This document shows, one piece after another, positions 1-64,000 of a DNA stretch of 64,000 bases; within the stretch, counting starts at the first letter, position 1, and each line of letters starts with the position of its first letter. The notes beneath the pieces are model-generated. The model was not told where the DNA came from, searched no databases, and worked only from the letters and a program-made list of their open reading frames with translations. The translations under genes and the position numbers were made by a program. Origin of the DNA: Macrolepiota albuminosa (taxonomy: Eukaryota > Basidiomycota > Agaricomycetes > Agaricales > Agaricaceae); the NCBI GenBank assembly GCA_027475525.1, contig JAMWFC010000052.1, forward strand, positions 558,001 to 622,000. Direction: 5' to 3'.

Positions 1-3000
1 TGGGTGTGTTGACAGAGCCACTGGGCCAAGGACTAAGAGCCTGACACAGCTGAAGAAGCGTTTTAACATACCAAACCACTGTAAGAGTCACCTTATAGCA
101 AAGATTATGGCTAAGTCCTAACTATACTCAAGCAATGCCCCACTATCAGCCTCTCAATGCAGAAATGCAAGAAGAAGTATGATACACTAGGTCTGTAAGA
201 GTCATAGGTACTCTCTGTCTATTCACACTATCCCAATGAAATAACGGTGGATTCTCATAGAGATATAATCACGGATCAATATGGCCTACCTGCCTTTTGA
301 ACTAAAAAAGTTCCTGATAGCAGGGGCCTACTGTGATAATGATATCCAAATAATACACTAGTTCATACCATATCCTATGCAGCAAGTAACTACATTTAGT
401 GCTGGAATGCAGACATACTAACTACATGTTATATGCTCAGATAAAAATCAACCTGAGTATTCTAAATGTAAGTGACTATTGATCTTAAAAAGACAATGTA
501 CAGTTAAAACTTACACATCCTATACAAGCCTGATATCCCTAGTCAGTATATGTGCTATAGAGCGCATAAACACTAGCTGGCAAACTGGTTTTCAAAAGGA
601 GGCACAATGACATTTGTTATTGCTATATATAGAACAAGGTGTGCCATTACTATTAATTCACAAATGGCCTTGTTCCCCTGCCTTAGATGGCAATAAAACA
701 ATGATATAAGTGAGAACAAGTAAGTAACTGTGTGGGCAAAACAATAAGTTATTGTTCTGCACTATAAGGAAAACAATAGCATTATAGTTGTATGCCGCAC
801 TAATTAACTGAAAACCGCACAGGCTATTGTCTATTGAAAAACAATAGAAGTGGAAAAACCAAGGAGATTCAAAGGATCTGATGAGCCTATAAAAAGGCAA
901 AACTTGGATTGGCTTGAATGCCAAGTTATCCAAATTCTTCTACCTCACTCATTGCAAACATACACTTGAGCTCTGCTCCTCCCCCCAGCTTTTTGCTAAG
1001 CAGATTGAATGCCTCTCAAAGATTCTTAGAGGCCTCAATGAAGCGCATAGGAGTGAGGCATGTATGCATATTGTCATTGCCTCAGGCCAGAATCATTTTG
1101 GCAACATTAAGAAGGAGAACTTTATCTGTGGATTTGTCATCCAAATTGAACGAGTGCACTACCTTTGTGTGAATGGTCTGGGGAGAATTGTTTACTAAAT
1201 CTATATGATGATTAATAAAGAAATGAAGAGGTGGAGGGAAGCGATTTCAAATGTTAAGTAGGTAGATGGTGGGAATGACTACCTCACAAGATTTTCCCAA
1301 AGAATGCTTAACTGGGTTGGCCATCTCCATACTACCCAACAGATTCGCTCAAATCGTGCCATCAGTCTCCTTATCCTTCTCCTTAGAGGCCTGTTGTTTG
1401 ACCTCAGCTTGTTTCTTGCTCTGAATTTGAGTAGCCAAGATATTCTGGAGAAGTAATGGTAGTAAAGGAGACAAAAGGACACAGAGAGCTTCACTATCAA
1501 TAAGATCTTGGATCTCTTCTTTAGTGTAGAGAGGTAAATGGGCTTGAGAGGAGGACTGATATCTAAGTCTCAGGGCCAAGAAACTGGAGTATTTTTGACA
1601 TTGATGGTCTGAAGAACACTAGCATCATTGAACTTCTCTGCGGCAGCATTCTAGCAGACTCTGACAGCCAGCAACAGTTTGAAGCAACTGATCCCATCAG
1701 GCTGAAGAACCTTCTCATTAAAATCAAAATCTTCTGATATGGGGCCTGGTATTCCTGCATTAGGCAACAATGTGGTCTTGAGAGGAAGATCAATGACTGC
1801 ATTACTTGCAGTATTAGAAAATGCGGCTTGAGAAGGGGAGTTGCAATCATTTGAGCCTGGGGTAGAAGAAGGGGGATTGAACCCAAGGATGGATAGCATT
1901 AGAATGAGACATAAAGTAACAATATTATTATAAGCTGAGACAATGACAAGTAGTAAAAGCAAAAATGAAAGAAGTTGAAATAAAACAGTGCAGGTTTCAC
2001 CTCAAACACAATAGTAGGAGCATCCAAAAAAGGAAAGAGCACAGTCCACATAGGCTACCCACCTTATTTCACACTGGGCTAGCAGGCAAGCCCATAGCAC
2101 AGCTTCCAATAAACATCTAATCTAGCAGCAAAATTATAGCAAAATAATTGACCCAGAAATTTTTTTAAAGCCTGGGCTGAGAGTGGTACCCTCCCTACCC
2201 CCTGGTACATGATTTACCATGTGATGTCTCCTTGCTTTGATTACAAATATTTGTTCTTATAGCATCTTGAAGTCTCAGTTGCCCCTGTCTACCTTAGCTT
2301 ATAGCAACTTCTCTACATCTACCATGCCAATTCATTTGTCTTTATTGCCAAATGAAACATGCTCTGCAACTTCTCAACAGGGTAATGGAACTCCTCGCTT
2401 CAGTCCCTACAAAGATTTCTCTCATTGCTCATATTTGAACACTGGGCATTTACATTTGTTCTCAACACTGTTGGCCACAATGAATGCAAGGGCTTTAGTA
2501 GATTTGGTCATCACTCATTTGTGGGCCCCCTTTACAACAAACACTATTCTTCTGCAATAAATGACTTTCTCTGCTTTTGTGACTGCCATGGCATGCCATG
2601 ACATCTAGCCTTTTCTACTTTGGAAGATCTTTTGTGTTTTTATGTGGCTTTGATAGTGGGGTCTTTGATGGGTTGGTCACACTGCAAGTAATAAACTATC
2701 AGGCCTGCACTTGTGGCATATTCAAAATAAATAGCCTTGGCCGAGTTCTTTGAGGTTGAAACATACCTTGCATGGTGTAAAAAATCCTTGCCCAGATTCC
2801 TCCTTCAAACAGGAACAATCTCTGGTTTTTCTGGACATGCTCGATGTCATCAAAGTGAACCTGGATTTGGCTAATTCTCTGCATGCTTGTATTTGAGCAG
2901 TCACTACTACTGCTTTATGGGGACAAATATGTTTAGGCAAATTTCTCGCACCAAAAAAACAAGAATTCAACCTTTTTTTACTTCTGGCCTGGTGATACGA

Positions 3001-3288
3001 CGCTGTACCAGCAGTCAGGGACACAACATGCACCAGAAGTCAAAATAAACATTTAATCATAAGACTGAAAACTGTAAGCCTCCTGGTAGCAGTCTCAACA
3101 AATTATATCTCCAAAAACACCTCAATAAATACACAGACAGTACAGAACAAAGGGCAGGGACCAGCTCAAGCTATCCACTCAACAATAGTCCAACCACTGT
3201 AATGGGGAGGGGAAGCATGGGAGCTGGCAGAAGTGACAAAATGAGATCAATTTGTGATGATCTAGATCAAGACCAGATCTGACAATGT
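1..3288. other. gene-poor, AT-rich degraded sequence
   Basis: No gene can be supported here. The open frames are short, overlap on both strands and match no family I recognise. The stretch looks like old, stop-riddled repeat sequence. Frames at about 914-1198 (+) and 1349-1962 (-) are the longest but show no domain. Confidence 0.5.
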
Positions 3289-3442
3289 CCAATTTGACAT
3301 GACTGAAAGGAGAAAGGAAAAGAAGCATGGAGGGATGTCAAAAGAAGCATGGAATGCAGGGAAGCCCAATTTGACATGACTGAAAGGAGAAAGGAAAAGA
3401 AGCATGGAGGGATGTCAAAAGAAGCATGGAATGCAGGGAAGC
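3289..3442. repeat. 77-bp tandem duplication (probable assembly artefact)
   Basis: The same 77 bases occur twice back to back, offset exactly 77 bp. The period is shared by eleven other duplications in this window, which points to an unmerged k-mer overlap between contigs. Confidence 0.85.
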
Positions 3443-3486
3443 GCTAAAAGGGGAAAAAAGGATCTATGAATGGGATCGTGCTAAAT

Positions 3487-3640
3487 GGAGCTGAAGCAAA
3501 TGGGGAAGTGGCAATCAGAGACATCCGGAGGAATGGTGGAACAAGAAGTTGAATGGTGGAACTGGAGCTGAAGCAAATGGGGAAGTGGCAATCAGAGACA
3601 TCCGGAGGAATGGTGGAACAAGAAGTTGAATGGTGGAACT
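3487..3640. repeat. 77-bp tandem duplication (probable assembly artefact)
   Basis: A second exact 77-bp back-to-back duplication, about 200 bp from the first and close to the N gap, in keeping with a hard-to-assemble stretch. Confidence 0.85.
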
Positions 3641-3714
3641 GGTAGCACCAAAACATGCCTCCCAAAAGGGAAATTGGACTATCAAATATGTTCTGGAGGC
3701 TGGGCAGGGTAGGG

Positions 3715-3943
3715 CATCACAACGGTACGTGTCATACGTTGTACGGGAGCCCGCTTTGTGCCGTACCATACGTGTCCAGNNNNNNNNNNNNNNNNNNNNN
3801 NNNNNNNNNNNNNNNNNNNNNNNNNNNNNNNNNNNNNNNNNNNNNNNNNNNNNNNNNNNNNNNNNNNNNNNNNNNNNNNTGGACACGTATGGTACGGCAC
3901 AAAGCGGGCTCCCGTACAACGTATGACACGTACCGTTGTGATG
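3715..3943. repeat. 64-bp perfect inverted repeat flanking a 100-N gap
   Basis: Bases 3715-3778 are the exact reverse complement of 3880-3943. The space between is one base plus 100 N (3780-3879), a default scaffold gap length. Either a real long hairpin stopped the assembly, or the scaffolder placed the same contig end twice in opposite orientation. Confidence 0.9.
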
Positions 3944-4220
3944 TCTCTATGTGGGCTGGGGAGTTGACAACAAAAGAGTCATGTGTAGATAGTGGTCTGT
4001 GCACCAGAAAAACAGTATAAATAGCTCAAGTTTAGTAGAGAATAGACAGGCAATTGATAGGCAAAGGCTCAGTGGTTTCCAGAGAGTAAATCACCTAGGC
4101 TAGAGTTTATTGAGCACCTCTTCTTGGAAGTCTATTGGAAAACAAAGGCTCGGTAGTTCCCAGGGAGTGAACTGCTTAGGCTGGAGTTGACTGAGAACCT
4201 TCTACTGCCCATCAGGATAT

Positions 4221-4776
4221 TTGATATTCTGTGAAGCACCCAATACATCAAGTTTTTATCATCAAGCACCAGTGTGGATTAGAGGTCACTTTCTAAGACT
4301 TCAAGAAAGCCCCAGAACTATCAGTAATACTCACACCAAGTACTACACTGGTCAAACTTTGGTACTCCAAATGTCACAGATTCTTGTTCCCTGTTTCTGC
4401 CTTATACTAAGGTCACAGAAAAAAGGGCAAAACTATTGTCATCACTCGTCAACATGATGCATATAATCCTATTGCGGCTCTTGCCAACCATGCTTACATT
4501 AACTCAACGTCGTTGGACACTCCCATTTGTGGGTACTTGTCAAAACAAGGAGTCATCTTGGGCCTTACAGTTAGAAAGCTACTTTTAGTGATCAACCCAA
4601 TCCTTCAACAGAATGGATTTGCAGTAATTAGCAGCCATTGTTTCTGGATTGGAGGAACTACAGCTCTGCTTTTGAAAGGTGTCCCACCTGATGTAGTCAA
4701 GGCTATGGGGCGCTGGACTTCCAACTCTTTCCTTAGATACTGGCATAATCTTCAGGTTATGCTCCCATGTATGTAA
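4221..4776 (+). pseudogene. tyrosine recombinase C-terminal fragment (decayed)
   Basis: The frame around 4513-4776 reads as the C-terminal catalytic part of a tyrosine recombinase of the kind found in fungal DIRS/Crypton-like elements. The stretch GGTTALLLKGVPPDVVKAMG followed by a GRW and a RYW motif is characteristic. In the H-x-x-R box the second residue is lost (HCFW in place of HxxR), so the enzyme is dead. Only the last ~85 residues are readable, and upstream sequence (4221-4457) is probably the frame-shifted middle of the same gene. It lies just upstream of the gag of the next DIRS-like element, so it may be the 3' end of an older neighbouring copy. It is not an allele of the recombinase at 47317-48552, whose sequence is clearly different. 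Confidence 0.7.
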
Positions 4777-5490
4777 AACTGCTGCATCCTGTCATGTCTC
4801 TGTTAGATAGGTGATAGATTCTGGGTTGGGATTCTCCTACTTCATGCTGAGAGGCCAGAGTCTCTTGGGGTGGGGTCAGTCTTCTTATCTGACTTGCAGA
4901 CAAATCTCAGACCACATCTTTTATTAGGTATTTTAGTGGTGGCTCCTTTACTAAGTAGTGGGACACTTGCCCAGCTCACAAACACCATATGTAGAACAGA
5001 CAGAAAGTAGTCGGTTTGACATTGTAGGTCATATTTACTTATGGGTCATGCTTGGAACCAATGTGAAAAATAACGACACATAAAAAAAAAGTTTCAGATT
5101 TCATATATTCGCCTCTATCCAAATTGCTTCAAACCAATAGCACACTAGCAGGTTGGTAGGCAAAGAGCAAATGTACTATGTCTAGCTCAGTACACACATC
5201 GAAGTTGGGACAGGCCATACTAGCCCTTCCAAAAGCACTCCAACTTGTCCAGTGAAGATTTTACCTGAGTGGTTGCCCTGTCAGATGCAAGGTTTGAGCA
5301 TTGGAAAGGGCGTGGTCTTTGAATAAGGGTGGCTGTGTTGTCATGAGAATTTCTTTTTCCCTGCGACTCCCACCCTCAGTGGTCTCGTCATCTCTTAGTA
5401 TCGCATCTTTCCACAGAAAAGAAAAATATCTTTCTCTTAAAACAGAGTTGAGTTTAGCTGAACACACCTGTAGACACTTCTGGGTTTTTA
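4777..5490. other. non-coding stretch between recombinase relic and DIRS gag
   Basis: No supported gene. This may hold the 5' terminal region of the DIRS-like element that follows, but I cannot define its terminal repeat by eye. Confidence 0.4.
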
Positions 5491-6365
5491 CAATGATTAC
5501 TCTTACAGTTAACCCATACTCTGAGATTCCCCCAGACTTCTTGAAAGATGAGTTCAGTTTCACCAGGCAAGCCGTAAAGCACAATAGAGGAATGACCAAT
5601 GAACAAGCAGCTGGTATCCTGCTGGACTCCTGGAAAGAGGCATTATAACATAGAAAAGCTGTGTGGAAAGCAGAACAAGAAGAAAGAGAAGCAGAGTTGA
5701 GATATCAAGGGAATGCAAGAGAAGAACCTCTCAGAGGTCAAGATGAGGAGAATACCCTATGATCCACATGGTCGAGAGCTCAATCGCCTGAAGATGAAGG
5801 ACTGAACCTAATAGTTGGAAAACCGGTTCCTAAGATGATCGAATATCCGCCTGCACACTTTGCTATCAAAAAGCTGAGGGAGTATGAGTACATCGAGTTA
5901 AGTTATTTTACCCCAGAAGGCAGGGCCAAAGCAGCCAAGAATAGATCAGAGCCTCTAATGACATCTTCACGTTGGCAAAAGAAGACGATATTCTAGCGTT
6001 GAAACTAGTTGTGAATATTAGAGCCAGAGGAAGAGCAACCCAAGATGAGGATTTTTCTTAGAAACAAGTATGTATCACTTCCACAAATTTTCTGGAACAC
6101 ATCATTCAAGAGAAGTGGCCCAATAACATGGTGGATGCCATGCACACCTTCTTCTTTTTATTAACTAATCATAAGCTGCAAAACAAAGGAGCAGATGGCA
6201 TTAAGGTGCTTATTCTCTACCAAGCACAAGTGCACAGAGAGTGGCATTGTCAGATCAAGAACCCTCCTCGAGCTGGGATATTTGACTTAGGGCTCATCAA
6301 TGATTGAGTGCTGAGAACCCTGAAGGATCAGGTATATGATGCAAAGAGGAGCGCCTTCATGGCTG
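5491..6365 (+). pseudogene. DIRS-like element, gag N-terminal part (broken)
   Basis: Several frames together resemble the gag of basidiomycete DIRS-like elements: a segment with NEQAAGILLDSWKEA, then a block PPAHFAIKKLREYEYIEL followed by SYFTPEGRAKAA, and near the end a VLILYQAQVHREWH block. In-frame stops and frameshifts break it. A GT donor at 6366 (ATGGCTG then gtgagt) suggests the rest of gag continues in a later exon, which I place at 43960 beyond the nested insertions. Role if intact: nucleocapsid-like protein. The family assignment rests on remembered similarity. Confidence 0.6.
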
Positions 6366-6581
6366 GTGAGTGAGCCCTGTAGTTTCTTGCTCCAGTATTT
6401 GCAGTGAACTCACGTATTGCATTTCTTTTCATTATTCATAATCTTCATGTTGATTGCATTGTTATTCATGCTTTACAATTCACCTCTGCACAAAATTTTG
6501 GGGTAGCATCAGTCTCGTCTCTGCACAAGGGTATTTATCTACCTGTTGTGTGTCAAATTACAACCATTTGACAATGCCCAT
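6366..6581 (+). other. proposed 5' part of a DIRS gag intron, target of LTR insertion
   Basis: The sequence starts with a good donor (gtgagt) and has no coding signal. With 43778-43959 (ending in AG) it would make a ~400-bp intron if all nested insertions were removed. This is an inference; transcript data would decide. Confidence 0.35.
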
Positions 6582-7070
6582 TGATGACGCCCAATATTTG
6601 GTCAATAACAAATATAACAATAGTGTTACCGTACCAAAAGCTTGCGTTGGGCGCACTTAAGGTAATGTGGGGAGTCCCGGGCAGGTCCCAGAGAACGCGC
6701 CTATGAAAATAAAGTGAAGTCGGAAAAAGGTCAGCAAGTGTCAAGCGCTAAGGTAAAAGCGCCTATGGAAAAAGCGGTAAGTGAACACGGCAATGTAAGC
6801 GGCAAGAACACCGTAAGCTTAGCAAAGTCTAAGCAACATTAATGCCTGCCGTAGCTGCAAGGCATGAGTATGTCGAGGGTTTAGTGAGAGTTTGCAACTG
6901 CCAATGACTTCGACGTTGCCAACCGTAAATGAGATTTGGACCATAAGGGAGACTGGAGTAAGGGGAGCAGGAAACTCTGTTCTTTTTGATGAGTATATAC
7001 AAGTCTGTAAGTACTTTTTATACTACAAGGAGTTCACCGTCACCAGTGACTAACTATTGCCAAAGTGCGG
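6582..7070 (-). mobile_element. solo LTR of family A, left part (split by element B)
   Basis: It begins TGATGACGCC and matches the start of the LTRs at 11814 and 22327 with many transitions. The rest of the same LTR resumes at 43361-43777, after element B. No internal region of its own is present, so it is a solo LTR. Its flanks are CCAT (6578-6581) and CCGT (43778-43781), a target duplication with one transition. Confidence 0.8.
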
Positions 7071-8113
7071 TGATGACGCCAACTGTAGTTGGGTGCGCTG
7101 GATGTATATGCAGTACAACGCCGTCTCCAGCACCTGGTGTACAGGTTTGTGAGGAGTCCCGGCAGGGTCCCGGTGTGCTCGAGCAGAGGTGATAGGGCAA
7201 TGCGCTAGATGATAGTGCCTCAGGTGCTACCTAGCAAGTGGTAAGTGTCGTAGTTTAGGAGAAGTTATAGAGAATAAAACGAATAGCGCAGCGTAGCGTG
7301 CCTGTAGATGGCACCGTAAACAACGAAGACAAGATAGACAAAGCTAGCACCAAACTTGGTGACAAAGTCAGGCAATGCTAGCGCAATTTGAACGCTAAGT
7401 GTAACTGGGTGCTCAAGAGGTTACGATTCGTTGGTATATACATGGCAAGTAGCTAGTTTTTATACTATGCGCTACGGTATTTCCAAAATAAGTCCATTGA
7501 CGGCGCTACCAATTAGCACCTCTCTTTGTGGCTATAGCTAACGGCCACCTGTCAACGGCGACCTGCAGCACATAGGTGACGGCGACCAACGGTGACTCTA
7601 AAACTACTTAGAAATAGTACGAGTTTGCTCACTTTTTGATGTAATTTAATTGGCAATGCCATCCCGGGTATGGTCGGGGAATCCTTGACAGATGCCGTGA
7701 GCACTAATTCCAGCGCTAAACATTGTACCATCTTTTGATAGATTTAAATGTCAGGTCTGTGTGTATCCTGTCTCGTCGTCATTGATTCCTTTAGACTTCT
7801 GATTGAAGTGCCTCGGTGATTGACAGTGCCAATTGCTAACTTCTTTTGGTATTGTTCGGGGTTTGGTCAGAGTCACCTCCAGCCGTTGTGCTAGCGCTAT
7901 GAGTTCTGAGCCTTCTTGGTCTTCAAAGTAACTGAGTGGAGTGCGCTGAGGGGCTGATACTGGTGATTGAGATGAATGAATAAGTCTTGCCATAGAGCGC
8001 TCGCGCTAGGGCTGCTCTGTACCCAAGGCTGGTTGCTAGAGTCTCTAGTGTGTCAAGTGTTGGTTGGCCTATAATGTTCCCTTGATGCGCTCAGTCCGAA
8101 TAGAAGCCTATCA
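7071..8113 (-). mobile_element. element B, 3' LTR (1043 bp)
   Basis: It matches 42318-43360 over the same 1043-bp length with scattered, mostly transition, differences. It begins TGATGACGCC and ends CCTATCA on the + strand (TGATAGG...GTCATCA in element orientation). Flanking GCGG at 7067-7070 is repeated at 43361-43364 as the target duplication. Confidence 0.9.
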
Positions 8114-8150
8114 TCTCCCCCCAACTGAAAAATTGACTGTCCTCAGTCAA
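8114..8150. promoter_or_regulatory. element B polypurine tract and adjacent palindrome
   Basis: Next to the 3' LTR the + strand reads TCTCCCCCCAACTG, so the element strand has the purine run GGGGGGAGA ending at the LTR: the plus-strand primer site. Immediately beyond lies TGACTGTCCTCAGTCA (8134-8149), a 6-bp inverted repeat conserved in element A and placed just upstream of antisense gene 1. Confidence 0.8.
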
Positions 8151-8202
8151 ATGCCATCATTAATTTGACTGCGCTACGGTCTGTGAGATGCCGCCAGCGC
8201 CA

Positions 8203-8208
8203 TATAAA
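8203..8208 (+). promoter_or_regulatory. TATA-like box of antisense gene 1 (element B)
   Basis: TATAAA lies about 40 bases before the ATG at 8248. It is inside the transposon and directs transcription against the element's genomic RNA. Confidence 0.45.
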
Positions 8209-8247
8209 ATTGTTTCTCCTCGTATTTTTTGTCCCATCTCCTTCAGC

Positions 8248-10758
8248 ATGTCCAATTTTAATGCTTCCACCCTCCGTAATTTCCTGGCTAAGGCCTCCTA
8301 TTTATTCGACCACGCTAAAAATGTCGGTTCCGTTGATGTGCCACAGACCGTCCCTGGCATTATGCAGCTTTATCAGAGGTGGCTAGTGGTACGTGGTTCT
8401 GACAGTTCCTGGGAGCAGGGTGACAAGGTTCACGAGTGGTGTGTGGCCCAGTACCATGAGTACAAAGGTGCCAATTGGTTGCGCCCTTTTGCGGACCTTT
8501 TCGTAAGTTTCTAAGTTTGATTTTGGCTTTGTGGCGCTAAGGTTCAGCGTCCATACTAGGCTCCCTCCTTATCCGACGAGATCGACGCGTTGTTGGCTAG
8601 TACCAAGGTCAGCGAAGTAAGTCCTTTCTTTTCTTCCCCCTTTTTCCACTGTTAATCCTTGAGTAGTCGGTTGCCACGTCTCCCACCGTCGCCAGTCTTC
8701 CTACTGCCCCATTGGCCTCTACTGTCCCTTCTGTTCCTACCGCCCCTCCTTCTTCGACTTCTGTTCCGCCTCCTTCTGTTCTTGGCAGCCCTTTTTGTGG
8801 CGCTGCTTCTTCCACTCGCCCTGCCCCAAGCGCTGCTTCTCCCGTTTGCACTGCCCCTCCCCATTCGGCCATCAAATGTATTGCCGTTTCTCATAGTGAG
8901 CCACGACCCGGCCTGACGCGCCCAACTTCCCATGGTCCTCCGCATAATTTTGCCATTGTTATTGAACGAGCGCCCCCTGCTCATGCTAGTTCTCCCAAAT
9001 GTACCGTGTGTTCCTCCCCTATCTTCCTTACTCCATTTTTCTGACTTCTCCCCTTCCAGATCAATCTCCCTGCTCGTGTTGCCTCTTTGTATGTTGTAAG
9101 TGCTTTGTTCATTGTCGCTAGACTTTAGCACCTAAATTTTAATGTTGATAGGCGCCTAACCAGACCATATTCACCGACACGGAGCTTTGTAACCTGTTGC
9201 ATCTTCGCCGTGATACTACTGTTATTGATACTGGCATCCTGGCTGGTGTCCAAGTACTGGGCGCCAAGAAGAAGGTTACCGTTGCGCCCTTGGAACGTCG
9301 CGCATTTAAGGCAAAGATTGGCACGGTAAGTACTGGTTTGCCCATTGGTAGATTGATGCCGTTGCTGACTTCTTTCTTAGTGTGACAAGTGTTGGTCTGA
9401 GAACGATCCTGAGGGCTGCTGGTTCCCTACCACCTCTCTGCCTTGCTATCGGTGCAATGCGTTGAAACGAGGCTGCACCTTCAATGGGATTCGTACTCGT
9501 GAATGTGGTAGGAACGCCATCATGCAAAGAAACTATGAGTGCGCGGTGTTGGTTCGTAACGCCTGGGATTTCATGCTGCAGCAATGTGATCTGGCAGCTA
9601 CTCACCAGCCCACAGTGATCAGCGCAGCCAGCCTGGCGCTGCTGACTATCCAGGATGGTACCACCATGGCGGCATCTTTCGCTCGCTCTCCTCGTCATCC
9701 CGTTCCTTCGAAACATAAGCCTGTTGCTGCATCTCCTGGCAAGAGTCCTGGTAAGCGCTGCGAGCTAGCGCCTGCTATGCCTGTGGTTTTGTCTTTGACT
9801 GAGTTGTCTACAGATGAGGGGGAGGGCACTGAGAGGGATGCCAAGGGAGAGGATGATGATGAAGCTGAGCCCGTCATTGATGCCGATGCGCTGTTGGCGG
9901 TATGCGCTCTCCTGCTTCACCTTACTCCTCCTATTGCCACTAACCCTTGTCAGAGTGGCCCCAGTAGTAACCAGTACGCATTCTCCTAACCTCTTTTTCT
10001 TGCGTGCTAACTTCTTGACTGGTAGGTCTCCCACTCCTGTTCCCGCCGTAGTGGCTATCCCTGCTGCCGAAGATGTCGTTATGTCTGTCGCTGGCGCTAC
10101 CCCTGCCCCCGAGCCGGTTGTGGCTAGCAACACTCCTGTTGCTCTTCCTATTACTCCATCCCTTACTCCTCCCCACAGCTTCTCCTCTTTTCCTAGTAGT
10201 CACGAGACTTCTACAGCGCCAGAGTCTGAAGGAACTTTGGTACCGCAGGGTGAGCGTTGTCGCCACTGGAGGTACCTGCCTTCCTATGGTATCCACCTAT
10301 CTTCCGCCAGACCTATGTCTCCCGGCGACGAGCGTCATGAATGGACACCTCGTGCGCCTGTAACTGTTCGGGTACGCCCCTTCCTTATTAGCTTCTTTTC
10401 TCCACTTTTCTGATCTCTCAGTAAGTTTGATCCCTTTTGGACACCCTCTCCCATCATGCGAGTTTCTGGTGACGCCTTTCCTTGGCTCAGGGACGAGTTC
10501 TCCTATCCCATTACTCCCCTCCATCCCTCTGCCAACCTTCGCCAGCAACTTTGCCATATTGAGGATGCGACCAAAGTAGCTGGTCACGAACTTGCCAACC
10601 TGCATCCTCGTGTTTCCACCTTAGTGCGCCGCAAGCGCCTCCTGCTCGAGCTCCATGACAATATTACTGATGCACTTGAGTGGCAAGCAAGTAACGCAAT
10701 TCAGGACGGGGACTTGCTTCCTTTGGGCAATCCCACCCTTCCCGAGTATGATCCGTAG
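8248..10758 (+). CDS. antisense gene 1 of element B: spliced Zn-cluster-like protein
   Basis: This gene lies inside element B, antisense to gag-pol, between the polypurine tract and pol. Exons that keep one frame: 8248-8502, 8560-8616, 8667-9005, 9060-9095, 9152-9325, 9381-9899, then about 10026-10371 and 10426-10758; all confirmed junctions are GT-AG. The stretch 9900-10025 is unclear (a micro-exon, or a frame lesion). Exon 1 has a helical Trp-rich domain; exon 6 starts with six cysteines spaced CX2CX8CX8CX2CX6C, close to a fungal Zn2Cys6 cluster but with a longer second gap. The middle is Pro/Ser-rich; the C-terminus has a predicted helical region ending in an acidic/Leu segment. It is homologous to the gene at 12935-15335, with the same first six exon boundaries; exon 5 is 174 nt in both. 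Function unknown; nucleic-acid binding is an inference. Confidence 0.75.
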
Positions 10759-11282
10759 TCGCCAGCCCATAGCGCTTTGAACTTTGTTGGACTTTGTTAG
10801 TTTTGATACGTACTATGTTGCTTGTGATACTAAAATTAAACGCTCCCCCTTGTTCCAAAATCGTCAGTTTGTAAGTAATCAAAAGAAAAATAAGTAAAAA
10901 GGGGAAAACGCTCAGTAGATCATCATAGCGCAAAAACTCCTTTGCCAGCATGGCCCAATAGCCATTATCACGCCAGCCTAGAAAGAAAAGGGTATCGTCT
11001 GTAAATAATAAGTGGATTCATGCAAGAAGTTTAGTCTATAAAGTAATAGAGTGCCAGTGATCGCTTTGTGGCTATTTGGTGATGGTGATCACAAGCGCTA
11101 GGTCTAGAATGTCAATTTCCTTTTTGCGCGGTCCAACAATGAGTCAAGCGCCTCTCATTGGCTAGTATCTTTGCCAGGGTCCTCGTTCCTTGTGAAACGT
11201 CCTCCCACGCTGTTGCTTGTCGAAACGCTAGCCGTGTCCTATAAATTGCATATGCATCACCTGGATCTCCTCAGTCTTCGTG
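10759..11282. other. element B spacer with conserved block
   Basis: No gene. Bases 10901-10931 (GGGGAAAACGCTCAGTA then CATCATAGCG) are nearly repeated at 15561-15591 in element A, in the same position after antisense gene 1. A TATAAA at 11240-11245 lies ~40 bases before antisense gene 2. Confidence 0.6.
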
Positions 11283-11784
11283 ATGGCCAGCCCGACCGGC
11301 CTGGTGTGGACTCCCAACTGTTATCGAGCCCATGTAATGATGGATCCCCCTACTTTCCTGGAGCGTGTTACCTCTTTTCTTCACCACTACCCTGCTGGCG
11401 GCATGTCAGAGCTGGATGACAGCGTCCTCGAATTAGGTCGTCGCTGCCAATTGCTGCGCGTGGCCTGTGAGATCTGGTCAGACAGCAAACCTCTGATGCA
11501 ATTTGGTATGGAGAAGTCCTTCAGTCGCCTTTTTCAGGTGCGCTATTGCCATTTCTGCTTCCTTCTTTTCTGATTGTTGCTAAATAAAGCACCTCCCTCC
11601 CACCGAGACAAAGGAGCGCCTTGAGTTGCTGCTCAAGGAGAGCCATTACCTGGTCCGTCTGCCTCTTAACCTCTTATTTTTCTTTTCTTGGCTAACTGCA
11701 TCCTGCCGACAGACTCCTCGCTCGTCTTCCAGTAGTCGCCTCTTCCGTGGCCCCTCTGAAGGAGGGTGGTCTTCCCCCAGGTGA
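11283..11784 (+). CDS. antisense gene 2 of element B: small spliced protein of unknown function
   Basis: Exons 11283-11537 (85 codons), 11590-11652 (21 codons) and 11713-11784, with GT-AG introns of 52 and 60 bp, give about 129 residues. Alternatively a further intron (gtagtc to cccccag) skips the TGA and the frame runs on into the bases where element A is inserted, ending with TAA near 23316. A TATA-like box sits 40 bases upstream. The first exon encodes a helical domain whose pattern (an FLERVTSFL-like start, then a Leu/Arg-rich helix) resembles the first exon of antisense gene 3, so the two are probably paralogues. I do not recognise the family. It lies in element B, antisense to gag-pol. 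Confidence 0.6.
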
Positions 11785-11813
11785 ATCTTACCCAGGCCTC
11801 TCCTCGTCACCGG

Positions 11814-12762
11814 TGATGACGCCCAAAGTTTGGTCAGTAACAAATGTAACTATTGTGTTACCGTACCAAGAGTGTGCGTTGGGCGCGCTATAAGTGTGTT
11901 GAGGAGTCCCGGGCAGGTCCCAGAGAACGCGTCTGTGAAAAAGGGTAAAAGTCGGTAACGGAGTCGGCAAGTGTCAAGCGCTAAGGTAAAGCGCTTAAGA
12001 AAATGCGGTAAGTGAACACGGCAACGGGAAGCGGCAAGAGCACGGTAAGCTTAGCGAAGTTCTAAGCGTCGATAATGCCTGCCGTAGTTGCAAGGCGCGA
12101 GTATGTCGAGTGTTGGCGAACGTCTGTAACTGCCGATGAGTTCGACGTTGCCGACCGTAGCGTAAATGAGCTCTTGAGCGTAAGGGAGACTGAAGTAAGT
12201 GGGGGAAACTGTGGTCTATTCGTCTGCTGTCCAATGTACAAGTCGGTAAGTACTTTTATACTACAATAAGTTCGCCGTCGCCAGTGGCTAATGACGCCAG
12301 AGTGCGGTAAACTGGAAAATTTCAAAGGGGTAGCTCCAACGGTTTCAGATCCCTACCGTCCATTCAAGAGCCTTAGCGACGCCAGGCGACAGATCGCGAA
12401 GCTAAACCATCACTCCATCACCCTTCTGTCCGTCAGAGTACCTAAGCGATGTCAGGCGCCAAATCGAGACGCTAAGCGGTGTCGGACGCCAAGGTCAAAC
12501 GCCAAGCTGTCCGTCAGTTTTTGATAGATGATCAGGCTTCTCGCTAAGCGCTGTCGTTATTGACTGATGCCATCTGTCAGTTGTCATTCTTGCTGCCGTC
12601 GGCGCTATCACTGATTGGATCTGCTTCTTGCCGTGCGCGGCCGTCGGGAATGGCCTAAAATGGGTAGAATGCGTGCGCCAAGTTCGGAACAAATGCGGCA
12701 AGGTTCCCGGAGCTGGTGCCGAGCCTGCCGTTGATGCGCCTAACCTGTATAGGGTCCTATCA
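11814..12762 (-). mobile_element. element A, 3' LTR (949 bp)
   Basis: It is the same length as and almost identical to 22327-23275 (I see one difference, near the right end), which implies a recent insertion. Ends are TG...CA. CCGG at 11810-11813 recurs at 23276-23279 as the target duplication. Confidence 0.93.
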
Positions 12763-12798
12763 TCTCCCCCCAACTGAAAAATTGACTGTCCTCAGTCA
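12763..12798. promoter_or_regulatory. element A polypurine tract and conserved palindrome
   Basis: The element strand reads TTGGGGGGAGA directly before the 3' LTR. TGACTGTCCTCAGTCA follows at 12783-12798, the same as in element B. Conservation of the purine tract is expected; that of the palindrome is not explained by it. Confidence 0.8.
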
Positions 12799-12923
12799 CC
12801 AAATAAGGCTACCGTTACCGCTTTTGTGACAGGTGGTCCGTGCGTTCTTGAGATTTGGTTTATAGTCCTGGCGCATGAGTGTGGACTTCGTTTCTCCTCC
12901 CCATCTTTACCTGGCGCTCTATA

Positions 12924-12929
12924 TATAAA
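12924..12929 (+). promoter_or_regulatory. TATA-like sequence at the start of antisense gene 1 (element A)
   Basis: TATAAA ends only five bases before the ATG at 12935, whereas in element B the gap is about 40. If this is the real TATA box, the transcript may begin inside exon 1 and use the Met codon at 13081. Confidence 0.3.
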
Positions 12930-12934
12930 AAAAT

Positions 12935-15335
12935 ATGTCTTTCCGAATTCCAACTCCGCCTCCAGTACCGTCCCGCGAGGCTCAAGACGCCGCCTCCGCC
13001 TACATTGCTAAGGCGAACAACTTCATCAAGCGCATCGAGGGTGTGGGCGCGGAGGCGCCTACCAACTTGGTTGTTGCCGTTATGAAATTATTGGAGCGGT
13101 GGTATGAGGTGCGCGTTCTTGGCGTGGGATGGGATCGCGAAATCGAAGTGCGGGAGTGGTGCCGGTCGCGGTACCTGGATCACCGTGGCGCAGAGTGGCT
13201 AGCGCCCTTTGCTCGATTTGTAAGGGTTTGTATTTCTTGCCGTGTCGCTAGCTGACCGGGTTCCTAGGCGCCTCCTCCTGTCCCCACCATTGAGGACGAA
13301 TTAGAGGATATCCTATCTGGGGCCTTGCCGATGACGGTGAGCGCTCCCGCGCCTGAGTAAGTAACTCTGATTTTGATTTCTAACCTAGCTGTGGTCTGAC
13401 CTATCGCCTCATAGCAAGCAAGAGGTGTTAGCGCCTCTTGCTAATTTGCAGGTGGATGCGGAGATGGCAGCGATTCGCGAGAGCGTGCTGGAAGAGGCTT
13501 CCCGCGACGCCAAGGAGAGGACCAGGGCATTGGAGGAGCGAGAGGCCGCTGGCGAAGACCTGGTCGCCAGTGAGAAGTCGCCAGTTGGGAGGAAGCAGGG
13601 GTCAGGTGAGAAGGACTCCCGCGCCGGCAGTGCCCTAAGCCCAGCACTGCCGGCAGGCAAATCGGGCTCTCCGGTCAAGCCTGGGAAGACCTTGAAGAAG
13701 AAGGTAAGTTTATGCTTCCTTACCGCTGCCGACTTTTGTTTATTTCTTCCTAAGTCTCGTAAGGCTGCCGCCCCTCGTTACACTGTGAGTTGGTCGCGCC
13801 AAGGTACTTTTTCCACTAACCGCCTAGTTGGCAGGCGCCAACACAAACTTCCTTTAGCGACGCAGAGCTGAAGGGATTGTTGGTAGCGCGACGAGATGAG
13901 GCGGTTTTAGATGAGGGAATGGAAGCGGGAGTAGTCTTGCCGGAAATGAAGGATAAGAAGACGGCAAGTCCGGCGGCAAGACGGGAGTTCAAGGACTCCC
14001 AAGGAGCGGTAAGTGCTGTAGCTCTTCTTACCGCGTCTGTTGACACTTCTGTAGTGCGACAAGTGCTGGGCCGACAACGACCCAGAGGGGTGTTGGTACC
14101 CCACCGGTGGTCAGCCCTGCTACCGGTGCGGGACGCTAAAACGGGCTTGCACCTTGGACGGCGCCAAGAGTCGTGAACGCGGTGGGGCTCCCGACGCGGT
14201 AGTGGAGCGCACTTTCAAGCGTGCCGTACTCGTCAGAAGGGCGCGGGAGTTCGTCGAGGGGGAGAGGAAGAAGCAGGCCGCTGGCGACGCGGCTGGAATC
14301 AGCAAGAGTTCCCTGGCGCTGCCGACTCGCCAAGGGGATGAAAACGAAACAGTCGGTACTCGTGGCGCCGGGGAGCGCCAAGGGACGGCGGTCCCCTTAA
14401 AACGACAAGTCCCTTCACCTGCCAAGGGGAAGGGCAAGGCTAAGCGCGCGCGGGTAGTGGAATCTCCTCCCCCCACCCCCGAGGACGTTGAGATGGAGGA
14501 TCTCGAAAAGGCGCTTGCCGCTAGCCGCCTTCCGCCAAGGGACACCGAAGCCGGGCCTAGCAACTTGCTCTCCCCCATCCACCTGCGAGTGGCTTCTTTG
14601 CCACTTCCCGACGAGGATGACGCGGTAATGGATCCGCCGCCAAGGGAAGAGCCTGAGGCCACGGTTGGTGACAAGGACGCGGACGGGGAGGACGACATGG
14701 GTGCAGAGGAGGCGGTAGCGGTAGCGGGAGGCAGTGAGGATCTGGCGGCCGACGAAACGTTGGCGACTCAGCGGGAAGGGGGCGATGAAGAGGCATCGGT
14801 AAGGGAGGTAGTGGAAGGAGAGGAGGGGGCAGGAGTTACCCGGGAAGAGCCTGAGTGGCGGTGGTTGCCTCCCTATGGCAACGCCGCCCCTTGGGAGGTT
14901 TCAGACCCCGAGGACGTTGCCGGGCTGGAGCCTAGGCGCCCCGTGATCGCTAGGGTCAATCCCTCGTGGACCCCCCAGCCGCAGCCAACGGTCACTGGCG
15001 ACGCCTTCAACTGGCTGGGGCAAGACCTCGTATACCCAGTGGTGGCGCTCAATCCGCGGGAGATGTTGGAGCGATTTTCCAGGAGGGCGGCAACGATGGA
15101 GGCGGTAATGGGACGAGAGCGGGAGCGGGTCCGAGGGCAGCTAATGGCGCTAAGGTTGCGGTATTCCAACCTTGGCCGCAGCCTTAGTGTCCTTCGGGAC
15201 TATCAGGCAGATTGCCAAGCCGCCCTGGATTGGCAAGCGGCCAACAACATCCTGCCGGGCGACCTCTTGCCGCTTCGAGACTCATCTTTGCCCGTGTCCG
15301 ACGATTCCCTGCCGATGGAGGACAGTAGCGAGTAA
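12935..15335 (+). CDS. antisense gene 1 of element A: six-exon Zn-cluster-like protein
   Basis: Exons 12935-13219, 13268-13356, 13415-13703, 13755-13784, 13835-14008 and 14055-15335 (introns 46-58 bp, all GT-AG) add up to 2148 nt, a 715-residue protein with no stop. Residues ~1-95 form a helical Trp-rich domain; ~120-225 is charged and coiled-coil-like; the start of exon 6 (~residue 290) carries six cysteines spaced CX2CX8CX8CX2CX6C followed by Lys/Arg, resembling a Zn2Cys6 DNA-binding cluster with a longer C2-C3 gap. A Lys/Arg cluster near AKGKGKAKRARV could be a nuclear signal; the rest is acidic, with a conserved helical C-terminal domain. The gene is antisense to gag-pol and convergent with pol (425 bp between stops). 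Its introns would be invisible to splicing of the genomic RNA, which explains their survival. Role unknown: a DNA-binding, targeting or regulatory factor is inference. Confidence 0.85.
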
Positions 15336-15758
15336 ACGGTCCTTAGCGTAGATAGGCCGTTTTGTAGATATTTTACTCATTGCCGGACTCGCATATATTT
15401 TTCTTGCCGCGTTCTTGCCAAGTGTGAGGGGAAGCTTTATAATTTGAGTTAGCGCAGCAGCAAACAAAGTATAGCTAAGCGACAGTAAGCGGTAAGCATC
15501 CTAGGGTAGGTTTTAGTAAGATGAATCATATGAGGGGGACTTAGACAAATTTTTGAGGAAAAGGGAAACGCTCAGTAAGTCATCATAGCGAAAAACCCTT
15601 GGCGAGAGTTGCGCAATGCGCTAAGCGTTGGCGACACACTAGCGCTGCGACTTGACTAAGTAAGAAAATGTCTGTTAGATATGGTATAGTAAGTGTCGGC
15701 AAGAAAGATAAGTAGGGTAAGTAACAGAAAGAAAAAGCTTATCAAGTTATAGTCTTTT
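15336..15758. other. spacer between convergent antisense gene 1 and pol (element A)
   Basis: No gene. It contains the conserved block 15561-15591 shared with element B. It presumably holds the 3' end signals of the antisense gene. Confidence 0.6.
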
Positions 15759-18700
15759 CTAATCATTTTCTTCTTCTTCAACTAAAGTCGGCAAGTCTTC
15801 ATCGTCCAATAACTCGGTTTCTTCAAGTTCTCGTAGCTTGGCGGTGTCGATATCTAGCGCTTCAAGCGGCAAGTCAATGTGTTCTCTGGCGAGATACGGC
15901 AATAGGCGAAAGGCGGCAACAGGTCGGTGTAGGACTGAACCATCTAATTCACAGAGCACGTAAGCGCCTCCACGGTTACGAGAGATAACTACCAAAGGTC
16001 CTAGATAGCGCGGGCGCATTTTCTTGTTGTAGGAGGTCTCGATTTTGGAGTTGCGCATAAGCACTAGCGCTCCTCTCGGGAAGTTGTAATCCTTGATAGT
16101 GGCGCCATGCTCGGTTTCGAATCGCAGGGCTGCTTGGCGACGGGCGCTAAAGACTACCTCGTGGAGTCGCTCTAAATCTTCCTTCCTTCGCTGGAGATCA
16201 ATAGCTCGTCTGGCGATAAGATCGGTAGTCGCTAAGATGCTGTTGGGTGCTGGTTGAAGGTAGGTCGCTTCTATGATGTCGGCAGGGAGTAAAGGATGGG
16301 TGCCAGTAGCCGCATAGTAAGGAGAACAACCCATGCGCTTACGAATGGTAACTCTTTCCGACCAAAACACTGAATACGTCGCCTCACTCCAACGCGACTC
16401 GTCGCCATCGACTGCCTTGAAGAGCGCTTGCCGCACGTCAAAGTGTGGCCTCTCTACCAAGCCATTGGCGCGTTTGTTGTAGCCTGATACTCGAATATGA
16501 TGTATATTGTATTTCTTGGCGAGGTAAGTTAGCGCTTTGATGATAGGCGCACCGTTATCCGTGACGATTTCTCTTAGCGCTCCCCAACGGCAGATGACGT
16601 CTTCAAATAACCACTTGGCGACCGCCTCGGTATTTTCTCTTTGCAGCATGCGAAACTCAGGCCAGTGGATTAGCGAGCAACGACCTTGAATGATGTACTT
16701 GTAGCGACCAGATTTAGGCATATGCATGGTGTCGACGTAGATTTTGCTGAAGAGGGGAGCTGGCGTTGCAACGGTTGGCGGTATGAGCACTTGGCGCGTT
16801 TGTTGGATTTGGCAGAGGTGGCAAGTCCTGATGTACCAGGCGATGTCGGCACTAGCGTGTGGCCACCAGAATCGTTCTAGCAGAGAGGCTCGGGTAGCGT
16901 ACAGGCCTCTATGTCCTAGCTCGTCATGCATGGCGCGCAAGACTCGTAAGCGACTTTCTGGCTTGATAATCAGTTTGTGAGCGCCATCGCGATTCCGTCG
17001 CCAAAGTCGGTTGTCGGTAAAGAAGAAGCGGGTGGCATAACGGATAAAGGTCGCGTATTGTTCGTCGGTAAGGTCTGGGGGTCGCTTAAGGTCTTGTAGC
17101 CATTGTTCAACGAGTAACAAGCGACTGTCTTCCGCCTTTGCCTTGGCGGATCGGGGGGTCGCTTAAGGTCTTGTAGCCATTGTTCAACGAGTAACAAGCG
17201 ACTGTCTTCCGCCTTTGCCTTGGCGGATCGGGGAACGCATTGTAGGTCAGGTTTTTGCTGTCCTCTCTTAGCGGATGGGGTTCTTGTACGATTTTCACTG
17301 GTGGTGAGTCCTGACTGCAAATGCTTGCCGTGTAGAATGTGAGGGGAGCGCTAAAAGTCTCGGGGCGGTAAGGGACGATAGGATGTAAAAGGATGCTGGC
17401 AGGCTGTTGCCGTCGTAGTAAGGGAATTGGCTGTTGAATGAGGTGTACGAATCCATGTAAGCGGTCAATCCAGTCCTCGAAATCGCTATCAGCCTGTGGG
17501 TCCACTGCCGGGTCGCCAGGCTGCCGTGGTCGCCTAGAAAGTCCATCTGGTCCGTGGAAAGAGCTCTTGACGTGTACCAACTCAAAGTGAAACATGAGGA
17601 TGGCAACTACCCACCGGTTCATGCTAGCGGATGGCTGGATATCGGGATTCTGCAGCATGCCTTTGATGTACCTAGCGTCGACTTCAACAATCAGATTCCG
17701 CACGCCAATCAAATACATCTTTAGCGACCGGAAGGCTTTGAAGAGTCCATAGAGCTCTAGCTTAGGCTGGCTGTAGCGAGACTCTCTGTCGTTTAGCGTG
17801 ATAGACCCAAAGCGGTTGTAGCGTCGCTGTTTCCGATTGTCGCTAAGGCACTGGCACAGGAAGTAGCCAACGGCAATGTACGAGGTATCCACCGCCAAGA
17901 TGACAGGGTCGGCAGAGCTATAGTCGATTGGAACTAGGGGCTTGGCGTCTTGTAAGGCCTTTACTAAGTCTCGTTGTGCGGTAACCTGGTCTGGCCCAAA
18001 TTCGAAGGGCTCGTTGGCGCGGGTGAGTCGGTTAAGAGCATGTGCGCGATGGGCAAAGTTCTTGACGAATATCCTGAGAACGCCAACGGTGCCAAGAAAG
18101 GCGCGAACTTCAGATAAGTCGCGGCAAGGACCCCATCGCTCTAGGAGTGCTAAGCGAGACTCGTCGGGAACGCGACCGTCGGGAGTGCAGATGTGACCAA
18201 GTATTTTGAACCTTGGCGCGCAAAGGAGAAGTTTGTGACCGCTAAACGTACCACCGCTATACTTCATACGCTGGAGAACTCGATTGAGCAGCTGGAAAAA
18301 GTCCCATAGCGCTAAGCGAATGTTGGGGTTCTCGGGATGGGTTGCCGGTAAGCCGTTTACGAGTCGCCAGTCTTTGGGGCCTTTGACGCCAACGTCATCA
18401 ATGAAGCTAAGGACATTATGCGGTATTTCGGGTTGGAGGATGAAGGTGATGTCGTCATGGAATATGGGGACTGAGTTTGTCCAGCCCATCGGTAAGGTGA
18501 CTAGGCGCAGCGCGCCAAACGGAGTTTGAAAGGTGGTGAGGTCACGGGAAGAGGGGTGTATCAAGCGTTCATCGTAGCCAACGTAGAGATCAAGGGTGGC
18601 GCCACAGATGCGCCCGGCAAAGGACTCGGCAAAGTGGTCAGGGAATGGCGGTACGCCAGAGTGTCGTATGGTGACTCTATTCAGCGGTTCAAGACTGTGG

Positions 18701-19584
18701 ACTATGCGTAGATTACCGTTCTTTTTGAGGACGCAGAACCAACGGGAGCGGTAAGAACTATTGGAGGGCTCGTAGACGCCAGCCTGTATCTTGGTCCTAA
18801 TGATCTGGCAGACCTCGGCTTCGATCCCAGGCGGTAACGGTCGGTTGTGCTCAGTCCACGGTACGTGAGGAATGGTCGGGATGACGACAGGCGGGAAGAA
18901 ATCTGTGCGGAGGCTGCCACGTTCTGAGTCCTCCCAAGCAAAAGCTTTGTCTTGCTTAGCGACGAGATCGGTAAGGACATTCAACTCATCTTTGGTCAAA
19001 AATCCTGTGTCGTGCTCCTTGGCGAACTGCTGCTGGCGTTCTGCGGTAAAACGTCCCGTGGGCTGAAAAGGTGGCGGATTCGGTAATAAGGTCGGCATGT
19101 CGGCAAGAGGGTTGCCAATGATCTGGCGCTCGATCCTAAACGTCTCGGGAGAGTGCGTAGCGATGGGTTTTGTTTTAAGCGCAACTGGCTTATATTTCTT
19201 TTTAACTTGAACCCCTTTCCTTTTGGGAGCGTTAGCTTGGTTATAAACAGAGGTGGAAAGGGGAACTGTAGCCTGAGGGGCGGCAAGTCCAAGAACGGCA
19301 GGAGACGAGGCTCCGGGAAGTGTAGTGAGATACGTATCGGTAGACGCAATATTTTGAAAAGATTCAGAAGCGGTAAGATATAAGTAGGCAAGAGAGGAGT
19401 CGGTAATGTTTTGATTTTTCTGGGAAGGCTCTGCGTCGGTAGCGGGTAAAGTAGTTAAAACATCTTCGTCAAGAAAAGTAGTAGACAAAACAGTTACAAG
19501 ACCAGTTGAATGGTCATATTCCAGCGTTAGCGCCACATCTCCGTGATCATCGCCAATCACCTCCTCGATGGTCTGTGAAAACAC
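15759..19584 (-). CDS. pol: element A Pol: reverse transcriptase, RNase H, integrase
   Basis: Two frames, 19584-17107 and 17120-15759, are one gene interrupted by the 77-bp duplication at 17081-17234. RT: the catalytic Asp pair is in LSFIDDVGVKG. RNase H: DPVILAVDTS, then ESRYSQPKLELYGL, VDARY and DGLSRR. Integrase: an HHCC zinc site (HDELGHRG and CHLCQIQ), the DDE residues in KIYVDTMHMP, IVTDNGAP and NGLVERPHF, and a GPY/F-like YLGPLVV. No chromodomain is visible; the C-terminus is acidic. The frame opens -1 relative to gag-protease, overlapping its last ~25 codons, so Pol is probably made by frameshifting; the same holds in element B. It acts in the virus-like particle and the nucleus, copying the RNA and inserting the cDNA. 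Confidence 0.9.
17081..17234. repeat. 77-bp tandem duplication in pol (probable assembly artefact)
   Basis: An exact 77-bp duplication inside pol of element A. It shifts the frame between RNase H and integrase; one copy alone leaves the frame open. Confidence 0.88.
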
Positions 19585-19704
19585 CGGTAGGGTCGTTCGT
19601 TGGCGTGTTGGTCGGTAAACTCATCATCGCCAATCACCTCCTCGATGGTCTGTGAAAACACCGGTAGGGTCGTTCGTTGGCGTGTTGGTCGGTAAACTCC
19701 GGGG
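19551..19704. repeat. 77-bp tandem duplication at the gag/pol junction (probable assembly artefact)
   Basis: An exact 77-bp duplication covers the end of gag-protease and the start of pol. The -1 frame relation between the two is seen within a single copy, so it is not caused by the duplication. Confidence 0.88.
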
Positions 19705-22072
19705 GCTTAGCGAGGGCGCCTTTTTGTTGTCCCCTAGGGAACGTTGGCACCGTTCGTCGGATTCCGGAGTTGGGGTCGCTAATTGTGAGGGTCGTCTCCT
19801 CGTCGGTAACTGTCTTGACGACTGATCGCGCCAAGACGTCAAAAGGTCTGCCGAGTAATAAGTCGTATGCTGGGGAGCGTAAAATGTGTATCTGGAGGTA
19901 AAAGGTAATGTCGCCAAGGGTGCACGGCACATTCTTGGCGAGGCCGAGGGATCTGTCTACCGTACCGTTAGCGCTCTGCATGTTTAGTATCACCGTAGGG
20001 TCGTAAATGAGGCCTAGATCATTAGCGACTTCTGCTGCCATAGAAATAATCTGAGACCCGCTATCCACGATTGCCTCTACTTCGTGCTTGTTGTCTACGG
20101 TTAGCGCTACCGAGCGGATAGCGTGCGATTCTTGAGCGACGGTAAGAATGGCGGGGTCCTCTCCATGGTCTACAGACCTAAGGTAGGTCTCTACTGGGTC
20201 CACCGAGGTGGCGTTAGCGATGGGGTCGGCAAGAGTGTCTTCAGTGTCGGGAGGGTCGATGGTAACAGAGAAACCAGGAAGCGCGTCGTCGAGTTCATCA
20301 ACTTCGGCAACGGCTGTCGCCAAGGGTCGTCGGGGAGTGACTGCCGTCTTGACCTGGTTGCGGACGTCGGGAGCAATACTACAAAGTTCTTCTACTGACA
20401 AGGTGACGGCGGTTTTCATGATACGGTTAAAAACGTGGTTAGATTTCTCTATGTCGAAAATTGGCGCGGTAGGTCGGTAGCCACCCTCAGGACGTTTCTC
20501 GGGAGCGGCAAAGTTTCGTTGTGCGGGAGCATGATATCGGTCGGGAATCCCTGAGTAGGGATGGAGAGGCGGCAAAGGCGGTTCGGGAGCGGTAGCGGTC
20601 GACGATGGTTCTGAAGCAGGAGCAGGGGCAGTGGCAGGAGGTGCGGCAGGAGCAGGTGTCGGTAACTTGCTAGCGGGAGGCATTGGCTTATATCCTTTAA
20701 GAGGTTGTTTGGGCTGCTTAACTTCAACCCCATCAAAAACCTGGTTCTTTAGCGAATCCAACTCCTGTTGGAGCTTGGCGATACGCTCTTCCCGCGAGAA
20801 AGTAGGGTGGTCGCCAACGCTGTCGAAATGTAGGACCTCGTGAATCATCTGCTGTTGGGTCGCCTGCTCGGGGTCGGGGTTAGCGTTGCCAGATAGCGTG
20901 CCGGTAACGATTTGTCCTGGGTTGCGCCTATGCCACTCATCAACTCGCTCCTGGAAGGACTTCTTGTCTGGGTAGTTGGGGATGGTGGCGCCAGTGGTGA
21001 GGACTATCTTGCCGTCGATAGCCCTTCGAATTCTACCTTGGCGAACGTAATTCTCGAGGGTAGCGCATCGTCCTCTAGTCATAGTATGGCCAATTTCCCC
21101 ACAGAAGTGGCAAGGGCCAGGTGCGGGTACGTTAGCGGGTCGGTTAGCCGTGAGGTTGGTGGTAATCATGGTTTCGATACGGGTCATAGCGGAAGCGACA
21201 GCGGCGGTAATAGCAGCATTGAGCTCCTCTTTCTTAACGAAGTCGGCAACAGGAGGCGGGATGGGAATGATACCGTTAGTTCGCTCAGGTGGTGGGCTCG
21301 TCCTAGCGCGCTGCAGTCCAACGCCAGTGTCCGTTCCCTTGAGAACCCATTTACCGGCTTCAAAGACGTCGGCAACGTTATAGGGCTCGTCTGGGTGATG
21401 AGCCTGATGAACTATCTCTAGGCGACGAGCAATACGCGTCCACAGTGAAGTCGGGATGCCTTGCTGGAACAGGCGACGCTCCTCGTTAATATAGAGCTTG
21501 CCGTTCTGCAGAAGCCACCTAGCAATTTTCTGGAACTCGCGGTAATACGTGGAGAATGCGCCAAGCGACGATGTGCCACTGTCGAAAGATTCCTGAACTA
21601 GTTTCTGGAGCTCGTTTACCGTGTATCGGGTAGCTTCCTCTGCGCCAGGGTACAACTGGATCACTGCCGTCTTCCAGTCCTCATACGAAGCGCCTTGGGC
21701 TGGAGCTGGCGGGGCGGCAGGGACAAAGGCGGCAAACTCGGTAAGACCTGTCCACGTCTCTGCCGTGTCATACGATACGTATCTTGCCGCATACTCCTTC
21801 ATCTGCGTGTGGTCGGTAATGTTACAGTCTCTGAATAAATACTCCAATTCCTTAAAATACTGGGAGAGCTCCCGTGGCTTGGTCTCGTCCCATTTCGGTG
21901 CCGAGAAGTGGTTGCGTGGCGGCATGCGTTGGACTTGTTGTTCCATAGCGACTGTGTTGGCGAGTTCGGTTAGCGGTAGTGGGGAAGGAGTTCTGGAGAT
22001 TGGCGACGGGGTAAGAGAAATGAGTTGTGAAAGAGGCGTTAGCGGAGTGATGGGAGTAACTGATTGCGGCAA
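19634..22072 (-). CDS. gag: element A Gag-protease polyprotein (812 aa)
   Basis: The N-terminal half is capsid-like. A zinc knuckle CHFCGEIGHTMTRGRC follows (C-X2-C-X4-H-X6-C, a longer last gap than the usual CCHC). A Pro/Ala-rich linker comes next, then a retropepsin domain with the catalytic VDSGSQIISMA and the C-terminal DLLLGRPFDVL flap/hydrophobic region. Capsid, RNA-binding and protease are thus in one frame, with Pol in the next. The Met at 22072 is the first in a long open frame; translation may start a little upstream because the frame is open there. Confidence 0.88.
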   Translation of the reverse strand: MPQSVTPITPLTPLSQLISLTPSPISRTPSPLPLTELANTVAMEQQVQRMPPRNHFSAPKWDETKPRELSQYFKELEYLFRDCNITDHTQMKEYAARYVSYDTAETWTGLTEFAAFVPAAPPAPAQGASYEDWKTAVIQLYPGAEEATRYTVNELQKLVQESFDSGTSSLGAFSTYYREFQKIARWLLQNGKLYINEERRLFQQGIPTSLWTRIARRLEIVHQAHHPDEPYNVADVFEAGKWVLKGTDTGVGLQRARTSPPPERTNGIIPIPPPVADFVKKEELNAAITAAVASAMTRIETMITTNLTANRPANVPAPGPCHFCGEIGHTMTRGRCATLENYVRQGRIRRAIDGKIVLTTGATIPNYPDKKSFQERVDEWHRRNPGQIVTGTLSGNANPDPEQATQQQMIHEVLHFDSVGDHPTFSREERIAKLQQELDSLKNQVFDGVEVKQPKQPLKGYKPMPPASKLPTPAPAAPPATAPAPASEPSSTATAPEPPLPPLHPYSGIPDRYHAPAQRNFAAPEKRPEGGYRPTAPIFDIEKSNHVFNRIMKTAVTLSVEELCSIAPDVRNQVKTAVTPRRPLATAVAEVDELDDALPGFSVTIDPPDTEDTLADPIANATSVDPVETYLRSVDHGEDPAILTVAQESHAIRSVALTVDNKHEVEAIVDSGSQIISMAAEVANDLGLIYDPTVILNMQSANGTVDRSLGLAKNVPCTLGDITFYLQIHILRSPAYDLLLGRPFDVLARSVVKTVTDEETTLTISDPNSGIRRTVPTFPRGQQKGALAKPPEFTDQHANERPYRCFHRPSRR

Positions 22073-22305
22073 AGTAAAGGGCGACGCTAAGGGGTCGTCG
22101 GCACTATAATCGAGGGAGTGCGGGAAGAGATCAGGAAAAGCGTCTACAGTGGCGTTCTGTAGTTCCTGGGCTAGAGAGAGACCCGGTAAGGCACCAGGTG
22201 GTTGTGGAGTTGATAGGTGGGAAGGAGCTATGCCTTCTGCCGACTGGTCTAGCAGGCGGCGCCTACGCTGGAGACGGGTTTCTGGCGGAATTCTGCCCTA
22301 GAGAT

Positions 22306-22323
22306 CCCTCGCGGTGGGCTCCA
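22306..22323 (-). promoter_or_regulatory. element A primer binding site
   Basis: Three bases inside the 5' LTR the element strand reads TGGAGCCCACCGCGAGGG. It starts with TGG, as expected for pairing to a tRNA 3' CCA, and its first 13 bases are the same in element B. Which tRNA is used was not determined. Confidence 0.7.
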
Positions 22324-22326
22324 ATT

Positions 22327-23275
22327 TGATGACGCCCAAAGTTTGGTCAGTAACAAATGTAACTATTGTGTTACCGTACCAAGAGTGTGCGTTGGGCGCG
22401 CTATAAGTGTGTTGAGGAGTCCCGGGCAGGTCCCAGAGAACGCGTCTGTGAAAAAGGGTAAAAGTCGGTAACGGAGTCGGCAAGTGTCAAGCGCTAAGGT
22501 AAAGCGCTTAAGAAAATGCGGTAAGTGAACACGGCAACGGGAAGCGGCAAGAGCACGGTAAGCTTAGCGAAGTTCTAAGCGTCGATAATGCCTGCCGTAG
22601 TTGCAAGGCGCGAGTATGTCGAGTGTTGGCGAACGTCTGTAACTGCCGATGAGTTCGACGTTGCCGACCGTAGCGTAAATGAGCTCTTGAGCGTAAGGGA
22701 GACTGAAGTAAGTGGGGGAAACTGTGGTCTATTCGTCTGCTGTCCAATGTACAAGTCGGTAAGTACTTTTATACTACAATAAGTTCGCCGTCGCCAGTGG
22801 CTAATGACGCCAGAGTGCGGTAAACTGGAAAATTTCAAAGGGGTAGCTCCAACGGTTTCAGATCCCTACCGTCCATTCAAGAGCCTTAGCGACGCCAGGC
22901 GACAGATCGCGAAGCTAAACCATCACTCCATCACCCTTCTGTCCGTCAGAGTACCTAAGCGATGTCAGGCGCCAAATCGAGACGCTAAGCGGTGTCGGAC
23001 GCCAAGGTCAAACGCCAAGCTGTCCGTCAGTTTTTGATAGATGATCAGGCTTCTCGCTAAGCGCTGTCGTTATTGACTGATGCCATCTGTCAGTTGTCAT
23101 TCTTGCTGCCGTCGGCGCTATCACTGATTGGATCTGCTTCTTGCCGTGCGCGGCCGTCGGGAATGGCCTAAAATGGGTAGAATGCGTGCGCCAAGTTCGG
23201 AACAAATGCGGCAAGGTTCCCGGAGCCGGTGCCGAGCCTGCCGTTGATGCGCCTAACCTGTATAGGGTCCTATCA
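22327..23275 (-). mobile_element. element A, 5' LTR (949 bp)
   Basis: This is the partner of 11814-12762, nearly identical. Open frames in it on either strand are also present in the other copy and are not genes. Confidence 0.93.
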
Positions 23276-23522
23276 CCGGTCCTTGACTTGCTCCTGTCTC
23301 CCAGGTCGTTTATGTAAGGCAGTCTTCTCTTCTGCGTAGCGCCACAGAACTGACAGATTCTTGATTTTTGATTCCAAATGTCGTAGTTATATGAATCGTA
23401 TCGTGTTGTCCCCCCCCTCGTGATAGTTTGGCACGTGTAAGAATTTCTAAGTCCCCGTGACCCTGAAAGTAGCTTGAAGTATTTATAGTTTCTGGCTTCC
23501 GGGAACTTATCAGTATCACCAC
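23276..23522 (+). other. element B sequence downstream of the element A insertion
   Basis: It begins with the duplicated CCGG. The first ~40 bases continue the possible longer reading of antisense gene 2 (ending TAA near 23316). The remainder is the promoter region of antisense gene 3, with a TATTTATAG at ~23480, about 40 bases before its ATG. Confidence 0.55.
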
Positions 23523-24165
23523 ATGTCGGTACCTTTTTCCCTTATTACGAATCCTGCGCGTCCCCCACGTCCCGCCATTCTTGGCCATATTGAGTCTTTT
23601 CTAGCGCAAGTCCCCGACAGCGGCTTTCCCCACCATAACAGCAATCTCATGACGCTTGTGCGTCGTTATACCATCTTGTCGGCGGCGGCCAATGAGTGGA
23701 TGATAGAGGGTGAAGCGCCTATAAATGCAGTAAGCCCCCCTCTTTCGCATATTGTCGAGGGTTATTACTTAGTCCGCTAGTCTCCCATCTCTCCTTCTTC
23801 CTCCTGTTTGAAGCGACTCCTAGAGGAGAGCGGTAAACTGGTTAGTCCTTTCAACCTTTTCTCCCTCCATGTGTCCATTGATCTTTTTTGCTCTGAAGGA
23901 GCTCACTTGGCTTCCCTTACCCGCCCTTATCACTGCTGAGGTTCGAAGGGCCATGCTGGCGCGCACTATCATCCCTTTTTTGCCCCTAGTGCCCGACCTT
24001 GGGCCAGATCCGTCCTCTCCTGATTCTTCTATGGCCCCTCCATCCTTTCAGACTTTCCCTCCTGAGTCTCCACCACACGCTCCACCTGTGCCTCCCCGTT
24101 CTCAAGAACTACCTCGTGTGCCCCTGTCTAGGCGGCAGGGTCAATTCTTCCAGCCAGCCTTGTAG
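23523..24165 (+). CDS. antisense gene 3 of element B: small spliced protein, paralogue of gene 2
   Basis: Exons 23523-23729 (69 codons), 23781-23840 (20 codons) and 23899-24165 (89 codons with stop) give 177 residues; introns of 51 and 58 bp are GT-AG and all frames close. The first exon encodes a helical domain (ILGHIESFLAQVP, then a Leu/Arg/Ala helix) similar in length and pattern to gene 2; the short second exon (KRLLEESGKL) matches gene 2's (ERLELLLKESHYL). The last exon is Pro/Ser-rich and ends with a basic SRRQGQ segment. It faces the pol 3' end of element B. No known family is recognised. Element A has no counterpart, so these small genes are lineage-specific cargo, or were lost in A. 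Confidence 0.6.
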
Positions 24166-24340
24166 GGAATCGTAGGCCTGTTTTGGATGTACTTGTAGTG
24201 TATTTGTAGCGTCATTAGTCCTTCTCAATGACATCGAATTATGGCTTTTTGGTCCCTTGAATGCACGGCCACACTTCACCAGAGGCGCTAGCGGTTAGCA
24301 CCTATCCTCTTGTCCCTATTTACTGCCCGGTGTCGTCATC
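24166..24340. other. spacer between antisense gene 3 and pol of element B
   Basis: Short convergent intergenic segment with no gene of its own. Confidence 0.5.
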
Positions 24341-25063
24341 AGGAGTGGTCTTGTCATCGTCCACTAGCTCAGTTTCTTCAAGTTCTCGTAGTTTAGCCGT
24401 GTCAATGTCCAGCGCCGACAAAGGTAATGAAATGTGTTCATGCACTAGGTAGGGAATAAGCCGAAACGCCACTACTGGTCAATGTAAAACTGAGCCGTCC
24501 AACTCACAGAGTACATAGGCGCCTCCCCTATTGCGGGAAACCACTATTAGGGGTCCCAGATACCAAGGTCGCATCTTTTTGTTATGGGTAACTTCAATCT
24601 TTGAGTTGCGCATTAGTACAAGGGCACCAGAGGTGAAGTTGTAGTCTCGAATCGTGGTGCTATGCTCGCTTTCAAACCATAGCGCAGCTTGTTGTCTAGC
24701 CTGAAATACTACCTCGTGTAAGCGCTCAAGATCCTCCATGTGTCGTTGTAAGTCTATAGCGCATCTAGCGATCATGTTGGTAGAGGATAGTATTGAGTTC
24801 GGTGGGGGTTGTAAGTACGTCGCTTCCACCACGTCCACAGGTAGCAAGGGGTGAGTGCCAGTCACCGCATAGTAGGGAGAGCAGCCCATCCTCTTTCGTA
24901 TGGTAACCCGCTCCGACCAGAAGACCAAATAAGTCGCCTCACTCCAGCGACTTTTGTCACCATCGACCGCCTTGAATAGCGCCTGTCGAACATCGAAATG
25001 AGGCCTTTCTATGATTCCATTGGCGCGTTTATTGTATCCTGAGACTCGGATGTGTTGTATGTT
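24341..25063 (-). pseudogene. pol: element B Pol, integrase C-terminal part (decayed)
   Basis: It is homologous to 15770-16510 in element A (VFWSERVTIRKRMGCSPYY, then the YLGPLIVVSRNRGG region). A TGA replaces the Arg codon of the aligned HRPV motif at 24479. It stops abruptly at 25063, where element C is inserted, and the next codons resume at 36472-36477. Confidence 0.9.
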
Positions 25064-25254
25064 TGAAACAAAGTCAAGTATATGGTTAGCCTTACGGTCA
25101 CACCAACAGAACCAGATCGATATTCGATTCTAGTACTACGAGTATGACAGTAAAATTGGCTGCCTTATGTAAGGCAGCCAGCATGTATGTAGAGTAATAA
25201 TAATTAACTAATATAAGTATATATTAATTAATTAACTAGGTATAATCTGTTACA
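25064..25254 (-). mobile_element. element C, 3' LTR (191 bp)
   Basis: Identical by eye to 36204-36394. TG...CA ends. A 10-bp perfect hairpin with a 2-base centre lies at 25158-25179 (GGCTGCCTTA / TAAGGCAGCC). The flanking ATGTT at 25059-25063 recurs at 36472-36476. Confidence 0.95.
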
Positions 25255-25446
25255 TGCCCCCCTTTGAGACTGGTAGCCAGTCTCGATGTAAGGAGGGACA
25301 CGTTTTTGTCCGGGTCACTAATTAAGTCAATGTGGAGGAGCTCTGGTCCTCCACGGCTCAAAAATGTCCAAGTCATCTGTCAAAAAATACAACGCCGACG
25401 TTAACCGACAGTATGAATTGAAAAGGAGATGAGCCGCCTACGAAAT

Positions 25447-28379
25447 TTACGCAGACGGCGGACGCGACAACTCGCGAGCCGTATCAATCCTCATCTCAGT
25501 GTCGACGTTAACCGAGGATGATGAGGCGACGGGACCCGACGATGTTGAGGCTGTAGGAGCCTGAACCGACGTGGAGGGGTGTGACGGAGAGGGGGGATAG
25601 GGCCCGTGTCGAGAGCGGCGTTGCCATAAGTCTCGACGGTTGGGGTTCATCCCCACCGGATAATATAGTCCACTTTCAAGGTACTCATGACCTTGATCGG
25701 ATTCGCGGGCGAGCAGTGCGTGGAGACGAATCATATCATCGTCCGTGGGCAATCGCCAATTGTCCCACCGTGTGATGGCTGCGGGCTCTCCATAGAGGTC
25801 CAGTCGACGATGACGTTCATCGTCGACCTCACGGAACTGGTCAATGGAGGCTGTGGCCGCAAGGAATTGGTTCTCGAGGTAGACCACGCCGAAGGTATAG
25901 GCGTGGTCCACCCACTCGATAGGTACGCGGTTGGCTATCATAGCCCGTAGCACGTCAGCATCGGTGATGTTGACGGCATTAGCCACGTAGAAGTACGGGG
26001 GTCGGAACTGGACGTCAGTCCAGCTCATGGGTGCGAATGGGTTGCTGGGGTTGGCGGCGTCGTAATCCGTGACCGCCTCACGATACAGCCCAGGACGCGC
26101 AAGAATCAAGGCTAACAGCCTTGCAAAGCGTCCCCGAGCTCTTCCCGAAGGGGACAGTCCACGCGTCAGGGCATGGCCCAGCAGAGTGCGCCAGTGAATG
26201 TGGTAAGCCCGATCCACTGCAATGCCGTATACCGAATTCATCATCCCTGGTCGACAGAAGTAGAGAACGTTCTGCGCCAGCTTGTCCAGATCGAAGGTGA
26301 AACGTACACCTTCGGAATCAAACCCGGAAAGCGTAAAAAACGGTCTTCCGGCTCGGTCCTTCCATCGCAGGTACCCGTCTGGGGTCGGCATGACCGCGAT
26401 GTTCATGTGGTGGGATGATAGATCCAGAGGGGGCGAAATGTGCTCGTACTCTGGTGAACACACCAGAGTCATCGTCCTATCCCTCACCGACGTATAATAG
26501 TTGATACTGATGCGCTGAAACTCGCGCAACAGATAATAGGCCTCAGTGCGCAAAGACACTGACGTAAACTTGTTCTGCGAAAGCTCATAAAGCTTTCGCA
26601 ACTGCTGGGGATTCATCGGGAATCCCCTCGGTACCACTCGATTCAACTCCTTCGAGGTATGGTGATACCTCTCTCCCTTTTCCTCCTCGTGCGCCTTCGC
26701 GGCCAAGGCTTCGTCGCTCACAAATACTGTATTGGTGAGCTGGGAGTAATAGAAATGGCGGTCGAGTGCCCCGCCGTAGAACCAGTTGGACCGCTCCACC
26801 AGCGTCCCGCTGACAAACACCCCGAGGCCATCAGGAATACGGCCTGTGGCCTGCTCCACCCGGTCTTTATCGACCTTTGCCTGCCGGGCGGCCTCGTGCT
26901 TCCTCCGAGCCTCCTTCTTGCGTTTCTTGTCTAAACGCACTCGGCGTTTAGCAGGGGTTTCTCCTTCCGAGGGGGTCTCATCTGATGACTCCCCATAATC
27001 ACTCCCGTCGCTCGGTTCGTTCAGACCGAGCGCAGCCAACGTTAATAGTCGCCCTTCGACCTCGGCGTCCGTCCTCGTGTCCTTTATGGGGACCGCGGAC
27101 GCATACACCCTCAGTGGTGCCTCGAACTGCACCACTGCTCCAAACCGCATCACAACTCTGTCTGCTCCTCGCGGAACATCTGCTCCAAACTCCACTTCCG
27201 ACAGGACCACCTCATCCTGCCGCTTCGCCCCTGACTGCTGGGAGGGCGCATGTGTTGACGAGGACAGTCCTCGTAAACTGTTGTCAACCTCCATGAGCTC
27301 GTCATGTAACTCGGCCGGGGTCGGAGTGAGCTCTCCCGATTCCCGCACCTCAACTTCTGGTCCTGCATCTCACGCTCTGAGGCGTTTTGCCTCAGGTTGC
27401 TCCAACGACGACGACGGACGCTTCTTCATAGCGTTCGTAAATGTCTTAATAGTATTGTCGTTTTTGCCTCAGGTTGCTCCAACGACGACGACGGACGCTT
27501 CTTCATAGCGTTCGTAAATGTCTTAATAGTATTGTCGTTACGCTGCTGCAGCATAACAATCTCATCGAGCAGGCCCGTAATCACCACCTGAGCCACCGGA
27601 TCCGCCAAAAACGCGGACTCCGGTGGTACTCGCTGGCCGGCAGATATGAGGCGTCGCCAGACTGCCTCTGCCTGAGGGTCCAACACCTCCGACGGCGTTC
27701 CGATCTCTTTTCCTTTTCCTTTCTCCGCGTACGAGAAGCGCCGCGGAGATGGTGCATGACGGGGTGACGGAGAGGCCCGTCGAGGCGGTGTTCGAGGTCG
27801 GGGTTGACCTCGATTTTGCGTCCTCGCTGCCAGCTCATCCCGTCTGTGCCCAACCATTTCCCGAGGCCCGCCTCCTTGTGCCCCGGTACTCCTCGGAGGC
27901 AATCGCCTCCAGTCTCTTCTATACGTCTCTCGCGGGGGCGGCGTCCTTTCTCGCTGTTGTCGAGGTTGCACCACCTCGCCCTTTACTTGCTGTTGACGCC
28001 CCGCGTCATCGTCCACGTCCATGGGTGCTACCTGTGGCGCAGTTAGTGCTTTCTCATCCGAAAGGAGTGTACTTGCACTCTGGGTCTGCGTCTGCTGCAT
28101 CAGCATTGGCATTCCCCACATAACCTGTCCCCCCATCTGCTGTCCAGGACCAGCTGGTCCTGGGAAATACGGCATCTGGAAGAACGGCGGGTAAAACTGC
28201 GGAGGTTGTCCAAATTGGGCTGGGTTCTGCCCAAACTGGGACACCACTGGATACGACGCCACAGTCGGCGTCGTTACAGACTGCTGAACGTTTTGCTGGG
28301 GGCGATCCCCCCCTCCTCCAGAACCCTGTGGGTTCTGAGGCTGTTGCTCACTGGTCGTACGCTGGTAAGGGTACGACAT
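25447..28379 (-). CDS. element C ORF3: large extra ORF downstream of pol, unknown function
   Basis: Two open stretches, 28379-27426 and 27348-25447, are one gene split by the 77-bp duplication at 27385-27538. Even with one copy removed, an in-frame TGA (27370-27372, followed by GAT) remains, so it is either a nonsense mutation or a further stop. The N-terminal ~170 residues are Pro/Gln/Gly/Met-rich and probably disordered; then comes an Arg/Pro-rich segment with RS-like repeats. The C-terminal ~630 residues begin acidic, pass a Lys/Arg cluster (KRRVRLDKKRKKEARRK) and become a globular domain with many aromatics (FYGGALDRHFYY, YLRWKDRAGRPFF). The position is that of env in retroviruses, but I see no signal peptide or membrane segment. 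It is the same strand as pol. Function unknown. Confidence 0.75.
27385..27538. repeat. 77-bp tandem duplication in ORF3 of element C (probable artefact)
   Basis: An exact 77-bp duplication that causes the apparent split of ORF3. Confidence 0.88.
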
Positions 28380-28610
28380 GGTATCACAAAAAACGTCGAC
28401 GTGTCGGTGGGAAAAAACACATTAAATTCCCCATCATCAGGTTACATAACCTGATCCGACCCTCTCCTCCGCATCATGATCCACGTTATCTCATCATATA
28501 GATCAACTTCCATCTTATCTATCTGAACAACTTGTGATCCGATCAGGATCAGATACTCGGTCGATCCGAGATCCGACTGATCCGGCCTTCATCTTATCAC
28601 TGCCATCAAT
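28380..28610 (-). other. spacer between pol and ORF3 of element C
   Basis: About 230 bp with no coding signal. It separates the TAG of pol from the ATG of ORF3 and is rich in ATC/GATC-like short repeats. It may carry a promoter or an internal entry element for ORF3. Confidence 0.45.
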
Positions 28611-31600
28611 CTAAGCACGTGAGCGCTTAGCAAGCTGATTTGGGCGCTTCACGCCCTGCAGTTCTAAGTACCGATCCAATGCTGCCAACTTGGCACATGT
28701 GTGGTACGACTCCCATGTCGTATCACCTGCACTCCACCGCACCTCGAATTCGAGGTGCGTTCCTTCCTGCCACCGATGGCCCAGGATGTCCTCGACGAAC
28801 CACTCTTGTTCGTCACTGGCACCGAAATCATATGGCTCGGGAGTCACCCGATTAGGGAACATAGCATCATCGTTTGCGTTATACCGCCTAAGTAACGATA
28901 CGTGGAACTTAGGCACAATCCGACGTGCTTGCAGAGCTGCAGGCAGCTCCAGGACATAGTTCGACGTGCTTGGTTCCGCGACCAAGACTCGGTATGGTCC
29001 AATGAACTTTGGACACAGCTTTCTCGCTCTTCCTTTCGGGAGATTCAAGTTCTCGCGACCAAGACTCGGTATGGTCCAATGAACTTTGGACACAGCTTTC
29101 TCGCTCTTCCTTTTGGGAGATTCAAGTTCTCCGTCGACAGGTACACTAACGTCCCGGGCGTTAGTTCTGGTTCCTCACTTCGCCTATCATTTGCATGTCG
29201 TGCCTGTACAACACGCGCGGCAATGATTGCATTGTGTGCATTGGCTAGATTCGCCAATGCTTGCTGTGCAAAGTCCTTTACCCCTTTGTGAACGGCTCCG
29301 TCTGCCTTTAGTTCGCGCAGCATGGAGGGCATGTACCCTCCGTTGAGCTCGAACGGTGCATATTTCGTGGTCTCAGACACGCTCGCGTTGATTGCGAACT
29401 CAGTTAGCGGTATTCTATCCACCCAGTCGCGTTGGTCCGGTCGGACCACCGTACGAAAGATCTGGGCAATACTTCTATTCGCTCGCTCTGTCTGTCCATC
29501 CGTCTGCGGATGAAACGAGGTAGACATGAGTAGTTTAGCTCCCAGGAGCTTGTGAAGCTTTTGCCACCAGTGAGATGTAAACTTGGTGTCTCGATCGCTC
29601 ACGATCGAACTTGGAAGGCCATGTAGCCTTACAATCTCCTTCAAGTAGATCCAGGATAACGCGGACGCCGTAATGGTAGTGTGCACTGGTATCAAATGTA
29701 CCATACTCGTCATTCGACAAATGACCACCCAAAGGTAGTTATACCCTTTGGACTCGGGGAATGGGCCAACAAAGTCCATTCCAATGGAGTCCCATGGCTT
29801 CGTCGGGATGGGCAGGGAATGCAACTTCCCTGCTGGCTTCCTATTGCTGGTCTTCGACCGCTGGCAGGCCTCGCAGGTCTGGCAGAACTGCATCACTTCT
29901 TTCTGCATCTGAGGCCACCAGTACCACTGCCTCAGGTATTCTAGTGTTTTGTTGGTTCCAAAGTGACCAACAACCTCATGAGCTTGAGTGACAACCTTAG
30001 TGAGCAGTGCTCGGTCGCGTGGTAAGCACACCACGTCGTGTCCTCGAACATTCGTTATCCGGACTAGTCCGTTCTCATCCACGCTGAAGCGTGGATGGGC
30101 GTCTGCGTTCTGCCGGATTTCCGTGTAGAACGCATCGCGTCTATAGCCCCTCATCACCTTCTGGAGGTACTCATCGGTTTGAGGGACAGGAGGGTTACGA
30201 TACTCTCCTGTAGGCAATAACGCGTCAGCGAGCGTCATGTCGTGGCTATCCGGTCCACGACTGCTTCCAGTCTCACTTTGGTGTGGCCTTGTCGCCTCCT
30301 TTTGCTGGGCCTGCTCCAGTTGCTCAGCCTCTATGTCGCGGCCCTCTTGCCGCTCTTGCAGTCGTCGACTGCGTCGCAGTTCGGTAGCTTGCATAGCCCG
30401 AAGCTCGACCACATGCTCCTTCACCTCTCTGTAGCGATGATACGGAAGATCATCGCCATGAGGATCAATACGAATGTCCGCATCGACATACTCATGCGTA
30501 TCATGGTGTTCGCCTGCTCTATCGCTCTCGAAGTACCTCGAGAGACAGTCCGCCACCTTGTTCAGTTCGCCTTTGACATATGTGATGTCAAAGTTGTAGC
30601 GAGACATATAGTCAATCCACCGGCGTTGCCAGGGGGACAACGTTGCTTGAGTCTTGAAGAACTCAAGTGCTTTATGGTCGGTAATGATGTGGATCTTATA
30701 TCCCATCAATTTATCTTCCCACTTAAGTAGCGCCTCAAGTATCGCCAGCGTTTCAAGCTCATGGACCGCATAATTCTGTTGGGCCAAGGTGAACTTCCTT
30801 GACATGAACCCTGCAGGCCGACAATTTTGCCATGAGCTTCCCTGGCCGTACATTGCACCTACTCCGGTCTTTGAGGCATCACAGATGAGCCAAATCGGCT
30901 CATCACGTCGGGGATCTATGGGACGAATGACTGGTGTCTTTGAGCAGATCCTCTTGATCATCTCAAAACATCGTTGATGTATAGGTCTCCATATAAATGG
31001 AGCACCATTCTGAGTAATAGACATCAACGGTCCAGTATATGCTGTTATATCAGGCAGACAATTGCCGATATAGTTCACTAGTCCCACGAATCTCTGCACA
31101 TCATTATAGTTACGAGGCACACGCCATTCGCGTATGCGATCGATTTTGTCCTGGTCAGGGTGAATACCCTGACTATCAATCTTGTGTCTGAGGCAATCCA
31201 CTGTCTCGGCATATAGTTCGCATTTCTTCCACTTGAGGTATAGCAAGTTAGACCTCAGTCGCTCGAAAATGACACGAAGATGCTCTTCGTGTTCTTCGAT
31301 TGAATCGGAGTATATAAATATGTCGTCCAAATAGATATGGACAAACCTCCCAATAACATCCCGGAAGATGGAGGTCATCAACCTCTGAAATGTCGCAGGA
31401 GCATTGCAATCTCCTATCTGCATAATGTTGCTCACATATGTTCCCGTGATTGACGAGAACACTGTCTTTGGGATATCAGACAAGCGAATTCTCACTTGCT
31501 CATACGCATCCGTCAGGTCAATTTTCAACCTGAACTTTGCTCTCGCCACATCTTCTCGAATCACTTCCTGATCCGGAAGTGGCGTCACGTCCTTCACGGT

Positions 31601-32563
31601 GTTGTCATTGCGTTGGCGTGCATCCAACGCCGTCCTTAATGTACCATCTTTCTTCGGAATGCACAATAGCGGAGCAGCTTGGGAGGCTGGTTGAGCCTCC
31701 CACCAGTGGGCTCTCAGGTACCGATTGGTCTTGTCTCGGAGCTGCTGCTGCAGCGCCATTGGACATCGAGGCAAATGATATTTATACACCTTATTCTCAT
31801 CAATAAGGTTGATTTCATGGTTGACCTCTCGCCAAGGAGGTAACTCCTCCTTGGTTCCGTTCAGAATATCCGCAAATTCCTGCTGCCACTGCAATCGTAG
31901 GTCCGGAATGTCCTCCTTTGTAAAACCACTAGTTTTACCTTTGCCCTTCCGGTCCACATCCTTGCCTGGGCACCCGGACAGCTTTGCTTGTACGGCTGGA
32001 CGGCCATACTTCTCTCTGAGGGCAGTAATCCTCAGCTCGCTGTCATCCGGCGTGTGCAGTCGCACAGGCACTTCCTTCTTACTTCTCCGCGACGTCACAG
32101 ATAGTCCGTCGAAGAACACCTCACTCGGCGACGATATCTCGTCGTCACTAGCCTGACGATACGACTCCTCCTTCAACGTCCATTGTGGTCCATTCCACGC
32201 ATACATCGACGCCACTAGGTCATTCCACTCAGCAGGCATTCGTGGATCAAATGCCCATTCAAATGTGGGATGAGGTACTGGTCGATCCCAGATTGACCGA
32301 TTCGTATGTGTGGAGGACGCCTCATCCTTCAACAGTCCTTGATCGTCATCATCTGTTACCAAGTCCTCAACCTTCACTCGCGACGACGTCGGTTGGCACT
32401 CTGTGCTTGCCGCATGCTGAGGCCGCTTGTCCTCAGACTTACTCTGCTTTTCACACTTCATCTCCTTCATCTCGGGGCTCTCCCCCCTCTTCAGAGTACG
32501 TTCGTACTCTACAGCTTCGCTTTCCAGCATCAACACCGCCGGACTATCCATGGGCAAGCTCAC
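28611..32563 (-). CDS. pol: element C Pol: RT, RNase H, integrase, chromodomain
   Basis: Frames 32563-29045 and 29093-28611 are one gene interrupted by the 77-bp duplication at 28981-29134. RT: FVHIYLDDIFIYSD carries the YLDD box. RNase H: EPIWLICDASKTGVGA to VADCLSR. Integrase: an HHCC site (HFGTNKTLEYL and CQTCEACQRS), the DDE residues in SIGMDFVGPFP, IVSDRDTKF and DGQTERANRS, then the GPY/F module CPKFIGPYRVL. The end reads as a chromodomain (EWFVEDILGHRW to EFEVRWSAGDTTWE), which in chromoviruses targets integration to marked chromatin. It continues in frame from the protease after a UGA-CUA stop at 32624-32626. Confidence 0.93.
28981..29134. repeat. 77-bp tandem duplication in pol of element C (probable artefact)
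   Basis: A 77-bp offset duplication with one mismatch near the end; it shifts the frame before the chromodomain. Confidence 0.82.
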
Positions 32564-32617
32564 ACGAGCTTGCTCTTCATCCTCTCCATCCTCAACCGTA
32601 GGCGCTTTCTTGCCTCC

Positions 32618-32626
32618 GTCTAGTCA
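32618..32626 (-). promoter_or_regulatory. candidate readthrough stop codon (UGA CUA GAC) between protease and pol
   Basis: On the - strand CAC TGA CTA GAC is in frame with both protease and pol. UGA followed by CUA is the best-known leaky stop context in fungi and other eukaryotes. Confidence 0.7.
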
Positions 32627-33420
32627 GTGTCGCCTGACTAGCACCTTCTTCTCTGTGGCGCGGTGTCGATGGAGACGTCCATCTCCATCATCTATGGTCA
32701 CTCGCACTGCAGGGATAGTGGTGCCATCCACCACTATCTCATTCTTCTTGAAGTTCAGCAGAACGTTGTGCTTCCTCATATACGGCGTGCCTATAATCAT
32801 GTCGTAACGATCAAAGTTTGCCACATCAAGGTACTCCCTCGTCCTTGATTTTGCACAGACGATACTCGCCTGCGTACCAAACTGTACCGCAGCTCGGCTG
32901 CCCACAGTACCCAATTGAAGGAGTAGTGGCTCCTTCAACTCACTGACAGAAATATCGTGCACTTGGCAAAACTGGGGTGTCACCCCAGTAGTCGTACTAC
33001 CTGAATCCCACAATGTCCACGCCTTGTGGCCATTCACCTCAACGTACGACGCCAGGCACTCCTTATCCTTGCGCTTCAACACCGGTCTCACCAGCTTCTC
33101 TGGAGCCTTGCGAAGGTGTACCTTATACACCTTAACATTGGCTGCTCCAACGGGACGGTCTAATGCGCTGGCTTCTCTGGAGCCTTGCGAAGGTGTACCT
33201 TATACACCTTAACATTGGCTGCTCCAACGGGACGGTCTAATGCGCTGACCAGGTAGTCCGTCAGAGCTCCCATGAACTCTGAGTCTGACTCCCGGGCGTA
33301 ATAATCGTTGTCGTATATGTCAACCTCCACGTATTCATCATCCGACAACTCCTCTACCACAGAGGCGTTTTCATCCTCTGGTGCATCAGGTATGAGGTTC
33401 TCCACCTCATCGTCTTCCAT
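32624..33420 (-). CDS. pro: element C aspartic protease region
   Basis: It continues gag in one frame once the 77-bp duplications at 33094 and 33371 are allowed for. The active site is in WTLWDSGSTTTG (DSG), and the C-terminal hallmark is MIIGTPYMRKHNVLL. An acidic segment rich in Asp/Glu precedes it. It ends with TGA at 32624-32626; the same frame continues 21 codons later with the Met at 32563 of pol. The stop is followed by CTA. Confidence 0.88.
33094..33247. repeat. 77-bp tandem duplication (probable artefact)
   Basis: An exact 77-bp duplication between gag and protease of element C. Confidence 0.88.
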
Positions 33421-33524
33421 ATCAGGTTCATTCCCGGAGTCTATTTTTCATCCTCTGGTGCATCAGGTATGAGGTTCTCCACCTCATCGTCTTCCATATC
33501 AGGTTCATTCCCGGAGTCTATCCC
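33371..33524. repeat. 77-bp tandem duplication (probable artefact)
   Basis: An exact 77-bp duplication at the acidic segment after the zinc knuckle of element C. Confidence 0.88.
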
Positions 33525-36053
33525 TTCAGCATCCGGGATAGCAGTGTGCGCCGCCCGTACATAGGCATGTGGCTTACCCATAGGCTTTCCACCACCCACT
33601 GGGCATGCATTCGCAAAATGCCCAGGCCGACCACATTTGAAGCACTTACTCGCCACGAAAGGGCGAGCTGCTTCATACTTCGGTGGCCCATTCGGTGTCG
33701 GCAATCTAGCCTCACCAGCAGCCTGATGCGGTCGAACACCCTCTCGGCGTGGACCTCTCTGAGCATCCTGTGCCGGTGCATCCCTACGGTCCCCCGGCCG
33801 GTCGCTCCGGAAGCGTCGGTCTTGCCGAGGTGCTGCTCTTACCACGAACCTCGGGTTCGTATTGCCCACCATCTCCTTTCGACAAGCCCAGAAGGTGCCT
33901 ACCTTCCGAGGCTCGGCCTTGTTTACCGATCGAACCTTTGAGCTATGTAGCCCAAAGTGTCGCGCTATTTTGTGGGCTTGCTCGTAGCGCAATGCATGCG
34001 CTACGAATTCCTCGACGGTATTTACTTCGGGCGATAGTCCGTCATCACAAATGAGGGACTCTCTCATTGCGTCAGGTATCCCCCGCAGGAAGGTATCAAT
34101 CATTACCCAGTTATCTGGGTAAATAGACATATTCTGTGCGTGGTCTATCAAGGTATCATAGAAACCTTGAACACCTAATCGTTCGGTGTAGGAGGTTGCA
34201 ATGAATGCCTCCCGAGCATCCTGCATGGTGGATGCACTCACAAACCGGTTATATAATTCAAGGATTACATCCTTGAACGTCCATTGCTGTCGTGCACGAT
34301 TGTAGTGCAAGACATGATGACGGAACCAGGCTTTGGCTGGTCCGTCCAGGAACTCCGGGAGCACAAACACACGTTCTCGATCCAGACGATCCCCCCCATA
34401 CTGGCATGCTGCCAGATGGTTGCACACATCCATCGTCCAATTTTCCAAGTCGCTAAACTTGGACTCCCCTCTGTACGGTTGGATGTGTTTTGACTCCGCC
34501 TTACGCGGTTTGATACCTTCGGGCAGGCGTAATGCTACGCCTACCGCATCGTCAATTATACTACTGAGGCGCTGGTGCATATTCTCAGTATACACCTTTG
34601 TCGCCTCAGTTATTCCAGGCGTTTTATTTCTACCTTCCGCTGGAGGTACCACGGAGAATGCACGTACAGGTCGGTGACCTGTGTAGTGCACTTTCTCTGC
34701 ACCCTTCCAATGCAGGGGGCTCTCCTGTCCCCCTAGCTCTTCTATCACCTGCTTTCCAGGGCCTCGGCTCGGATCCGCCGTGGGCGGGTCCCCTCTCCTG
34801 GTGTCAGGCTGTCGTGTCCGTTGGACATATTGCCTTCTCATCTCGTCGATGGGCGTTATCCCATCGAATACAATTCCCTGGTCGTCTATCCAGGAGTGCC
34901 CCTGGCGCTTCAGGTCTTGGTTCTGCATGCGCTGATAAGCTACTCTCTCCGCAAACTTATCAGCCAACGGCACTTGATTTGTCAGTGGAACATTCTCCAC
35001 TGATTCCTGTTTTGTGTGAGGGTGCCTTGGCTCCCCCGCTTCGTGTAGGTTGCTATCTACCACAGGTATGGTAGACACCGATTCAGTTGTCGACAGAGGT
35101 CTCCTTCGCTGACCTCTGAATACATTCTGTCTTTGTGCTGCAGCAAACCTGGCAGCGAACTGCTCGTCAGACTCTCCTGCTTGCTGGGGCGCATATATAT
35201 TGCTCATTGCCTCTTCCAGATGGGGAGACAACTCTGGCTTTGCCACCGGGGGTATATTCGGGATCAAGTTTGCCCCCTCTGGAGTCGAGGCAGCTGATCC
35301 TCGATTAGCCTTGCGATACATATATGCTTGGGCTTCCAGCTCAAGAATCTGAACGTACAATGTAATGTATTCAACAGTATTCAATTGAGGTACATTTTCA
35401 CCTCTAGCCTGTATCAACCGTATGTGCTTCAGTACATACAGTCCTAGTCAAGCACACGTGGTATCCTTTGTAATGCTAGGGTATCTCTTCCATAGCATAG
35501 CACACTGAACCTGAAGGGTGGACTCACTCCGTCCACTCTCTTCGTCGTCAGACGTTTCATCTTCCCAATGTACTGCCGGCGTTCTTTGCTCAGGAATTGT
35601 CGTTTCCTGCGGCACTCCGGCTCCCTGCTGACGTTGCATCATGGGAGTGGATTCAGTTGGAACTCTCCAACTGCCCGCCTCTTGCCTCGGCATCTTCCCC
35701 AGAAAGTACGACGAAGGTCTGCGACCTTCGATAGGTCCCTGAGCACTACTCCTGCTCTGGGATTGCCGCCCTGACCTCCCAATCTGCATGGAAGATTCAT
35801 GATCCCTGCCGAACTGCTGTTCCAGGTCTTCCACACCTGCCCCTGGTCTCGCTGCACCGCTCAGCACAGCTGTCGGCCGCACTTCACTCCATTGCGTCCC
35901 CCCTGGCATTCCCTGAGGCTGCCGGGAAGGCTCGGCCTCTGTATATTCTGACCCGGGACGACCCGGGTCAGTCACCGCAGATTGAGGATATGCCAACGAC
36001 TGGTCGATGGTCTCACCATCGCGTGTCGGTTCAGTAGATTGATTGGTCTCCAT
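33441..36053 (-). CDS. gag: element C Gag, with an in-frame UGA-CUA after 201 codons
   Basis: Two open stretches in the same frame, 36053-35448 (201 codons) and about 35417-33441. Only TGA at 35448-35450 separates them. The first part is polar (Gln/Pro/Ser/Glu-rich) with no visible domain. The second has a Ty3-type capsid region (a TWK/WTFKDVILELYNRFV-like helix near the middle, then a dipped NAREA-like segment AREAFIATSYTERLGVQGFY) and one CCHC knuckle CFKCGRPGHFANAC (C-X2-C-X4-H-X4-C). The leader from the LTR to ATG is about 150 nt. If the stop is absolute, capsid would have to start at an internal Met; if leaky, two gag forms result. The TGA is followed by CTA G, as at the protease/pol boundary. 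Confidence 0.85.
35442..35450 (-). promoter_or_regulatory. candidate readthrough stop codon (UGA CUA G) inside gag
   Basis: The - strand reads GCT TGA CTA GGA in frame with the coding on both sides. It has the same six-base context as the second stop in this element. Confidence 0.7.
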
Positions 36054-36180
36054 CCAATCAAGTGTTGCTACGTCTCGTTTTACCCGGAAGTGTGCGTCAA
36101 AGAAGTTGATACACTGTTCGATGCAATCACAGTCTAGGCTATCAGTCTAGACCCGTAGTCTTTGTCCGTAGTATCAGAAT

Positions 36181-36197
36181 TGAACCCGAAAGGTTCA
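36181..36197. promoter_or_regulatory. small hairpin in the primer-site position of element C
   Basis: TGAACCCGAAAGGTTCA forms a 6-bp stem with a 5-base loop, 6 bases from the 5' LTR. No TGG-type primer site follows the LTR, so a tRNA primer is not obvious. Self-priming, known for the related Tf1/sushi chromoviruses, is one possibility. Confidence 0.35.
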
Positions 36198-36203
36198 AAA
36201 AAG

Positions 36204-36394
36204 TGAAACAAAGTCAAGTATATGGTTAGCCTTACGGTCACACCAACAGAACCAGATCGATATTCGATTCTAGTACTACGAGTATGACAGTAAAATTGGC
36301 TGCCTTATGTAAGGCAGCCAGCATGTATGTAGAGTAATAATAATTAACTAATATAAGTATATATTAATTAATTAACTAGGTATAATCTGTTACA
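36204..36394 (-). mobile_element. element C, 5' LTR (191 bp)
   Basis: Identical by eye to 25064-25254. AT-rich 3' part and the 10-bp hairpin are conserved. Confidence 0.95.
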
Positions 36395-36471
36395 CCAGCA
36401 TGTATGTAGAGTAATAATAATTAACTAATATAAGTATATATTAATTAATTAACTAGGTATAATCTGTTACA
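36318..36471. repeat. 77-bp tandem duplication at the LTR end (probable artefact)
   Basis: The last 77 bases of the element C LTR occur twice; the second copy abuts the ATGTT target duplication. Confidence 0.9.
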
Positions 36472-36541
36472 ATGTTGTATTTCTTGGCAAGATAAGTGAG
36501 CGCCTTGACTATTGGCACTCCGTTGTCTGTGACAATCTCGT

Positions 36542-36695
36542 GAAGGGCTCCCCATTGGCAGATAACGTCCTCAAAGAGCCACTTAGCTATAGCGTCTGTA
36601 TTTTCTCGCTGGAGCATAGAAGGGCTCCCCATTGGCAGATAACGTCCTCAAAGAGCCACTTAGCTATAGCGTCTGTATTTTCTCGCTGGAGCATA
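36542..36695. repeat. 77-bp tandem duplication (probable artefact)
   Basis: An exact 77-bp duplication in the integrase of element B. Confidence 0.88.
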
Positions 36696-37127
36696 CGAAA
36701 CTCCGGCCAATGTACCAAGGAACACCTTCCTTGAATGATATACTTGTAGCGCCCTGACTTAGGCATGTGCATGGTGTCAATATATATTTTTCTGAATAAC
36801 GGCGCTGGAGTCGCTACTGTTGGGGGAATCAGAACCTGACGTGTCTGCTGGATTTGACAGAGATGACAAGTGCAAATATACCACGCAATATCGGCGCTAA
36901 CTTGCAGCCACCAAAAGCGCTCCAAAAGGTTTGCCCTTGTCGCGTAGAGTCCTCAGTGCTCCAAGTCATCATGCATAGCGCGTAGAATCCTAACTCAATT
37001 ATCCGGTTTAATTACTAGCTTATGGGTGCCATCTCTATTTCATCGCCAAAGTCGGTCTTCCACTATAAAGAAAGTCGTCGCATATCGAATGAAGGTGGCG
37101 TATTCCGTATCCGTAAGGTCTGATGGT

Positions 37128-37281
37128 CGTCGCAAATCCTGTAGCCACTTCCTAACCTGGTCAACTCGCTGATCTTCTGACTTAGCTTTGGCGCTTTGAG
37201 GTACCGTCGCAAATCCTGTAGCCACTTCCTAACCTGGTCAACTCGCTGATCTTCTGACTTAGCTTTGGCGCTTTGAGGTAC
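37128..37281. repeat. 77-bp tandem duplication (probable artefact)
   Basis: An exact 77-bp duplication in pol of element B, at nearly the same gene position as the one at 17081 in element A. Confidence 0.88.
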
Positions 37282-39433
37282 CGCTGAATATGGCAGGTTC
37301 TGACTGTCTTCTGGCAAGGGTCTTGGTTCCTCGACTATCTTTAGATTGTTAGACGGCTTAGCAACGTTATAGATACTGGCCGTGTAAAAAGTTGATGATG
37401 CCTGATATGGTCGGGGCTGGTACGGAACAATAGGGTGAAGCCAAGTTAAAACTGGCTGGTCTTTATGAAGCACTGGAATAGGCAACTGAATAATATGCAT
37501 GAAACCATGCAATCGATCAATCCAGTCATCAAATACATTGTTGTCGCTATCATCTAGCGCTTCATCCTCCGGTTGTCTGGGTCGCCTAGATAATCCAGCC
37601 GGCCCGTGAAACGCACTTCTGACATGTACTAACTCGAAGTGAAACATTAATATCGCTACTACCCAGCGGTTCATACTGGCCGAAGGTTGAATATCAGGGT
37701 TCTGAAGCATTCCTTTGATGTATCGTGCGTCGACCTCGACAATCAGATTTTGTACCCCAATGAGGTACATGCGCAGCACCTGAAACGATCAAAACAAGCC
37801 ATATAACTCTAGCTTGGGCTGACTGTAGTGTGATTCTTGGTCGTTAAGGGTAATCGATCTGAAGCAATTGTAGCGCCTGATTTTCCGGTTCGCACCATCA
37901 CACTGGCATAAAAAGAAGCCAACGGCGATATATGAAGTGTCAACAGCAAGTATAATGGGATCAGCGGTAGTATAGTCGATGGGCACCAATGGTTTTACTT
38001 CCTGTAGCGCCTTTACTAAGTCCTTCTGGGCATTGATTTGATCAGGTCCGAATTCAAAGGGGACCCCTGAACGGGTTAGGCAATTAAGGACGTTTGCATG
38101 ATGTGAAAAATGGTGTATGAACATGTGCAGCACCCCTACAGTGCCCAAGAACACACGAACTTCCGAGAGGTTATGACAGACCCCCCATTTCTCCAGCAGC
38201 GCTAATAGGCTCTCCTCTGGAATCCTGCCTTCTGATGTGCAAACGTGCCCCAAAATTTTAAACTGCAGCGCACAAAGAACAAGTTTGTGCCCTGAAAACA
38301 TCCCGCCACAATACTTCATGCGTTGAAGTACTTGGTTAACCAGTTGAAAGAAGTCCCATAGCGCCATACAGATATTAGGATTTTCCAGGTGTACTGCGGG
38401 CTTGCCATCCACCAGGCGCCAATCCTTCAGGCCTTTAACTCCTACGTCGTCTATGAAGCTGAGCACATGATGGGGTATTTCAGGCTGTAGGATAAACATA
38501 ATATCGTTGTGAAAGATAGGTACCGAGTTTGTCCATCCCATAGGAAGTGTGACTAGTCTTAGCGCTCCAAATGGCATTTGAAATGTTGTTAAGTCGCAAG
38601 AGGAAGGATGGATTAAGTGCTTGTCATAGCCAACGTACAAATCCAGGGTAGCGCCACACATTCTCCCCGTGAAAGATTCAGCAATGTGATCGGGAAATGG
38701 CAGTACCCCTGAATGACAAATTGTAACTTTGTTTAGCGGTTCTAGGCTGTGGACTATACGTAGCTTCCCGTTTTTCTTTAGTACGCAAAACTATCTTGAG
38801 CGGTAGGCCGAATTAGAAGGCTCGTATACACCTGCCGCTATCTTGGAGCGAATAATTTGGCAGACCTCGGCTTCGATGCCCGGGGGTATGGGTTGGTTAT
38901 GCTCAGTCCAGGGTACGTGCGGTATTGTCGGTATAACCACTGGTGGAAAGAAGTCAGTTCTAAGTTTACCACGCTCTGAGTCCTCCCATGCGAAAGCCTC
39001 ATTCTGTTTTTGCATGATGTTGACTAATACGTCCATTTCCTTCGTCAAGAGAAAGCCGGTATCATGGGCGCTAAGAAATAGCGCCTTTTGTTCCTCTGTA
39101 AATTGTCCTGTTGGTTCGAAGGGTGGTGGATTTGGGTCGAGTTTTGGCAGGGTAGCCAAAGGGTCGCCTATTATTTTTCTTTCGATGCAAAATTCCTCGG
39201 GTACGGCGCTCGCTACCAGTTTCGTTTTAAGTGCTACAGGTTTATATTTCTTCTTGACCTGAACCCCTTTGCGCTTAGGGGTACTATTGTTAGCAAACGT
39301 ATTATAAATAGAGTCATGGTTTCTAGCAAAACCTAATATCAAAGGTTCCTTAGAGTCGGGAGTAGAAACAAAATAAGTGTCTGTTGAAAGGTTTTCAGTA
39401 ATATCTGACGCAGTGAGGTATAAGTAGGATAAC

Positions 39434-39587
39434 GCTTCGCTAGTAAGCGACGAAGAAGAATTCAAGATTTCATGGGCTAAAGGGGTATGTGATATAAAGT
39501 TTACTTGCCCGCTTCGCTAGTAAGCGACGAAGAAGAATTCAAGATTTCATGGGCTAAAGGGGTATGTGATATAAAGTTTACTTGCCC
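39434..39587. repeat. 77-bp tandem duplication (probable artefact)
   Basis: An exact 77-bp duplication near the start of element B pol. Confidence 0.88.
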
Positions 39588-39600
39588 AGTTCAATGGTTA

Positions 39601-42061
39601 TAGTCTAAGATAAGCGCTTCATCTCCATGATCCTCATCACTCATCTCCTCGATGGCGTCGGAAAACACTTGCAAGGGTCGTTGCTAATGTAAGGTTGTTT
39701 TCTCAGTCCTGGCTTCTGGAATTTCCCCTGGGGAAACATCAGTACCGTTCTTCTGACGCCTGAATTAGGGTCGCTAATAGTTAGCGTCGTTTCGTCTTCA
39801 GACGTCATCTTGACTACTGATTGTGCTAAGACGTCGAAGGGCCTTTCTAATAATAAGTCGTACGCAGGCGATCTAAGAATGTGGATTTGAAGGTAAAACG
39901 TAAGATCACCAACAGCACATGGCACGTTACGGGCCATTCTCAAGGATCAATCAATAGTGCCGTTAGCGCTTTGCATATTAAGAATGATGGTCGGGTCATA
40001 AATGATGCCAAGCTCGTTAGCAACGTCGGCAGCCATTGAAATAATCTGTGATCCGCTGTCCACGATAGACTCTATCTCGCTTTTTCCATCAACTGTCAAC
40101 ATAATCGAGCAAATTGCATGAGAGTCTTGGGCTATAGTGAGGACAGCAAGGTTGTTGCTAGATCTTAGCAACTTAAGGTAGGTTTTGACTGGGTCAATTG
40201 ACGTAGCTTCTTTGGGTGGCTCGGCTTCTTCTTTGATTTCCGGTGCTACCATCTCTGTTATGTACGCGAATCCAGGTAGCACGTCGTTGCATTCGTCCAC
40301 TGCCGTTACATTGTTAGCTACGTTTTGTCGAGGGGTAACCGCTGTACGCATCTGATTTCTGACATTTGGTGCCACACTGCATAGCTCCCCTACCGACATC
40401 ATGACTTGACTTTTCATAATGCGATCGAATACTTGCTTGGATTTTTCTATGTCATAGATTGGTGCCGTTGGTCGGTAGCCTCCTGCTAGCTTGTCTGGCA
40501 CCCCAAAGTTTTGATTGACAGGCGGAGCGTAGTTACTGGCAAGTTCTGAATACGGGTGTAGTGGCAGTTCCATGCTAACTGGCACTTTGGCGGTGTCAGG
40601 AGTGTCGTCATTAGTTCTGGTATTTGAGGGCTTTGCTGGTGCTGGGTCTGACGTAGCGCCTGAGGGTCTATAGTCCTTCAACGGTTGCTTGCTCTTTTTA
40701 ATTTTGACTCCGTCGAAGACCTGATTCTTTAGCGACTTCAATTCCCTTTCTAACGTCTCAATCCTTTCCTCTCGTGACAAAGTGGGCCGCTTGTTAACAG
40801 CGTTAAGCTGGAGCACTTCATGGATTAGCGCCTGTTGTGGAGTTGCCTCTGTCTCTGTCGCAGCCATACTATTGAGGTTGCCCATCGCTAAGTTCCCAGG
40901 GTTTCATCGGTGCCATCCATCAATTCATCCCTGGAAAGTCTGGTGCTCGGGATATAGAGAGATGTTAGCACCCGAGGGTAGGATTATTTTACCGTTGGCA
41001 CCCCGACGCACTCTTCCTTGGCGTAGATACTGTTTGAGGATAGCGCAGCGCCCACAAGTCATTGTATGTCCTGCCTCGCCACAGAAGTGACAAAGCCCAG
41101 GTTGCATATTACCTTGTGGCACGTTAAGGCTAGTCGAGATTAACGTTTCCAATTTGCTCATAACATTTGCAACGGCCGTGTTGACTGCGTTTTCTAGATC
41201 CTCCTTCTTAACAAAGCCTCCCTGGTTGTTAGTCACGCTAGGCGCTGGTGCCACAATGGGCGGCGCCTTTCCTCCGTTATCAGTACTAGAAGGTCGCTGG
41301 AAGGGGATGCCAGTATCCGTGCCTTTCAGTATCCATTTACCTGCTTCAAAGACGTCTTCTATATCGTAGGGTTCCTTGGGATGGTGGTCGGACTTAAGAA
41401 TTTCTAAGCGACGTGCTATTCGAGTCCATAACAATGTCAGAATCCCTTGTTGGAACAGGCGCCGTTCCTCGTTCCTGTAGAGTTTGCTGTTCTGTACTAG
41501 CCATCGTGCAATTCACTGGAAATCTCGATAATAAGTAGATAGCGTGCCTAACGTATAAATGCCCGTTGCAAAGGTATCCTGTACCAGTTTCTGGATTTCA
41601 AGGACTGTATAGTGCGTGGATTCTTCAGCGCCAGGGTACAGTTTAATGATCGCCTTTTTCCATTCCTCGTAGGTAAACAGTCTTGGCACCGCATCTTGTG
41701 TTAATCCTTGAAACTTGTCCAGTCCTGTCCAGGATTCCGCAGTATCGTATGAAACGTATCTGGCGGTGTATTCTTTCATTTGTGTGTTGTTGGTGACTTG
41801 GCAGTCGCATAATAAATATTCCAATTCTTGGAAATACTGTGTTAGCTCGCGAGGCTTCGTCTTGTCCTATTTTGGCGACGAGAAGTGGTTTCTTGGCGGC
41901 ATGTGTGGTGTGTTTGCCTGCTCCATATTAGCTGGTGTCGACGTCGTGGTAGGAATAGTGGTGTTAGTGGTAGTTTTGCTGGGCATGGTTGTAATCGGTA
42001 CTGGCTTGGGTAGTTCTGAATCGCTAGGTTCTGGCAATAATGACCTAGACAGCTCTTCCAA
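39601..42061 (-). pseudogene. gag: element B Gag-protease (decayed)
   Basis: It is homologous along its length to the element A gag. Frames 42061-41867, 41824-41513, 41434-40925, 40885-39947 and 39943-39641 are the pieces. A stop replaces the Trp of NHFSAPKW early on. The zinc knuckle (CHFCGEAGHTMTCGRC) and protease motif (VDSGSQIISMA) are still present. The -1 frame relation to pol is kept: the gag frame ends PSRR-stop while pol is read one base earlier. Confidence 0.9.
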
Positions 42062-42296
42062 AGGAGTAAGTGGTGTATGGTTTTCACCTGCTAAGTATTC
42101 GAACAGTCAGGAAAACAGGAAGAAGCTTTCAGCCAAGCTATCTGGAGCGGCTTCAAGTTCCTGGTCTAAAGTCTGCCTTGGTAGCGCGCCTGGTAAGTGT
42201 GGTGACTCAGTCAATGTTTGTTTAAATGCGCTCTCCAATAGGAGGCGGCGCTGTTGCTGGGCTCGAGTTTCTGGCAGAATTCTGCCTTAATAGAAC

Positions 42297-42314
42297 CCCT
42301 TGCGGTGGGCTCCA
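42297..42314 (-). promoter_or_regulatory. element B primer binding site
   Basis: The element strand reads TGGAGCCCACCGCAAGGG, three bases from the 5' LTR, matching the site of element A in 17 of 18 bases. Confidence 0.7.
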
Positions 42315-42317
42315 AAA

Positions 42318-43360
42318 TGATGACGCCAACTGTAGTTGAGTGCGCTGGACATATACGCAGTACAACGCCGTCTCCAGCGCCTGGCGTACGGGTTTGTGAG
42401 GAGTCCCAGCAGGGTCCCAGTGTGCTTGAGCAGAGGTGATAGGGCGATGCGCTAGATGATAGCGCCTCGGGTGCTACCTAGCAAGTGGTAAGTGTCGTAG
42501 TTTAGGAGAAGTTATAGAGAATAAAATGAATAGCGCAGCGTAGCGTGCCCATAGATGGCACTGTAAACAACAAAGACAAGATAGACAAAGCTAGCACCGA
42601 ACTTGGTGACAAAGTCAGGCAATGCTAGCGCAATTTGAACGCTAAGTGTAACTGGGTGCTCAAGAGGTTACGATTTGTTGGTATATACATGGCAAGTAGC
42701 TAGTTTTTATACTATGCGCTATGGTATTTCCAAAATAAGTCCATTGACGGCGCTACCAATTAGCGCCTCTCTTTGTGGCTGTAGCTAACGGCCACCTGTC
42801 AACAGCGACCTGCAGCACATGGGTGACGGCGACCAACAGCGACTCTAAAACTACTTAGAAATGGTATGAGTTTGCTCACTTTTTGATGTAATTTAATTGG
42901 CCATGCCATCCCGGTGTATGGTCAGGGAATCCTCGACAGATGCCGTGAGCACTAATTCCAGCGCTAAACATTGTACCATCTTTTGATAGATTTAAATGTC
43001 AGGTCTGTGTGTATCCTGTCTCGTCGTCATTGATTCCTTTAGACTTCTGATTGAAGTGCCTCGGTGATTGACAGCGCCAATTGCTAACTTCTTTCGGTAT
43101 TGATCGGGGTTTGGTCAGAGTCACCTCCAGCCGTTGTGCTAGCGCTATGAGTTCTGAGCCTTCTTGGTCTTCAAAGTAACTGAGTGGAGTGCGCTGAGGG
43201 GCTGATACTGGTAATTGAGATGAATGGATAAGTCTTGCCATAGAGCACTCGCGCTAGGGCTGCTCTATACCCAAGGCTGGTCGCTAGAGTCTCTAGTGTG
43301 TCAAGTGTTGGTCGGCCTATAATGTCCCTTGATGCGCTCAGTCCGAGTAGAAGCCTATCA
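42318..43360 (-). mobile_element. element B, 5' LTR (1043 bp)
   Basis: Partner of 7071-8113. It is followed by the target duplication GCGG at 43361-43364. Confidence 0.9.
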
Positions 43361-43777
43361 GCGGTAAACTAGAAAATTTTATAGGAGTAGCTCCAACGGT
43401 TTCAGATCCCTACCGTCCATTCAAGACCCTTAGCGACGCCAGGCGGCAGATTGCAAAGCTAAGCCATCAATCCATCACCCTTCTGTCTGTCCAAATGCTT
43501 AGCGATGTCAGACGCCAAGGTCAAACGCCAAGCTGTCTGTCAGTTTTTGATAGATCATCAGGCTTCTCCCTAAGCGCTGTCATCAGTGACTGATGCCATT
43601 TGTCAGTTGTCATTCTGTCTGCTGTCAGCACTATCACTGATTGGATCTGCTTCTTGCCGTATGCGGCCGTCAAATATTGCCAAAATTGGTTAATTAGCGT
43701 GTGCTAAGGTATCCTGAGCCTGTGCCGTGTTGCCATAGCCTGCCGTTGATGCACTGATCCTGTATGGGGTCCTATCA
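43361..43777 (-). mobile_element. solo LTR of family A, right part
   Basis: It continues the LTR begun at 6582-7070 and ends CCTATCA. It is followed by CCGT. Confidence 0.8.
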
Positions 43778-43959
43778 CCGTATGCTGCCTGACACTCTAC
43801 TTTTGCTGCTCATGCCTGTTGCATGTTGCAATTGCATAACAACTTGATGTACATATCCATGTATCTTGTTGGCACCATAATTTGTGCCATAACTCATCAT
43901 TTAACCGGTGTTATCTCATCACTGGTGTGCAATATTATTCTTGCATAATGCAAAATTAG

Positions 43960-46573
43960 AGCTGAACTTGTTGAAGAGTGATGTTGCATCAGCAGTGAAC
44001 TCAGCATGAGGAAAGAGGAAAAGTTCTGATTCTACAGACCAGAGCAAAGACTCTCCTGCCTCAAAAACTAAGAAAGATAAGAAAGGGAGTGAGTTTTTTC
44101 ATGTCCACGCAGGCTCATCCTTCAACGGAGTCAAGTTGACCAATGCAGCCTGTGCAGTGTGTCTTGGTCGACACACACATGACATCTGGAATTGTTCAGC
44201 CCAAGATCTTTGGAACAGGCAGAGCGCTTATGTCAAGAGAAGCAAAAACAACAGGCTTCTTAACCCTGAGAGCAAGGAGCTGTGCATGGACTGGCAGAAG
44301 CCTTGAGGATGCTGCATTATATTCCACAATCACAAGCATGAGTGCTCAGAATGTGGGAAAGAGATCACGGAGCTCAAGCTTGCAGTCTCATGCAATCTCT
44401 TTGAGTTCCGGTCACCTTATAAGTACCAAGCCTGGAAGAATCAATTGCAGCAAGCAGGGTTATCAGATCTTTTCCCAAACCTGGCACAAGATTTACAACA
44501 CGGGCTGGATGCCGGTGATAGGACCCCATACAGGATCAGTGCATCAACGGCAGGCTACAGCAACACGGCACAGGTCCGGGATACCTTAGTGCATGCTAAC
44601 TAACCATTTTTGGCAATATTTGACGGCCGCACACGGCAAGAAGCAGATCCAATCAGTGATAGCGCCAATCGGCAGACAGAATGACAACTGACAGATGGCA
44701 TCAGTCACTGACGACAGCGCTTAGCAAGAAGCCTGATGATCTATCAAAAACTGACGGACAGCTTGGCGTTTGACCTTGGCGTCTGACACCGCTTAGCGTC
44801 TCAATTTGGCGCCTGACATCGCTTAGGTACTCTGATGGACAGAAGGGTGATGGAGTGATGGTTTAGCTTCACGATCTGTCGCCTGGCGTCGCTAAGGCTC
44901 TTGAATGGACGGTAGGGATCTGAAACCGCTGGAGCTACCCCTATGAAATTTTCTAGTTTACCGCACTTTGGCATCATTAGCCACTGGCGACGGCGAACTC
45001 ATTGTAGTATAAAAGTACTTACTGATTTGTACATACGCCATTGAACAACAGACCAGAGTTTCCTGCTCCCCTTTCTTCAGTTTCCCTTACGTCCAGGATT
45101 TCATTTACGGTCGGCAACGTCGAACTCATCAGCAGTTACAGACGCTCGCCAACACTCGACACACTCGCGCCTTGCAACTACGGCAGGCATTATCGACGCT
45201 TAGACTTCGCTAAGCATATCGTGCTCTTGCCGCTCACATTGCCGTGTTCGCTTACCGCTTCCTCCTAGGCGCTTTACCTTAGCGCTTTACACTTGCCGAC
45301 CCCGTTACCGACTTTTCCCCATTTTCACAGGCGCGTTCTCTGGGACCTGCCCGGGACTCCTCACATCACTTATAGCGCGCCCAACGCAAGCAATTGGTTC
45401 GGTAACACTATAGTCACATTTGTTACTGACCAAACTTCCAGCGTCATCACTGGAATTCCACAAATCATGTGCACCTTTATACCAAACAACAAAGAGTCAG
45501 TGGAAGTGCTGGCCACTAAATTTGACAAAATCATTAATGCAGAATTTGCAAAGGGTCGATATTTCGGACCTTTCACAAAGGAACAAGTCCAAGACATACT
45601 TGGTCCATTCCAGACTTCTCTCCTCAGCATTATCCCAAAGCCCAACAAGCCAGGCAAATTCAGGCTCATTCAAAACTTGTCATTCCCACACTCCCAGCCC
45701 ACCCACAGCACCATGCAATCTATCAACAGCTACATTGATTCATCTCAGTTCCCCTGTACCTGGGGCACTTTCAAGTCAGTTTATACTCTCATATCTAGAC
45801 TACCCCCTGGGTCACAGGCAGCCATTCAAGACGTTAAAGAAGCCTACAGAACTATCCCCATTAAGCCCTCTCAATGGGCAGGAATCATCATTAAACTCCA
45901 TGGGCACGATAATTATGCCATCAACACCATGGACTGCTTTGGCTTGGGCTCAGGGTGTGGCTGTTATGGTCAGATCAGCGATGCAGGCACTCAGATCATC
46001 AGAGCAAACAGCATCGGACCTCTATCAAAATGGGTCAATGACCACATTTTCTTCTGAATCCACAAGAAATTCATCCTTTCTCACAACGCAGATAGGAAGA
46101 GATGGGCAGAAGAGATTTCATCAAGCGGTGGTAGAGTACACAAAGGAGGGAGAATTTGGTACCAGGGTGCCAAGAATAACAATGATGAGTATGATGAGTA
46201 TAATGAAGACATGCTGTCTCCAATCTCTGATTTTTCTGATCTGCTGCCTCGCTCAGATGTGGACCAAAAATTCTCTTATGCCATGCAAGACATTGATCAA
46301 ATCTCAGACCTGCTTGGAATTCCCTGGAAAAGAGCAAAGGACATGCCATTCAATGTATCAGTGCCTTACATCAGATTCATCTGGAATATTGAAGCTCAGA
46401 AAGTCTATATACTCCGGGAAAAAAGAGACAAATACAGACAAGCCATTGCAGACTGGGAGAAATCCCAGACACATACCCTCAAAGAAGCTCAGAAATTGTA
46501 CAGAAAGCTCCTTCACATGTGCTGTATCATACCTGAAGAAAGAGCCTACCTCACCATCTGGAATCCTTCATAA
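43960..46573 (+). pseudogene. DIRS-like element: gag C-terminus and reverse transcriptase (split by a solo LTR)
   Basis: From 43960 (after an AG acceptor) a Lys/Ser-rich gag segment runs into a zinc region (CAVCLGRHTHDIWNC, then HECSECG) typical of basidiomycete DIRS gag. One CGA-to-TGA-type stop lies at about 44302. The frame continues NLAQDLQHGLDAG to 44515, where a reversed solo LTR (44516-45449) is inserted, then IPQIMCTFIPNN resumes at 45450. The RT motifs follow: SIIPKPNKPGKFRLIQNLS, AIQDVKEAYRTIPI, and WVNDHIFF in place of the catalytic WVDDH box, so the first catalytic Asp is lost, with a TGA next to it. The rest (to 46573) is the thumb/connection region. The gene is inactive. Confidence 0.85.
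44516..45449 (+). mobile_element. solo LTR of family A in reverse orientation, inserted in the DIRS RT
   Basis: Reverse complement of the 11814-12762 type (934 bp): it begins TGATAGGACCC and ends GTCATCA. Flanks CCGG (44512-44515) and CTGG (45450-45453) are a decayed target duplication; removing it restores the RT reading frame. Confidence 0.9.
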
Positions 46574-47212
46574 AAATTGTTCAGTGATCGTCCATTCATG
46601 CTGTGTACCCCACCAAAACGTTCTGCCAGAGATCTGCTCTGGTCGAAGCAACTACTATCTGAGGCAGTGGAGAAAAGAATATCAGAACCACAACCCTACC
46701 TTGATGCACAAGCCTTCTCAGACACCAGCTCATCCACTGGCATCAGAATTACAATCAGTAACCAATGGTGTGCATGGAAGCTGGTCGAGGGATGGAAAAG
46801 CAAAGGCCAAGACATTGGATGGGCAGAAGCAGTCAGTTTCCTCTTTGTGGTATCCTCCCTTATCTGCAGAGGAGATGTGGGGAGTTTCCTCTTTGTGGTA
46901 TCCTCTCTTATCCGCAGAGGAGATGTGGGGAGTTCCCTCAAAGTCCACTGCAACAACTGCAGAGTTGTAGAGGGGTGGTGTGTTGGACGGAGCCACAATG
47001 CAGCAGTCAACAAAGTTTTTAAGCACGTGCATACCATCTGTAGACAGAACAGAATCAGTGTATGCACAAGGTATGTTCAGAGCAAGCATAACCCGGCAGA
47101 TGCACCATCAAGGGGAATATATTATGAATGGAGCCACCTCCTTCCAGCAGTCCAAATTCCCAGCAAAATCGCAAACTTTGTGGTTGACATTGAAGGTGAG
47201 CCTGCCTTCTGA
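46574..47212 (+). pseudogene. DIRS-like element: RNase H-like region
   Basis: The frame 46577-47212 follows the RT and ends with the conserved RYVQSKHNPADAPSRG block that closes the RNase H domain of DIRS-like elements. The catalytic part is hard to read; a 48-bp tandem repeat (46834-46929) inserts extra residues in the middle. Confidence 0.7.
46834..46929. repeat. 48-bp tandem repeat, two copies with two differences
   Basis: The two units differ at two bases and the period is 48, a multiple of three. Unlike the 77-bp duplications this is a real old repeat that keeps the reading frame. Confidence 0.8.
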
Positions 47213-47316
47213 TCAGCGGTCAAGCACCGTTGCATGGACTTTGAGGAAAACAGCAGATCAGCTCAACAGTCAAAAGGCAGCGCATGAAAAGAAATCTCAG
47301 AGCAGCAAATCAATGA

Positions 47317-48552
47317 GTGGTTCTCATATGCACAGCTGAACAGACTCATAGGCATTTTGATGCGCCAATCCCTGCAGAAAGCCACATAAGCCAACAACGA
47401 CCACAACCTTCAGGGCTAGAGCACAAACAGTCTGCCTTAAGGCTGCATGTCACAGCAAAGGAAAGGTTGAGGCTCTGGACTGCTCCCGATGGAATTCACA
47501 TTAGCCTCAGATCAGAGGCAGAATCCAGGATCTCTAAAGACAACGAGAAAAGGGTCTTCAAGGTCATGAATGAGGCCTGGGCTCTATCGACCAAGGAGAC
47601 GTACAGCACAGGGTTACTGTTATTTCACATGTTTTGTGATTATCATGACATACCGGAGCAAGCAAGGGCACCTGTCATGGCAGAAGTGTTGGAGGCATTT
47701 GTGGCAGCTCTGGCAGGAGCATATTCAAAATCCGCCATCGAAAACTTCTTGGCCGGAGTAAAAGTGTGGCACTTGTTGCATGCTGTGACCTGGAACATAG
47801 ATGAGTCCCAAATGAGAACATTAATCAAAGCTGCCGAGAGACTGACACCAAAAACCTCAAAGAGGAAGAAAAGAAGTCCTTGCACACCAGCCTTTCTTGA
47901 AGCAATGTATAATCAGCTGGGTATAAGCAATACTGAGCCAAACCCACTTAACGTAGCAGTGTTTGCATGCGCCACCACATGCTTCTATAGCGCCACCCGA
48001 CTGGGCGAATTCACAGTGCAAACTTTAACCTCCTTTGACCCCTCCATACATGTAAAACCGTGCGACATACACAAATCAAGTGACAGAACAGGCCTTGAAA
48101 CCACGGCCTTCCACCTGCCCAGGACAAAGACAGCGGTCCACAGAGAAACTGTGTCGTGGGCAGCACAAAGTGGAGTCTCAGACCCCAGAAACACTCTCAA
48201 AACACACTTGAGAGTGAACTCACCGCCATCTGGTGGTCCTCTGTTCGCGTACTGCAACAAGAAAGGAAAATACACAGCGCTAACCAAGAAAAAGTTTCTG
48301 GAAGTGCTCACCAAAGCCGCAAAAGCGGCTAACCTAGAGCTGTTGCAGGGACACGGCATCAGAATTGGCGCAACCTTAGAGTACCTCATGAGAGGGGTAC
48401 CTTTCGAGGTTATGAAAGCTATCGGGGGTTGGTCCAGCGACGCGTTCTACGGGTATTTGTCAAAGCACAAACAAATACTAGCACTATACCTACAAGCCGT
48501 ACCCACGTTGCACGAATCATTCTTGAAATTTATGCTGGCTTTCAGAAAATAG
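47317..48552 (+). CDS. DIRS-like element tyrosine recombinase (intact frame, 411 aa)
   Basis: A full frame with an N-terminal SAM-like core-binding domain (~residues 85-170) and a C-terminal catalytic domain. The catalytic Arg lies in SATRLGEF, the H-x-x-R box in GHGIRIGATLEYLMRG, a Trp in AIGGWSSDAF and the nucleophile Tyr in FYGYLSKH. The enzyme joins circular cDNA into DNA without a DDE integrase, as in DIRS-1 and Ngaro elements. It is the only open gene of this element; gag and RT upstream are broken. It may have been kept by chance, or may act on other copies. Confidence 0.85.
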   Translation: MVLICTAEQTHRHFDAPIPAESHISQQRPQPSGLEHKQSALRLHVTAKERLRLWTAPDGIHISLRSEAESRISKDNEKRVFKVMNEAWALSTKETYSTGLLLFHMFCDYHDIPEQARAPVMAEVLEAFVAALAGAYSKSAIENFLAGVKVWHLLHAVTWNIDESQMRTLIKAAERLTPKTSKRKKRSPCTPAFLEAMYNQLGISNTEPNPLNVAVFACATTCFYSATRLGEFTVQTLTSFDPSIHVKPCDIHKSSDRTGLETTAFHLPRTKTAVHRETVSWAAQSGVSDPRNTLKTHLRVNSPPSGGPLFAYCNKKGKYTALTKKKFLEVLTKAAKAANLELLQGHGIRIGATLEYLMRGVPFEVMKAIGGWSSDAFYGYLSKHKQILALYLQAVPTLHESFLKFMLAFRK

Positions 48553-49138
48553 TAAGCCCAGGTGAGCACACGTCTTCATAGCAGTCTCAGAGAGCCCCTC
48601 CTATTCAGAAGGGGTATCGCGCTGCTTTCAGCCAAAGCGATGTGGCGGAGACTCCCTGCTGTACTTTACCATAGCGATGTGTCGCATGCTCCTAACAAAC
48701 GTGGGGAATCGCGGCTAATCTCGGTTCTGTTCTTTCTTTCGCAGAACCTCGCGGCAGGTCGGAGCTCGCCATTTCAAGTCGGCATCCTCACCCACCCACC
48801 TTGTAGCAAATAGTGTAAAACTTATTTGTATATTATGCTAAGCCAGTACAAATGCACAGTCTATATCTTGTCCACCAGACGACGAAGTCAAAGATGCGGT
48901 CATTGGCGCTAATTTGGACATGGTTTCCTTCTAAAAGTTCGAAAATTTTCTCAGTACAACCAAAATTGGTGTCTCCAGGGACAGGTCGGGTTTATCTGTC
49001 CTACACTGTACTTTTCCTTGTCTTATCATACGCAGACCAAAAGTAGTTTTTCATCACTCAGGGATTCTCACAATGCAGTAGTAGCTCTTGAAAGTAACAT
49101 GTCGCATAAATAGCTCGATTGAATACATTGTAGTTGTA
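48553..49138. other. 3' flank of the DIRS-like element and boundary to host DNA
   Basis: No gene. The first ~260 bp are GC-richer and probably belong to the DIRS 3' terminal repeat; the rest is intergenic, ending at the 3' end of the esterase gene. Confidence 0.45.
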
Positions 49139-51419
49139 CTACTGCCCGGACAGAGCGCCAACACTGTCCCAGAAACTGTATTACAAAATACATCAATCAT
49201 AGATGTCACATAATCAGAAACGGCTTACCTGCATCGCTGTAATAAGGAGCTAGACGTTTTAATGGGTTCGACAACAGGTGTGCCGGCCGCAGTTCTGTTA
49301 AAGATCATTTCCGTCTTCCCTTCGGCCCAGATACTCCATTGAGGTGTTATGGTAGGTTCCGGCTTGATATTGGGGTCAAGCGACATGGCAAAGTCAAGGA
49401 AAGAGTACGAAAAGGCCATGTCAAAATCAGGGTTACTGAATGGAGGAAGCCCAGGACTGTAGAAAAGATGAAATTTATTGATTACAGAGAAGGAAGATCA
49501 CGTACGATGGGAAGTAATATACAATATCATCTCCATGGTGAGCCGGCGGAATGGCAAACTGTCCCTGAACATTTTCTAAGTCAAGCATGAAAACTTAGGG
49601 AAGAAAAATAAACTCGCCTTGAATGACGTATTCTTGAATGCATGCAGGAGGAAGTACGTTGGGCATATAAAGATGGCTGGTAAAAAGATGAGGGGCAACA
49701 TGGTACGAGGACCAAATAATGAGAACAATCACCTTCACCCTGGATGGCATTCACCTGATCAATAGAGGCGCCTAGATCTGCATACTGGGATGTAGCCATC
49801 GCTATCTCCTGTGGGCCGAACTTGGGAAATAACTGGCTAACATATTCTGGGGTCGTGACTGTATTGGCCGTACTTTGATTTACAAAGATAAAGCCTTCAA
49901 ATGTATTTGTAACGGCAAGCAAAACCTCCTAAATAGATATGAAGTTCTGATGGTAGATAAAAAGATCAGATAGGCACACCCCGTTGACTTTGTGTTCCTT
50001 CATAGCCTGAGTTGGTCGCTGTGTGATGAAGGACCCGTCGACAACAGGAACAAAGATGAAGGTTCCAAAAAATGCACTAGTTGAAAGGTTTACATTGATA
50101 GTTTGCAATGTCGTGGGGTCGCTGGCTCGCAGGCAGGCCAGAGTGTCCGCTGCCGATGTACAACTGGATTGTGTGAGGAACTTTAGATGAACTCACTAAT
50201 TTGAAGCTTTACCTTGCTTGGGAGACCACCTCGTTATAAAGTGTCTGAGAAAGATTTAGAACCGAATCACAGTGTACCTCAGAAGTATAAGGACCAACTT
50301 GAGGAATAATATCGTCAAAGGCATACTGCGAGGGTAGGAAGGTAGAGCTCGTAATGGCTGCCCGAAAAAGAGGAGGAAATGTCTTCCCGTCATGCGCGAT
50401 TACATGCTGAAGAACTGAGCCAGCACCTAGGAAAAAATGATAGATTTATATTCATGAGATGAGAATGGCCATTCTCAATCAAGCAGGTACTTCACCAGCG
50501 GATTCACCCCAAATTGTGACTTGAGCTGGATCGCCACCAAATTTAGCGATCTAAGAAAGATGAGACGTACACCTTCAACCAAAAAAGGGAAATAAATCTC
50601 ACATTCGTTTGGACCCAGTGCAACGCAAACTCTTGATCCACTGGCCAGGCACTTCATCAGTAACTTCAGTACAGAAAGAGATAGAGAGAAACACACATAA
50701 CCCTGCGTTCAGGACGCCTTCAGACTTGACCTCTTTTCCTGCTAAGAAACCATAGACACCCAGTCGGTACTGTATCACGACAGCGACCACACCACCATTG
50801 GCTTCACGGATGAGGTCTTCTCCAGAAAAACCCGCCGCGCTACCCGCTTGGTAACCACCACTTGATTTTATATAAGAAACATGAAAAGTTGAGTAGCTTG
50901 ATCAGTACCCGTGGATCCAAACCACCACAGGCTTCGCTTTCGTATCTGCGCCCGGCATTTGAGGAGTAAACACGCTGAAAGACTTATTTCTGGATATACT
51001 CTTTGAAAAACGGAAGGAAAACTGCCCACTTCAAGAAAAGACAATCCTCAGAAGCCGCTGCAGTGGCTCTCGCTGCCAAATCATGAGGTTGAGGATTTGT
51101 TGGAGAAATACCAACACCCGCGGAGGGGCATCCAGGGGGCTCGACATTGGCTTGTATAATGCCCGGCACTGTGTCCGGGGTCCTTGGAGGTTGCCAGCGT
51201 TGACTTCCTGTGCACAAGACGCATAGTTGATTTCCTCAAATGCATTGGATAAACAATACTACCTGTTGGTGGAGCAGCATAGCGGATACCAAGAAAGCGG
51301 GTATCTCCTGTTGTAGTATTCAAGGTGCCTTGATAACTTGCATATCCCAGGTCTACGACCTGAGCTGAAGTCAAAACGACAGCGAGGGGAGACAAGATCG
51401 CAAGGGTAGTGAAGATCAT
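49139..51419 (-). CDS. secreted type-B carboxylesterase/lipase (14 exons, 526 aa)
   Basis: Exons (- strand): 51419-51263, 51207-51030, 50974-50909, 50860-50697, 50640-50603, 50550-50496, 50426-50299, 50244-50213, 50163-49980, 49928-49733, 49676-49618, 49564-49506, 49456-49229, 49175-49139. They sum to 1581 nt. It starts with a signal peptide (MIFTTLAILSPLAVVLTSA). Family marks in order: RYAAPPTG, SEDCLFL, the oxyanion WIHGGY (~residue 130), GESAG with the nucleophile Ser (~217), the acid Glu in NTFEGFIF (~345), the His in PPAHHGDD (~429) and the end RCSFWDSVGALSGQ. Length fits the family (about 530-550). It hydrolyses esters outside the cell; the substrate is not predictable. Introns are GT-AG except 49565-49617, which starts GC. 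It is an ordinary host gene next to the transposon stack. Confidence 0.93.
49565..49617 (-). other. GC-AG intron in the carboxylesterase
   Basis: The donor reads AAG|gcgagt and the acceptor ttcag|GGACAG. It joins AFKNTSFK to GQFAIPPAHHG, the conserved family block. Confidence 0.75.
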
Positions 51420-52889
51420 GTAGTTGGTTTATTCCTCGGACTATAGTCTGACAGATTTTATACGAAACGTCATCAGGAAGTTATTTAAATTTGGTCCTAT
51501 CACATCGTGAATGTGGACAGGCCTAGGCTTGGGATTGAGATTGATTGTGTAAAGCTCCTGAAGACGAAAACGAGAGCTATCTGACATTTTCATTGCCGGT
51601 AGAACAATAGAAAGAAGACCTAAGGTGGGGCCGATGACGAAAGGGTGGACAATATATGCAAGGTCAAGCAGAATCAGGTGGTTCTGTGTTGGAACTGGAA
51701 CCGTTATTTACTGGACCGGTGCTTGATCAACGTCAACACCTAGTTAACACGTAAGGTATTTGTCACAATCAACCGATGTCCGATTTCCGGCCGCTTGCTC
51801 ATACATAGCATACTCCTATATGCCTTGGTTCCGGATTCTCCTAGCTACGTATTTCTCCCTATCTTTCTCCTTAGTTTTTATCACGGACTACTATATTTCT
51901 GAGACCTTTCCCTATTCATTTCACCCTTCAATTATCCTTTATCTAATTTACTATAAAAGCCTCATATATTCGTTAACAACCTCAGGCAATTAATGCAGTT
52001 GTCCTCCATATCTTGTACTCAAACTCTGAACTCGTGAACTCAAGTATCTTTGTTTCTCATGTCCTTGACAGTATTCCCTCAGAGACGTGTAAACATGACT
52101 ATTATTTATGTACCTAGTTGTGAGAACAGCATCTGTGATGGTGTTACCACAAGAGATTAGAGTCTTCATGCATTTGAGAGAACTGGGTTAAGTCCTGATA
52201 ATTGAGAAGAAGTTATATGTACTATCCAAATGCGAAAAATGTCTTTGATTTTTGCTGTCATGTGATCCAAAGAGTGTTCGTACATTCAGATTATCCTCCA
52301 TCAGCTCAGTTGTCTCTTAAGCTTAAAGCTTCAGGAAACATTACCCCATCCAATTGCCTATCAATGTTACCCAACATGAACAAAAAACCTCAAGCCAACA
52401 AACACATGTTTGGAAGATGCCACGATGTGACATGCCAATGTCTTTATTCTTTTTCTGACATGTCGTGTAGAGTGCTGTATACAATGACAATACAAAGGAC
52501 AAGAAGAAAGCAGTGACACCGTACCAAATCCATTTCATTGTTATGAACTAACTTCTGTTGTCGCCACCTCATCCGGATAATTTCTATACCTTGTGTCCAC
52601 AACAAAGAGTCACAAGGTAAAGAGCCTTAAATGCTGCCGGAATGGTACATAGCCCATCTTTAATAAAGGTATCCTGTACTCTCTGCTGCCGTGCTCTCGT
52701 GCTTGTATAGCGAATCCGTCGGAAATCTGTCTACTACATCCCAGTATGCCACCCTTTCTCTCCATGCAACAATAACTCACACAGCATAAGCAGTCCTCAG
52801 AGTTTGAGCGTTTTTTGTAGGGCGAACAGAACGATTGACTACATAGGTTTGTAGGCATCTCTCGCGATACTTCCGAATCTTGCTTTAAG
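51420..52889. other. intergenic region between divergent esterase and unknown gene
   Basis: 1.47 kb between two divergent genes, so it holds both promoters. Short frames at 51760-51993, 52202-52516 and 52341-52858 have no domain and no supporting exon pattern; I do not call them. Confidence 0.5.
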
Positions 52890-54001
52890 ATGGATCCTGT
52901 AAGTCTAGGTTTTCATTTGCATCCTACGACAGTTCACTGATTATAGATACACCGGTAGACCTTGTCTCGTGTTCCAGTCGACTTGAACAACATCTTTGCT
53001 GTCCCGTCGAGGCCCAGTTCTGTTACGAGTTCCAGATCTAAACGGAGAAAACCAAATCGCACCAATCGTGTGCGGATACCTAGCATTCGGAAAGTACCTT
53101 CCAATCTGTATGCTATTGCACCTTCCCAATCCGCAGGTAGAAGTGTGTTCCTCACCGAGGTATCCTCGTCCCAAGGGACCTTGATGTGTGGTCAACTCAA
53201 AGCTTTCCCTGGTATCACGTCTCAACATGAGACTCACTCTGTTCTGAACAAGGCCTCACGTATAATAGCGAAGCCCGTCACAATCTCCATTCCCGAGGTG
53301 AAACGGATAGCTTCAGCTTCATCCCCACCCGAGGCCGGTGTACATCCTGCATCAATCACAATACCAAAGCTCGGTCCAACATTTATCGACATTCTCACTG
53401 AAAATAAACGCAAAAACCGACATGCACCTGCTATGGTCTCTATGTTAAATCCGCTACGTGACAAGATACCTTCCCGTGCTTGGGTACATTTGCCCTACCG
53501 TGAGTATGGGAAAGAACCCTTCGGCTCTTTCTTCCTCCAAAGCCCTCGTTTCAAACGAGTTTTTGACAGCCGTCTCACTCGTTCCAGGAGGTAGGTGTTC
53601 TTTTTTCTGCACGAGAAACTATTCAAACATTGCACTGGGATAGCAAGTGCGAATGGGAATCAGATTGTTTCGCACATGGCAAGGCGTATTTGTTCAAGAA
53701 TATTCACACTCATTGTCACTTCTGCAAGCGAGAGTCACTTCGTACAAAAATCTTAGTGATCTCGCATTATCAGCAGCAGGCACAAAAATTTCAGTCTACA
53801 CAAAACGGGGAGGGTGACATTGTTAGGAAGAAACAGACAACTCTGAATAATGATGACCCGCTCAACAGTCCTAGACTTTGCGACCTTGACGACTTCGACG
53901 AGTTCGATAAAGACATTGATGATGATGTCCTTGCGGATGTATTGCTGTTTGATGAGATATCACTCGATGACATGGACGATGACCTGTTCAATGGTCGCTG
54001 A
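52890..54001 (+). CDS. conserved-looking protein of unknown function (3 exons, 332 aa)
   Basis: Exons 52890-52898 (Met-Asp-Pro only), 52959-53590 and 53644-54001 add up to 999 nt. Introns of 60 and 53 bp are GT-AG. The tiny first exon is chosen because an in-frame TAG lies right at the acceptor (ccggtag) and no other ATG opens the long frame. The N-terminal half is basic and Ser/Pro-rich (SRSKRRKPNRTNRVRIPS could be a nuclear signal); a middle segment is Ile/Pro-rich; the last ~40 residues are strongly acidic (DLDDFDEFDKDIDDDV). I recognise no family. Its stop is 128 bp from the urease stop, so the two are convergent. A nuclear role is inference. Confidence 0.75.
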
Positions 54002-54128
54002 CTTGCTTCATCCCTCCACAATACATTTCCTAACATTTACATGAGTCCAGTTTTACAAGTGCCATATACCATATACCCATAGTACACCTATCAGACGTCA
54101 CTGTATCCAGATGAATCGTTATCCTTGC

Positions 54129-57100
54129 TTAGAACAGATTATAAGCCCTGGTAAGAGGCAGCTTTTCGGCTGCTTGGATATCTTGTAGTATGCCGTCCGC
54201 CCTGACCTCATAGCTTTCCGGGTCTACTGTAATTTTCGGCATTGTATTGTTCCATTTCATATCCTTCTTTGTCACTGAGCGGCAGTCACGAACAGCCTCG
54301 AGGCGTTTGGATAGTTTGTATGAAGCAACCATGCCAGAGTCCAGAGAAGCTTGAGAGACGAATGACACCGAGTTCAAAGCTGCCGAAGCAGCCTTTGAAC
54401 CCCACATTGGCCTTGTGTAGATCGGCTGGACTGTAGGAATGGACGCATTCGGGTCTCCTATCTATTAAAAGATTGAAATTTGGATTTACAAAGGGTGAAT
54501 GAATCCTTACGGGCGCTGCAACGATGACACCACTCTTCAAGACCATCTCAGGCTTGGAGCCAAAATTCTCTGGCTTCCAGAGGACAAGGTCCGCAAGTGT
54601 TCCGACGGCAACATGGCCAATGATGTGACTCATGCCATGTGTTATCGCACTGATGGTCGATGGAGTCAGCGGGGCATCATACAATGGGAGACTCCGAGAA
54701 ATTTACGGATTGATAGTATACTTCGCGATATATCGCTTTACACGCGCGTTGTCTTTACCCTCCTCATCGCCCAAGGAAGATAAAGGACCGCGGAATTCCC
54801 TCATTTTACTGGCAGTCCGCCATGTACGGCTTACGACTTCTGCAACACGTCCCATAGCTTGAGAGTCGGAGCTGATCATCGAAATGGATCCGGTATCCTG
54901 TAGGACATCCTCTGCGGCGACGGTCTCTGCTCGGATACGAGACTCTGCAAAAGCGATGTCCTCTGGGATGTTGGGATCCAGATGATGGCAAACCATCAAC
55001 ATCTAGGAAAATGAATACTTAATATCATTACTTCAACAGAATGACTACGTACATCGAGATGTTCGTCGAGAGTGTTCTGAGCATATGGCCGAGTTGGATT
55101 TGTCGATGAAGGCAGCACGTTACTGAGACCACAGACAACAATGATATCAGGTGCATGACCACCCCCTTGATAGGCGGGTTAACCTTGAGATACAATGATA
55201 GAGTATGTATGCCGATGGCACTCACCGGCTCCCTCCGCGTGATATGTATGTATGGTTCTGCCTCCAAATGCAGCAATTGTGCCTGAAATCCATGACGGTT
55301 CTCAGCAGCAGACCTTGTGCATACCTCTTGACACCTACTTTCTACAAAGCCACTCTCGTTCAGGGTGTCAGTGTGGATATTTACCTTAAGAAAGTCAGGC
55401 CATAAACTATCATATCAATAGGCATGGAGCGCACTTGGACGTCATATTTATCGGCTACATCCAGTGCATTTTTGATCGTTGCAGGAGTGGAGCCCCAATC
55501 TTCATGAAGCTTGAGACCAATCGCACCAGCTTGAATTATCTCCTCGAGAGCTGCAGGACCGGCGTCATTCCCTTTTCCAGTGAAACCAAAGTTGACCGGC
55601 AATGCATCAGTTGCCGCAAGCATGTGTCTTAGATAGAAGGGACTTGGAGTGCAAGTAGTGGCGCATGTTCCCGCACTTGGTCCGGTGCCACCTCCAATCA
55701 TCGTTGTGGTACCAGCCGCCAGCGCTTCTTCAACCAGCTGTGGACAGATATAGTGTACATGTGCGTCGATTGCTCCCGCAGTAACAATTAGTTTCTCTCC
55801 GGCAATTACTTCGGTTGAAGAACCAATGACAAGGGACGGATGAACGTTAGCCATGATATCCGGGTTACCAGCCTTTCCAATGCCTGAAATTAGTCCATTC
55901 TTGACGCCGATATCAGCCTGAAGAGGTGGGTGTCAGACGCGTTGGCATCAGACTCTGAAATTTACCTTGTAAATGCCCGACCAATCGACGATTAGTGCAT
56001 TCGTTATCACAAGGTCAAGGGTCTCGGAAGAAAATCGATTTGTCGCTTGACCCATACCTTCGCGAACTGTTTTTCCTGAGAGGGCGTTAGTGATAAAAAC
56101 ACACGCAAAAGAATTTACGGTCACCTCCACCAAATTTGACCTCATCACCATAGGAAGTCTATCGACAAGAAGGCAGCAGTAAACAACAGAGATTCATCAT
56201 AACATTTCAATTTGTACCTCGTCGTGTTCCACCTCTATCCAGAGATGAGTATCACCTAGCCGAACGCGATCTCCAACAGTTGGCCCAAACATGGAAATGT
56301 ACGTCTCTCGACCAATTTCCGTATCATCGGATACTTCAAGGGCGCCAGGTTCTGGAACATGGGAAAAGCCTTTCTGGAGCAAATTATTCACAATTTCGTC
56401 AATCCGACCAAATTCTACGAGCCCAGATGCAAGATTATTGCCTCCAGTGATGATTTTTGCACCAGCAATCGAACACAAAGTCACTGTCTTTACATCTCCC
56501 GGTTCAAATCGCACTGCAGTCCCGGCAGGTATGTCAAGTCGTTTTCCGTATGCCAATCCTCGATCGAAAGATAGTGTAGCATTCGTTTCAATGAAGTGGT
56601 AGTGTGAGCCCACCTATGGCAGAACACTCAAAAACACAAAATACGTCAGAAAATGCATTCGCTTGCCTGAATAGGGCGATCACCGTTGTTTGTTACTCGA
56701 AGTTGGATCCGCTTTCGACCTTTGTTGATAATTACGCTTTCCTTCCTCGCGATAACGGCGCCTGGGGCATTCTCTTCAGCATATTCTTGGGGGTTGGTAG
56801 GAGGAAACAAGTCATTAGGTGGTATCGGGAGAAAAGAGCCATAAAGCGCAGCTTCGAGGTCGCCATCCTCAGTGCAGATAGGGTCATGAACGGTGACGAG
56901 AAACACGCTGGTCATGAGATAAGAAAGGATGTCGAAGCAGCACGATATGCTAAACACACCCATCAGGGAAGGTGCCTTCTACTTGGATGTCGTGGATCTG
57001 CGTCGGGACTCCTGGCAATACATGCCGCCTACCGAGCATGGTTTTGCCGTGCTGCATCAGCTCTGCAACCGAGTGCGCACCATCGCGAATTCTCTCCTGA

Positions 57101-57278
57101 AGCTGCGAAGCTATGAGAGCGATAGTTTCTGACCTATTCAAACGCAATCCCCGTGCAAGACGTTTCTGAGCAAGGTAACCGACCTAATTCGGATAGTACT
57201 TTAATCAGGCTGTATAACATGCTTCAGGCGCACCTGATGCAAGAGGACCTTATCTTGTTCACGAGGAAGAAGACGCAT
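54129..57278 (-). CDS. ure1: urease, fused single chain (13 exons, 838 aa)
   Basis: Exons (- strand): 57278-57234, 57183-56960, 56907-56667, 56613-56218, 56158-56125, 56075-55966, 55917-55435, 55384-55339, 55282-55226, 55165-55053, 55002-54707, 54649-54511, 54461-54129, total 2517 nt. The gamma part starts [15 protein letters not shown], the beta part is in the middle, and the alpha part is catalytic. Nickel ligands by alignment with plant urease numbering shifted by four: His403 and His405 (DAHVHY), the carbamylated Lys486 (GLKLHEDW), His in NIHTDTLNE, His in HAEGAGGGHAPD, and Asp in [11 protein letters not shown]; the flap is MVCHHLD. Length equals that of known fungal and plant ureases. 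It splits urea into ammonia and CO2 in the cytosol and needs the UreD/F/G helpers, which are not in this window. Introns are GT-AG except 56614-56666, which starts GC. Intact. Confidence 0.97.
56614..56666 (-). other. GC-AG intron in urease
   Basis: The donor reads CAG|gcaagc and the acceptor catag|GTG. Only this junction keeps the frame RPIQ-VGSHYHF, where the family is conserved. Confidence 0.85.
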
Positions 57279-58129
57279 TGCGGGGAATACTTGGCTTTGG
57301 AAGAAGGCTGACGATAGCACTGGCTATGTCAGAACTTTATTGAGCTGGCACGGGAACCTTTGGGATGCGCTGGAGAACATTCATGACTAGTTATAAGAAG
57401 TTGTTCTTCATGATAAGATAAGAGAGATATGGTTCGGAGTTGAACCCAGTCTTTGAATGGAATTCAATAGCTGACTCTACTAACGAGCAAAGCTCGACTC
57501 TGCTGTTGCTGCTGCTTTATGTACCCTATCAGTGCAATTAACCCGGTGCAGCGTTTCCAACCAGGGACATCACAAAAGAGGCCAATAACGGCATAGCTCG
57601 GTTTGTTGCCAGCTTTTTCAAATCTTATCACTTTTCTGACTGAACCACCATCTTTCTTGGACCCGCAGTGATTAAGGTTTACCCATACCATGACACCACG
57701 GGGTAATCAGGACTATCTAAGGCCTTTCATGTATAAGTGACTTCATGGCTAAGCTATCGCTCGCATAAAATCGAGAACTATAATCCAACATGGAATGAAG
57801 AAGGTATCTGGACACAGTATGTGTAGAAATGAGCTCAGGACGGGCTGTTGGAGTGCTTGCAGCTTGTTGAAATTAACGGTCATAGCGGAACAGATATTTC
57901 ATGCTTCATCGGGATACACTGATGGTCTTTCTACGCGACCCCTTTGGAAGGCAGTCAGGCTTATAAAGGACCGGTCTTGCATCCATTGCCTCAGCAGCTG
58001 GTCTCTCACTCTCGCTCGACAAACTCATCGGTGCTGGTCGCCTCATCCTCTGCGCATCTATTCGTTCTTCCTCGCCCTTGTAATTTCACGCCTCATAAAT
58101 AAATAGTCTTTCTACTTCAATCAGTCATC
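57279..58129. other. shared upstream region of urease (-) and secreted protein (+)
   Basis: 850 bp between two divergent genes, so probably a bidirectional promoter region. A TATAAA lies at 57962-57967, about 165 bases before the ATG at 58130, followed by CT-rich stretches typical of strong fungal promoters. A 75-codon frame at 57464-57691 has no family resemblance and is not called. Confidence 0.55.
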
Positions 58130-58929
58130 ATGCATGCTACCTCTGCTGTCGCTGTTGCCGTACTTGCCGCCGCCGGTGCCCTGGCTGTCCCTATGAGGTA
58201 AGAGTCTCAACTTCGGGGCATCTGGAACGTTAATAATGTCTTTGTTCAGTTCTGGTATATTTACTCGTGGAACGACATTCTCTCCTGCTACTCTCGCAGA
58301 TTCGTCTCTTGCAGCACCTGGAAATGCACCTGAACTTGTTCCATCAACTCCTGTAAACGAGAACACTGAAGACCGTGCCTTATCCCCCAAATGCCACAAT
58401 GTGCAAGCCTGGCGAAGCGCCTTCTGTCGAAAGGAAGAACCACAACAAGAGCAAGGGTTCCAACTACGATGGGGGCCATAAGCGCGAGGGCGCTCGCCAT
58501 CGTGGTGATCATGCGCTACCTGTTGCCCCCGCTCTCGGTGCTCGCTCAGATGCGCCTATCCCCATGACCCCTGTTTCAGGACTGGCTGGCAGTGCCCCTA
58601 CCCCTACCAATCACCCGAAGAACAAGCATGGCAGTAAAAGCCGTCAAAGGCGTACCAAGACCGGTGCAGACGGAACAGTCACTGTGTTCCACAAGGGTAG
58701 TTCTACACCCTGCTATGCCGCTCCCACTGGAGTTCCTGCTGGTGAAAAATTTGTCTCGATTCCCAAGGATAAGGCCCATCATAAAAAACATAAGAAAGCT
58801 AATAGTCCAGAAGCCGTTCTCTCTCAACCAGAGGGGACAGTCAACCAGACATCTGCTCCAGGTGGTAACAATAACCGAGCACTCGTAGAACGTACTGTTG
58901 ATCTTCTGGAGTACGTCGTCCTCGCTTAA
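58130..58929 (+). CDS. small secreted Lys/Pro-rich protein of unknown function (3 exons, 230 aa)
   Basis: Exons 58130-58197, 58250-58352 and 58408-58929 add up to 693 nt; introns of 52 and 55 bp are GT-AG. The N-terminus MHATSAVAVAVLAAAGALAVP is a clear signal peptide. The mature part is Ser/Pro/Gly-rich with repeated Lys/His/Asn clusters (KHGSKSRQRRTKTG, KDKAHHKKHKKA) and only one Cys, so it is not a small Cys-rich effector type. A dibasic pattern might allow processing. No domain is recognised. The second intron is inferred because it joins the two open frames; without it the protein would stop near 58481. Confidence 0.75.
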
Positions 58930-59504
58930 TTCAGATCTTCTATGTTCTGATGACATTGTTCCAGACGGTATTTCAATGAGCTTGATGAGCTCAATTAAAG
59001 ACTGAGACTCGTGATTTTTGGACCTAATGAGCTAATGACCCGGATGTGATAGCGTTGTAATCGATATCTTTGTTCAGTGATGGTGTGGTGTGATACATGG
59101 GCTTTCACTCGGTTGCATGAGAAATTCATATATTAAAGAAGAATTGTAGGATACAGCAGTCGCAACGAAGAAGCACAGAGAGGTACGGCAGTCCATTATT
59201 GTACATGCTAAAAGCCTGTAGGTTAGCCTGGTGTATACGACATCAACGCACGATACGCGCATCTCAAGAACATACAGCAGCAGCTATAAAATACTACATG
59301 AGTTCTGCGCTCAAGCGGAAAAGGGAAGTAAACGACAACCAGGGGTCCGTCCATGTTCAAACACAGCAATGAGAATGATACGAGAGCATTGAAAGGAAAC
59401 AGCAGAACTCCAATCAGTCATAAATCGCGGATGTCACAAGATAGTAAACAGATGATACGCAATGGAAAGGAAGCGCGCTGAGACGACCGCTTCTTGGTAA
59501 CGTC
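58930..59504. other. intergenic, convergent 3' ends
   Basis: 575 bp between the stop of the secreted-protein gene and the stop of the Myb/SANT gene. No gene seen; it should hold both 3' ends. Confidence 0.5.
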
Positions 59505-61464
59505 TCACTTCCCATTTTCTTTTCCAAGCCTAGAGGACCCCGTACTTCCGTTCGGCTGGTACATATATGGATGTGTCGCAACTGTCGCCGCTGCCTTCTG
59601 GGCATCCTGGCTTGGTCGAGCACGGTAATAACTGGTGCGTTGTTGATCTTGCGTCGCGATCGTTGCAGTCGAAATCACGGGTGACGGAGTGTTCACTGCC
59701 ACGGTTGGCATGGGCCAAGGCAAGGTCGAGGTGGGTTTAGGCCCCGGACGCTGCTGATTTGGCAGTGCGGGCGAGGCTGCGGGGGTCGATGCGGTTTGGC
59801 TGTGAGAGGGCGAGGTGGAGGTCGGATTGGATGCAACAGCAGGTTGGAGAGGAATGGTGGTGGTTGGGGAGGTGTTTGTGACTGTAGGTGTATGTGGGAC
59901 TGAGGGACTCGCTGCGTCGCTGGTGCCTTCGTCGCGCCGTCGCTTGACTCCCCTTGAAGAACTTTCTTTTAAGCCCAACGAAGTTGCTTTGATGAGAATC
60001 TGATGCCTGTGACACAACATTTTTAGTTTTATTTTGTAATGTAATGAGAAAAGAAAATAAACCTTGTCCGACTGTTACCCCACTGTCCGACAACGCGATC
60101 CCAATCAATATCTCCGGTTTGCGTCCCTGACCTGCTTTCTTCTGCCAGCTTTTTCAACCTCTCTGTTTCTTCATCAGACCATGCGCCTTGATTTCCTCCA
60201 GCCCCGGTGCCAGATGTAATGACATTGGCCGAGCTAACAGTTATTCCGGTGCTTGTCGATGCCTCGGGTTGTGGTTGAGGCGTCTGTACCGGCTGCGTCT
60301 GAGTAACTGTTGGTTGGGGTTGTACAGGCGTTGATACCTGAGGTTGTGGTTGTGGATAATAAGTCCCGGGTGTAACGTACGGATACTGATAATATGGGGT
60401 CGTCGGGTATTGCCCTGGGGGTGCATACACGGAGTATTGCGGATAAGTGGGTTGCGCGGTGGGTAGGGGCACGACAAATGATGCTGGATTGGATATAACG
60501 GCGGAGGAAGTAGCTGTTGTACTGGTAGATGCCGCTGGACGCGCTGGTGTCGAGGTGGCCGCGACAGCTTGCGTCTGCACTGGCTGATAGAGTGTTGGAG
60601 CAGCAGTATAAATGGGTGGGGGTGGCGAGGCGACTAGTTGTGCCGGATTGTTGAGCTTTGTGTCATGAATCAGAAGCATTGTAGATAGTAGGCTCAAGTC
60701 AAACCCTACCAATGTGTCACAGATACGTTTTGCTTCATTGAGCATGACCAATGGGTCAACCTTACTTCCAGGGCCCATTTGATAACATTGTGCTATTACC
60801 AAGGGTTGGGTTGCTTTCTATAATGCCTTGTAAGAAATGATATTTGTTCTCAGGTCATCGAGCGACATACTACAAGCTCTTCCGCAGCTGTGTAGAATTC
60901 AGAACATAAATTCAAGACGCGCCACTGAAACTCGTAGTATTGTTGATTATGCGCATTCACATCAGGATGTTGAGGTGGAGTTACGACAGCAGGCGTGGTA
61001 TAAAAAGCAGCTTCTTGCTTCGATGCCGTCTGACTGGTACGGGGTTTCCTGTTTTTAGAACCACGCGGACGACCTGGTCGACGCTTTGCTGCCTGAGAAT
61101 CTTCCCGTTGGCCTTGTTGTGCCGCATGTGTGTCGGCCGTGCTTATGACCGGTCCAACAACGAATCAGTGCAAAGTGTCTTCACCGGACGCCTCATTTGG
61201 AGTAAAATGATGTACACACCCAGTTATCTTTGGTTGTGGAGAAGATGGATTGCTTTGGGTACCTGACTCATGGCGGTTCAATTGTTCCTCGATGAGACCT
61301 TCGTCGTCGGCATCTTCTTCTTCTTCTTCTTCCTCTTCACGATGAGTGTTGTGTGTGTTCGTGGTTGTTGTTCTTGAGTTGAAAATGCCAGTATATGTGC
61401 GTTGATGGCCTTGTGGGGGATCCAACGCATGAGAAAGAGGCTGGTAATGCTGAGGGTTGTCCAT
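59505..61464 (-). CDS. Myb/SANT and AT-hook nuclear protein (4 exons, ~590 aa)
   Basis: Exons (- strand): 61464-61220, 61141-60871, 60817-60063 and 60006-59505, total 1773 nt. The first junction (61219/61142, 78-bp intron) is chosen for phase and is the least certain. The N-terminus is acidic with a Glu run (EEEEEEEEDADDE). At ~residues 100-113 KRRPGRPRGSKNRK is an AT-hook, which binds the minor groove of AT-rich DNA. A conserved helical segment follows (NAHNQQYYEFQWRVLN to FDLSLLSTMLL). The middle is a long Pro/Gln/Thr-rich, probably activating, region. At ~384-436 WSDEETERLKKLAEE through WDRVVGQWGNSRTRHQIL is a Myb/SANT-like domain. The C-terminus is disordered. Likely a transcription or chromatin factor in the nucleus; targets unknown. 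Confidence 0.82.
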
Positions 61465-62000
61465 GACACGAGAACAGACGCAACAAAAAAATACGGGGAT
61501 CTAAATGAAGAAGACTCAGTTTTTTCATGTATTGGAGGTTACACGGTTATGTTTTCCGAACCAGTTAAGTTGGGAATTGAAATAATGTAACCCTGATAAG
61601 GCTTTATTGGGTGACGGAATATAATATGCTGGAAACACACACTGTGACCTGTTCAAACTTGAAAACGACAGCTATGCAGCTGCAATCACCTAGAAATGTC
61701 TTTGATTTTTTGGCAATGCAACCGGGGGGTGCGCGATAGAATACAAGTAGCGAAAGGCGATGATCCCGCTCGTTGGTGGATACGATGGGTCAGCTGTGTG
61801 GGAAATTCTGAAAACAAAACACAGGTGGTTGTGGTCACACGTTTCCAGCATATTTGTCACACCTCACCTACATACAAATCGCACTCTTCCTGCAAAGGAC
61901 AAAAAATATTTTAACCACTGTGCTGGAACTAACAATGTAAACAATAGCAGTTAAAATAGCAAGTCTGAATAGGTAATGTAGACGAAAACAGATGTCTTAG
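61465..62000. other. upstream region of the Myb/SANT gene
   Basis: No gene. Contains the promoter of the gene at 61464. Short frames have no domain. Confidence 0.5.
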
Positions 62001-62165
62001 TCCTCAGTCACACAAGTATATGCGTAGTACGACTGATATTACCTGTAGACGAATACAGATGTCTTAGTCTACAGATATAATGAGTACGAGTAATTGTGAT
62101 AAGATAAGTAAGGTCTGCTCACCCTCAGTCACACAAGTATATGCGTAGTACGACTGAGGGTGGCT
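62001..62165. repeat. short dispersed repeat with two copies and a hairpin
   Basis: A ~33-base unit (CAGTCACACAAG then TATATGCGTAGTACGACTGA) occurs at about 62005 and again at about 62127. The second copy is bounded by CACCCTCAGTC / GACTGAGGGTG, an 11-bp inverted pair. A second unit (GTAGACGAA-ACAGATGTCTT) also occurs twice (61978 and 62044). This looks like a small foldback or MITE-like remnant. Confidence 0.65.
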
Positions 62166-64000
62166 TTCTGTGGGTATTGTAAAATAAGTAGTAAAATATT
62201 TTAAGGTTTTTCCAAAGACTAGCAAATACCGATCGCTCTGGTCTCCAGGACCGGCGCGTGCAATAACGATCGAGAAGTATCTATAAAAGGAAAAGCGTCA
62301 CTTTATATCCAAGATATGACGTACGGTCGCAGAAGTCCCTTATCCTCAACAGGTAACTGTGAGCCATAAGAAGCAACATAATTTTTACATTGTCAATAAA
62401 GAGATATGAAGCTATAAATAGGTTCCAGCAGACTGATGACTCAAAAGCTCCCTTTGAGAATTCTACTCACTTGGAAAAACTTGGAAAAGGGTTGAGAAGG
62501 CAGCGAAGTGGTGGACAGTGTCAGCAAAGAATTTTGAGGCATTTTGAGAGAGTTCAATCAGGGTTTGGATCAAACAATAGAGTGGAACAGAGCAAGAAGA
62601 AAGAGAAAAAATATATATTGAGGAGACTAAGATAGAAAAATGTAGTCAATATCAAGACTGCCAACTGACTATAGAAGCTGAGTCTTATATAGGCAGAACA
62701 GGCTAAAGGCTTTTTAAAATAAGTGGAGAAAACAGAGGATGTTGAAACTATGTTTCTAAAATGTCAAAAAAGAGAGTAGATTGTCTTCCTAGTGTCAAGA
62801 CCAGTTGAATCATGCAAAGAGTTCCAGATGAATTTATAGAGGCAAAGTGGAAATTTTGTTGGTAATATGGCTTGCATGGCTGATATTAGAAATTTCCAGA
62901 TTCTTTATTTTGCTAGCTTCCAGTATTATATCCTCCTTTTTTTTTAATTTGTGACTCTGGCACTCCCAACAGATAGAACTAGCTGTAATATAATAAGCAG
63001 GTATAATAATCAGCAGAAGAAGCAGAACATGTCTTGTAATCTGGCAGTGGTGGACTGAATGCATGGCTAATACTGTTTCTTGAGTCAGAGTTTTTCTGCC
63101 TTGTTTGTGCAATTGTTTGTTTAGGCAATTTTTGAGTTTTGTAAGGTTTTGTTGTCCTGTACAGTTGTTTCCCATGCTTCTGAGGCCCCAGTAGTGTCAG
63201 TCCTGGCATAAAAAATTCCTAGACTTGTTTTTTTTGAATCTCCCTCTGCCAGGTGAGTAGTTATTATGATATTGTTAGTATATACTTTGAATCTCCCTCT
63301 GCTAGCTGTGTGACTGAGCTATAGCCTCCAGAGGCACCTTTACAAGCTCAATTTCATCTGACATGGCCTTGTACACCCACAATTCAAGCATCTCATTGAC
63401 TTCTGAATGCTCTGTCAATTTTTCTCACTTCACATTCCCAGGCTGTCTCCTTGCCAATGCCTTGGCATATTGCTTCCAATTACTTATCTTCATTTTTAAG
63501 CCAGTCTGAAATCAGTAGTTGTTTCAAGCAAAGATTAGGATATGTTTTGTTTCAATATGCTGCAGTTTTACTTTGATTCAACTGGTTTGAGTGATGCCAA
63601 TTCAGAATCTTGATTTTTTTTCTCTTCATGTGGTTTGACATTCTGATTCTCAGGTTTTGTCAATGCTTGGTGAGAAACTTCAAAAGATTATTCAAATAAC
63701 AACACTCTTACAGCACTTCTTTTTCATACTAACAGCTGTTATTGACCCTCCTCTGAGCTCTGTAAGCTGCTTTACTACATTTTTCTGATTGAAATTTAAT
63801 CAAGCAAGTTCATGTTCATAGTCCAAAGCCTTATCTAGAAGCTCTACAACCTCTTCTTTAACAACCAGATTAGCATTATTGTCCAGCTATGACACATCAG
63901 TACTCAAAATCTTTTCCTTCCTTAAAAGCTGTGAAAAAATCTCTTGTTTACAAGTTTCTATCTGTCATTTGAGTCGAGAGATGCCTGCTTTGAGAATTTT
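62166..64000. other. AT-rich region without supported genes
   Basis: Only short frames with low-complexity translations. It resembles 1-3 kb in composition and probably is degraded repeat DNA. Confidence 0.5.

Follow-up and report, generated by a model that had tools for sequence, protein, structure and literature searches.

Elements of the Tf1/sushi group in fission yeasts (Tj1, Tcry1 and Tosmo1-3) carry an in-frame TGA, with CTA or CTG as the next triplet, that has been taken as programmed readthrough, and Tj1 deprived of its stop is reported to show virtually no integration (PMC10085805, PMC4600332). The context UGA CU(A) is described as sufficient for readthrough in Ustilago maydis and is also active in HeLa cells (PMC4207609). 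The gag-UGA-pol junction of Tca2 on its own gave no readthrough in the reporter assay described (PMC2194720). Going by these published descriptions, readthrough of UGA-CT between gag and pol is already known in fission-yeast chromoviruses; in the element analysed here the stop comes after the protease.

We analysed element C within the window, the whole 64,000-nucleotide stretch of DNA from the agaric Macrolepiota albuminosa, together with copies taken from the same 100-Mb genome (Table 1). The 191-nt LTR-like direct repeat is of the TG...CA type (TGTAAC...GTTTCA), with its second copy at 36204-36394 being 100 % identical to the first, and the 5-bp target duplication ATGTT reported in an earlier note is indeed present on both sides of the element. 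The Pfam matches follow the Ty3/Gypsy order (PF00098, PF08284, PF00078, PF17917, PF17921 and PF00665, all above cut-off) and bear out a chromovirus-type identity. The chromodomain (PF00385) is a weak match in the window (E 3.4e-04, 20.9 bits, below the cut-off of 25.1) and exceeds the cut-off in the relative P0004 (25.4 bits). A Pfam search with ORF3 returned no family above cut-off, while its larger piece had four database matches, all from Termitomyces sp. T32_za158.

Table 1 Features of element C in the window
Feature	Position	Strand	Evidence
Element C, chromovirus-type LTR retrotransposon as assembled, with 77-nt duplications	25064..36471	-	direct repeats, target duplication, Pfam domains
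3' LTR, 191 nt, TGTAAC start, GTTTCA end	25064..25254	-	direct repeat
5' LTR, first 77 nt doubled (assembly duplication)	36204..36471	-	
gag codons 1-201	35451..36053	-	joined to the rest in 19/26 loci with a sense codon at stop 1
Stop 1, TGA, a CpG-type mutation of a CGA codon, then conserved CTAG	35448..35450	-	
gag with CCHC zinc knuckle	33522..35447	-	PF00098 3.4e-06; PF03732 0.0099, below cut-off
Protease region up to stop 2, including part of a 77-nt duplication	32627..33199	-	PF08284 8.4e-07
Stop 2, conserved TGA separating protease from pol, then CTAG	32624..32626	-	
Perfect inverted repeat (arms 8 nt, loop 6 nt) holding stop 2 and CTAG in its 3' arm	32620..32641	-	
pol (RT, RNase H, integrase), interrupted by a 77-nt duplication close to the 3' end	29045..32623	-	
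Integrase C-terminus, SH3_Tf2-1, split from pol by the duplication	28614..29174	-	PF24626 2.2e-10
ORF3 (third reading frame), broken by the 77-nt duplication 27385-27538	25447..28379	-	
Body with many short perfect inverted repeats, arms of 7-11 nt around loops of 3-12 nt	25255..36280	-	

As assembled, gag-pro, pol and ORF3 are all broken by 77-nt tandem duplications. Two exact ones (33368-33521 and 33094-33247) lie between gag and protease, one with a single mismatch lies in pol (28977-29130), and others lie in ORF3 and the 5' LTR. These point to an assembly artefact because runs of period 77 occur 12 times in the window and 63 times in fetched loci totalling 296,866 bases (some of these loci overlap, and some runs are counted twice), while among periods 30-159 in the fetched loci the single other case was one of period 36. 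A biological origin was rejected given this recurrence, and the identity of the LTRs, although complete over 191 nt, is therefore weak evidence that the element is young. The pol frame continues in phase from the protease through the stop between them, but gag and protease in the window do not share one unbroken frame, as two of the duplications separate them.

Both in-frame TGA codons to which the earlier note drew attention are real and each is followed by CTAG; we refer to the one in gag as stop 1 and the one between protease and pol as stop 2. Stop 2 was read at 56 loci including the window and is TGA-CTAG in 54, down to approximately 78 % identity, the exceptions being one CGA-CTAG and one TGA-TTAG. 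All 30 near loci carry TGA-CTAG, and TGA was present in 90 of 91 pattern matches. Twenty of the 56 loci (L061-L080) were chosen by a pattern containing CTAG with the stop left free and at most three mismatches; the diverged loci chosen by similarity alone (L081-L086) have TGA in six of six and CTAG in five of six. TGACTAG showed two changes in 385 cells, the median for heptamers being 6.5 % per base, but ranks only 79th of 2,569 heptamers in conservation.

The frame is open for 574 codons upstream of stop 2 in seven of the 30 near loci and for at least 557 codons downstream in ten, these lengths being the limit of the fetched sequence for nearly all near loci. Two of the 56 loci (L018 and L025), both little decayed, are open in phase to the limit on both sides. 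Coding constraint is seen directly after the stop in the diverged loci (L061-L086): the 24 codons there contain 151 third-position changes versus 117 at first and second positions, with a naive site-corrected nonsynonymous/synonymous ratio of 0.29. For the 24 codons before the stop the ratio in these loci is 0.73, and after the stop in the near loci it is 0.65, based on few changes (12 synonymous and 26 nonsynonymous codons). Three relatives (P0076, P0091 and P0110; 53-54 % identity, 1608-2018 amino acids) are long enough for a fused gag-pol, and a break at stop 2 is therefore not needed in all relatives. Other related pol proteins have 59-69 % identity. No DNA of relatives in other species was found in viral contigs or prokaryote genome contigs.

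On this comparison of copies, stop 2 is very probably a site of programmed UGA readthrough, and we consider it likely that the full account is a programmed stop 2 and a separate C-to-T change at a CpG for stop 1. Most ribosomes would terminate at the UGA of stop 2 and release Gag-protease, while a minority, aided by the CUAG after the stop, would insert an amino acid and carry on without a frame change through the reverse transcriptase and integrase sequence. Stop 1 plays no part in this mechanism; it is a C-to-T change at the CpG of a CGA codon in a minority of copies. We infer from sequence that stop 2 is read through, at some rate, and that this bears on the Gag:Pol ratio; the earlier suggestion that readthrough sets the gag-pro to pol ratio gains support from the 54 conserved loci, the two loci open on both sides and the constraint downstream. 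The fold just 3' of stop 2 was not significant (z -1.16), making a downstream stem a weak candidate for a stimulator of readthrough.

Were stop 2 the true end of the frame, pol would need a separate message or ribosomes that re-initiate at an ATG further on. Such an arrangement would fit the in-frame ATG that 29 of the 30 near loci have 25 codons past the stop, and also the promoter activity, without readthrough, reported for the Tca2 junction in a reporter (PMC2194720). However, the 24 codons ahead of that ATG are under coding constraint in the diverged loci, and there TGA-CTAG is constant although the first ATG falls anywhere from codon 9 to codon 52 or is missing. We therefore regard a true end at stop 2 as improbable.

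It is also unlikely that the recoding signal is the perfect inverted repeat in which stop 2 sits. The repeat is well kept, with 99.0 % of helix cells paired and perfect matches at 78 places in the genome (a reversed control pattern had none), but it is one of approximately 80 such repeats in element C and its helix contains no two-sided change, leaving it silent on covariation. A ribosome reaching the stop would be expected to melt the hairpin, which is probably not the readthrough signal because the decoding ribosome would cover both of its arms.

The element as a whole is enriched in such structures. Perfect inverted repeats in its body numbered 81 with arms of at least 7 nt and 49 with arms of at least 8 nt, versus 5.6 and 1.8 in simulations, and six coding pieces contained 67 short perfect hairpins versus 6.0 in synonymous-codon shuffles; no excess was seen in two ORFs of a neighbouring element. 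The hairpins covary and partly turn over between lineages. One comparison of 55 loci left out L027, L063, L068, L073 and L079, which match part of the stretch only. Distinct single changes in the hairpins outside CpG comprised 67 G.U and 74 A.C (expected ratio 0.79), and this lack of a G.U preference argues against selection on the sense RNA. The sense strand was not more stable than the antisense (fold z -2.24 and -2.34 respectively), and with both results sense-RNA structure was lowered as a candidate cause. Changes that perfected a stem comprised nine one-arm and nine two-arm cases, not all independent, and are neutral on one-step template switching. We tentatively suggest that this lineage continually rewrites its coding sequence into perfect inverted repeats through a process at the DNA level, or one that treats the two strands equally, rather than through selection on sense RNA, with the protein kept by synonymous choice and stop 2 drawn in. 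The hairpins could arise by fold-back copying while the RNA is reverse transcribed, or through selection on the cDNA in its single-stranded form. Judged by title and abstract beginning, none of the papers listed on UGA readthrough in retrotransposons or on hairpin-rich coding retrotransposons describes enrichment of this sort.

Stop 1 has a different history. Across 30 loci including the window its codon is CGA in 21, CGG in four, CAA in one and TGA in four, giving a sense codon in 26. TGA occurs here at the ordinary rate for a CGA codon (4/31, versus 162/1625 across 31 mostly-CGA codons). Loci with 95 % or more identity to the window differ from it by 3,973 changes, of which 1,774 are CpG-type transitions. 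Each of the four TGA copies has a CGA copy as its nearest relative when the fetched loci are compared over their full length. Within 451 bp around stop 1 the locus closest to the window (L032, 99.6 %) also has TGA, and L033, with CGA, differs from the window no more than L032 does, stop 1 itself aside. The gag frame can be read without a stop from an ATG 201 codons before the site and on across it in 19 of the 26 sense loci, so the supposed N-terminal extension of gag is its normal start. Stop 1 is a private mutation of a minority of copies, and readthrough there was rejected. The CTAG after it is conserved coding sequence, and its sharing with stop 2 is a coincidence, because the sense codons in other copies settle the matter, though the odds against it are real: in a scan covering gag in two pieces and pol, none of 187 other codons one transition from nonsense has CTA next. 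The argument that two stops are unlikely to share a context by chance therefore stands for stop 2 and fails for stop 1, and the proposed comparison with sense-codon copies separates the two sites in the same way. That both stops are programmed, one to extend gag at its N-terminus and the other to set the ratio of gag-pro to pol, would explain the shared TGA-CTAG but is largely refuted by the sense-codon copies and retains hardly any probability.

If true, readthrough after the protease would extend the strategy of fission-yeast chromoviruses to an agaric, and protease would then be produced in the same amount as Gag. The copies provide a clean worked case of a programmed stop and a decayed codon that share a context. 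The hairpin enrichment, if present in other species, would mean that a coding genome is constrained in an unusual way, and would offer a natural means of deciding between fold-back copying and selection as the builder.

As far as the published accounts describe them, the fission-yeast Tf1/sushi elements resemble element C in being chromovirus-type Ty3/Gypsy elements with TGA-CT(A) between coding parts. Their stop, however, lies between Gag and PR-RT-IN within a strictly conserved octamer GAA TGA CT, whereas in element C the stop comes after both Gag and protease and is preceded by CAC or CAT, with a third ORF downstream of pol. The Candida albicans element Tca2 likewise has a UGA between coding parts, and its pol is reported to come from gag-pol RNA, but it differs in a potential pseudoknot 3' of the stop (PMC2194720). 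The fungal and animal genes with UGA-CU(A) share the stop and CUA, often then G, with element C but are cellular genes in which readthrough yields C-terminal extensions (PMC4207609). For the hairpins, the coding palindromes of Nematomorpha mitochondria are likewise described as perfect inverted repeats within coding sequence with the protein kept, although those are long (up to 284 bp) and mitochondrial whereas element C, a nuclear retrotransposon, has dozens whose arms measure 7-11 nt (PMC6649704). Template switching, which at the DNA level can both build perfect stems and keep them perfect, is reported for RNA genes, whereas in element C the one-arm test was neutral (PMC8794818).

We identified element C, a chromovirus-type LTR retrotransposon, as an ordered series of 5' LTR, gag with a zinc knuckle, protease, TGA, RT-RNase H-integrase, a third ORF (ORF3) and 3' LTR, with a weak chromodomain match at the end of the pol region. 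A Pfam search of ORF3 returned no family above cut-off, and the larger ORF3 piece has four database matches, all from Termitomyces sp. T32_za158 and 63-67% identical, while the named organisms among the best 120 of 1477 pol relatives are agaricomycetes, for example Mycena, Phanerochaete, Trametes and Agrocybe. These matches make an agaric the most likely host. ORF translations indicate that element C seems to be inserted into the integrase region of another Ty3-type element, which has a homologue elsewhere in the window. By eye, the stretch adjoining the 5' LTR contains no TGG-type tRNA primer site and has in its place a short hairpin, TTGAACC-TTTCG-GGTTCAA.

Positions in the window of element C, its two stops and associated features
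Feature	Window position	Strand	Remark
Element C	25064..36471	minus	
Stop 1	35450-35448	minus	TGA-CTAG within gag
Stop 2	32626-32624	minus	TGA-CTAG between protease and pol
ORF3	25447-28379	minus	downstream of pol
Period-77 duplications	3289, 3486, 17077, 19546, 27385, 28977, 33094, 33368, 36318, 36542, 37128, 39433		
Apparent Ty3-type host of element C	24479-25129, 36587-36952		
Homologue of the host element	15759-17162		
Stretch adjoining the 5' LTR	36160-36203		

The earlier note had located TGA-CTAG at two in-frame sites, both of which are present, and had proposed readthrough at each. We searched the assembly (100 Mb, 129 contigs) for further copies, and stop 2 was TGA-CTAG in all 30 near loci; another 26 loci, most of them selected as diverged, bring the count to 54 of 56 (window included), the exceptions being CGA-CTAG in L070 and TGA-TTAG in L083. 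Twenty of the 26 were picked via a pattern containing CTAG in which any stop-site codon was allowed; the other six, chosen solely for their similarity, carry TGA in every case and CTAG in five, and the scan of the genome with that pattern found TGA at 90 of 91 places. The frame is open for 574 codons upstream of stop 2 in 7 of the 30 near loci. Two of the 30, L018 and L025, stay open on either side of the stop as far as the fetched sequence reaches; all others are interrupted somewhere. Among the diverged loci (L061-L086), 151 of 268 changes in the 24 codons after stop 2 are third-position changes, and the naive site-corrected ratio there is 0.29, against 0.73 in the 24 codons before, 0.41 in the 60 before and 0.48 in the next 60; near loci gave 0.65 on 38 changed codons. 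The TGACTAG heptamer shows 2 changes in 385 cells, which places it in the best 4% of heptamers, where it is not unique. Predicted pol proteins of many relatives start near the stop 2 position and some further in, which is weak evidence because start choice is made by gene callers; three relatives at 53-54% identity (P0076, P0091, P0110) are long enough for fused gag-pol proteins. Given the copies and the known leakiness of UGA-CUA described in PMC4207609, a programmed readthrough stop is the best explanation of stop 2, and the predicted readthrough between protease and pol is very probably correct. Just downstream (window 32619 on), the diverged copies L063 and L081 have a hairpin with 7-nt arms in place of the different short stem of near copies.

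The proposed readthrough at stop 1, yielding an N-terminally extended gag, did not hold when the copies were aligned. All 30 loci obtained by scoring the best 40 of 153 candidates were read (window included), and 26 have a sense codon (CGA 21, CGG 4, CAA 1) with TGA in only four; in 22 of the 30, 19 of them with a sense codon, no stop interrupts the frame between an ATG 201 codons upstream and this site. A CpG-type change turns CGA into either TGA or CAA, and changes of this class account for 1774 of the 3973 differences that separate the window from loci with 95% identity or more. TGA occupies 162 of 1625 cells (10.0%) at 31 mostly-CGA codons, among which stop 1 ranks eighth (4/31, 12.9%). 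Because the nearest relative of each TGA-bearing copy has CGA when whole fetched loci are compared, the alignments speak for separate mutations; against this, the closest locus over 451 bp around stop 1, L032, also has TGA, and L033, with CGA, is no more different from the window once the stop itself is set aside. CTAG after stop 1 is identical in 30/30 loci, kept as coding sequence. The context shared with stop 2 is a real coincidence, since of the 187 other codons that a single transition would turn into a stop in the gag and pol stretches scanned, none precedes CTA. Judged from its copies, stop 1 is a mutation present in a minority of them.

The window contains 12 tandem duplications with a period of 77, all but one of them free of mismatches, and the fetched loci contain 63 in 296,866 bases, some counted twice through overlap; among periods of 30-159 the only other tandem duplication in these loci has period 36. 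One fixed length everywhere suggests an assembly artefact in which the assembler failed to merge overlaps. In element C these duplications interrupt the reading frames in the gag/protease interval, near the pol end and within ORF3, and they also repeat the first part of the 5' LTR. This copy should not be dated from the identity of its LTRs, which is weak evidence for the youth that the earlier note ascribed to it.

The unexpected part of element C is its enrichment in hairpins. Stop 2 lies within a perfect inverted repeat (8-nt arms, 6-nt loop) that is perfect at 78 places in the genome. With loops of 3-12 nt, the body (window 25255-36280) has 81 inverted repeats with arms of at least 7 nt, where five first-order simulations averaged 5.6, and 49 with arms of at least 8, where they averaged 1.8; the rest of the window gave 21 against 13.6 and 13 against 15.2 (arms of at least 7). 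Most of the roughly 80 perfect repeats in the body fall in coding sequence, and the rest of the window is without comparable excess. The whole-element list, LTRs included, numbers 86, three counted twice through 77-nt duplications. Against 30 synonymous-codon shuffles per coding piece, hairpins numbered 25 versus 1.93 in pol (highest shuffle 6), 13 versus 1.17 in gag, 4 versus 0.47 in the first gag piece, 5 versus 0.33 in protease, and 6 versus 0.53 and 14 versus 1.57 in the two ORF3 pieces, the second of which as cut has two in-frame stops; summed, 67 versus 6.0, about 11-fold. Two ORFs of a neighbouring element had 0 and 1 versus 0.67 and 1.27. Across 84 loci, which partly overlap, density (arms of at least 8) was 4.15 per kb in 258,672 bp of element-matching sequence and 0.67 per kb in 31,292 bp of unmatched sequence, some of it diverged element.

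Of the hairpins in 16 diverged loci, 195 have the same centre as a window hairpin and 92 have a different one, with 15 left unplaced, which suggests that old hairpins are retained and others are confined to particular lineages. When 51 sequences (50 distinct) were aligned across eight hairpins, 42 cells showed paired changes on both sides, whereas shuffles gave 16.9 (sd 3.0) and none of 500 was as high; the covariation score was 0.081 against 0.068; neither the number of pairs with two-sided change (11 against 8.7, 63/500 as high) nor pair types (39 against 41.0) was raised. In three of the eight helices only 80-87% of cells are paired, and the stop 2 helix never changed on both sides. If selection acted on the sense RNA, G.U should be favoured. 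Outside CpG sites, the distinct single changes comprised 67 G.U and 74 A.C (expected ratio 0.79), or 14 and 20 when found in at least three loci, counts to which decay of many copies adds symmetric noise. Fold stability over 73 windows was equal in antisense (z -2.34) and sense (z -2.24), against values from -0.02 to 0.37 in three control stretches. Lacking a G.U preference and with equal antisense stability, the hairpins likelier have a DNA-level or strand-symmetric cause than selection on sense RNA. Fold-back template switching makes such repeats, as described in PMC8794818; the double changes that perfected a stem were evenly split, 9 cases being confined to one arm and 9 spread over both, some of them not independent, and are neutral on this process.

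The principle of readthrough is already known in chromoviruses. Five from fission yeast are described as having an in-frame TGA at the Gag-Pol junction, with CTA or CTG next to it, and C, CT and CTAG are cited as readthrough-favouring contexts (PMC10085805); Tj1 without its stop is reported as virtually inactive (PMC4600332). Among the papers listed on UGA readthrough in retrotransposons, no title or abstract opening showed a basidiomycete case. Whereas the TGA described in the fission-yeast elements separates Gag from Pol, that of element C follows protease, and stop 2 is very probably a readthrough signal of known type at a different position.
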